A stretch of 41,270 bases of DNA from Azoarcus sp. (lineage in GTDB: Bacteria > Pseudomonadota > Gammaproteobacteria > Burkholderiales > Rhodocyclaceae), in NCBI GenBank assembly GCA_031268195.1, contig JAIRXQ010000042.1, positions 1-41,270 of the forward strand, written 5' to 3'. The notes beneath the pieces were generated by a model. The model did no database searches. It worked only from the letters and a program-made list of their open reading frames with translations, and was not told the origin of the DNA. The translations under genes were made by a program, and so were the position numbers. Of this stretch, positions 1-41,270 are shown one piece after another (position 1 is the first letter of the stretch; every line of letters starts with the position of its first letter).

Positions 1-1051
1 CATCGGTCGTGTATTGCAGCAGCAGGGGTTCTTCGGCGCGCGCCCGCGCGTAACGGCGCAGCAGGGCGTGATCGCCGATATCTTCCCACGGCCCGGCTGC
101 GTTCAGCAGCCCGGCAAGCGCCCGGACGTCCTGGAAGCCAAGGTTTATGCCATGACCGGACAAGGGATGTATGGCATGCGCTGCATCGCCGGCCAGGGCC
201 AGCCGCGGCGCCACGACGCTTTCTACCCGCATGAAGCGCAGGGCGAACGCGGCGCGCGGTGTTTCGATGGCGAAATCGCCCAATGCCCTGCCCCCCGCTT
301 CTGCCACCCGTTGGCAAAAATCGTCATCGGACAGAGCCATCAAGCCAGCGGCGATATCGTCCGGCGCAGACCACACCAGCGATACGAGGTTTCCGGGCAA
401 GGGCAGCCAGGCCAGTACGCCATCGGAACGGAACCATTGGCGGGCGATCCGCCGATGGGAGATTTGGGTGCGCAGATTGGCGACGATGGCCTGCTGACCA
501 TATGAATGGCCGTGCGTGCCAATGCCCGCGGCCTGCCGCAGCCAGGAATCTCGCCCGTCCGCGCCGACGGCAAGCGCTGCTGACAGGACAGGCCCGTTTT
601 CCAGCGCGATTTCTACCGAGGCATCGCGGCGCACGAATGTTTTCGGTATTGCGGGCGCGAATACGGTGATGTTGTGCTGGCGGGTGAGGCTTTCCCAGAG
701 TTCGCGCAGCAAGGGAGCCGATTCGCCAATCCAGGCCAGTTCGGCGCAGCCGCTGCCGTGGGCGTCGAAGTCGAGACGGCCATCGCCGTCGCCATGTACT
801 TGCATGCGTTCGACCGCGCACAGGCGGCTGTGGTCGAGCCGCTCCCAGATGCCGAGTGTTTGCAAAAAGCGGGCGCTCGCCGGGGTATAGGCATAAACGC
901 GGGTATCCCACGCCGCTGGCCCAGGCGCTCCTTTGACGGGGGGGGCGCTGTCGATCAGCGCCACTTTCAGGCGGCTCCCGCGCAGGGCCACTGCCAGTGC
1001 AGCGCCAGTCAGTCCGCCTCCGACGATGATCAAATCAAATTTTTTGTTCAT
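1..1051 (-). CDS. UbiH/UbiF/VisC-family FAD-dependent monooxygenase (3' end outside window)
   Basis: Flavoprotein hydroxylase of the family that adds hydroxyl groups to the ubiquinone ring. The ATG at 1051-1049 opens a frame of 350 codons running off the left edge without a stop. The N-terminus reads MNKKFDLIIVGGGLTGAAL, a Rossmann dinucleotide-binding motif (GGGxxGA, residues about 10-15). Near residue 287 the second FAD motif AGDAAHAIHPLSGHG is intact, and an ADGRDS motif lies between them. The family normally has about 380-410 residues, so only a short C-terminus is missing. Family membership is secure. Which ring position it hydroxylates (UbiH, UbiF, UbiI or a betaproteobacterial variant) cannot be read from the sequence, so no symbol is given. 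Confidence 0.9.
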   Translation of the reverse strand, partial: MNKKFDLIIVGGGLTGAALAVALRGSRLKVALIDSAPPVKGAPGPAAWDTRVYAYTPASARFLQTLGIWERLDHSRLCAVERMQVHGDGDGRLDFDAHGSGCAELAWIGESAPLLRELWESLTRQHNITVFAPAIPKTFVRRDASVEIALENGPVLSAALAVGADGRDSWLRQAAGIGTHGHSYGQQAIVANLRTQISHRRIARQWFRSDGVLAWLPLPGNLVSLVWSAPDDIAAGLMALSDDDFCQRVAEAGGRALGDFAIETPRAAFALRFMRVESVVAPRLALAGDAAHAIHPLSGHGINLGFQDVRALAGLLNAAGPWEDIGDHALLRRYARARAEEPLLLQYTTD

Positions 1052-1272
1052 TTGGACATGATGTTTACCACAGGGCGGCAAGGGGCTTCGCCCGGCCAGG
1101 AACCGGCGGCAGGCCATTCCTGCCGCTCCGGGCGCATCACCGCAGAAATGGGGTTCTAGCGGAAGCCCGTCCGCGATGAGCTGAGGGAGTCTAACGGTTC
1201 AATGGCTTCGCGCATACTGGCCTGCTTGGCAAACCGGCATGAAAGCATCTGGACGTGACGGATTATTGATGC

Positions 1273-1734
1273 TCAACGCCGAAAACCGTCGTGGCAGGAT
1301 TTACATGAGGCGCGTGTTTCATCGTAGGCCGCGCGCGCCGCTTCCGCACTGCCAGCGGCCAGGAGCGCATCGGTGGCGGCGATGAAGCGTTGGCGCTCGG
1401 CTTCAAATTTTTCCGGCTGGCTCCACACTTCGGGACGCGATTTGCTCGGGGGGTAGTTGGTGTCTGAACCGTAGTAATTCCACGGTTCTTCGCGCGTCTT
1501 TGCCAGCGCTTCGTTCAGCGCGGCAAGGCGTTCGGCGCTGTATTGCTCTTTGTTCAGCATCATTCCGATAGGTTCTGTCGCCCGCAACAGCGCTCTGAAG
1601 GCTTCTTTGCGATGCTTGACCGGCTGGCCGGGACGATCGTCCTCTATTTCAGGATTGCATGCGGCCAGGGACAGGGCGGCCAGGAAAAAGAACGGGGAAA
1701 AGCTGTGGCGGAACAGGAGCATGGCGTCTGGCAA
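1273..1734 (-). CDS. cytochrome c'-like monoheme lipoprotein
   Basis: Predicted exported haem protein of about 150 residues. A hydrophobic signal segment ends in a lipobox-like LAAC near residue 25, suggesting a membrane-anchored periplasmic lipoprotein. The single haem motif CKSCH sits at the extreme C-terminus, the arrangement of cytochrome c' and c-556 four-helix-bundle proteins. The central part contains helix-forming stretches rich in Glu, Ala and Arg. It may start at the first ATG or at the second (MLLFRHSF), which gives a cleaner signal peptide. Electron partner and role (electron transfer, gas binding or stress) cannot be inferred. It lies on the same strand as the flanking genes, with about 220 bases before the hydroxylase gene. 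Confidence 0.8.
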   Translation of the reverse strand: MPDAMLLFRHSFSPFFFLAALSLAACNPEIEDDRPGQPVKHRKEAFRALLRATEPIGMMLNKEQYSAERLAALNEALAKTREEPWNYYGSDTNYPPSKSRPEVWSQPEKFEAERQRFIAATDALLAAGSAEAARAAYDETRASCKSCHDGFRR

Positions 1735-1778
1735 AAAATCGAGGGGGAAAGTATTGAAGGGAGGACTGCCCGCTGCCG

Positions 1779-2261
1779 TTACGGTGTGCCTACAGGCGGC
1801 GGCGGCGCGGGAAGGCCCAGAATGGCGCGGACGAAGTCTTCGGATTGATCCATGGCAAATTCATAGATGTACCAATCATTGCCGCCGCGCCTGAAAACCA
1901 CGTAGAACCCGATGAAGCCTTGATCCCTGTCGAGTTCGAGAAGGTAGGTCCTGACATCCACCAGATCGGCTTTTACCTTTTTTTCGAGCGTGTGCACATT
2001 GCGCACGCGCAAGCCTTTCATTTTCGCTTTGATGGAATCGTAGATCTGCTTGGCTCCTTCACCGGGGGACGAGAAAAAATGCCCGGCAAACACAGTGATA
2101 AAGCAGTTGTTTTGCAAGCCGGACAAAATACAATTGACATAGCGCGTTTCAAATGCATCTTTGTCGCCGACGGGCACCGGCGGCGCATCTTCCGCCAGCG
2201 CGGCGGCGGAGAATATCAGGCTGGCAAGTACGCTCAGGCCATGCTTCAGTAAAACCTTCAT
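1779..2261 (-). CDS. secreted protein of unknown function
   Basis: I do not recognise this family. The start chosen is the ATG at 2261, because an AAGGA ribosome-binding site lies about 11 bases before it; the frame is open from 2288. The product begins MKVLLKHGLSVLASLIF and ends its signal peptide at AAALAED, so it should be periplasmic. The mature part of about 135 residues has two cysteines (YVNCILSG and NNCFITVF) spaced for a disulfide. A charged central segment follows, then an aromatic region (FIGFYVVFRRGGNDWYIYEF) that looks like paired beta strands, and a Pro-rich tail. It lies between the cytochrome and the acyltransferase genes on the same strand, with a 23-base gap from the acyltransferase stop. 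Confidence 0.7.
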   Translation of the reverse strand: MKVLLKHGLSVLASLIFSAAALAEDAPPVPVGDKDAFETRYVNCILSGLQNNCFITVFAGHFFSSPGEGAKQIYDSIKAKMKGLRVRNVHTLEKKVKADLVDVRTYLLELDRDQGFIGFYVVFRRGGNDWYIYEFAMDQSEDFVRAILGLPAPPPPVGTP

Positions 2262-2284
2262 CAACATCTTTCCTTGTTCTTCGA

Positions 2285-3160
2285 TCAATAAAAACGGTGC
2301 TGCCCCTCGGGGCGGGTCTTGAAACGGCGATGCACCCAGTAATACTGCTCGGGCATGGTGCGTACAACGGTCTCAAGCCAGGCATTCATTCTGCGGGCAT
2401 CGGCCTCGATGTCGATAGTAGGGAAATCCGTCCATGGCTCGCCGATTTCCAGCACATAGCCCGCGCTGCCCGGCAGCATCCGGGTAACGCAGGGCAGCAC
2501 CCGCGCCCCGGCAAGCCGCGCCAGACGCGAAAGGCCGGTGATGGTGGCGGCTTCAATACCGAAAAAAGGCACGAAAACCGAATCTTTGCCGCCATAGTCC
2601 ATGTCGGGCAAATAATAGAATGGCCGCCCGGCCTTTATTGCTTTCAAGACGCCCCGCATGCCATCCTGGCGCGAAAACAATAGCTGGTCGCCAAAGCGGC
2701 GGCGGGCGCGATAAAGCAGACGGTCGAGCACGGGATTCCTTTTCTGGCGCGCATACACGCTGACGGAATCGAAAGACATCGCCACCCTCGCCCCCCCCGC
2801 ATCGAGACCGACGAAATGCGGCGCGAGCAAAATGAGCGGCGTTCCGGCTTCATGCAGCGCGCGCAGGCGTTCTTCGCCCTCGAAATGGATGATGCGCTGC
2901 AAACGCTTGCGCGAAGCCCACCAGAACAGGCCGCGTTCGAGCAGGCTGCGCCCCAGCGCCTGGAAATGACGCCGCGCCAGATGCTGCCGCGCCGCCTCGT
3001 CGAGTTCGGGAAAACACAGGGCAAGATTGGTCAGGGCTATCCGCCGCCGCGGCGCTGCAATGTAGTAGGCGATATCGCCAAGCTTGCGCCCGAGCGGCGC
3101 GAGCACTGCCAGCGGCAGCCAATGGAGCAACCAGAAAATACATACCAGTAGCCGCGTCAT
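2285..3160 (-). CDS. lipid A biosynthesis acyltransferase, LpxL/LpxM type (copy 2)
   Basis: Late acyltransferase that transfers a secondary fatty acyl chain from acyl-ACP to Kdo2-lipid IVA at the inner membrane. It has 291 residues, typical of the family. There is an N-terminal membrane segment (LLVCIFWLLHWLPLAVLAPL). The catalytic HX4D motif appears as HFVGLD near residue 115, and the substrate-binding motif region is DMDYGGKDSVFVPFFG near residue 190. A C-terminal YYWVHRRFKTRP matches the usual YxWxHRRFKxRP ending. Its ATG overlaps the stop of the upstream acyltransferase by four bases, so the two are translated as a pair. Whether it is laurate- or myristate-specific cannot be told. Confidence 0.9.
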   Translation of the reverse strand: MTRLLVCIFWLLHWLPLAVLAPLGRKLGDIAYYIAAPRRRIALTNLALCFPELDEAARQHLARRHFQALGRSLLERGLFWWASRKRLQRIIHFEGEERLRALHEAGTPLILLAPHFVGLDAGGARVAMSFDSVSVYARQKRNPVLDRLLYRARRRFGDQLLFSRQDGMRGVLKAIKAGRPFYYLPDMDYGGKDSVFVPFFGIEAATITGLSRLARLAGARVLPCVTRMLPGSAGYVLEIGEPWTDFPTIDIEADARRMNAWLETVVRTMPEQYYWVHRRFKTRPEGQHRFY

Positions 3161-4053
3161 GCTTCGGTCTCCGCATCCGCCTCTTTGCCCGCCTGCTCGC
3201 TACCGCGCATCCCGTGCGACAGCTTTTTGTAGCGGTTGTAAGCCCATAGATATTGCTGCGGACACTGCTGCACCAGACGCTCGATGTCCCGGTTCATCGC
3301 GGCGCAGCGCGCTGCGAGGCTGCCATCGCAATTCTCCGCCGGCAGCGAATAGTGCACTGCATAACCCCGGCCAAGCGGCAGACGCTCGGCCCAGACATAG
3401 ATCATCCGCACGCCGCGCACTTCCGCGAGCCGCGCCACGAGTGTCATCGTCCAGGCGGGACGGCCAAAAAAATCCACCCGCGCGCCCTGCCCCGCGGCGG
3501 GAACCTGATCGGGCAATATGCCCACCACGCCTTGCATGCGCAAGGTCTTGAGCAATTGCTTGACGCCGCCGAGATTGGCGGGCGCGACGGTCATCAGCCC
3601 GCGCACGCGCCCGGCCCGCATCACAGGTTCGAGAGCGCGATAACGCGGCGGACGGTAGAGCGCGACGAGTTGTCCGCCGCAGATATGAGCACAATAGTGG
3701 CCAGCCAACTCGAAACAACCCAGATGCGGCGTGAGGAACATGATGCCCGCCCCGTCGCGGCGGGCGGATTCGACGAGTTCCTGGCCATGGACGGCCACGA
3801 CTTTAGCCAGCACCGTCTCCAAGGGACGCCGCCATATCCAGCACACTTCCAGCGCCTGCCGCCCGGCTTCGGCGATTGCCTGGCGCAGCAGGGCGCGCGA
3901 CGGCGCGCCCATGGCCTGCGCCAGATTGGCGCGCAGGCGGCGGCGGTATGAAGACGAGCAGGCATAGACCAGCCAGCCGGCCCAGCCGCCAATACGGTGC
4001 AGCCATGTCAGAGGCAGACTGGCAAAGAGGCGAAAGAGAAAATTTATGACCAC
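3157..4053 (-). CDS. lipid A biosynthesis acyltransferase, LpxL/LpxM type (copy 1)
   Basis: Second member of the acyltransferase pair. The frame is open from 4308, but that extension runs antisense through the metK promoter and leader and does not resemble the family. I place the start at the GTG at 4053 (VVINFLFRLFASLPLTW), which begins directly with the membrane segment and gives 298 residues. The HX4E variant of the catalytic motif is seen as HLGCFE. A FFGRPAW segment and the C-terminal YLWAYNRYK correspond to the family's later blocks. The asparagine in NRYK replaces the histidine of the more common HRRFK, so this copy differs from its neighbour and may use a different acyl chain or acceptor. 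The gene is transcribed divergently from metK. Confidence 0.85.
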   Translation of the reverse strand: MVINFLFRLFASLPLTWLHRIGGWAGWLVYACSSSYRRRLRANLAQAMGAPSRALLRQAIAEAGRQALEVCWIWRRPLETVLAKVVAVHGQELVESARRDGAGIMFLTPHLGCFELAGHYCAHICGGQLVALYRPPRYRALEPVMRAGRVRGLMTVAPANLGGVKQLLKTLRMQGVVGILPDQVPAAGQGARVDFFGRPAWTMTLVARLAEVRGVRMIYVWAERLPLGRGYAVHYSLPAENCDGSLAARCAAMNRDIERLVQQCPQQYLWAYNRYKKLSHGMRGSEQAGKEADAETEA

Positions 4054-4114
4054 AGGAATACCGGGGAAATTCCGCGCCGCCGGGATACGGCAGCGACGAC
4101 TGATGCAAACATAT

Positions 4115-4142
4115 TTGACCAAATGATACCGTAGTCTATAAT
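4115..4142 (+). promoter_or_regulatory. sigma-70 promoter for metK
   Basis: A TTGACC -35 box (4115-4120) and a perfect TATAAT -10 box (4137-4142) are separated by 16 bases. Transcription would start near 4149, leaving an untranslated leader of about 150 bases before metK. Confidence 0.75.
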
Positions 4143-4148
4143 CGTGCC

Positions 4149-4301
4149 CCAGCCGCCGAGTTAACTCGACAACTTGCAGGGCGGCTTCCGCTTGGGTTAC
4201 GCGGTTCATAAGTACTGCTAAAGCGTCGGCTGCTCGCCGAAATCCCCGGAGCTGGCCATGACGCCACGAACTTCGGGGATTTTCGTTTTCAGGGGCTACT
4301 G
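4149..4301 (+). promoter_or_regulatory. structured 5' leader of metK (candidate cis-regulatory RNA)
   Basis: The leader contains several helices. AGCCGCC (4151-4157) pairs perfectly with GGCGGCT (4180-4186) and encloses the small hairpin GAGTTAACTC. CCGC (4188-4191) can pair with GCGG (4201-4204). TCGGC (4226-4230) pairs with GCCGA (4236-4240). Finally AAATCCCCG (4240-4248) pairs with CGGGGATTT (4274-4282), enclosing an inner TGGC/GCCA stem, and is followed by TTCGTTTTC and the GGGG ribosome-binding site. The last two helices share A4240, and the final one sits against the ribosome-binding site and resembles a terminator. I do not see the conserved cores of SAM-I, SAM-II or SAH riboswitches. 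Regulation is inferred from structure and position only. Confidence 0.45.
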
Positions 4302-5468
<1,167 letters not shown>

Positions 5469-5491
5469 CGTCCATATGCGCCGCGCTTCGA

Positions 5492-5527
5492 TATCGATAC
5501 CGCTATCGCTATCGATACCGCTATCGC
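5492..5527 (+). repeat. perfect 18-bp tandem duplication
   Basis: The 18-base unit TATCGATACCGCTATCGC occurs twice in direct succession (5492-5509 and 5510-5527) in the roughly 250-base gap between metK and the antiporter gene. It is built from smaller CGATA/TATCG elements and is partly self-complementary. No gene lies in this gap. Confidence 0.85.
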
Positions 5528-5720
5528 GCATCGGCCCGCGGCTTTCACCTTGCGGACGAAAACCGTGCGGCATTTCCGGGCGGATCGCCAATTCCGTCCG
5601 GAAGCGCCGCCTCTTGCCCGCGCCGCGCCGGAACCCGTGCAGAGCGCCGGATGTCCGATTACCGAAATTACACTGAGACCCCCCAAGCGCGCGCCGCAAG
5701 GCGCATGCCCTTCATCCCTC

Positions 5721-6809
5721 ATGCTCATCAATAACGCCCTCTTTTTCACCCTCGGACTGGCCGCCCTCATCGCGGGCGCGGAACTACTCGTGCGCGGCGC
5801 ATCGAAACTGGCCATTTCCGCGGGCATCTCGCCCCTGCTCATCGGCCTGACCATCGTCGCCTTCGGCGCCAGCGCGCCGACGCTGGCGGTTTCCGTCGGC
5901 GCGGCGCTCTGCGATGCGCCCGGCATCGCCCTGGGCAACGTCATCGGCGGCAACATCTTCAACGTATTGCTCATCCTCGGCCTGTCGGCGCTTATCGTTC
6001 CGCTTGCGGTACAGAACCAGATCATCCGCCAGAAAATCCCGATCATGATCGGCGCATCGCTGCTCCTGCTCGCGTTCGCGCTCGATGGCTACATAGACCG
6101 CTTCGAGGGGCTGGTATTGTTCGCGACGCTCATCGCCTACACCCTTTTCCTTGTGCGCCAATCGAGCGTCGCCACCCAGGCGGAACAGGCGGAACTCATC
6201 GGCGACATCCCGGAAACCACCTGGGCGCGCGGCAAATACATACAGATCGCCATGATGGCGGGCGGCTTCGCCCTGCTGGCCCTGGGCGCGTACTGGCTGG
6301 TGGATGCTGCCGTCGAAGTCGCCCGCTCGCTTGGCGTGAGCGACCTGACGATCGGCCTGACCGTCGTCGCCGCCGGAACATCCCTGCCGGGACTCGCCAC
6401 CTCGCTTGTCGCCGCCCTGCGGGGCGAACGCGACATCGCCGTGGGCAACATCATCGGCAGCAACATCTTCAACATTTGCGCGGTACTGGGCATCACCGGC
6501 ATCGTCGCGCCCAACGGCATACCGGTTTCTGAAATCGCGCGCTCCATCGACCTGTGGATCATGGCGGCGGCGGCGCTCGCCTGCCTGCCGGTCATCATCA
6601 ATGGACGCGAAATCTCGCACGGGGAAGGCGGTCTCTTGCTTGCCTATTACGCCGCCTACATCATCTGGCTGATCCTTGTCGCGCAACAATCGGCGCACGC
6701 GCACGCCTTTGCAAACATCATCCTGGGCTATGCGCTTCCAGCCACGATCATCTTTCTCGTCTTCGACATCTCCCGCCGTGACACAAAGAAAACGCCGCCT
6801 GAACCATGA
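5721..6809 (+). CDS. CaCA-superfamily (YrbG-like) cation antiporter with atypical alpha repeats
   Basis: Membrane protein of 362 residues with about ten hydrophobic helices in two homologous halves, as in sodium/calcium exchangers. The frame is open from 5550, but I place the start at ATG 5721 (MLINNALFFTLGLAALIAG), where the first helix begins. The alpha-1 repeat reads FGASAPTLAVSVGAA followed by GNVIGGNIFN. The alpha-2 repeat reads AGTSLPGLATSLVAA followed by GNIIGSNIFN. In classical members both repeats carry GTSLPE, whose glutamates bind the transported ion. Here they are Thr (ACG codon) and Gly (GGA codon). The fold is clear, but calcium transport is doubtful. It is a single gene between metK and the mla operon. 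Confidence 0.85.
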   Translation: MLINNALFFTLGLAALIAGAELLVRGASKLAISAGISPLLIGLTIVAFGASAPTLAVSVGAALCDAPGIALGNVIGGNIFNVLLILGLSALIVPLAVQNQIIRQKIPIMIGASLLLLAFALDGYIDRFEGLVLFATLIAYTLFLVRQSSVATQAEQAELIGDIPETTWARGKYIQIAMMAGGFALLALGAYWLVDAAVEVARSLGVSDLTIGLTVVAAGTSLPGLATSLVAALRGERDIAVGNIIGSNIFNICAVLGITGIVAPNGIPVSEIARSIDLWIMAAAALACLPVIINGREISHGEGGLLLAYYAAYIIWLILVAQQSAHAHAFANIILGYALPATIIFLVFDISRRDTKKTPPEP

Positions 6810-6893
6810 ACTGCCAAAAATGTCACGACAGACTTTACGGCAGGCTTTACAGCCGGAGATTTGTTAGAATTGCGCCTTTGTCAATCGAACTCC

Positions 6894-7712
6894 ATGGCTT
6901 TGATCGCCTCCGGCAATCCTCTCGTCAGTCTGAAGCATGTGCGCTTCGCCTATGGCGCGCGCGAGATTCTGCACGATGTCGATCTGACCGTGCATCGCGG
7001 CCAAGTGGTAGCAATCATGGGGGGCAGCGGCTCCGGCAAGACAACCTTGTTGCGCCTGATCGGCGGCCAATTGCAGGCGAACGCAGGCACAGTAGAAGTA
7101 GACGGGCAGAATATGGGCCGCCTGCCGGTAGCGGCTCTTTATGCCCTGCGGCGGCGCATGGGAATGCTGTTCCAGTTTGGGGCGCTTTTTACCGACATGA
7201 ACGTATTCGACAATGTCGCCTTTCCCCTGCGCGAGCACACGGCCCTGCCCGCCGGAACAATCCGCGACCTGGTGCTGATGAAGCTCCATGCCGTGGGCCT
7301 GCGCGGCGCGGCGGCGCTGATGCCTTCGGAGCTTTCGGGCGGCATGGCGCGGCGGGTGGCGCTGGCGCGCGCCGTGGCGCTCGACCCCATGCTGATGCTC
7401 TATGACGAGCCTTTCGCCGGGCTTGACCCGATTTCGCTCGGAACAATCGGCCATTTAATCCGCCGCCTGAACGATGCCCTCGGCGCGGCTTCGATCATGG
7501 TCACGCACGACGTGCAGGCTTCGCTCGATCTGGTCGATTACATCTACTTCGTCTCGGAAGGCGGCATAGTAGCGCACGGCGCGCCCGCGGACATCCGCGC
7601 CTCGAACGATCCTTTCGTACATCAGTTCGTCCACGCCGAGGCCGACGGCCCTGTACCTTTTCACTATCCGGCGCCGCCCATGGCAAGCCTGCTGGATGGA
7701 GCGCGGGCATGA
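6894..7712 (+). CDS. mlaF: phospholipid ABC transporter ATP-binding protein MlaF
   Basis: ATPase of the inner-membrane MlaFEDB complex that moves phospholipids between the outer and inner membranes. Within its 272 residues I see the Walker A motif [11 protein letters not shown] near residue 43, the ABC signature [14 protein letters not shown] near residue 147 and Walker [14 protein letters not shown] near residue 165, plus the switch histidine in MVTHD. The start is the ATG at 6894 ([21 protein letters not shown]); the upstream TTG at 6861 adds an unrelated dozen residues. It overlaps mlaE by four bases (ATGA) and leads the mlaFEDACB operon. Confidence 0.95.
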
Positions 7713-8491
7713 GCGCCCTGCTGCGCGCCATCGGCGCCATGACGGTCAATGGCATATGGCGGCTCGGTTTCATGGCGCGCTTTTTTTACGCGCTCTTGCG
7801 CTATTCCGGGCAATCGTTCCGCCGCCTGCCGCTGACGATCCGCGAGATTTATTTCAGCGGCACGCTCTCGCTGCTCATCATCCTGGTGTCGGGCCTGTTC
7901 GTCGGGCTGGTGCTGGGTTTGCAAGGCTACGATATTTTGCAGCGCTTCGGTTCGAGCGACGCGCTCGGCATCATGGTGGCCCTGTCGCTGCTGCGCGAAC
8001 TGGGGCCGGTCGTGGCCGGACTGCTCTTCGCCAGCCGCGCGGGATCCGCAGTGACAGCCGAAATCGGCCTGATGAAAACCACCGAGCAATTGCAGGCAAT
8101 GGACATGATGGCGGTGAACCCCATTGCGCGCGTGGTGGCTCCGCGCTTTTGGGGCGGCGTAATTTCCATGCCGCTGCTGGCTGCGATGTTCTCGGCAATG
8201 GGAATATTCGGCGGCTGGCTGATCGGAGTGCTTGCAATCGGCGTCGATGACGGCGCTTTCTGGTCGCAGATGCGGGCCTCGGTGGATTTCCGCTACGACA
8301 TCATCAATGGCGTAATCAAATCCTTCGTATTCGGAGTGGCTGTATCGCTGATCGCGGTATTCGAGGGCTACGATTGCCAGCCCACAGCCGAAGGCGTGTC
8401 GCGGGCAATCACGCGCACCGTGGTGAGTTCAGCGCTGGCGATTCTGGCGCTGGATTTCGTACTTACTTCTTTCATGTTCCGAGGTCTTTAA
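7709..8491 (+). CDS. mlaE: phospholipid ABC transporter permease MlaE
   Basis: Permease subunit of the Mla retrograde phospholipid transporter. It has 260 residues, the normal size, with about five hydrophobic helices. The family core is visible: [19 protein letters not shown], then [20 protein letters not shown] and the coupling region [20 protein letters not shown]. It overlaps mlaF by four bases at its start and shares one base (TAATG) with mlaD at its end, consistent with translational coupling in the operon. Confidence 0.95.
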
Positions 8492-8964
8492 TGAGCCGGA
8501 CGACGCTCGATCTGTGGGTAGGCTTATTTGTGGCGCTGGGCTTTGCCGCGCTGGTTTTCCTGGCGGTAAAAGTCGGCAGTTATGCAGGCGCGTCGGGCGG
8601 GACAACTTACGCAGTCGAAGCGGCGTTCGACAATATTGGCGGCCTGAAGGCGCGCGCGCCGGTCAAAAGCGCGGGCGTAGTGGTCGGGCGGGTCGGCGCC
8701 ATCCATTTCGACTCGCATAGCTATCGCGCCATCGTCCGCCTTGATCTCGATGGACGCTACGAATTTCCAGCCGACACCAGCGCCGCCATCCTGACCTCGG
8801 GCCTGCTTGGCGAACAGTACATCGGCCTCGACCCCGGCGCGGACGGCGAAGTCCTGAAGGACGGCAGCAAACTGCAAATCACCCAATCGGCGGTAGTGCT
8901 GGAAAAACTGATCGGCCAATTCATGTTCAACAAGGCGGCTGAGACACCGCCTCCAGCGCAATGA
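8491..8964 (+). CDS. mlaD: outer membrane lipid asymmetry protein MlaD (MCE domain)
   Basis: Substrate-binding subunit of the Mla transporter, anchored in the inner membrane and forming a hexameric ring in the periplasm. One membrane helix (residues about 7-27, LWVGLFVALGFAALVFLAV) is followed by a single MCE domain. The typical blocks are FDNIGGLKARAPVKSAGVVV (residues about 46-65) and ILTSGLLGEQYIGLDPG. At 157 residues it matches the family. The ATG shares a base with the mlaE stop. Confidence 0.95.
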   Translation: MSRTTLDLWVGLFVALGFAALVFLAVKVGSYAGASGGTTYAVEAAFDNIGGLKARAPVKSAGVVVGRVGAIHFDSHSYRAIVRLDLDGRYEFPADTSAAILTSGLLGEQYIGLDPGADGEVLKDGSKLQITQSAVVLEKLIGQFMFNKAAETPPPAQ

Positions 8965-8977
8965 GACCCCCGCAACA

Positions 8978-9721
8978 ATGAAACACCTCGCCCTCACCGC
9001 CGCCGCCGCTGTTGCCATGCTCACCGCAGCTTGCGCCAACGCCCCGCCGGAAGATCCGTTCGAGAGCTACAACCGCAGCATGTTTTCGATAAACGAAAAG
9101 CTGGATGCGGCAATAACCAAACCAGTGGCGAAAGCCTATGTAGCAGTAACGCCGGAGCCGGTGCGCACCTGGGTCGGCAACTTTTTCGGCAATCTCAACG
9201 ACCCATGGATCGGCGTCAACAACCTGCTGCAAGGCAAGCCCGCCGATGCGCTCTCCGACATGATGCGCTTTCTCGTCAACTCGACGATGGGCATCGGCGG
9301 CCTGCTCGATATCGCCACCGAAGCGCAGATCCCCAAGCACGACGAAGATTTCGGCCAAACCCTGGGCGTATGGGGCGTTCGCAGCGGCCCATATGTGATG
9401 CTGCCTCTTTTAGGGCCGAGCACGCTGCGGGACTCCCTCGCGCTTCCGGTGAATGCGACATTAAACAATTCCTGGCACCTCGTTTCAGACCCCGTACTTC
9501 GCAACTCCCTGACCGCGCTGCAAGCGATCAACGGCCGCGCCCGCCTGCTCGGTCTCGAACGCACCCTCGACGAAGCCACGCTCGACAAATATCGCTACTC
9601 ACGCGACTTCTACCTGCAACAGCGTCAGTTCAAGGTCCATGACGGCAATCCGCCGCTAGAATACGAAAATTTCGACCTTGACGACGGCAACCAAACGGAA
9701 CCCACGGGAGAATCACCATGA
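8978..9721 (+). CDS. mlaA: outer-membrane lipoprotein MlaA (VacJ)
   Basis: Outer-membrane component that removes misplaced phospholipids from the outer leaflet and passes them to MlaC. The signal peptide ends in a lipobox (LTAAC, Cys near residue 19). The family signature FESYNRSMFSINEKLD follows, and later the conserved GVWGVRSGPYVMLPLLGPST. The length of 247 residues is usual. Its presence inside the mlaFED-CB cluster, 13 bases after mlaD, is the betaproteobacterial arrangement; enterobacteria keep mlaA elsewhere. It overlaps mlaC by four bases. Confidence 0.95.
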   Translation: MKHLALTAAAAVAMLTAACANAPPEDPFESYNRSMFSINEKLDAAITKPVAKAYVAVTPEPVRTWVGNFFGNLNDPWIGVNNLLQGKPADALSDMMRFLVNSTMGIGGLLDIATEAQIPKHDEDFGQTLGVWGVRSGPYVMLPLLGPSTLRDSLALPVNATLNNSWHLVSDPVLRNSLTALQAINGRARLLGLERTLDEATLDKYRYSRDFYLQQRQFKVHDGNPPLEYENFDLDDGNQTEPTGESP

Positions 9722-10349
9722 CAAAAAACCTGTTCGCCTGCTGCCTGATGCTGGCATCTGTACTTTTCACCGGCCCCGCCATCGCCGAAGACGTCACCGC
9801 GCCCGACGCGCTTGTGCGGCACGTCACCGATGAAGTAACCGCCATCGTGCGCAACGACAAAGCGATCCAGTCCGGCGATGCCAGCAAAGTGCTGGCGCTG
9901 GTCGACGAAAAAGTGCTGCCACACTTCGATTTCCGCCGCATGACCATGCTCGCGGTCGGCAAAGATTGGCGCTCCGCCACGCCCGAGCAGCAAACGCGCC
10001 TTACCACTGCCTTCCGCACCCTGCTCGTGCGCACATACTCCAATGCGCTGACGCAATACCGCGACCAGATCATCGACTACAAGCCCTTGCGCGCCAGCCC
10101 CGGCGACCAGCAGGTGAAGGTGAGCACCGAAGTGCGGCAGGCGGGGGCGCAGCCGATCAACATCGACTACGTGCTCGAACAAAGTCCCGATGGCTGGAAA
10201 GTGTTCGATGTGCTCGTGGCCGGGGTGAGCCTCGTCACCAATTATCGCGGCAATTTTGGCGATCAGATCCGCGTCAAGGGCATCGACGGCCTGATTGCTT
10301 CCCTCGAAGACAAAAACAAGTCGCTGGAAGCGGAGCAGGGCGGCAAATA

Positions 10350-10350
<1 letters not shown>
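9718..10350 (+). CDS. mlaC: periplasmic phospholipid-binding protein MlaC
   Basis: Soluble periplasmic carrier that shuttles phospholipids between MlaA and the MlaFEDB complex. It has 210 residues with a signal peptide cleaved near AIAED. The family core is recognisable: VLPHFDFRRMTMLAVGKDW, the FRTLLVRTYSNALTQY helix, and the C-terminal YVLEQSPDGWKVFDVLVAGV followed by SLVTNYRGNF. It overlaps mlaA (ATGA) and shares one base with mlaB (TAATG). Confidence 0.95.
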
Positions 10351-12659
<2,309 letters not shown>

Positions 12660-12669
12660 GGTTTTTCCT

Positions 12670-13314
12670 GTGACCGGCATGACCCTGGCTCTTTCCAAGG
12701 GCCGCATCTTCGACGAAACCCTGCCGCTGCTCGCCGCCGCCGGAATCGTGCCCGCCGACGATCCCGAAAACTCGCGCAAGCTCATCATCGGCACCAACCG
12801 CCCCGACGTGCGGCTGGTGATCGTGCGCGCCACCGACACGCCCACCTACGTCCAGTATGGCGCCGCGGACATTGGCATTGCGGGCAAGGACGTGCTGCTC
12901 GAACACGGCGGCGCGGGGCTGTATCAGCCGCTCGATCTCAACATCGCGCGCTGCCGCCTGTGCGTGGCGGTGCAAAAGGGCTTCGACTACGCCGCCGCCG
13001 TGCGTCCGGGCGGGCGCATCCGCGTGGCGACCAAATACATTTCCTCGGCCAAGGCCCACTTCGCGGGCAAGGGGATGCACGTCGATCTCATCAAGCTTTA
13101 TGGCTCGATGGAACTCGCGCCGCTGGTCGGGTTGGCCGATGCCATCGTCGATCTCGTCTCCTCGGGCGGCACGCTCAAGGCCAACAATCTGGAGGAGGTC
13201 GAGGAAATCGTGCCGATCTCCTCGCGTCTGATCGTCAATCAGGCGGCGCTCAAATTGAAACGCGACCTCATCCAGCCCATGCTGGATGCCTTCGCCGGCG
13301 CCGTGCGCGCCTGA
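12670..13314 (+). CDS. hisG: ATP phosphoribosyltransferase, short form
   Basis: First step of histidine synthesis: joins ATP and phosphoribosyl pyrophosphate. At 214 residues it is the short form, which lacks the C-terminal histidine-binding domain and needs the regulatory partner HisZ; hisZ is not in this window. Family blocks are [35 protein letters not shown] and the phosphoribosyl pyrophosphate-binding region [20 protein letters not shown]. The start is GTG at 12670, with an in-frame ATG three codons later as an alternative. hisD follows after 143 bases. Confidence 0.95.
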
Positions 13315-13457
13315 GGCGCGGGCCGCGACACGCGTCCCGTGGGCATGGAAACCGAGGGCATGGAAAAGTTGATTACGGCGGATACAAAGAGAAACCGCGC
13401 GCCAATGTGTGCAGCGCTTCGTTTCCTGTTGGCGCAACTATTTGTTGAGGATTCTTC

Positions 13458-14765
13458 ATGAGCCAGACCCCCATCCATCGCCTCGAAGCCAGCGCCCCCG
13501 ATTTCTCCGCCGTGCTCGGCAAGCTGCTTGCGTTCGAGGCCGCCGCCGACGAGCAGATCAACACCGCCGTCACCGAAATCCTGCACGCGGTACGCACGCG
13601 GGGCGATGCGGCGGTGCTCGAATACACGCGCCGTTTCGACGGGCTGGAAGCCACATCGATGGCGGCGCTCGAATTGCCGCAGGCCGAATTGCACGCGGCG
13701 CTCGCCTTGCTCTCGCCTGAACGACGCGAGGCGCTGACGCTCGCCGCCGAGCGCGTGCGCCTCTACCACGAGCGCCAGAAGGGCGAGTCTTGGACCTATG
13801 CGGAGGCCGACGGCAGCGTGCTCGGCCAGAAAGTGACGCCGCTCGAACGTGTCGGGCTCTACGTGCCGGGCGGCCGCGCCGCATACCCGAGCTCGGTGCT
13901 GATGAACGCCATCCCCGCCCAGGTTGCGGGCGTCGGCGAACTGATCATGGTGGTGCCGACCCCGCGCGGCGAAAAAAATCCGCTCGTACTCGCGGCAGCG
14001 GCCATCACCGGCGTCGAGCGCGTGTTCACGATCGGTGGCGCGCAGGCGGTGGCGGCGCTCGCCTACGGTACCGAAACCGTCCCGCAGGTCGACAAAGTGG
14101 TCGGCCCCGGCAACGCTTACGTGGCCGAGGCCAAGCGGCGCGTGTTCGGCACGGTGGGCATCGATATGGTGGCCGGGCCTTCCGAAGTGCTGGTGATCTC
14201 GGACGGCAGCGGCCACCCTGATTGGGTGGCGATGGATTTGTTCGCGCAGGCCGAGCACGACGAGCTGGCGCAAGCGATTTTGCTGTGTACCGACGCCGCC
14301 TTCATCGACGCCGTCCACGCCGCCATCGACCGCCTGCTGCCCGACATGCCGCGCCGCGACACCATCGCGCGCGCGCTCGCCAGCCGTGGCGCGTTGATCC
14401 GTGTCGGCGATCTCGATCAGGCGTGTGCCATCGCCAACCGCATCGCGCCCGAACACCTCGAACTCTCGCTCGACGATGCCGCAGCGTGGATCGACAAAAT
14501 TCACCACGCCGGCGCCATCTTCGTCGGTCACTGGTCGGTCGAAGCCTTGGGCGATTACTGCGCCGGGCCGAACCACGTGCTGCCCACGATGCGCAGCGCC
14601 CGCTTCTCCTCGCCGCTGGGCACCTACGATTTCCAGAAACGCAGCAGCATCGTGCAAATCTCGGAAGCCGGTGCGCAAAAACTCGCGCGCACGGCGGGGA
14701 TTCTCGCCGACGGCGAAGGCTTGCAGGCGCACGCCCGTTCGGCGCGCTTGCGCTTGAAGGAATAA
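13458..14765 (+). CDS. hisD: histidinol dehydrogenase
   Basis: Catalyses the last two oxidations of histidine synthesis, from L-histidinol to L-histidine, using zinc and NAD. The 435-residue product has the expected blocks: [70 protein letters not shown] and [12 protein letters not shown], then [17 protein letters not shown] near the C-terminus. The zinc ligands of the QAEHD and GDYCAGPNH regions are present. It follows hisG on the same strand and converges with pyrD. Confidence 0.97.
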
Positions 14766-14796
14766 CGCGAAGGGGAGGGCGCGCGCTCGTGCGGCT

Positions 14797-15813
14797 TCAG
14801 GCGTCGGCGGTTGCCTGCACGCATTCGCGCACGAGGCCGGGGCCGCGATAGATCAGGCCGCTCAACACCTGCACCAGCGTCGCACCCGCCTCGATCTTGG
14901 CGCGCGCCGCGGCGCCGTCCATGACGCCGCCGGAGGCGATGATCGGGATTTCTCCGCTCAGCTCTTGCGCGAGCTGGCGCAACACTTCCGTTGAGGCATC
15001 CAGGAGCGGCGCTCCCGACAGGCCGCCTTGCTGATCGGCGAAGGGCTGGCCCGCAACCTTGTCGCGCGCCAGCGTGGTGTTGGTGGCGATCACCGCGTCG
15101 ATGCGATGGCGGCGCACGACATCCGCGATATCGGCAATGGCCTGGAAATCGAGATCGGGGGCGATTTTCAGGGCCAGCGGCACGTAGCGGCCGTGGTGTC
15201 CGGCCAGATGATTCTGGGCAACCTTGATCTTGCCGAGCAACTCGTCGAGTTCGGATGCGCCTTGCAACTGGCGCAAATTCTTGGTGTTTGGCGAAGAAAC
15301 GTTGATCGCCACGTAGCTTGCCAGTCCGTAGACCTTTTCGAGCGCGGCGATGTAATCGTCGGCGGCGTGCGCCATCGGCGTGCCGATGTTCTTGCCAATG
15401 TTGATGCCGAGGATGCCCTTGTACTTGGCGGCGCGCACGTTGGCGGCCAGCACGTCGACGCCGTAATTGTTGAAGCCCATGCGATTGACGATGGCATGCG
15501 CTTCCGGCAGACGGAACAGTCGCGGCTTGGGATTGCCCGGCTGCGCGCGTGGCGTCACGGTGCCGATTTCGATGAAACCGAAGCCTAGCCACGCCAGCCC
15601 GTCGATCGCTTTTCCGTTCTTGTCGAGCCCGGCCGCCAGCCCGATGCGGTTGGGAAAGACGAGCCCCATGACTTCGACTGGCGATGAGTGTTTGGCGCGC
15701 GCGGGAGGCAGTACGGCCCCTGCAATGCGCAGGACGGCGATGGCAGCTTCGTGCGCGGTTTCAGGGTCGAACGAAAACAGAAAGGAACGGGCGAGGTCAT
15801 AAAACATGGGCAC
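14797..15813 (-). CDS. pyrD: dihydroorotate dehydrogenase (quinone), class 2
   Basis: Membrane-associated flavoenzyme that oxidises dihydroorotate to orotate in pyrimidine synthesis and passes electrons to quinone. It has 338 residues including the amphipathic N-terminal helix ([20 protein letters not shown]) that marks class 2. The blocks [28 protein letters not shown] and NRMGFNN are present, as is the catalytic serine in [15 protein letters not shown]-binding motifs IASGGVMDG and [19 protein letters not shown] lie near the end. An ATG two codons downstream (MFYDLAR) is an alternative start. It faces hisD tail to tail. Confidence 0.96.
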
Positions 15814-15830
15814 GATTGTAGCCGCTCACA

Positions 15831-16148
15831 TCATTTGCCGTTGGCAAAACCGGCCAATTCCTGTGCGACGCATTCTTTGATCGCCAGACGATTTTCCGCA
15901 GGCAAACCGTAACGCGCCGCCAGCGCCACGTAGTCGTTCGGCGTCAAGGTGACGGTCAGGCGCGGGCGCTTGGGACGGCAGCTCACCGGCAGTCCCAGCA
16001 GGTGGCGGATCTGGTCGGAGTTCGACAGGTTGTTCCTGAATGCGGCGCGGCGCACCGCTTCGAGAACGGGCGTCTCCACATCGAACGCCACTTGTACGGC
16101 GCGCAGAAGGGCATCCGGGCTTTCAGGCCGTCCCTGAATGGATTTCAT
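15831..16148 (-). CDS. small conserved-looking protein of unknown function
   Basis: The frame is open from 16526, but the upstream part crosses intergenic repeats. I place the start at ATG 16148, preceded by a GAGG ribosome-binding site, giving 105 residues (MKSIQGRPESPDALLRAVQ). I do not recognise the family. The sequence contains an RRAAFRNNLSNSDQIRHLLG helix pair and a RLTVTLTPNDYVALAARYGL segment, resembling a small helical protein of the ribbon-helix-helix or regulatory kind, but this is only an impression. It ends 17 bases upstream of the pyrD start on the same strand and may be cotranscribed with pyrD. Confidence 0.6.
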   Translation of the reverse strand: MKSIQGRPESPDALLRAVQVAFDVETPVLEAVRRAAFRNNLSNSDQIRHLLGLPVSCRPKRPRLTVTLTPNDYVALAARYGLPAENRLAIKECVAQELAGFANGK

Positions 16149-16251
16149 TGAGCGCCTCGCGTGAAGATGGTTCGGTACGGGCACAGAATGTAGTCCGTAT
16201 GACATCGTATGTCCAATGATCTTCTGTCTTTCTGTCTTCAACCCACAAATT

Positions 16252-16324
16252 CTGGCCTTCCTCGGCGAGGGAGGTGTCGCGCGGCGAAGCCGCGTGACGG
16301 AGGGAGTGGGGGCGAAGCGACATG
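16252..16324 (+). repeat. REP-like intergenic repeat, copy A
   Basis: Palindromic element built from a CCTTCCTC-GCGAGGGAGG arm, a GCGGCGAAGCCGC core and a TGACGGAGGGAGTGGGGGCGAAGCG tail. Related copies occur at 16333-16413 (inverted) and 19605-19675 (same orientation). Confidence 0.6.
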
Positions 16325-16332
16325 AGAAGAAG

Positions 16333-16413
16333 CTGGCACCGCCGCGACTCCTTCCGTCTCGCCTGCGGCGAGCCACCTTCCTTGGAGAGGAAGGCTCTGA
16401 TTCTGGCGAGGAA
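16333..16413 (-). repeat. REP-like intergenic repeat, copy B (inverted)
   Basis: Read on the minus strand this matches copy A: GCCTTCCTC-CAAGGAAGG, a CGCCGCAGGCG core, then ACGGAAGGAGTCGCGGCG. It is more diverged than copies A and C. With copy A it forms an inverted pair separated by about eight bases. Confidence 0.55.
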
Positions 16414-16555
16414 ACGATTTGTTTCTTTTGAGTGACAGTTTTTGCCTGTGGGCGCTCCCGCTTACGGGGGAGAACACGCCCGTGGCCGCCAGCTTTCCAG
16501 TTTTTTCCTGAAAAGGACACCTTCACCCGCTTGCCCTGTCATGCCGCCGGGGTGC

Positions 16556-16584
16556 TTGTTTGGCGGAAATTACGTATGTACAAT
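16556..16584 (+). promoter_or_regulatory. candidate promoter upstream of the RTX gene
   Basis: TTGTTT (16556-16561) and TACAAT (16579-16584) are separated by 17 bases. It is the best plus-strand promoter in the region and would give a leader of roughly 470 bases before the RTX start. It is not tied to the gene by anything but position. Confidence 0.35.
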
Positions 16585-16936
16585 CGCGGGAAATCTCACG
16601 CTGCCCACGGAAGGGGCCGGAAAATCTTCTGGTGCTGTCCCCCCCCCGATGCAGCGCCCCTCCCGGCGCGGCGTTTTCCACAACCGGAGAGCGGAAATAT
16701 GGCACGCTTTTCGCTTGCCTGCCTATTCGACATCCGCCTGCTCGCGGGCAGCGAAGCCTACGATGCCGCGCGCGAGGATGTCTCCGGCGCGAAGGCCGTC
16801 TCGCGGCCCTGCGCGAACGCTTCCCCTACACCCGCCGCACCGCGGCGGCGGCAGACGCGGCCTGATCGGCCGCCCGCCCCGCCATGCGCAAGGATTTCAG
16901 CACTAAAAGCGTCGAGCGCTGCACCGCGCTGCAAGC

Positions 16937-17001
16937 GGCAAAACCGCCGGGCGGCTTCCCGGCTGTCGAACGTGGTCCCCGGCGAAGCCGCCGGTTTTGC
17001 C
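16937..17001 (+). repeat. imperfect inverted repeat before the RTX gene
   Basis: GGCAAAACCG plus GCGGCTTC on the left (16937-16958) is complementary to GAAGCCGC plus CGGTTTTGCC on the right (16983-17001); the left arm has four extra bases. It lies about 60 bases upstream of the RTX start and could form a strong hairpin in the leader RNA. Confidence 0.6.
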
Positions 17002-17062
17002 GGGGCCGGTTTTATCAAGCAGTTTTACAGCGCATCACATCACATCGTAAGGAGAAACAAGA

Positions 17063-18877
17063 ATGGCTAATATTTATGGCACCCAGGGCGACGACATACT
17101 GGTTGGCGATGAGGGCGGTGACTATATAGTTGGAGGTCTGCCTAGTCTGCCTATATGGGATGGCCTCGACGTGGGCGACGACAAGCTGTATGGCAACGGC
17201 GGCGACGACTATCTGTATGGCGGCGCTGGCAACGACTATCTGTACGGCGGGGACGGCAACGACACGCTGCATAGCGGCGACGGTGACGACTATCTGGATG
17301 GCGGCAACGGCGACGACATACTGTGGGGCGGCCGCGGCAGCGACAGGCTGTATGGCGGCGACGGCGACGACGGGCTGCATGGCGGCGACGATTCGGGGAA
17401 CGACGGCGGCGACAACTATCTGTATGGCGGCGAAGGCAACGACGGGCTGCGTGGCAGCCACGGCAACGACGAGCTGTATGGCGACGGCGGTGACGACAAT
17501 CTGGCTGGCGGCTACGGTGACGACATACTGTATGGCGGCGACGGCAACGACATACTGAATGGCGATGACGGCAATGACGGTCTGGATGGCGGCGAAGGCG
17601 ACGACATACTGAATGGCGGCTACGGCGACGACTATCTGGCTGGCGGCGAAGGCAACGACTGGCTAGTGGGCGAGGACGGCAACGACACGCTGCTTGGCGG
17701 CGCTGGCAACGACTATCTGTATGGCGAAGAAGGCGACGACGTGCTGTATGGCGGGGACGGCGACGACAGGCTGTATGGCGGCTTTGACAACGACTGGCTG
17801 GATGGCGGCAGCGGCAACGACATACTGGAGGGCGGCAACGGCGACGACGTACTGTATGGCGGGGACGGCGACGACAGGCTGTATGGCTGGGACGGCAACA
17901 ACAAACTGTATGGCGGCAGCGGCGACGATCAACTGAGTAGCAACGACGGCGATGACGTGCTGGATGGCGGAGAAGGCGACGACCATCTGGGTGGCCGCGG
18001 CGGCTACGACACCTATATCTTTGGTCGTGGCGATGGGCGGGACACGGTTACAGACTACGACGGCAGCGGTGCGCTCGAATTCAGGGGGGACATCCAGCCT
18101 TCGGACATCGTGGCCACTCGCGTCGGTGACAATCTGGTGCTGAATTATTCAACAGCGGATAGCGTCACCATCAACTCGTTTTATTCTCAAAGCAATCATC
18201 CCTTCGATACGATCCGTTTTGTCGAGAGCGGCACGGTATGGGATCTGGCGCAAATCAATCATCTGGCCGGTATCGAGCCGGAAACGCCGAATGTGCCGCC
18301 CACGGACGAAATCCCCACGCTTCCCACGCTCACGGGCAGCGAGGGCAACGACACGCTGCGCGGGGGGGACGGCGACGAGCTGCTGCTTGGCGGCGAGGGC
18401 AACGACACCCTCTACGGCGGACTCGGCAACGACTACCTGATTGGCGGCACGGGCGCGGATCGCCTCTACGGCGAGCGGGGCGACGATGTCTATAGCGGCG
18501 GCGAAGGGGATGACTACCTCTACGACAGCGCGGGCAACGAAACCTATTACTTCGCGCGCGGCGATGGCGCTGACACCATTCTCGATACCCAGGGCGAAGA
18601 CAGCCTGATTTTTGAGGGCATCGACTACACGCAACTCTGGTTTCAGCATAGCGGCCCCAGCGGGCGCAGTCTGGAAATCGGCATCATCGGCGCGGAAGAC
18701 CGGGTGACGGTGACGGATTGGTTCGTTTCCGACAGCCGCCAGATCGAGCACATCGAAGCGGGTGGTGCGACGCTGGACGCGGCGGCGGTGACGGGGCTGG
18801 TCGATGCGCTGGCCGGTTTGTCCCCGGACGATGCCTCGTTCGTCGATGTCGTCGGCACTTACTGGGATGTGGTGTAA
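17063..18877 (+). CDS. RTX-type calcium-binding repeat protein, predicted type I secreted
   Basis: A 604-residue protein made almost entirely of glycine- and aspartate-rich nonapeptides of the GGxGxDxLY kind. A block of more than 25 repeats fills residues about 5-310 and a shorter block residues about 425-490. Each repeat block runs into a beta-rich module of the kind following hemolysin-type repeats (GRGDGRDTVTDYDGSGALEF and ARGDGADTILDTQGEDSLIF). No enzyme, adhesin or pore-forming domain is visible. There is no N-terminal signal peptide, which fits type I secretion through a C-terminal signal, but no type I transporter genes are in the window. AAGGAG lies ten bases before the ATG. The DNA itself is repetitive with a 27-base period, so repeat number may vary. 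A terminator follows at 18920. Confidence 0.9.
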   Translation: MANIYGTQGDDILVGDEGGDYIVGGLPSLPIWDGLDVGDDKLYGNGGDDYLYGGAGNDYLYGGDGNDTLHSGDGDDYLDGGNGDDILWGGRGSDRLYGGDGDDGLHGGDDSGNDGGDNYLYGGEGNDGLRGSHGNDELYGDGGDDNLAGGYGDDILYGGDGNDILNGDDGNDGLDGGEGDDILNGGYGDDYLAGGEGNDWLVGEDGNDTLLGGAGNDYLYGEEGDDVLYGGDGDDRLYGGFDNDWLDGGSGNDILEGGNGDDVLYGGDGDDRLYGWDGNNKLYGGSGDDQLSSNDGDDVLDGGEGDDHLGGRGGYDTYIFGRGDGRDTVTDYDGSGALEFRGDIQPSDIVATRVGDNLVLNYSTADSVTINSFYSQSNHPFDTIRFVESGTVWDLAQINHLAGIEPETPNVPPTDEIPTLPTLTGSEGNDTLRGGDGDELLLGGEGNDTLYGGLGNDYLIGGTGADRLYGERGDDVYSGGEGDDYLYDSAGNETYYFARGDGADTILDTQGEDSLIFEGIDYTQLWFQHSGPSGRSLEIGIIGAEDRVTVTDWFVSDSRQIEHIEAGGATLDAAAVTGLVDALAGLSPDDASFVDVVGTYWDVV

Positions 18878-18919
18878 GGGCCGCCGAATTTGACGACGTA
18901 CTTTTTCCCGATCTCTTTT

Positions 18920-18950
18920 CGCGCCCGTCCCCGCGGGCGGGCGCGTTTTT
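18920..18950 (+). terminator. rho-independent terminator after the RTX gene
   Basis: CGCGCCCG (18920-18927) pairs with CGGGCGCG (18938-18945) and is followed by TTTTT. It lies 42 bases after the RTX stop and just before the PEP-CTERM gene. Confidence 0.8.
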
Positions 18951-18971
18951 CAGCAAGACAAGGAGCAACAA

Positions 18972-19544
18972 ATGAATTTGAAATATCCGGTGGCCGTCCT
19001 CGCGGCCTTGGCCTTCAGCACTGCGGCGCAGGCGGACGTCTACACGTTTACGGCGGACGACATTTTTTGGGAGAACTGGGTCAGCCCGTTCGACGCCAGC
19101 GAAGAGCCTCCCGGCTTCCGTCTCGACGGCCCGGACGGCTTTGGCCTGACCGCCTTCGGCGCGTCCTACGACTGGCGCAACACGACTACCGTCATCCTCG
19201 GCTTTGCCGCCGCGCCGGAGGGAACCTACAGCATCGACTGGGGCAATTCGTATCTGCTGGATTCGGTGGCGGGGCAGATCGATTTGTCGTCGCTCCCGCA
19301 GACCAACCTTCAGGCGTCGGGCGAAGACTGGCTGGCGTCGCATGTCTGGGGCGGCAACGGGCTGGATGCGGAAACAGCGTGGTCCTTCACCGCGCCGGTG
19401 GAACTATTTTCGATTCTCGGCGGGCAGATCACTTACACCTATACGGCGGCGGTAGTGCCGGAGCCGGAGACCCTGGCCATGCTGCTGAGCGGCCTGTGCA
19501 TCATCGGCGCGACAGCGCGGCGCAGACGGCGGGCAGGGTGGTAA
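18972..19544 (+). CDS. PEP-CTERM sorting-domain protein
   Basis: Secreted protein of 190 residues, predicted substrate of an exosortase (EpsH/XrtA-type) system that processes and exports proteins with extracellular polysaccharide. It has an N-terminal signal peptide (cleavage near AAQADV), a middle part rich in Trp, Gly and Asp without a domain I recognise, and a textbook C-terminal sorting signal: VPEPETLAMLLSGL, a hydrophobic helix, then an Arg-rich tail (ARRRRRAGW). AAGGAG precedes the ATG. No exosortase gene is in the window. It is separated from the RTX gene by a terminator, so the two need not be coexpressed, though both are surface proteins. Confidence 0.9.
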   Translation: MNLKYPVAVLAALAFSTAAQADVYTFTADDIFWENWVSPFDASEEPPGFRLDGPDGFGLTAFGASYDWRNTTTVILGFAAAPEGTYSIDWGNSYLLDSVAGQIDLSSLPQTNLQASGEDWLASHVWGGNGLDAETAWSFTAPVELFSILGGQITYTYTAAVVPEPETLAMLLSGLCIIGATARRRRRAGW

Positions 19545-19569
19545 TCAGATAGGGGGCAACCGACGACAC

Positions 19570-19597
19570 CCGGCGGCTTCGTGCCGCCGGTTTTTTT
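19570..19597 (+). terminator. rho-independent terminator after the PEP-CTERM gene
   Basis: CCGGCGGC (19570-19577) and GCCGCCGG (19583-19590) form a perfect 8-bp stem with a TTCGT loop, followed by seven T (19591-19597). Confidence 0.92.
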
Positions 19598-19604
19598 GCT
19601 GTTT

Positions 19605-19675
19605 CTGGCCTCCCTCTGCGAGGGAGATGTCGCGCTTTGAGCCGCGTGACGGAGGGGGTGGGGGACGAAGCGAAA
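19605..19675 (+). repeat. REP-like intergenic repeat, copy C
   Basis: Same family and orientation as 16252-16324: GGCCTCCCTCTGCGAGGGAG, then GTCGCG, GAGCCGCGTGACGGAGGG and GTGGGGGACGAAGCG. It lies between two terminators. Confidence 0.6.
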
Positions 19676-19705
19676 CGGCAAAGGGTGTTCATGCGATTGC
19701 CCCGA

Positions 19706-19735
19706 CAAAAAAAGCCACACCTTTCGATGTGGCTT
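19706..19735 (-). terminator. rho-independent terminator of the SatP-like gene
   Basis: On the minus strand, AAGCCACA pairs with TGTGGCTT (19728-19735 with 19712-19719) and is followed by TTTTTTT running to about 19707. Confidence 0.88.
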
Positions 19736-19755
19736 CCCCGTCTGGCAAGATCCGC

Positions 19756-20370
19756 TCAAGCGGCTTTCTTCACCCACCCCATCGGCTTGCCCAGCGGCAA
19801 AATCTGGCGGCCGAAGAAGGTATTCAGGAAGATCGCGCCCGAACCGTAGAAGCCGAGCATGGAGATGAGGAACTCCGCCCATGCCGCGCTCTGGCCGAAT
19901 ATTTCGGGCTCGATGCCGAGCAGTTGGAGGCCAAGTGAACCGAGCAGCACGAGGATCAGCACCATGATTGCGCCGAACACCTTGTTTGCCTCGAACGCGG
20001 CAACGGTGACGAAGACGCAGAAGACCATGTAGCCGAGGCAGGCATAGCCGAATTGCTTGGCGTCGGCGTTGGCGGGAACCTCGCCGAACCAGCCGTTGGC
20101 GATCGCCCAGTGCATCATGACCGCGATCCAGAACAGGCCGAATGCGCCGAGCACGATCGCGCCAAAATAACTGTTGCGCTTGAAATCGACCGCTGCCGCC
20201 CAAATTTGTGCGAAGGAGCCAAGAAACAGCGCCCACGGCATCAAATAGACGGAGCCGGTCGTCCAGCCCAGTTTCTGGGTAGACGCGACGAAAGTGATGA
20301 GCGAAAGACCAAATACGCCGAGCGCGGTGGCGTCGGCGGTGACGATCTTGGTTTCTTGTACCTGTGACAT
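19756..20370 (-). CDS. GPR1/FUN34/YaaH (SatP)-family acetate/succinate transporter
   Basis: Inner-membrane protein of 204 residues with six hydrophobic helices, of the acetate uptake family. I place the start at ATG 20370 (MSQVQETKIVTADATALGVF), preceded by an AGGAGGAG ribosome-binding site, rather than the earlier frame opening at 20433. The family's NPAPLGL signature in the first helix is replaced by DATALGVFGLSL, a divergence I believe occurs in a bacterial subgroup. Conserved glycine- and aromatic-rich helices (YFGAIVLGAFGLFWIAVMMH) support the assignment. Substrate is inferred from the family. It is a single gene closed by the terminator at 19706-19735. Confidence 0.8.
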   Translation of the reverse strand: MSQVQETKIVTADATALGVFGLSLITFVASTQKLGWTTGSVYLMPWALFLGSFAQIWAAAVDFKRNSYFGAIVLGAFGLFWIAVMMHWAIANGWFGEVPANADAKQFGYACLGYMVFCVFVTVAAFEANKVFGAIMVLILVLLGSLGLQLLGIEPEIFGQSAAWAEFLISMLGFYGSGAIFLNTFFGRQILPLGKPMGWVKKAA

Positions 20371-20472
20371 GCTGTCTCCTCCTGTGGTTGTAAGGTGCTC
20401 CGCATGGGAGAGCGGCAAAACACCACCCGGCACGGGAGCATGGCGAGCCTAGCATGCCTTACACTCTCGTGC

Positions 20473-21267
20473 ATGCTGGATACGCTTGTTTTTTATCCCT
20501 ACGCTTCCGGTGGTGCGGATACGGTCGTGCCCTTGCCCGCGCGCGGGTTTTTGCTGGCCTTGATCGTGAGCCTGCACGTTGCCGGGGCGATGGCGCTGTG
20601 GCGCGCCGCGGCGCCTGCCGAGCCGGTCGACTCGGGCGCTGTTTTGCGGGTCGATTGGATCGTGCCTGCTGCCGCGCCCGCTGCTTTGCCGTCGCCTGCG
20701 CCGGAAACACGGGCCACCCCCGCCCCTGTCCAGCCGGCGCATCCCGTCCGTGTTCGCACCGAAACCCGGCAAGCCGCGCCAGCGCGCACACCCGTCGTTC
20801 GCGCGGCCGAGACAGTACAATCCATGCCTGTCGCGGCGAATCCCGCGCCCGAAGCGTCCGAGGTGCCCGCATCAGCGGATGTGGCCGCCCCCGCGCTGGC
20901 AGACATCGACATTGCCGCCGCCGTTCGGGATGTCGCGGCGCAAGTACGCGGCGAGGAAGGCGGGGGCGGGGGCGGGGCGAATGACGTCGCCCCCGATTTC
21001 AACGCCAATTACCTCGGCAATCCCGAACCCGAATACCCGGCGCTCTCGATACGTTTGCGCGAGGAAGGCGTGGTAAGACTGCGCGTTTTCGTGACGGTGG
21101 ACGGTCGCGCGGGCGAAGTGAATCTTTACCGGAGCAGCGGTTTCGCGCGGCTCGACAAGACGGCGATCGAGAGTGTGGCGCGCTGGCGCTTCCGTCCGGC
21201 GCAACGGGGTGGCAAGCCGGTTGCCGATTGGGTGGTGGTGCCGGTCAGATTTCATTTGCAGAATTGA
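20473..21267 (+). CDS. tonB: energy transducer TonB
   Basis: Links proton-motive force from ExbB-ExbD to outer-membrane TonB-dependent receptors. The 264-residue form from ATG 20473 has one N-terminal membrane helix (RGFLLALIVSLHVAGAMALW, residues about 24-43) and a Pro/Ala-rich periplasmic spacer (residues about 60-170). A TonB C-terminal domain ends the protein, with the blocks NPEPEYPALSIRLREEGVV and DKTAIESVARWRFRPAQRGG. ATG 20440 is an alternative start with a closer GGGAG ribosome-binding site. exbB follows after 21 bases and exbD after it, confirming the complex. No receptor gene is adjacent, so the transported ligand is unknown. Confidence 0.92.
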   Translation: MLDTLVFYPYASGGADTVVPLPARGFLLALIVSLHVAGAMALWRAAAPAEPVDSGAVLRVDWIVPAAAPAALPSPAPETRATPAPVQPAHPVRVRTETRQAAPARTPVVRAAETVQSMPVAANPAPEASEVPASADVAAPALADIDIAAAVRDVAAQVRGEEGGGGGGANDVAPDFNANYLGNPEPEYPALSIRLREEGVVRLRVFVTVDGRAGEVNLYRSSGFARLDKTAIESVARWRFRPAQRGGKPVADWVVVPVRFHLQN

Positions 21268-21288
21268 TATTGTTTACGGAGTGGATGC

Positions 21289-22071
21289 ATGTTCGAGACT
21301 TCCTCGGTGTTTTCGCATTTTCTGGCCCAGACGGACGTTGTCGGCCTCACCGTACTGACGGTGCTGGCCGCGATGTCGCTCATTTCGTGGTACGTCATCG
21401 CGCTGAAGCTCTGGCGTCACGTGGCGGTGCGGGCACGCAGCAGAGTGTTCCTGTCGTCTTTCGGCGGCATGCGTTCCTGTATCGATGCCGAGCGGCTGCG
21501 CGCGCAAGCGGGCACGGGCGATCCGTTCGCGCGCCTGCTGGACGAAGGGTTGAGGGCCTGCCAGCATGTGCGCGACGCGACGGGGCGCGATGGCGGCCGC
21601 AAGCCGGGCGCCTCGGGTTTTGAGCTGCAATCCCCCGACGATTACGTGAGCGCCGCGCTTGCGCATGGCGTCGCCACCGAAGCGCGGCGGCTCGAAAACG
21701 GCCTCACCGTGCTTGCCTCCATTGCCTCGTCCGCGCCGTTCATCGGGCTGTTCGGCACCGTTTGGGGCATCTTCCACGCCTTGCGCAACATTGCGCTCTC
21801 GGCGCAGGCCAGCCTCGACAAAGTGGCCGGGCCGGTAGGCGAGGCGCTCATCATGACCGCCTGCGGCTTGTTCGTCGCCATTCCCGCCGTGCTCGCCTAC
21901 AACACCTTTGTGCGCATGAACCGCAATCTCATTGGAGAACTGGAAAGTCACGCGCACGCGGTTTTCGGCCTGCTGGGCCTCGGCCAGACGGGCAGCGACG
22001 CCAGCGCCGCGCCCGATGCGCGAGTAGTCGAACTGTCCGCCGCCGTGCCCAAGGCGGAAGGAGCGCGCTGA
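21289..22071 (+). CDS. exbB: MotA/TolQ/ExbB proton channel family protein
   Basis: Inner-membrane proton channel subunit that powers TonB. It has 260 residues, with a first helix (TVLTVLAAMSLISWYVIALK) and the characteristic pair later: SAPFIGLFGTVWGIFHALRN near residue 145-165 and VGEALIMTACGLFVAIPAVL near residue 183-202. Both are highly typical of ExbB/TolQ. A cytoplasmic stretch of about 90 residues separates helix one from the pair, with a Gly/Arg-rich insert near residue 100. It sits between tonB and exbD; exbD starts three bases after its stop. Confidence 0.93.
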   Translation: MFETSSVFSHFLAQTDVVGLTVLTVLAAMSLISWYVIALKLWRHVAVRARSRVFLSSFGGMRSCIDAERLRAQAGTGDPFARLLDEGLRACQHVRDATGRDGGRKPGASGFELQSPDDYVSAALAHGVATEARRLENGLTVLASIASSAPFIGLFGTVWGIFHALRNIALSAQASLDKVAGPVGEALIMTACGLFVAIPAVLAYNTFVRMNRNLIGELESHAHAVFGLLGLGQTGSDASAAPDARVVELSAAVPKAEGAR

Positions 22072-22074
22072 AAC

Positions 22075-22497
22075 ATGGCTTTTCATCCGCAAAACTCGCA
22101 GCGCTCGGTGATGGCGGAAATCAACATGATTCCGTTCATCGACGTGATGCTGGTGCTGCTCATCATCTTCATCATTGCCGCGCCCTTGCTGACCCACGCG
22201 GTCAAGGTCGATTTGCCGCGCGCCGACAGCGTCCCCGCGAGCATGAAGCCGGACACGATCCAGCTCGGCATCAAGGCCGACGGCGTTCTGCTCTGGAACG
22301 GCGAAGCCATAACCGAGACGGAAATGGCCGCGCGCATGCGCACTGCCGCCGCGCTGACGCCGCCGCCGGAGCTGCACATCCAGGCCGACGCCGCGACGCC
22401 CTATGAGGCATTGGCGCGTGTCATGGCCAGCGCCTCGCGCCTTGGGCTGGAAAAAATCGGCTTCGTCAGCCGCCCGGAGAATGCCGCGCAGCCTTGA
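22075..22497 (+). CDS. exbD: ExbD/TolR family biopolymer transport protein
   Basis: Partner of ExbB in the TonB motor. It has 140 residues with a single membrane helix carrying the essential aspartate in the motif MIPFIDVMLVLLIIFII (residues about 17-33). The periplasmic domain contains VKVDLPRADS and a typical C-terminal EALARVMASASRLGLEKIGF. It closes the tonB-exbB-exbD operon and converges with the TIMP-like gene 23 bases away. Confidence 0.95.
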   Translation: MAFHPQNSQRSVMAEINMIPFIDVMLVLLIIFIIAAPLLTHAVKVDLPRADSVPASMKPDTIQLGIKADGVLLWNGEAITETEMAARMRTAAALTPPPELHIQADAATPYEALARVMASASRLGLEKIGFVSRPENAAQP

Positions 22498-22520
22498 GCG
22501 TTTTCAGCAATCCGGCGCTT

Positions 22521-22958
22521 TCAGAAATCCGTTCTTGATTCCTGTGAAGAATCCAGGCTGCGGCGGCGCGCTTTGCCGTGCCGCTTCAACCATTTGAGCC
22601 GCTCGCCTGCATTTGATTTCTGAAGATTTCCCCAACATCTGTAAGTATTCAGCTTGCCCTGGTCGTCGAATTTCAGATACAAAAGAAAGCCTTTTCCTTC
22701 TTGCAGACGGTACTCACAATTGTCGAGGCTGGACGTGTCAATATCGACCGTTTTTGTCAGGCTGGATTTCCATGTGCGGTCGACCTCCGCATGTGCCCGA
22801 AAAAGACCTTCGGGCAACACATCGACCGTTTTGATACGGACAAGCGCCACGACATCGGCATTAGCGTAAGCATGCTGCGCCCCCGGCTCGCTGCACCGGC
22901 ATGCGAATGCGCTATTTGCGAACAAGGCCATGAAAATCAGGGAAAAAAGGAATTTCAC
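22521..22958 (-). CDS. secreted TIMP/netrin (NTR)-like domain protein, putative metalloprotease inhibitor
   Basis: A 145-residue exported protein starting at GTG 22958. The signal peptide MKFLFSLIFMALFANSAFA is followed immediately by CRC, so after cleavage the mature N-terminus would be Cys-x-Cys, the arrangement by which TIMPs chelate the metalloprotease zinc. Next comes a YANADVVALVRI strand, like the ADVV block of TIMPs. A DNCEYRLQEGKGFLLYL segment matches the C-G-x-x-F-x-x-G-x-x-YL pattern of NTR domains, and YRCWGNL carries the fourth cysteine, allowing the two classic disulfides. A basic tail follows. It starts three bases after the stop of a small HExxH protein, suggesting a protease-inhibitor pair. 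Fold likely; inhibitor role inferred. Confidence 0.7.
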   Translation of the reverse strand: MKFLFSLIFMALFANSAFACRCSEPGAQHAYANADVVALVRIKTVDVLPEGLFRAHAEVDRTWKSSLTKTVDIDTSSLDNCEYRLQEGKGFLLYLKFDDQGKLNTYRCWGNLQKSNAGERLKWLKRHGKARRRSLDSSQESRTDF

Positions 22959-22961
22959 GTT

Positions 22962-23171
22962 TCAACCATTGCGGTGATTGCTTGTGGCGTATGGCCCCAT
23001 CAGGCCAAGAATCATGGGGTCGTGCATTCCCGGGAGATTGCATTTCAATAACGTGTCCTCGGCCTGGGTGGATGGATATCCCGGCGCACCACCTACATGC
23101 GCCAGTTCGTGCACCAGCGTCGCGATGACCGTCCAGCGATCATATTCGCTCCAATGCACCGCCTGTTTCAC
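22962..23171 (-). CDS. small HExxH zincin-motif protein (minimal or truncated)
   Basis: A 69-residue frame starting at GTG 23171, which overlaps the mltB stop by four bases (GTGA). The centre reads WTVIATLVHELAHVGGAPG: a helix with the zinc-binding HExxH motif followed by two glycines, then QAEDTLLKCNLPGMHDP, which offers a further acidic ligand. This looks like the C-terminal core of a zinc metallopeptidase or toxin domain. It is short for a zincin, and the reading frame stays open upstream into the mltB tail (QKHETAQPVKQAVHWSEYDR), so it may be a truncated remnant. Its coupling to mltB and to the TIMP-like gene suggests translation. Proteolytic activity is not shown. Confidence 0.5.
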   Translation of the reverse strand: MKQAVHWSEYDRWTVIATLVHELAHVGGAPGYPSTQAEDTLLKCNLPGMHDPMILGLMGPYATSNHRNG

Positions 23172-24316
23172 CGGTTGCGCCGTTTCGTGTTTCTGACGGC
23201 TTGTTTTTTGCCCGGTTTCATCTTTTTTGTTTTGACTGCTTTGCCGTGTTTGTGCGCTGGGGCATGGGAGTGTTTGTCCAGCTCGACGTATTGCGGCGGC
23301 GCGAGCGGATTGTCACGGCCTTCGCGCAGCGCCTGCGCGAGCTGGAAGACCGCCATCGCGTAGAAGTAGCTGTGGTTGTAGCGTGTGATGGCGTAGAAGT
23401 TGCGATAGCCCAGCCAGTATTGCGTGGCTTCGTCCGGGGTTTCGAGGTCGATCAGCAAAGCCGCTTCGTCGGGGAAGGTATTGGCTGCCGGGCGAATGCC
23501 GGAAGCGGCGATGCGTGCTCTATCCAGCGTCGGCTCGAAGCCCGTGGCGACGAGCGGTGCGGGATCGGCTCCCGGGTCGAGGCGCGCGCGCAGCGCGACC
23601 GGGCCGCCGCTCACCCAGCCGAATTCGCGCAGGTAATTGGCGATGCTGCCGATTGCGTCGATGGGATGGGTATCGAAGTCGATACGGCCGTCGCCGTCGA
23701 AATCGACTGCGTAGCGCCGCACGCTGCTGGGCAGAAACTGTGGCCAGCCGAGCGCCCCGGCGAAAGAGCCGGAGTAGCTGGCGGGGTCGCGCCCCTGTTC
23801 GCGCGCGAGCAGAAAGAGCGCTTCGAGTTCCCCCCGGAACAGGTCGGCGCGCGGTGGGTAGTCGAAGGCGAGCGTGGCAAGTGCCGAGAGCGTCTCGAAG
23901 TTGCCCGTGTTGCGGCCGTAGATGGTTTCCACGCCGAGGATGCCGAGGATGATTTCCGCGGGTACGCCGTATTGCCGTTCAGCGCGGTTCAGCGCGTCCT
24001 CGTACTGTGCCCAGGCTTGCAGACCGGCGTCGATGTGCAGGCGGTCCAGGAAGCGGGAGCGGTAGCGCCGCCAGGATTTGGTGGTGCGCTTCGCGGGCGG
24101 GCGGATGAGGTCGACGACGCGCGGGTTGTAGTTGGCGCGCGCCAGCGCGACATAGATCTGCGCGGTATCGAGCTTGTTGCGCGCGGCGATTGTTTCGACG
24201 AAGGCGGCGACCTCCGGGTGTGTCGTGTAGTCGGCGCGCGCGGGCAGGGTGCACAGGATGGCGGCCGCAAAGACGGCGGCCAGACGGAAAAATGCAGCGG
24301 GAAACGTTGATTTCAT
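23168..24316 (-). CDS. mltB: lytic murein transglycosylase B (MltB-type)
   Basis: Cleaves the peptidoglycan glycan strand, forming 1,6-anhydromuramyl ends. The frame is open from 24910, but that extension is antisense to the transglutaminase gene. The start at ATG 24316 gives 382 residues with a signal peptide ending LPARA. The catalytic glutamate lies in GILGVETIYGRNTGNFETL, followed by the family blocks SGSFAGALGWPQFLPSS and DGDGRIDFDTHPIDAIGSIA, and the late ITRYNHSYFYAMAVFQLA. The C-terminus (from about residue 350) is a Lys/His-rich tail that overlaps the next gene's start and may be altered by recombination there. Confidence 0.93.
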   Translation of the reverse strand: MKSTFPAAFFRLAAVFAAAILCTLPARADYTTHPEVAAFVETIAARNKLDTAQIYVALARANYNPRVVDLIRPPAKRTTKSWRRYRSRFLDRLHIDAGLQAWAQYEDALNRAERQYGVPAEIILGILGVETIYGRNTGNFETLSALATLAFDYPPRADLFRGELEALFLLAREQGRDPASYSGSFAGALGWPQFLPSSVRRYAVDFDGDGRIDFDTHPIDAIGSIANYLREFGWVSGGPVALRARLDPGADPAPLVATGFEPTLDRARIAASGIRPAANTFPDEAALLIDLETPDEATQYWLGYRNFYAITRYNHSYFYAMAVFQLAQALREGRDNPLAPPQYVELDKHSHAPAHKHGKAVKTKKMKPGKKQAVRNTKRRNR

Positions 24317-24336
24317 GGCGGAGTCGGCGCTTCTTT

Positions 24337-26310
24337 TTAGATGTCGAGGGCATTGATGTCGCGCGCGAGTTCTCGAATCGCCTCGCCTGAGACAGGCGGA
24401 CGATAACGCAAACGGGCATAGCGGGTACAGACTCCGTTCAATGTATCGGCATCGGCGGGGCGGGCGGCAGCGAGCCTTCGCCCGTAGTCGAGCGGGCCTT
24501 CGGCGGGTTTGCGCGCCAGATCGAAGCGGGCGAGATACGCCGAAAAACGGCCCCAGGCGCGCGCGAGCGGGTCGCGCGGATCGCGGCTGCGCAGCGCCCA
24601 GTAATAAAAGGCGGCCAGCATCAGCGCGGCGCCGATGGCGATCGCGCCCAGCAGGCGGACGGAGTCGATGGCGCCGAAGCCGAACGATTCCAGCAGGTCG
24701 TGCTGCCGCCGGTTGTCGTAGGCGGTGATACGGTTCCACCGTGTGCCGAGCGCTTCCCAGCGGTCGCGCCATTGCCGCAGCCATGAGTATTCCGGGCGCA
24801 GCATGAAGGGCAGTCCGTCGCGGAGCGAGTCCGCAAGGCCGCCCTCGATGCGCAGCGGTGCGACGATCGCGGTTGGATCGACCCGCACCCAGCCGCGTTC
24901 GGCCAGCCACACTTCCGCCCAGGCGTGCGCATCCGATTGGCGCACCATCAACATCTTGTTGATCGGGTTGAGATAGCCGCCCTGATAGCCGGTGACGACC
25001 CGCGCGGGCACGTCGGCGGCGCGGGCAAGGAAAACGAACGCGCCCGCGAAGTGCTCGCAGAAACCCCGGCGCGCGTCGAACAGAAAATAGTCGACGCTAT
25101 CTTGAGTCATGAGCGGCGGTTGCAGGGTGTAGGCAAAGCCGCCGTCCACGAACCAGTCGAGGATGCGTTCCACCGTATGCGCCGGAGTGCCCGCTTTCAG
25201 TTCGCGCGCCAGCACCCGCGCTTTGGCGTTGCCGTGATTGGGCAACTGGAGCGCCTGCTGCACCACCCACGGCCTCTCGTTGCGTCCGACCACCGTATCG
25301 GGATAGGCGCTGAAATCGATGCGCACGCGCACGCCCACCGGCGAGCGGCTCAAGGTCTGGTAATCATAGGCGAAACGCACCCCCGGCACCGGCCCGGCGG
25401 GGTAGTAGAGCGCGGGCAGCCAGTGCTGGTTGTGGGGTTCGAGCATGATCCGATAGTCGTAGCGGCGGCCGGACGGCGTGTAAGTGGGACGATCCGAGGT
25501 TGGGCGCGGCGCCAGATGCCAGCTGAAACCGTCGAAACGGGTCAGCACCGGACCGCGCCAGTAGCGATTGGAAGGCGGCGGGCGCGGGCCGTCGAATTCG
25601 ACGGTGAAGGCGAGTTCGTCCGACAGAATCATCTCGCTGATCGAGCCCGGCGCCATCGAATCGGACAGTCCCGTCGAAGCGGTGGATTCTTCCGGGATGC
25701 CCCACAATGGCGAGACGGCGCGGGGAAAGAGGACGAACAGCAGCAGCATGAGCGGCGCGCCTTGTGCGAGCAGGAGCGCGCTCGTGCGCAGGCGCTCGCG
25801 GCCGCTGGAGGCCGGATCGAGCAGCGAGATTTGCCCGCCGAGCGTGAGCGTGGCGGCCACGAGCGCGAGCAGGGCGGCGGGCGCGGACTGGTTGCTGAAG
25901 AACATGCCGAACTGGAGAAAGAAACACAGCAGCACGACGACGTGGATGTCGCGCATGTTGCGAATCTCCAGCATCTTCAGGCACAAAAGCACGGCCAGCA
26001 GCGCTAGCCCCGGCGTTTTGCCCAGAAAATGCCCGAAGGTGATCCTGACGGCGAGGGCGGCGGCAAGCGCGAGCGGCAGCAGCAGCCAGCGCGGCGGCGC
26101 GCTCTGGCCGTGCCACAACCGCCAGCCGCGCCAGGCAAGCAGCGTGGCGCACAGGATGATCGTCCATGCGGGTAGATTCAGCAGGTGTGGCGCGAGCGTG
26201 GTGGCTGCCGCCGCCAGCAGCCATGCGCCCTGATCCGGGTGCAGGGCGGCTTCGCCGGAAACGGTTTGCCCGCGTGCCGAAAAGCGAACGAGGCGCGTGG
26301 TTGCGTTCAC
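24337..26310 (-). CDS. TgpA-type membrane transglutaminase (DUF3488 plus transglutaminase-like)
   Basis: Inner-membrane protein of 657 residues. The N-terminal third has several hydrophobic helices (DUF3488 region). A periplasmic transglutaminase core follows with the catalytic triad visible: Cys in RRGFCEHFAGAFVFLAR near residue 410, His in SDAHAWAEVWL and Asp in GWVRVDPTA. One more membrane helix and a cytoplasmic tail complete it. This matches TgpA of Pseudomonas, whose periplasmic domain has transglutaminase activity. It starts with GTG overlapping the stop of the DUF58 gene by four bases. The moxR-DUF58-tgpA order is a widespread cassette. Confidence 0.9.
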   Translation of the reverse strand: MNATTRLVRFSARGQTVSGEAALHPDQGAWLLAAAATTLAPHLLNLPAWTIILCATLLAWRGWRLWHGQSAPPRWLLLPLALAAALAVRITFGHFLGKTPGLALLAVLLCLKMLEIRNMRDIHVVVLLCFFLQFGMFFSNQSAPAALLALVAATLTLGGQISLLDPASSGRERLRTSALLLAQGAPLMLLLFVLFPRAVSPLWGIPEESTASTGLSDSMAPGSISEMILSDELAFTVEFDGPRPPPSNRYWRGPVLTRFDGFSWHLAPRPTSDRPTYTPSGRRYDYRIMLEPHNQHWLPALYYPAGPVPGVRFAYDYQTLSRSPVGVRVRIDFSAYPDTVVGRNERPWVVQQALQLPNHGNAKARVLARELKAGTPAHTVERILDWFVDGGFAYTLQPPLMTQDSVDYFLFDARRGFCEHFAGAFVFLARAADVPARVVTGYQGGYLNPINKMLMVRQSDAHAWAEVWLAERGWVRVDPTAIVAPLRIEGGLADSLRDGLPFMLRPEYSWLRQWRDRWEALGTRWNRITAYDNRRQHDLLESFGFGAIDSVRLLGAIAIGAALMLAAFYYWALRSRDPRDPLARAWGRFSAYLARFDLARKPAEGPLDYGRRLAAARPADADTLNGVCTRYARLRYRPPVSGEAIRELARDINALDI

Positions 26311-27317
26311 GTCGTGTCCTGCTGTCGCCCGAGGCCAAACAAGGCGAGTGCGCCGAGGCAGCGGGACAGATGCACGTCGCCGCGCCCGATGGAAAATTCG
26401 CAGGCGGGCAAGCGCAGGGCGTAGCGTTGCCCCGCCCGTTCAGCGCGCAGCAGCCAGGTGCACAGGACCGACAGGCGCGCTTCGTCGGAGAGCGCGGGCG
26501 GCAGGGCGTTCCAGTCCAGAAACAGGTCGCCGCCTTCGCTGGCCGAGAACTGCTTGGTCATCATTTCGCCGCCGCGCGCAATGACCTTCCACGCCAGATG
26601 GCGAGGTGAATCCGTGATTTGCCAGGCGCGCAGCCCGGTGAAATCTTCGTTTCCGGCCTGGAGCGACGCGCCGGAGGCGGCAGCGCTGCCCGCGCCGGAC
26701 GGTGGCGGCGGCGGATCGGCGGCGGGCGCGGGAAAGACGAGCGCCGTCATGTCTGGCACAAATACGCTCCAGGCGCGGATGAAACCGAGCGGCCAGCGCG
26801 TCTCGATGATCGTGCGGCCCAGTGGCAAGATGCCCCGTCGCGTCGTGCTCAGGGCGATGGCGACTTCGCCGCACGCGGCAGGCGGCAGATCGAACCATGC
26901 CTCGCCGCGCGCATCGGGATCGTCGCCCGCGATCATGTGCAGGGCGGCGCGGCGGCGCGAAGACGGGTTATCGATCAGCAGATGAAAAACCACGCTGCCG
27001 CCGCAAAACGTCGGCTCCGCCTTGCCGTAACGGATCATCAGATGCAAGAGATCGCGAAAGGCGTGAATCAGGCTGGCGGCAGCCGTACTCGCGAGCAGGA
27101 ACACGAAGGCATAGCCCAGGCCGAGCCCGTAGTTGATCGACGCGACCAGCATCACCACGAGCACGGCGGCGAACGCCAGCCCCGTCAGCGTGGGCATGAC
27201 GTAGATGCGGTTCTGCGTCAGCCGCACCGGGGCGCGGGCGGGCGTCCGCTCCCATTGCCACCAGAGGATGAAACGCAGAAAAGGAAACTGGCGGACGAGT
27301 GCGTCGGAGAAGGTCAT
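26307..27317 (-). CDS. DUF58 domain-containing protein
   Basis: A 336-residue protein with two adjacent membrane helices near residues 40-85 (MPTLTGLAFAAVLVVMLVAS and LGYAFVFLLASTAAASLIHA). The DUF58 signature comes later, around residues 228-265 (DFTGLRAWQITDSPRHLAWK, then ARGGEMMTKQF). DUF58 proteins have a degenerate von Willebrand A-like domain and work with MoxR ATPases in a chaperone-like role that is not settled. Here it lies between moxR (15-base gap) and tgpA (four-base overlap), as expected. A poly-proline linker sits near residue 200. Confidence 0.9.
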   Translation of the reverse strand: MTFSDALVRQFPFLRFILWWQWERTPARAPVRLTQNRIYVMPTLTGLAFAAVLVVMLVASINYGLGLGYAFVFLLASTAAASLIHAFRDLLHLMIRYGKAEPTFCGGSVVFHLLIDNPSSRRRAALHMIAGDDPDARGEAWFDLPPAACGEVAIALSTTRRGILPLGRTIIETRWPLGFIRAWSVFVPDMTALVFPAPAADPPPPPSGAGSAAASGASLQAGNEDFTGLRAWQITDSPRHLAWKVIARGGEMMTKQFSASEGGDLFLDWNALPPALSDEARLSVLCTWLLRAERAGQRYALRLPACEFSIGRGDVHLSRCLGALALFGLGRQQDTT

Positions 27318-27332
27318 CTGCCTTGTGCCGCT

Positions 27333-28250
27333 TCAGGGAAGCGCGATGCCTTGCAGCAATCGCGCGAGATCGTTCGTATCTGGCATGCGCCCGTCGCTGG
27401 CCCGGTGCAAGCGGTGCCCGGCGACGTAGGGAAAAATGCGCTGCACATCCTCCGGCAGCGCATGATCGCGCCCTTCGATCAGCGCCCAGGCGCGCGCGGC
27501 GGCCAGCAGCCCCATGCCTGCGCGTGGACTGAGCCCCGCGACGAATTCCGCGCCTTGTCGGGTGGCGGCGAGAAGCGCTTGCACATAATCGACGAGGTGC
27601 TCTGCGACGATCACCGCGCGCGCCTCATCCTGCAAATCGAGCAGATCCATGGGCGAGATGACTGGCTCGACGCCGATGAGCATTTCGCGCCGATCGCCGC
27701 CTTGCAGCAGTTCGCGCTCGGCGGCGCGGTCGGGATAGCCGAGGCGGATGCGCATCAAAAAGCGGTCGAGCTGGCTCTCCGGCAACGGGAAAGTGCCGAT
27801 CTGGTAAGACGGGTTCTGGGTGGCGATGACGAAAAACGGTTCAGGCAGCGGCAGGGTGTGGCCATCGACCGTGACCTGATGCTCCTCCATTGCTTCGAGC
27901 AGCGCGCTTTGGGTTTTGGGCGTGCCGCGATTGATTTCGTCCGCGAGGATCAATTGCGTAAACACCGGTCCGGGCAAAAAGCGAAAAGCCACGCTTTCGC
28001 GCTCGAACACCGACACCCCCACGATGTCGGCGGGCAGCAGGTCGCTGGTAAACTGAATGCGCTGGTATTGCAGTCCCAGCAGTTGCGCCAGCGTGTGCGA
28101 GAGCGTGGTTTTGCCGGTGCCGGGCACATCCTCGATCAGCAAATGCCCGCGGGCGAGCAGGCATGACAGGGCGATGCGCAGTTCATGTTCCTTGCCGAGG
28201 ATGATCTCGCCGGCGGCTGCCATGAGGCGTTCGATGTTGGAGTTCGCCAT
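27333..28250 (-). CDS. MoxR-family AAA+ ATPase
   Basis: Cytoplasmic AAA+ ATPase of 305 residues. Walker A is in EDVPGTGKTTLSH near residue 40, Walker B and the sensor region are LILADEINRGTPKTQSALLE near residue 103, and ATQNPSYQIGTFPLPESQLD carries sensor 1. The C-terminal lid contains GLSPRAGMGLLAAARAWAL. MoxR proteins are thought to insert cofactors or remodel complexes together with DUF58/vWA partners, and the next gene is DUF58. It is the first gene of the minus-strand run that ends with the TIMP-like gene. Confidence 0.92.
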   Translation of the reverse strand: MANSNIERLMAAAGEIILGKEHELRIALSCLLARGHLLIEDVPGTGKTTLSHTLAQLLGLQYQRIQFTSDLLPADIVGVSVFERESVAFRFLPGPVFTQLILADEINRGTPKTQSALLEAMEEHQVTVDGHTLPLPEPFFVIATQNPSYQIGTFPLPESQLDRFLMRIRLGYPDRAAERELLQGGDRREMLIGVEPVISPMDLLDLQDEARAVIVAEHLVDYVQALLAATRQGAEFVAGLSPRAGMGLLAAARAWALIEGRDHALPEDVQRIFPYVAGHRLHRASDGRMPDTNDLARLLQGIALP

Positions 28251-28379
28251 GTTTTTAACCGAAGCGGTTGGCTGTCGACCGCACGATAATAGTAGATAGA
28301 CGAATAAGCCCGGCGTGGAGAAAGGACGGGCTTCGGTTAGAATTCACAAACTTTCTTCACCTGCCCGGAAGCAGACATC

Positions 28380-29258
28380 ATGATTACCGGATCGATCGTC
28401 GCCATCGTCACTCCCATGCACGCCAATGGCAGCCTGGATCTCCCGCGTTTGTGCAAGCTCATCGACTGGCACATCGCCGAAGGCACTGACGGTATCGTCA
28501 TCGTCGGTTCGACCGGCGAATCCCCGACCGTCTCCGTTCCCGAACACCGCGAACTGATCCGCGCCGCGGTCGAACACGCGGCAGGGCGCGTCCCCGTGAT
28601 CGCCGGTTCCGGCTGCAACAGCACCTCGGAAGGCGTCGAACTGGCGCGCTATGCGCGCGAAGCGGGCGCGGTGGCGCATCTGTCGGTGGTGCCGTACTAC
28701 AACAAGCCGACGCAGGAAGGCATCTATCGCCACTTCTGCACCATTGCCGAAGCGGTCGAACTGCCACTCATTCTCTACAACGTACCTGGGCGCACGGTGG
28801 CCGATCTCGACAACGATACCGTGCTGCGGCTGGCCGAGGTGCCCAATATCGTCGGCCTCAAAGAGGCTACGGGAAAAATCGACCGCGCCTGCGATCTTTT
28901 CGCGCGCGCCCCCGAAGGCTTTGCCCTCTACAGCGGCGACGACATGACCGCTGCCGCTTTCATCCTGATGGGTGGCCACGGCACGATTTCGGTGACGGCC
29001 AACGTCGCGCCGCGCGCCATGCACGATATGTGCGCGGCGGCGCTCGCGGGCGATGCGCGGCGGGCACGCGAAATCAACGCACGGCTCATCGGCCTGCACA
29101 AGGATCTTTTCTGCGAAGCCAACCCCATTCCGGTGAAATGGGCGGTGGCGCGCATGGGGCGGATCGAAGACTGTATCCGCCTGCCGCTCACCCCATTGTC
29201 GACGCCGCTGCACGAGCGTGTGCTCGCGGCCATGCGCCAGGCGGGCGTCGAACTTTGA
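28380..29258 (+). CDS. dapA: 4-hydroxy-tetrahydrodipicolinate synthase
   Basis: Condenses pyruvate with aspartate semialdehyde in lysine and diaminopimelate synthesis. At 292 residues it is full length. Diagnostic elements are [10 protein letters not shown] at the start, [16 protein letters not shown] (pyruvate and catalytic Thr region, near residue 35-50), the catalytic tyrosine in [10 protein letters not shown] near residue 133 and the Schiff-base lysine in [15 protein letters not shown] near residue 161. An ATTAGAAT sequence about 40 bases upstream may be the -10 element. bamC follows 52 bases later, the usual betaproteobacterial neighbour. Confidence 0.97.
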
Positions 29259-29310
29259 GGCTGCTTTTTTTGTCACGGCTCGTTTGCTGTCAATTCACGA
29301 CTGGAATCCC

Positions 29311-30456
29311 ATGAATCGTTTTTCGCTGACTACTCTTTCCACCGCCCTGGCGGTGTTTGCGTTGGCGGGCTGCTCGTCCGACTCCAACCTGCTCGAATCC
29401 AAGCGCATCGACTACAAAAGCGCCAAACCTTCTTCGACGCTGGAGATTCCGCCCGATCTCACCGCGCCGCGTACCGATGACCGCTACACCGTGCCGGATA
29501 CCGGCGCCTCGCGTAGCGGTGTGGCGACTTACTCCGGCTACAGCGCCGACCGCGCCGCGCAACCGCAGGGCACGCCCGGTGTGCTGGCCATGCCGGACAG
29601 CATGCACATCGAACGCGCGGGTAGCCAGCGCTGGCTGGTCGTTCCCGGCACTGCCGAGGAAATCTGGCCAAAACTGCGCGATTTCTGGCTCGAGCTCGGC
29701 TTCGTCCTCAACATCGATAGCCCGGAAATCGGCGTGATCGAAACCGATTGGCGCGAAAACCGCGCCAATCTGCCGGATGGCGGCTTGCGCAAACTGATGG
29801 GCAAGGTGATCGACGGCATGTACTCCATGCCCGAACGCGACAAGTTCCGGACCCGCATCGAAAAAGGCGCCGACGGCGGTATGGTGGAAATCTACATCAG
29901 CCATCGCGGCATGATGGAGGTCTACCCCAACGAGGCCAAGGATTCCACTGTCTGGCAACCGCGGCCCGCCGACCCCGAACTGGAAGCCGAAATGCTGCGC
30001 CGTCTGATGGTGAGCCTCGGCGCGGACGAAGCGCGCGCCAGGACCGTGCTTGCCGGGGAGACGCAATCGCAATCCGATCGTGCCCAGATGCAGGTCGTCG
30101 AAGGCAAAACGCTGTTGCAGGTCCGTGAGCCTTTTGATCGTGCCTGGCGGCGCGTGGGGCTGGCGTTGGATCGCATCAATTTCACGGTCGAAGATCGTGA
30201 CCGCTCGCAGGGGATTTATTTCGTACGCTACGTCGATCCCGAAAGCGACAATAACCCGCCCAAGAGCGGCGGCTTTCTTTCCAAGCTGCTGTTCTGGCGG
30301 AGCGGCGACAAGGATAAAAACGGCGGTGAATACCGGTTGCACATTGAAAATCGCGGCGACTGGTCGGCGGTTTCCGTGCTGACCCGCGAAGACGCGGTCG
30401 ACGGATCGGACACCGCGCGCAAAATCCTGACGCTTCTGCAAAAGGAATTGCGTTAA
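29311..30456 (+). CDS. bamC: outer membrane assembly lipoprotein BamC
   Basis: Lipoprotein subunit of the BAM complex that inserts beta-barrel proteins into the outer membrane. The ATG at 29311 gives 381 residues with a signal peptide and lipobox ALAGC (Cys near residue 20). The unstructured N-terminal lasso (IDYKSAKPSSTLEIPPDLT) that binds BamD is clear. Two helix-grip domains follow: one with PGTAEEIWPKLRDFWLELGF and IGVIETDWRENRA, the other with LLQVREPFDRAWRRVGLALD. It follows dapA and ends before a strong terminator. Confidence 0.95.
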   Translation: MNRFSLTTLSTALAVFALAGCSSDSNLLESKRIDYKSAKPSSTLEIPPDLTAPRTDDRYTVPDTGASRSGVATYSGYSADRAAQPQGTPGVLAMPDSMHIERAGSQRWLVVPGTAEEIWPKLRDFWLELGFVLNIDSPEIGVIETDWRENRANLPDGGLRKLMGKVIDGMYSMPERDKFRTRIEKGADGGMVEIYISHRGMMEVYPNEAKDSTVWQPRPADPELEAEMLRRLMVSLGADEARARTVLAGETQSQSDRAQMQVVEGKTLLQVREPFDRAWRRVGLALDRINFTVEDRDRSQGIYFVRYVDPESDNNPPKSGGFLSKLLFWRSGDKDKNGGEYRLHIENRGDWSAVSVLTREDAVDGSDTARKILTLLQKELR

Positions 30457-30487
30457 ACGGCGCGCGCGGTCATCCGTGAGCAGCAAC

Positions 30488-30526
30488 AAAAAGAAGAACC
30501 GGCGTTTCCAGCCGGTTCTTCTTTTT
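30488..30526. terminator. bidirectional rho-independent terminator
   Basis: A perfect 16-bp stem: AAAAAGAAGAACCGGC (30488-30503) pairs with GCCGGTTCTTCTTTTT (30511-30526), with a 7-base loop. The A-run and T-run flanks let it act on bamC from the left and on the lipoprotein gene from the right. Confidence 0.92.
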
Positions 30527-30563
30527 GCGAGGGTCTGACTAAAAAATCGTTGTCAATCGCTAC

Positions 30564-30794
30564 TTATCTCGTTTCAGCGGGCGCTTCGGGCGCTGGCGTC
30601 GGCGTGTCGACAGGCGCTTCGGGAGCGGGCGCTTCGACGACAGGGGCTTCAACGACAGGCGCCTCGACGGCGGGTGCTTCGACGGCAGGCGCCTCGACGG
30701 CATCCGTCGCAGGTGCGGCGGCTGGAGCTTCTTCTTTCTGGCAAGCGGAGAGGGCGAGAGCCAAGAGAGAGGCGGTAAGGAGAGAATACTTCAT
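30564..30794 (-). CDS. small lipoprotein with Pro/Ala/Glu repeats
   Basis: A 76-residue protein starting at ATG 30794, eight bases after AAGGA. The signal peptide MKYSLLTASLLALALSAC ends in a lipobox, then QKEEAPAAA. The rest is a low-complexity tail of VEAPA/VEAPV five-residue repeats encoded by 15-base DNA repeats, which may expand or contract. No domain is visible. Such tails often span toward peptidoglycan, but function is unknown. It faces bamC across the shared terminator. Confidence 0.8.
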   Translation of the reverse strand: MKYSLLTASLLALALSACQKEEAPAAAPATDAVEAPAVEAPAVEAPVVEAPVVEAPAPEAPVDTPTPAPEAPAETR

Positions 30795-30805
30795 GTTGCG
30801 TTTCC

Positions 30806-30916
30806 TTATTGGTGGCTGTTGGAAAAGGAGTGAAAGCCTTGAGATCCGACACGATGGCATCTTTTCCACCCGCCGGGACCGTAACGAATGCTTACACGCA
30901 TAGTATAAACATACAT
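30806..30916 (-). CDS. possible 36-residue small protein or leader peptide
   Basis: An ATG at 30916 is preceded by AGGAGG at an ideal four-base spacing. The frame (MYVYTMRVSIRYGPGGWKRC...) runs 36 codons and stops 11 bases before the lipoprotein ATG, so its TAA abuts the lipoprotein's ribosome-binding site. The peptide is basic and has no known domain. Against it, a TATACT sequence inside the frame could instead be the -10 element of the lipoprotein promoter. Confidence 0.3.
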   Translation of the reverse strand: MYVYTMRVSIRYGPGGWKRCHRVGSQGFHSFSNSHQ

Positions 30917-31005
30917 TTTGCCTCCTGCGAGTGTTTGCGGGTAAGAATACGTTTGGAGTCATTACCGTGTTGCAAGAATGACAATGCTTTCACCGTGACG
31001 CGAGT

Positions 31006-32151
31006 TCAGAAGCCTGCTTTGCCATCCGTGACATGCAGGAATCCATCCTTGTGCCAGGCATGGAGAAGGTCAATGAGTCCGGGCGACAATTTCTGTCCGG
31101 CATCGATGCGCCGCCGGTGCGCGAGTGCGGCAAGGGTTTCGCGATCTTCGGCGGCGACGGCAAATGGCTCGCCATTGATATGGAAACCAGCTTCCTCCGA
31201 CCAAAGCAGAAGCGTGCGCGCATCGAGTTTGCCGCCACGGGCTTTGAGCGCATGCACGAACGCGGCGCGCTCGAGCGGCTCATCGGGCGGATCGAAGAAA
31301 ACGCTCGGTTTTGGTTCGGTGAGATAGCCGCCGAGAAAAGCGGCAATATCGGTGCGCGTCCAGCGGATGCCATCGAGCATGCGCGCGACCTGATCGATCA
31401 TCGCCGGGGAGACTTCAGCGGAATTGTCCTGGCGCTTCAGATCGGGGTCGGCATACATGCCTTGCAGGTCGAGATGTTCCGCGAGCCAGTCGAGAAAGCC
31501 GTAGGCCAGCTCCTGCGCCGTGGGCGATTTGAAGCCAACCGAATAGGTCGTGCACTCTCCGAGGGCGATACCGTAGTGCGCCCAGTGCGGCGGCAAATAG
31601 AGCAAATCGCCCGGTTCCAGCACCCAATCATGCACGGCGCTGAAGTCGCGCAACAGCCGCAGGGGCGCGCCCTCGACGAGCGTGTGATCTTGTTGATCCG
31701 CGATCTGCCAGCGCCGCTTGCCGATGCCCTGTAGCAGAAACACGTCGTAGTTGTCGAAATGCGGCCCCACGCCGCCGCCATCGACGGCGTAGCTCACCAT
31801 CAAATCGTCGAGGCGGGCTTGCGGGATGAAATCGAACTGGTGCAGAAGCGCGTCGGCGGCGGGAATCCAGAGGTTCAGCCCTTGCACCAGCACCGTCCAG
31901 GGTTCGCGCTTGCCGCGCAGCTGCGAACGCTTCTGCGGGCCGTGCTCGACCGTGCTCGTCTCCGGCGCGTTTGTCCGGTAGTGGACGAGGCGCGATTCGA
32001 CGTCCGGGTCGCAGGCGAGCTCAAAAATTTCCTCGCGCGTGGCCAGCCCTGTGAAACCGGGCAATGCCTGCCGCACACAAAGAGGTTTTTTTTGCCAATA
32101 TTCCGCGAGGAATTGAGCGGGCGTGATACCACCGAAAAGGTTTGACAGCAT
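31006..32151 (-). CDS. JmjC/cupin ribosomal protein hydroxylase, RoxA (YcfD)-like
   Basis: Predicted iron(II)/2-oxoglutarate oxygenase related to YcfD/RoxA, which hydroxylates an arginine of ribosomal protein L16. I start at ATG 32151 (MLSNLFGGITPAQFLAEYWQ), seven codons inside the open frame, because AGGA lies nine bases before it; this gives 381 residues. The iron-binding triad is visible as HFDNYDVF (His and Asp near residues 129-131) and the His in YLPPHWAHYG near residue 190. The N-terminal block WQKKPLCVRQALPGF is typical. The C-terminal third matches the winged-helix part of the family. Substrate is inferred from homologues. Confidence 0.88.
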   Translation of the reverse strand: MLSNLFGGITPAQFLAEYWQKKPLCVRQALPGFTGLATREEIFELACDPDVESRLVHYRTNAPETSTVEHGPQKRSQLRGKREPWTVLVQGLNLWIPAADALLHQFDFIPQARLDDLMVSYAVDGGGVGPHFDNYDVFLLQGIGKRRWQIADQQDHTLVEGAPLRLLRDFSAVHDWVLEPGDLLYLPPHWAHYGIALGECTTYSVGFKSPTAQELAYGFLDWLAEHLDLQGMYADPDLKRQDNSAEVSPAMIDQVARMLDGIRWTRTDIAAFLGGYLTEPKPSVFFDPPDEPLERAAFVHALKARGGKLDARTLLLWSEEAGFHINGEPFAVAAEDRETLAALAHRRRIDAGQKLSPGLIDLLHAWHKDGFLHVTDGKAGF

Positions 32152-32308
32152 GGAAGATGTTCCTGTAAGCATGTAACAACCATATCCTGATGGGCGATCC
32201 CATTGTCGTCATTGTAATGGGCGCATCGTTGATAAGGGATTGTCTGTATAGCAATATGCGCGAAATTTCCCCAACCTCCAAAGTTTTGCACGATTGGAGT
32301 AACCCAGA

Positions 32309-33775
32309 ATGACCCAGAACAGCGAACCATTACCCGCGAGTGCAGTGCTTCCCGACGACGATGTGCCTGTCGATGAGCATCTGGAGAGCACCGAGGAAGT
32401 GCCCACGCACGGGCATCACATCAATCGGCGCGATCTGGCCATTCTCGTGGCTGATGTCATCATCTTGTGGCTGCTGTATAGATATCTGCCTTACGAACCC
32501 AAAACCAACGCGGGTTTGGCGATTCTCTTTTTCATCGGCGTGCTGTGGCTCACCGAGGCTATTCACATCACCATCACTGCGCTGCTGGTGCCGGTTCTCG
32601 CCGTATCTTTCGGCCTGATGAACACAACCAAATCGCTACAGTCGTTCGCCAATCCGACGATCTTCGTGTTCTTCGGCGGCTTCGCGCTCGCCACGGCGCT
32701 GCATGTGCAGGGCATCGACCGCCTGATCGCCAACCGTTTGCTGCAACTGGCGCGCGGCCACTTCGGCGCGGCGGCGATCATGCTGCTCGTGGCCACGGCC
32801 GCTTTGTCGATGTGGATCAGCAACACTGCGACCGCCGCAATGATGCTCCCGCTCGCGCTGGGCATTCTGAGCAACCTGGATGCTGAAAAAGAGCGCAACA
32901 CCTACGTGTTCATGCTCTTGGGCATCGCCTACGCGGCCAGCATCGGCGGGCTGGGCACGCTCGTCGGCAGCCCCCCGAACCTGATTGCAGCCGGTTATCT
33001 GCGCCAGTCGGGCATGGAATTCACGTTCTCCGACTGGATGAAATACGGTGTGCCGGTGATGCTGGTCATGTTGCCGGCGATGATTGGTGTGCTGTACCTC
33101 GTCTTTCGCCCCAACTTTCACCATCGCATCGAAGTCAAGGCGTACCGTTTCCACTGGACGCGCGCCCGCATCCTCACGCTGTGTATTTTCCTTCTCGCGG
33201 CCGTGAGCTGGATTTTCAGCGACTTCCTGCGCGTCTTCGTCGGCGACGAAAAGCAGTTCGATGCCTATGTTGCCGTGGCCGCTGCCGTGCTCATCGGCCT
33301 CACCGGCGCCGCGACCTGGAAGCAAATCCAGGAAAACACCGAATGGGGGGTGCTCTACCTGTTCGGCGGCGGTCTGGCGCTGTCCGCGATCCTGGGCGAC
33401 TCCGGTGCGAGCAAAGTGTTGGCGGAAGCGGTGAGTGCCGGGCTGGGCGGGTCGTCCTGGATCATCATCATCCTTGCCGTGACCACCTTCATCATCTGCC
33501 TGACCGAATTGTCCAGCAACACCGCTGCCGCAGCGCTGCTGGTACCGCTTTTCGGCCCGGTGGGCGAGGGGCTGGGATTGCCGCAGCACGTCTTGCCGAT
33601 CGTGATCGGCATCGGTGCCTCGCTCGCCTTCATGTTGCCGGTGGCGACACCACCGAACGCCATTGTTTTCGGGACCGGCTACATCTCGCAACGGGAAATG
33701 ATCAAGGCAGGCTTCTGGCTGGTGTTGGTGTCCATCGTGGTCGTCACGTTGTTTGGCTGGCTGGTCTGGATTTGA
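32309..33775 (+). CDS. SLC13/DASS-family anion (dicarboxylate)-sodium symporter
   Basis: A 488-residue membrane protein with about eleven to twelve helices and an acidic cytoplasmic N-terminus of about 40 residues. Both SNT substrate- and sodium-binding motifs are present: SMWISNTATAAMMLP near residue 170 and TELSSNTAAAALLVP near residue 400. Each is followed by its companion loop, GSPPNLIAAG and ATPPNAIVFG. These are diagnostic of the divalent anion/sodium symporter family (succinate, malate, citrate or sulfate). Which anion is carried cannot be told. It lies divergent from the RoxA-like gene and immediately upstream of rlmD. Confidence 0.9.
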   Translation: MTQNSEPLPASAVLPDDDVPVDEHLESTEEVPTHGHHINRRDLAILVADVIILWLLYRYLPYEPKTNAGLAILFFIGVLWLTEAIHITITALLVPVLAVSFGLMNTTKSLQSFANPTIFVFFGGFALATALHVQGIDRLIANRLLQLARGHFGAAAIMLLVATAALSMWISNTATAAMMLPLALGILSNLDAEKERNTYVFMLLGIAYAASIGGLGTLVGSPPNLIAAGYLRQSGMEFTFSDWMKYGVPVMLVMLPAMIGVLYLVFRPNFHHRIEVKAYRFHWTRARILTLCIFLLAAVSWIFSDFLRVFVGDEKQFDAYVAVAAAVLIGLTGAATWKQIQENTEWGVLYLFGGGLALSAILGDSGASKVLAEAVSAGLGGSSWIIIILAVTTFIICLTELSSNTAAAALLVPLFGPVGEGLGLPQHVLPIVIGIGASLAFMLPVATPPNAIVFGTGYISQREMIKAGFWLVLVSIVVVTLFGWLVWI

Positions 33776-33776
33776 T

Positions 33777-35087
33777 TTGACCACCGTCGTCGTCGAATCC
33801 CTCGACCACGAGGCTCGGGGGGTTGCGCATGTTGGGGGTAAAGCCGTCTTCATCGAGGACGCGCTGCCCCGCGAGACGGTCGAATACGAAGTCCTGCGCG
33901 CGCGTCCGAGCTACGAGCAAGCCCGCGCCGTGCGCATCCTGCGCGCCAGTCCGCAAAGGGTGAAGCCGCGCTGCCCACGTTTCGGCGTGTGCGGCGGCTG
34001 CTCACTCCAGCATCTCGACGCGACGGCGCAGGTGGCGGTCAAGCAGCGGGTGATGGAAGATGCCTTCGCGCACATCGCCCGCATCGAGCCGGAAATCGTC
34101 TTCCCCGCAATCAACGCGCCCGCCTGGGGCTACCGCTTTCGCGCCCGTCTCGGCGTGCGCGTCGTGCCGAGCCGGGGCGGTGTGCTGATCGGGTTTCACG
34201 AAAAGCGTTCGAGCCACATCGCCGATCTCGCCGAATGCCCCGTCTTGCCGCCGCATGTCTCGGCGCTGCTGCCGCGTCTGCACGGCCTGATTGCGGCCCT
34301 GTCGATTGCCGATCGGATTCCGCAGATCGAAATCGCGGTGGGCGAATCCGGCGCCACGCTGGTCTTCCGCCATCTGCTGCCGTTTTCCGACACTGACCTG
34401 GAGCGCCTCGCCGCTTTTGGCCAGTCAGCAGGCGTAGATATCTGGCGACAGCCGAACCAGCCCGACAGCGCCCGTCCGCTGGAAGGCACGCGAACCGAAA
34501 AGGAAAGCAGCCTTGCCTACTCGCTGCCCGAATTCGATTTACGCCTGACGTTTCGCCCCACCGACTTCACCCAGGTCAACATCCCCGCCAACCGCGTCCT
34601 GATCCGCCGCGCCATGCAGTTGCTCGATCCACGTCCCGGTGAGCGTATCGTCGATCTCTTCTGTGGCCTGGGCAACTTCACCCTGCCCATCGCCCGGTGT
34701 GGCGCGACGGTGGTCGGCATCGAACTCGCCGATGCGCTGCTCGAACGCGCCACGGCCAACGCCCGCGCCAACGGGTTGGCTGCGCAGGCGCGCTTTCACG
34801 CCGCCGACCTTTTTGAAACCACCGAGGATAGCCTCGCCGCCCTCGGCCCGCTCGACAAGCTCTTGCTCGATCCGTCGCGCGAGGGCGCCATCGCCGTGGT
34901 CAAAGCGATCTCCCCGCGCCAGTCGCCGCCGCGCATCGTCTATGTGTCGTGCAACCCCGCCACGCTGGCGCGCGACGCTGCCGTGTTGGTACGGGAAAAG
35001 GGCTATGCCCTGCGCGGCGCGGGCGTGGTAAACATGTTCCCGCAAACCTCGCACGTGGAGACGGTGGCGCTGTTCGAGCGGAGGTGA
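33777..35087 (+). CDS. rlmD: 23S rRNA (uracil-1939-C5)-methyltransferase RlmD
   Basis: SAM-dependent RNA methyltransferase. A TRAM RNA-binding domain (residues 1-60) is followed by a [4Fe-4S] cluster site, CPRFGVCGGC near residues 67-76 with a fourth cysteine in LAECPVLP. The SAM-binding motif DLFCGLGNFTLPIA and the catalytic cysteine in YVSCNPATLARD near residue 391 complete the enzyme. I take the TTG at 33777 as start (LTTVVVESLDHEARG), just after the transporter stop; the open frame begins at 33753 but adds no family sequence. At 436 residues the length is normal. Confidence 0.93.
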   Translation: MTTVVVESLDHEARGVAHVGGKAVFIEDALPRETVEYEVLRARPSYEQARAVRILRASPQRVKPRCPRFGVCGGCSLQHLDATAQVAVKQRVMEDAFAHIARIEPEIVFPAINAPAWGYRFRARLGVRVVPSRGGVLIGFHEKRSSHIADLAECPVLPPHVSALLPRLHGLIAALSIADRIPQIEIAVGESGATLVFRHLLPFSDTDLERLAAFGQSAGVDIWRQPNQPDSARPLEGTRTEKESSLAYSLPEFDLRLTFRPTDFTQVNIPANRVLIRRAMQLLDPRPGERIVDLFCGLGNFTLPIARCGATVVGIELADALLERATANARANGLAAQARFHAADLFETTEDSLAALGPLDKLLLDPSREGAIAVVKAISPRQSPPRIVYVSCNPATLARDAAVLVREKGYALRGAGVVNMFPQTSHVETVALFERR

Positions 35088-35137
35088 GAACGCGGGCCAT
35101 GCTCCGCCTGAATGCTATACTGCGCGCCCGTTCGAAA

Positions 35138-35176
35138 GGAGGGCGGAGCGGTTGAATGCACTGGCCTCGAAAGCCG
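35138..35176 (+). pseudogene. tRNA-Ser(CGA)-like fragment
   Basis: GGAGGGCGGAGCGGTTGAAT followed by the anticodon hairpin CTGGC-CTCGAAA-GCCGT resembles the first half of a serine tRNA with anticodon CGA. The variable arm, the GTTCGAATC T-arm and the 3' acceptor strand are missing. A TATACT (35116-35121) lies at a suitable distance upstream as a -10 element. The segment can also fold as a longer simple hairpin (ATGCA to TGCAT), so the tRNA origin is uncertain. Confidence 0.35.
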
Positions 35177-35275
35177 TTGCATCGCCTCATGAGTGCTGAT
35201 TCATGTGGATTTTGATTGATCGTTTCCGCCGCTTGCGGGAGTGATCGACTCATTCCTTTTGGGGCGGGCGGAATT

Positions 35276-35365
35276 GGAAGCGTGGCCGAGTGGTTTAAGG
35301 CAGTGCTCTTGAAAAGCACCGAGGGGTGAAACCCTCCGTGAGTTCGAATCTCACCGCTTCCGCCA
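35276..35365 (+). tRNA. tRNA-Ser (anticodon TGA)
   Basis: A complete class II tRNA of 90 bases including encoded CCA. The acceptor strands GGAAGCG and CGCTTCC pair fully. The anticodon stem-loop is GTGCT-CTTGAAA-AGCAC with anticodon TGA. A long variable arm (CGAGGGGTGAAACCCTCCG) and a T-arm with GTTCGAATC follow. Its 3' end borders the truncated integrase, marking it as the likely insertion site of the element to the right. Confidence 0.97.
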
Positions 35366-35370
35366 GGTGC

Positions 35371-35400
35371 GAAAACGGCCCCATGTTCGGGGCCGTTTTC
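35371..35400. terminator. terminator after tRNA-Ser
   Basis: GAAAACGGCCCC (35371-35382) and GGGGCCGTTTTC (35389-35400) form a perfect 12-bp stem with a six-base loop. It ends the tRNA transcript and can also act on the integrase strand. Confidence 0.85.
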
Positions 35401-35540
35401 ATTTGGTCGGCTTCACGGTTTCGCCTACCCGACGATAGACCTTCTCGGTTATCTCCTGCTCGGTGTGGCCCAGCAGCTTGCTGGCGTGTTCGAGGTCCAT
35501 TTCCGACGCGGCCTTGGGCCGGATGTCGCGGAAACAGGTC
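35399..35540 (-). pseudogene. C-terminal stub of a phage tyrosine recombinase (integrase)
   Basis: The minus strand encodes about 46 residues ending in a TGA at 35399: FRDIRPKAASEMDLEHASKL, then LGHTEQEITEKVYRR and VGETVKPTK. These are the last catalytic elements of a tyrosine recombinase: the second arginine (DIR), the LLGHT histidine block and the nucleophile tyrosine in KVYRR. Everything upstream is gone; near 35537 the sequence switches to a phage structural gene on the other strand. The stub lies directly beside a tRNA gene, as element integrases do. It cannot be functional. Confidence 0.85.
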
Positions 35541-36218
35541 GGCGCCTGGCACTGGCACGACACGGACGGCGTGTTCGAGTCCTGCGCTGTGGTGGCCGAG
35601 GGCGGCGAGGACGCGCTTTATTGCGTGATTCGCCGCACGATCAATGGCAGCAGCATGCGCTACGTCGAGCGCATGGTGTCGCGCCAATTCAGCGATCAGG
35701 CTGATGCCTTCTTTGTCGATTGTGGCGCTACCTACTCTGGCATGCCGGCCGACGTTATCAGCGCCCTGGACCACCTCGAAGGCAAAACCGTCAGCATCCT
35801 GGCCGATGGCGCAGTACATCCGCAGCGCGTCGTCACGGACGGCAGCATCACACTGGACACCGAAGCCAGCACGATACACATCGGCCTGCCCATCGAGGCC
35901 GACCTGCAAACCCTGCCGCTCGTCGTGCAGCTACGGGACGGCAGTTTTGGGCAGGGGCGGTTCAAGAACGTGAATAAGGTGTGGCTGCGCGTCTATCGGT
36001 CCTTGGGCGTTTTCGTGGGGCCTGACGACAGCGAACTGGTCGAGGCCAAGCAGCGCACCACGGAGAACTACGGCGTGCCGCCAGCCTTGAAGAGCGAGGA
36101 AATTCAGCTGGTGCTCACCCCCTCGTGGGCGGACAGCGGGCAAATCTTCGTACGGCAGTCTGACCCATTGCCGCTCACGGTGGTGAGTATGGCCGCGGAA
36201 GTGGCGCTCGGGGGTTAG
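35538..36218 (+). pseudogene. C-terminal part of a phage virion (tail-associated) protein
   Basis: An open stretch of 226 codons (VGAWHWHDTDGVFESCAVVA onward) that resembles the C-terminal part of a podovirus-type tail or head-tail protein, with EGGEDALYCVIRRTINGSSM and RYVERM as the recognisable segment and a natural-looking end (PLPLTVVSMAAEVALGG). The frame continues upstream to 35463, but that part is antisense to the integrase stub, so the true N-terminus has been lost by the rearrangement. I cannot name the exact virion protein. Confidence 0.65.
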
Positions 36219-36347
36219 CGCCACTGACTTGGCATCCCGCATCGTTACCTTGATTCGGCGCGAAGCGGACATTTCCCCGCGAACAATTGCTTTGGCTTCT
36301 TTCAGGCTTTGCACCAAGTCATCCAAGCAATGCTTGTTCCATCTCAT
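36219..36347 (-). pseudogene. truncated XRE/NadS-like antitoxin or regulator (N-terminal stub)
   Basis: An ATG at 36347 follows AAGGAG and opens MRWNKHCLDDLVQSLKEAKA, then IVRGEMSASRRIKVTMRDAKSVA. This matches the N-terminal arm of small antitoxin-type regulators, which continue into a helix-turn-helix. Here the helix-turn-helix is missing: after about 42 residues the frame enters the antisense strand of the phage virion gene. It starts eight bases after the higA-like stop and would be a third gene of that operon. Confidence 0.5.
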
Positions 36348-36354
36348 AGCTCCT

Positions 36355-36663
36355 TCACATTTCGGGCTGAGCCGCAGCAGGTTTCATGGACAGACGCAGG
36401 CCAAGCGCCTGGACGACTTTCACCACTGTTGCAAGGCGCGGATTGCCGTCACCCGAGAGTGCCTTGTCCAGCCCTTGGCGAGTCATGCCGACGTCGCGGG
36501 CAAGTTGGCTCAAATTCCGGGCGCGGGCCACGTCGCCGAGTGCTGCCGCGATCAGCGCCGGAGTGCCATCTTCCATTACGGCATCGAGATATTCCGCAAT
36601 ATCGTCCTCGGTCTTGAGGTAGTCCGCCGTGTCGTAGCGGCTGAATTTAACGTCCATCGTCAT
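36355..36663 (-). CDS. HigA-type addiction module antidote
   Basis: Antitoxin of 102 residues. The ATG at 36663 overlaps the toxin stop by four bases, so I prefer it over the earlier opening at 36738. It begins MTMDVKFSRYDTADYLKTED. A DDIAEYLDAVMEDGTPALIA block, typical of the addiction-module antidote family, precedes a helix-turn-helix (LSQLARDVGMTRQGLDKALS). It should bind and neutralise the upstream RelE-like toxin and repress the operon. The pair appears intact. Confidence 0.88.
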   Translation of the reverse strand: MTMDVKFSRYDTADYLKTEDDIAEYLDAVMEDGTPALIAAALGDVARARNLSQLARDVGMTRQGLDKALSGDGNPRLATVVKVVQALGLRLSMKPAAAQPEM

Positions 36664-36965
36664 CACTCCTTCCACTGCGCTGCAATGGCCTTTGCCAAGG
36701 CTATATCCCGATCCTGACTGCCCTTGTCGCCTCCACACAGCAGCAGCACCACAACGGGGCCGCGCCGCATGAAATAGACGCGGTAGCTGGGGCCGTAGTC
36801 GATCCTCATTTCCGAGACGCCTTCGCCTACCTGCTTCACGTCACCGGGGTTGCCGACGCTCAAGCGTCGGATGCGGGTTTCGATCCTCGCGCGGGCCTGC
36901 CGATCCCGTAAGGCGGTAAACCAGCGGTCGAAAAGGTCTGTCTTGATGAGTTCGATTATACGCAA
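36663..36965 (-). CDS. RelE/HigB-like toxin (phage Gp49-like family)
   Basis: Predicted mRNA-interfering toxin of about 100 residues. The family pattern is strong: FTALRDRQARARIETRIRRL, NPGDVKQVGEGVSEMRIDYG and YRVYFMRRGPVVVLLLCGGD. The open frame could start at 36995, but that TTG is part of the TTGACA promoter box. The next in-frame TTG is 36965, immediately after the -10 box, so translation may be leaderless or use a rarer codon just downstream. The toxin precedes its antitoxin, the HigBA order. Confidence 0.85.
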   Translation of the reverse strand: MRIIELIKTDLFDRWFTALRDRQARARIETRIRRLSVGNPGDVKQVGEGVSEMRIDYGPSYRVYFMRRGPVVVLLLCGGDKGSQDRDIALAKAIAAQWKE

Positions 36966-36995
36966 ACTATAGTTTCTATCTGGCGGACTTGTCAA
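36966..36995 (-). promoter_or_regulatory. promoter of the HigBA-like operon
   Basis: On the minus strand, TTGACA (36995-36990) and TATAGT (36971-36966) are separated by 18 bases. The predicted transcript begins at about the toxin start codon. Confidence 0.7.
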
Positions 36996-37152
36996 TGATG
37001 CGCCGAGGCGGATAGCGCAAAGCGCCTTTTTCCTCGCCGCGTCAGCGGCGGGGCTTGTGTAGCCGCAATCGCAATTTGCGATGCACCGACCGGGGTGCGC
37101 GTATTCGGGGGGGTGCGCAGTACCTTGCGGCCATCACTCCCGGAGTTACGCC

Positions 37153-40100
37153 ATGGGTTTCAGTGCAGGACAACTTGCCTCGGCTTCGCTGATCAGCCAG
37201 ATCGGCGGCGGGGTGCCATCGCTCTACGCCCAAGGTGCTTCGATCATGGGCGAGAAGGTGGATGCCGACACCGCGCCGCAATGGAAAAAAGACCTTGCCA
37301 TTCTGGGCGGCGCGGGGGTGACCGCCGTCACGGAAAAGTATGCGCTGGACAAGGTGCTCGGCCCGCTGGCAAAGCCGCTGAAGAATGCCATCGGCAGCGG
37401 GCTGGCGCGCATCGGTATTGCAGCAGCGGCGGAAGGGGGCCAGGAAATCGCCGAAAATCTGCTGCATGACGCGCTGAGGATCGGTCTGACGAATCCGGAA
37501 GCGGAATTTGACCTGCGCGGCACGGCATATGAGGGGGGGGTTGGCGCTGCTGTGGGCGGTATCGTCCGTACGGCCGTCGAAACCGCGCTCGGCATCCGCA
37601 ACCGGGCGGCACGCGCGCAGCAAAGCGCCGAATCGCTCGGCCAGTTGTTTGAGCTGGCGAAGGCAAGCAAGGTGCTGCAACGCTCGCCGGAGACGTTCGA
37701 GGGCTTTATCGCGGATGTGTCGCGGGACTTCCCCGTCGATCAGGTCTACATCGATGCGAATGAGTTCCTGCAAATGCCGGTCTCCCCGGCGATCATCGAG
37801 GCATCCCCGGCAGTGGCCACGCAGATCGAGCAGGCGGCAGGGACAGGCGGCGCGGTGTCGATCCCCGTGGAGGAGCTGCTGAGCCGCATTGCGCCCGTGG
37901 AAGGGTCGGAGGCGCTGATCGATCATCTGCGCACCGAGGCAGATGGGATGAGCCGCGCCGAGGCGGTGGAATTTTTCCAGTCCCCCGAAGGCAGTAAATT
38001 ACGCGAGGAGCTGGAGCGCGCCGTGTCCCGGCAGGTAAACCCGGACGCTTTCACGGCGCAAGTGGATGCCATTGGCGCGGAGATCGCCGCCGAACTCGAC
38101 CAGACGGGCCGATTCACGAAGGAGGCGAACCGCGCCTACAGCAGCCTCGTTTCGGCGTGGTACGGCGTGACCGCCGAGCGGTTGGGCATCACGCCGACAA
38201 CGTTACGGGAGCGGTTCCGGCTGAACGTCGTTACGGATCAGGCGCGGGGCGAATTTGAACAGGCGCTGGCCTCGCAGCCCCCCAAGGGCTGGCGGCATGC
38301 CACGACCGGCGAGGACGCGGCGGCGCTCTACGAGGGGCGCGATACGGGCGAGGCGGTTTTCTTCACGGACTTGCAGGGCAAGCTTGCGCAGGACGCGCCG
38401 GAGTTGGCGGGGTTTTCGCATTCCATCAACAGACAAGCGGCAGACCATATTCGCAAGAATCACGGCGACGCCAAGGCGGAAGCCTTGCGGGGGCAAGCCG
38501 CCATTACTGGAAAGGATATTGCCCGCATCCCGGAAATCGTGACGCAGTACGATGGAATGCGGATCGTGACAGACTGGAAAGGCGATACGCTCATCGCCTA
38601 CGCCAAGCGTTTCGATGATGGCGTAACAGTCTATCTGGAGGGTATGACAAGGCGACGCAGCAACCTGCGTGGCGTAAGTATGCGCAGGTATCTCACGTCA
38701 TCCGATGCAGATACCATCCTGGACAGGGCAGTACGCGACGAAATCAACGTCCAGAACGAACGGAGCATCCCTGCGCATGAGCAAAGTCTAGACGATACCG
38801 GCGATGAGTTCAACCAACCCTCGCTCGGCGGCTTCAGCCCCGAAACAAATACCATCAGGCTGTCCGATAACGCAAACCTATCAACCTTCCTGCACGAATC
38901 CGGGCATTTCTTTCTGCATGCGCAAGGGGCGCTGGCCTCGGAGCTGCGCGCCCGCGATCCGGCCACGCTCAACGAGGGAGAGCGGCAGATGATCGCAGAC
39001 ATGGACGCCGTGCTCGAATGGTACGGCGTGCGCGATCAGCAGACGTGGGACAGCATGAGCATGGACGAGCAGCGCCCGTACCATGAGCAGTTCGCGCGCG
39101 GCTTTGAGAAGTACTTGTTTTCCGGGCAGGCGCCAAGCCTGAAGATGCAGAGCTTGTTCCAGCGCTTCGCCTCGTGGCTACGGTCGATCTACAGGAAGAT
39201 TGCGGCGTTTGACGATGTGAAGCTCACGCCAGAAGTGCGCGGGGTGATGGATCGCATGCTGGCGAGTGATGCGGAGATCGAGCGGGCGCGGCAGGCGAGA
39301 AGCATGTTCCCGCTGTTCGAGAGCGAGGCGGCGGCGCGCGCGGCGGGGGTGACGCCGGAGGAGCTGGAAGCGTTCTGGCAAGATGGACGGGAGCAGATCG
39401 CGGACGCGCAGCAGGAATTGCAGGCAAAGAGCCTGCGCGATATGCAGTGGCTGCAAGCCGCGCGCGGGCGGGAGATATCCCGGCTGAAACGCGAGCATCG
39501 GGCACAGCGCGCGGAGGTGCGCGCGGAGGTCGAAGCGCAGGTCATGGCGCAGCCGATTTATCGGGCATGGCGTTTCCTGCGCGACGGCGAGATGGAGCAG
39601 GATGGGGAAACTATCAAGGCGACAGACGGGCATCGCCTCAATATGGACATGCTCCGGGAGATGTACCCGGCGGGCGAACTGGCCGGAATCGACATCGCGC
39701 CGCTCGTCCGGCGCAAGCTGGCGGGCAAGGACGGTATGCCGCCGGATGTGGCGGCGGACATTTTCGGGTTTTCGTCCGGCGACGAGCTGGTGCGGACGCT
39801 GCTCTCGACCGATCCGCCGAAGACGGTCATCGACGCCATGACCGACCAGCGCATGCTGGAGCGCCATGGCGAGCTGGCGACGCCCGAGGCCATCGAGCGC
39901 GCGGCGGATGCGGCGATCCACAACGCGGCCAGAATCCGCTTCGCGACGCGGGAGGCGAACGCGCTGGCTCGCGCGGTGGGCAAGCCACGGCTGTTGATCG
40001 AGGCGGTGCGGGAGTTTGCGGCTCGGGCCATTGGCGGCGTGCAGATACGGGCGCTGTCACCAAACCAGTATGCACGCGCGGAAACACGCGCGGCGCGGGC

Positions 40101-40938
40101 GGCGGAGCAGGCGAGAAAGAAGGGCGACATGGCGGCGGCGGCGCAGGAGAAGAGGAACGAGGCGCTGAACGCGCAGCTGGCGCGGGAGGCGTACCGGGCG
40201 CAGGATGAAGTGCGCATCGGGCTGGCCTATCTGCGCCGCTTCAATGGCGACAAAGCGGGCAAGCGGATCGGCGCTGACTATCTCGATCAGATTCATGGGT
40301 TGCTGGAACGGTTCGATTTGCGGGCGATCAGCAACCGGCAGGCGGCGCGGCGTGAGTCACTCGCCGCATGGGTGGAAAAACAGCGTTCGGAGGGGATCGA
40401 GCCGGATTTGCCGGAGCATATCGCCAACGAGGCGGTACGCGTCCCGTACAAGAATCTGTCCGTCGAAGATTTCCGGGGCTTGGTAGACAGCGTCCGGCAG
40501 GTCGCGCATCTGGGGCAACTCAAGAACCGCCTGCTGACAGCCAAAAAGAACCGGGAGTTCGCGGCGGCGAGGGACGAGATCGTCGCCAGTATCGTGGAGA
40601 ATTCACGCGGCGAGCGGGAGCCGCAACGCTCCGCCGCCAACCGTTCGGAAAGAATGCGCCATTTCGTCAAGGGGTTTCTTGCCGCCCACATCAAGGCGGC
40701 ATCCCTGGCGCGCGTCATGGACGGCGGCCGTGACGGCGGTGTGTTTTGGGAGTACTTCATCCGCCCGGCGAACGCGGCCGGGGACACGGAGACAGGTATA
40801 AGGCAGGTCGCGGGTATCGTGGATCAGTTCCGCCGCGCCACACACAGGACATTTCATGGTCATAATTCCTTGAAGGACACGATCAGCGCGTCATCGATGA
40901 CCGTCAGCTTCAGGTACACGTCTTGCCATACCGTGTGA
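37153..40938 (+). CDS. large phage polyvalent protein with PBECR-like nuclease and HExxH zincin modules (3' end rearranged)
   Basis: A 1261-codon frame from ATG 37153, with GGAG seven bases upstream. It is phage-like, of the multi-domain polyvalent type injected with DNA. Residues about 1-150 are Gly/Ala-rich with EGGQEIAENLLHDALR, resembling an internal segment of longer proteins. Residues about 380-535 resemble a PBECR (Barnase/EndoU/ColicinE5/RelE-like) nuclease domain: ADHIRKNHGD, TGKDIARIPEIV, VTVYLEGMTRRRSNL. Near residue 580 is a metallopeptidase motif, STFLHESGHFFLHAQG. A coiled-coil, charge-rich region (residues about 740-830) and a helical C-terminal half with FIRPANAAGD follow. Homologous sequence seems to end near 40795; the last 48 codons are antisense to mqsA/mqsR. 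Domain names come from remembered motifs. Confidence 0.7.
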   Translation: MGFSAGQLASASLISQIGGGVPSLYAQGASIMGEKVDADTAPQWKKDLAILGGAGVTAVTEKYALDKVLGPLAKPLKNAIGSGLARIGIAAAAEGGQEIAENLLHDALRIGLTNPEAEFDLRGTAYEGGVGAAVGGIVRTAVETALGIRNRAARAQQSAESLGQLFELAKASKVLQRSPETFEGFIADVSRDFPVDQVYIDANEFLQMPVSPAIIEASPAVATQIEQAAGTGGAVSIPVEELLSRIAPVEGSEALIDHLRTEADGMSRAEAVEFFQSPEGSKLREELERAVSRQVNPDAFTAQVDAIGAEIAAELDQTGRFTKEANRAYSSLVSAWYGVTAERLGITPTTLRERFRLNVVTDQARGEFEQALASQPPKGWRHATTGEDAAALYEGRDTGEAVFFTDLQGKLAQDAPELAGFSHSINRQAADHIRKNHGDAKAEALRGQAAITGKDIARIPEIVTQYDGMRIVTDWKGDTLIAYAKRFDDGVTVYLEGMTRRRSNLRGVSMRRYLTSSDADTILDRAVRDEINVQNERSIPAHEQSLDDTGDEFNQPSLGGFSPETNTIRLSDNANLSTFLHESGHFFLHAQGALASELRARDPATLNEGERQMIADMDAVLEWYGVRDQQTWDSMSMDEQRPYHEQFARGFEKYLFSGQAPSLKMQSLFQRFASWLRSIYRKIAAFDDVKLTPEVRGVMDRMLASDAEIERARQARSMFPLFESEAAARAAGVTPEELEAFWQDGREQIADAQQELQAKSLRDMQWLQAARGREISRLKREHRAQRAEVRAEVEAQVMAQPIYRAWRFLRDGEMEQDGETIKATDGHRLNMDMLREMYPAGELAGIDIAPLVRRKLAGKDGMPPDVAADIFGFSSGDELVRTLLSTDPPKTVIDAMTDQRMLERHGELATPEAIERAADAAIHNAARIRFATREANALARAVGKPRLLIEAVREFAARAIGGVQIRALSPNQYARAETRAARAAEQARKKGDMAAAAQEKRNEALNAQLAREAYRAQDEVRIGLAYLRRFNGDKAGKRIGADYLDQIHGLLERFDLRAISNRQAARRESLAAWVEKQRSEGIEPDLPEHIANEAVRVPYKNLSVEDFRGLVDSVRQVAHLGQLKNRLLTAKKNREFAAARDEIVASIVENSRGEREPQRSAANRSERMRHFVKGFLAAHIKAASLARVMDGGRDGGVFWEYFIRPANAAGDTETGIRQVAGIVDQFRRATHRTFHGHNSLKDTISASSMTVSFRYTSCHTV
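40795..40863 (-). pseudogene. mqsA: truncated MqsA antitoxin (N-terminal stub)
   Basis: The ATG at 40863 overlaps the mqsR stop, as in intact mqsRA operons. The first residues MTMKCPVCGAAELIHDTRDL match the zinc-binding N-terminus of MqsA. After LPYT the match stops near 40795, where the sequence becomes antisense to the polyvalent-protein gene. The second CxxC zinc pair, the linker and the DNA-binding domain are lost. The ORF runs on to 40603 as unrelated sequence. Confidence 0.8.
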
Positions 40939-41129
40939 TCGGCATGGGTGGTCATGCTCTTGTAAAAATCTGCCGACGTAAGCGCCATCACAACATCCAG
41001 CATGTCAGAGAGCGAAAACCCCAATTCGTTTGCGCCGACGCGCGCCGCGTGCGTGGTGCGCACCTTGCCCGCCCCGGCCAAGGCTTTGACTACACCCAGC
41101 TTGCAATGCGGGGGGGTTCGTTTCTCCAT
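40860..41129 (-). CDS. mqsR: MqsR-family mRNA interferase with internal deletion
   Basis: GCU-specific mRNA interferase family. The start (MEKRTPPHCKLGVVKAL) and ADFYKSMTTHADHTVWQDVY match E. coli MqsR closely, including the lysine of FYKSM and the glutamine of WQDVY that are catalytic in that enzyme. E. coli MqsR continues WQDVYRPRLVTGQVYLKITV, while here WQDVY is joined directly to LKLTVID. Ten residues (30 bases) are missing in frame, taking out the loop up to the catalytic tyrosine or its equivalent. The product has 89 instead of 98 residues; it also carries one extra proline near the N-terminus. It is probably inactive. Confidence 0.85.
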   Translation of the reverse strand: MEKRTPPHCKLGVVKALAGAGKVRTTHAARVGANELGFSLSDMLDVVMALTSADFYKSMTTHADHTVWQDVYLKLTVIDDALIVSFKEL

Positions 41130-41270
41130 ACGTAATACGCAGCCAGCACGGCATTGGCGCTCTCCATGTCCGCAATGTCCGCCAAGCGCAAGGCCTTTGT
41201 CAAACGATCTTGCAGGGTTTGGAACAGGCGTTCGACGCGCCCCTTGGCCTGTGGCGAACGGGCCTGAATG
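41090..41270 (-). mobile_element. 3' part of an ISNCY-like transposase gene (runs off the window)
   Basis: On the minus strand the window end encodes IQARSPQAKGRVERLFQTLQ, then DRLTKALRLADIADMESANA and VLAAYYVWRNE before a TAG at 41090. The QAKGRVERLFQTLQDRL block is typical of the end of the DDE catalytic core in ISNCY (IS1202-like) transposases. The usual C-terminus is missing after about AAYY, where mqsR begins, so the insertion sequence is broken here. Confidence 0.75.

Follow-up and report, generated by a model that had tools for sequence, protein, structure and literature searches.

The described system that comes closest in function to the locus studied here, on the parts of PMC6899460 that we draw on, is the VgrG2b/PA0261 pair of Pseudomonas aeruginosa. 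The C-terminal metallopeptidase of VgrG2b is an HExxH domain that is toxic in the periplasm but not in the cytoplasm, and the neighboring immunity gene PA0261 encodes a protein with a signal peptide, dependent on the disulfide system, that neutralizes VgrG2b by complex formation; delivery is by the T6SS (PMC6899460). An HExxH motif and a neighboring immunity gene with a signal peptide are what this system shares with ours; on the reading favored below, toxicity confined to the periplasm, a disulfide-dependent immunity protein, T6SS delivery, and neutralization in a complex would be shared as well. The VgrG2b enzyme, however, forms the C terminus of a VgrG spike, whereas the zincin here is a free protein of ~160 amino acids. 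A search of solved structures with our zincin profile gave no match to the VgrG2b chain, and PA0261 is described in those parts of PMC6899460 with no mention of TIMP or NTR. Small HExxH domains proposed as toxins are also found among polymorphic toxins (Tox-MPTase1-5), with one suggested user of the T6SS (PMC3482391). These domains end RHS-type proteins, whereas the zincin here stands alone, a distinction drawn from their descriptions in sections of PMC3482391 in which the terms TIMP, netrin, and NTR are absent. Within the excerpts used, PMC9846239 lists further T6SS metallopeptidases, PMC12494544 deals with a muramidase effector (the term TIMP has one count in this paper), and PMC9409782 has bacteria only in a reference title. 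In the open-access literature (a scope that leaves subscription papers and preprints outside and that relies on term counts in PMC11148199 and PMC3482391), no paper joined the T6SS or immunity proteins with TIMP/netrin-like inhibitors. Effector-immunity pairs and zincin toxin domains are known; the enzyme family appears to be undescribed, and its partner would be a TIMP-like antidote.

The window (the whole stretch of 41,270 nucleotides from Azoarcus sp. analyzed here, contig JAIRXQ010000042.1) carries the two frames of interest next to a lytic transglycosylase gene:

22962..23171, minus strand: C-terminal remnant (69 codons) of a zincin gene, with a GTG start overlapping the mltB stop
23088..23111, minus strand: HELAHVGG motif, from the translation of the zincin remnant
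22521..22958, minus strand: TIMP-like secreted inhibitor, putative immunity protein of 145 amino acids, intact frame, recognized by profile match
22902..22958, minus strand: predicted signal peptide of the inhibitor, residues 1 to 19, ending in SAFA (hydropathy maximum 2.65, followed by CRC)
22893..22901, minus strand: Cys-Arg-Cys, predicted mature N terminus of the inhibitor, residues 20 to 22, invariant in 15 aligned sequences
23168..24910, minus strand: mltB lytic transglycosylase frame, a neighbor outside the module (PF13406, E 1.2e-91)

An earlier, sequence-only reading of this locus had described a small HELAHVGG frame, translationally coupled to a secreted inhibitor and attached to a cell-wall enzyme operon. 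The geometry is as described: the GTG of the zincin remnant sits on the mltB stop as GTGA (23168 being the last position of mltB), and the GTG of the inhibitor lies 3 bases past the stop of the 69-amino-acid frame. Translational coupling within the window is unsupported, however, since no Shine-Dalgarno-like run was seen by eye before either GTG. That the remnant overlaps the stop codon of mltB seems to be a chance by-product of the truncation. The attachment to a cell-wall enzyme operon finds no support either, as relatives of the pair lie between nuoI and nuoJ, beside a phosphomannomutase gene, or behind T6SS genes; a link with mltB was not seen at the other loci with identified neighbors. 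The HExxH motif by itself is weak evidence because it occurs four times in the window among stop-free frames of at least 50 amino acids.

Several other genes lie in the window. A tonB-exbB-exbD-like set (20395-22497, plus strand; PF03544, PF01618, and PF02472) is convergent with the inhibitor gene, with 23 bases between them. The minus-strand stretch upstream of mltB (24337-28250) holds a TgpA-type transglutaminase (24337-26310) and a MoxR-type AAA ATPase (27333-28250). On the plus strand are an RTX repeat protein of 604 amino acids with 14 HemolysinCabind stretches (17063-18877) and a 1,285-amino-acid protein with a PBECR3 nuclease-like domain (37081-40938; PF18812, E 8.5e-14). The latter had no further Pfam match at E 0.001 and is possibly a second toxin in the window.

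Is the 69-amino-acid frame a true relative of zincins? The genome of the window (2.53 Mb, 87 contigs) contains a full-length zincin paralogue of 162 amino acids (C70:18819-19304), and the frame is 61% identical to it over 52 residues (E 3.6e-15), a match that identifies the frame as a true zincin relative. The frame aligns only to residues ∼103 to 157 of this paralogue and to positions 104 to 152 of the 160-position zincin family profile (E 7.3e-17), and two profiles, run with filters off, detected no N-terminal part in the window. The frame is thus the C-terminal third of a zincin of ~160 residues, and its catalytic domain is incomplete. The intact small metalloprotease suggested by the sequence-only reading is rejected on this coverage, whereas the longer homologues that it had left to be looked for do exist, in the same genome and elsewhere.

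In 21 aligned intact zincins, the HELAH motif, F57, L60, D72, G123, and A131 are invariant, and E132 and C138 are nearly so; second zincin copies, which lie outside this alignment, read HEFAH or HEMGH. Searches of Pfam with the 21 members gave nothing better than E 0.025, NCBIfam gave no match at its cut-off, and PHROG matches were limited to 2 of the 21 members (best E 0.00038), in families to which no function is assigned. Scores for membership in the eCIS or aKG-HExxH families were below cut-off. The zincin matches no curated family and would appear to be an undescribed enzyme family. A phage or plasmid source was also considered and rejected, as there was no match (one full-length zincin against phages, two against plasmids), and of 299 viral stretches with a match to the zincin pattern, none was confirmed. 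Positions 29 to 89 of profile A3 matched the pilin PilA5 (8qqj; E 0.0087), probably by chance because they lie outside the HExxH part. One sequence (G084) was left out as a zincin given its E value of 0.0096, 27% identity, and internal stop.

The zincin and inhibitor genes recur together as a module. At C70, the genes for the zincin and for a second secreted Cys-Arg-Cys inhibitor overlap by four bases, and this pair sits between nuoI and nuoJ, as do the pairs of two genus-mates (G019 and G007; nuo genes recognized by likeness). The pair is also present, at a different place, in a genome from another family of the order (G096). A further genus-mate (G009) retains the first ~48 zincin residues beside a phosphomannomutase-type gene, and the inhibitor frame after them is again intact. 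The nuoI-nuoJ interval is a repeated site (L002, L007, L008, L040, and L043), with the pair in three genomes and the inhibitor alone in two. When GTDB contigs were searched with a zincin profile built from four sequences, 19 loci were recovered, distributed over Pseudomonadota, Acidobacteriota, and Planctomycetota, and at 11 of them (ten in Pseudomonadota, one in Acidobacteriota) the inhibitor lies immediately downstream on the same strand. Adding the C70 and G096 zincins, a remote copy in G178 (L034), and four second copies from genomes already represented to these loci, which include G019 and G007, gives 26 intact zincins. An inhibitor directly downstream on the same strand accompanies 13 of these 26 and both truncated zincins, with intergenic distances in the 13 pairs of −8 (an overlap) to 90 bases; weak inhibitor matches in G038 and G114 (E about 1e-4) were dropped. 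The sequence-only reading had asked whether the two genes co-occur in other genomes or whether the HExxH frame is a piece of a decayed gene without such co-occurrence. A decayed piece it is in this window, but the co-occurrence is there.

The zincin is rare: in the order it occurs in 3 of 399 genomes, the window's own included, and in the class of G496 in 1 of 385, which is G496 itself. Distances among zincins correlate with distances among their inhibitors in the 13 full pairs to which the test was restricted (Mantel r 0.55, p 1e-4), a correlation for which shared species descent alone could also be sufficient.

The inhibitor frame of the window has a hydrophobic leader, the junction SAFA/CRC, an ADVV stretch, and four cysteines in the mature part. 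It is 44% identical to the inhibitor of the C70 paralogue (E 1.6e-25) and matches the inhibitor profile at E 4.8e-47, a value to be read in light of the window sequence itself being in the profile. The Cys-Arg-Cys and the other two cysteines are kept in all 15 aligned inhibitors (window included), each of which has A or G directly before the CRC; in the 13 paired ones this point lies 19 to 25 residues in. Signal peptides were assigned by hydropathy, and cleavage sites were predicted by eye. The aligned inhibitors carry a leader up to the Cys-Arg-Cys, whereas the zincins are mostly without one. Hydropathy maxima over the first 40 residues ranged from 1.68 to 3.04 in inhibitors and from −0.04 to 2.82 in zincins, and they were below 2 in 20 of 21 zincins versus 2 of 15 inhibitors; this is a clear shift but not a clean split, as the ranges overlap. 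Because the residues before the first cysteine are, by eye, mostly unlike a lipobox, cleavage by signal peptidase I and a free N-terminal cysteine are expected. The arginine after the first cysteine is not universal, given that divergent orphan inhibitors read CVC (L043), CSC (L045), and CDCIC (L044) and that an intermediate protein (L053) reads CTC.

The inhibitor resembles TIMP and the NTR domain (PF00965) in its Cys-x-Cys mature N terminus directly after the signal peptide and in its target class. It differs from TIMP in being shorter, bacterial, and paired with the gene of its presumed target, and in having only two cysteines after Cys3, where TIMP carries a larger set. The window inhibitor matched the Pfam TIMP model at E 0.015 and 15.5 bits, under the cut-off of 23.1, and matches in 3 of the 15 inhibitor members were likewise below it (best E 0.0036); no cut-off was reached in NCBIfam. 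In solved structures, the best matches of the inhibitor profile were to TIMP-1 (E 0.09 and 0.14), which accounted for 9 of 13 matches at E 1, with alignments that start at the mature Cys1 and cover the first ∼48 residues. The Pfam TIMP model had no match in the window's genome at E 0.01 and exceeded its cut-off in only 1 of 398 whole genomes, in a single protein (L053:1396-1845) that scored 24.5 bits versus 23.1. In a search of 213 frames, our inhibitor profile also matched this protein along 106 positions, part of the leader among them, at E 2.3e-12. These data suggest that the inhibitor family likely belongs to the TIMP/NTR superfamily, via the bacterial intermediate L053. The TIMP/netrin-like identity proposed from the sequence is probable by way of L053; the direct comparison with the TIMP profile falls short of the cut-off.

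Not all zincins travel with an inhibitor: 13 of the 26 intact ones have no such gene. Six of them form a supported inhibitor-less clade (L028, from a planctomycete, L068, L022, L024, L065, and L066), and in its four Roseibium members (L022, L024, L065, and L066) the zincin is kept in one place adjoining ssb and uvrA, which makes a resident gene likelier than a cassette. This clade is left unexplained by an effector-immunity reading. At L027 (5185-5841, plus strand), in turn, the zincin groups with paired zincins (support 84/86), and downstream of it lies an unrelated protein, perhaps secreted and with no match in Pfam, possibly a replacement antidote.

Which member of the pair was lost can be followed in the genus of the window. 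Among its 21 genomes (our own plus 20), the inhibitor was found in 9 at E 0.001 and an intact zincin in 3 by a profile search of all 21; six had an inhibitor without an intact zincin, and none had a zincin without an inhibitor. Five genomes have the inhibitor and no zincin (G001, G006, G008, G012, and G018), and G009 has the inhibitor with a zincin fragment. Single absences carry little weight, as several of these genomes are incomplete assemblies. The inhibitors of G001, G006, and G012 are divergent, and the orphans of G008 and G012 lie between nuoI and nuoJ (G008 neighbors checked with Pfam). The G008 orphan differs from the paired G019 inhibitor by dN 0.17 and dS 0.64, and two paired inhibitors differ by 0.25 and 0.70, simple counts in a set where several other comparisons were saturated; this similarity argues that the orphan is still selected. 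An antidote kept after the weapon is lost is the behavior expected of an immunity gene, and orphan immunity genes are a known outcome of effector-immunity evolution. We consider it probable that the window, too, holds an orphan antidote, with an intact immunity gene beside a dead effector stump.

We then asked about the T6SS, with the sheath gene PF05943 as its marker. The sheath gene was present in 25 of 28 genomes with a zincin or an inhibitor; for intact zincins the count was 20 of 22, and outside the genus of the window 16 of 18 zincin genomes had it (G178 left out). Background frequencies were 17/79 in the order outside the genus (16/78 without G096), 21/150 in the order of G496, and 19/149 in the phylum of G485; pooled without G096 and the two centres, they amounted to 54/375 genomes. 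The comparison of 16/18 with 54/375 gave a crude Fisher p of 2.5e-11, for a single marker gene, with no control for genome size, and with the background genomes in the G496 order and the G485 phylum searched for zincins only in part. Stratified by Burkholderiales, Alphaproteobacteria (one row per genus, with four Roseibium-type rows reduced to one), and Acidobacteriota, and leaving out two gammaproteobacterial and two planctomycete genomes, the test gave a p of 7e-6; the background includes no sample of Gammaproteobacteria or Planctomycetota, and Hyphomicrobiales stand for all Alphaproteobacteria. The sheath gene was not found in two zincin genomes (G482 and G483).

Within the genus of the window the T6SS is common (16 of 20 mates), and in the window's own genome a single contig carries tssB, -C, -F, -K, -L, and -M. 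In Kumtagia (Mesorhizobium) ephedrae (L030), tssF, tssG, a ClpB-type ATPase gene (ClpV by its position), the zincin, and the inhibitor follow one another on one strand, and the sheath gene lies 7.5 kb upstream. This is the one of the 19 GTDB zincin loci that T6SS genes adjoin; at the other 18, BLAST with three T6SS stretches found no T6SS genes. PAAR/VgrG patterns were also absent at those 18 loci, though the patterns were equally silent on known T6SS stretches.

These observations, namely, the pair with its constant order and strand, its spread, the truncation in the window, the co-occurrence with the T6SS, and the one locus behind T6SS genes, are computed directly. From them we infer enzymatic activity, toxicity, delivery, binding mode, compartment, and fold, in part by analogy. 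The explanation that we favor, with a probability of about 0.6, is that the frames in the window are the remains of a mobile effector-immunity pair, probably T6SS borne, with a TIMP-like periplasmic antidote. Of the two ideas in the sequence-only reading, a metalloprotease-inhibitor pair or a toxin-immunity pair, the latter is the better one, and the module recurs. The intact module would consist of an HExxH zinc enzyme of ~160 residues without a signal peptide, made in the cytoplasm and presumably injected by the T6SS into the periplasm of neighbors, and of a TIMP-like protein, encoded directly downstream, that would be exported and remain in the periplasm of the cell that makes it. Keeping the enzyme in the cytoplasm and exporting its inhibitor is a sensible arrangement if other cells receive the enzyme in their periplasm by injection. 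The module in the window has lost the N-terminal two thirds of the enzyme gene, with the immunity gene left intact.

How might the antidote work? In animal TIMPs, the amino group and the carbonyl of Cys1 bind the zinc, and residue 2 enters S1′. The bacterial inhibitor may block its enzyme in like manner, with the Cys-Arg-Cys of its free N terminus placed on the zinc: Cys1 would bind the metal through its free amino group and its carbonyl, and residue 2, which is Arg in each of the 15 aligned sequences, would enter S1′. The best argument from sequence for a TIMP-type mechanism is the conservation at the cleavage site, for which an ordinary exported protein has no need. We put forward this more specific proposal, a TIMP-type inhibitor with its free N-terminal cysteine on the zinc and Arg in S1′ as the immunity protein of stand-alone T6SS zinc-protease effectors, only tentatively and at somewhat less than even odds.

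Other explanations have to be weighed against this one. The pair could be an effector-immunity or regulatory pair with no tie to the T6SS, whose zincin exits through lysis or some other pathway, or works on envelope proteins within its own cell under the restraint of the exported inhibitor. That 18 of the 19 GTDB loci showed no neighboring T6SS genes in the searches made would fit such a pair, as would the two zincin genomes without the sheath marker and the inhibitor-less clade that keeps one housekeeping place in Roseibium. Given the co-occurrence with the T6SS (16/18 versus 54/375) and the pair directly behind tssF, tssG, and the ATPase gene, we regard it as unlikely. Also unlikely, in our estimate, is a stand-alone role in which the inhibitor defends the periplasm against foreign zincins that rivals inject or gut neighbors secrete and the zincin is a frequent passenger rather than a cognate partner. 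Five genus-mates in which we found the inhibitor and no zincin, two of them with divergent copies (L044 and L045), are consistent with this role, and so is the selection that still acts on the G008 orphan. What argues against it is that the inhibitor follows a zincin, or a fragment of one, at 15 places spread over distant taxa, with constant order and strand, and orphan immunity genes are themselves familiar from effector-immunity evolution.

Finally, the secreted Cys-x-Cys protein might not be an inhibitor but a periplasmic protein that serves a different function and accompanies the zincin, its TIMP likeness being convergent. The direct TIMP matches, none of them significant (E 0.015 for the window, 0.0036 as the best of 15, and 0.09 to 0.14 for structures), leave room for this view. 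It is nevertheless very improbable to us because L053 matches on both sides (24.5 bits versus 23.1; E 2.3e-12), the alignments to TIMP-1 begin exactly at the mature Cys1, and the HExxH motif of the partner is that of the TIMP target class.

If the effector-immunity reading with a TIMP-like antidote is true, a principle of protease inhibition known from animals would serve as an antidote in bacterial warfare, and a role could be assigned to one group, at least, of the TIMP-like proteins of bacteria. The zincins would represent an undescribed family of metallo-effectors with a predictable mechanism of immunity. On the same reading, the window itself shows an antidote that was kept after the weapon was lost.
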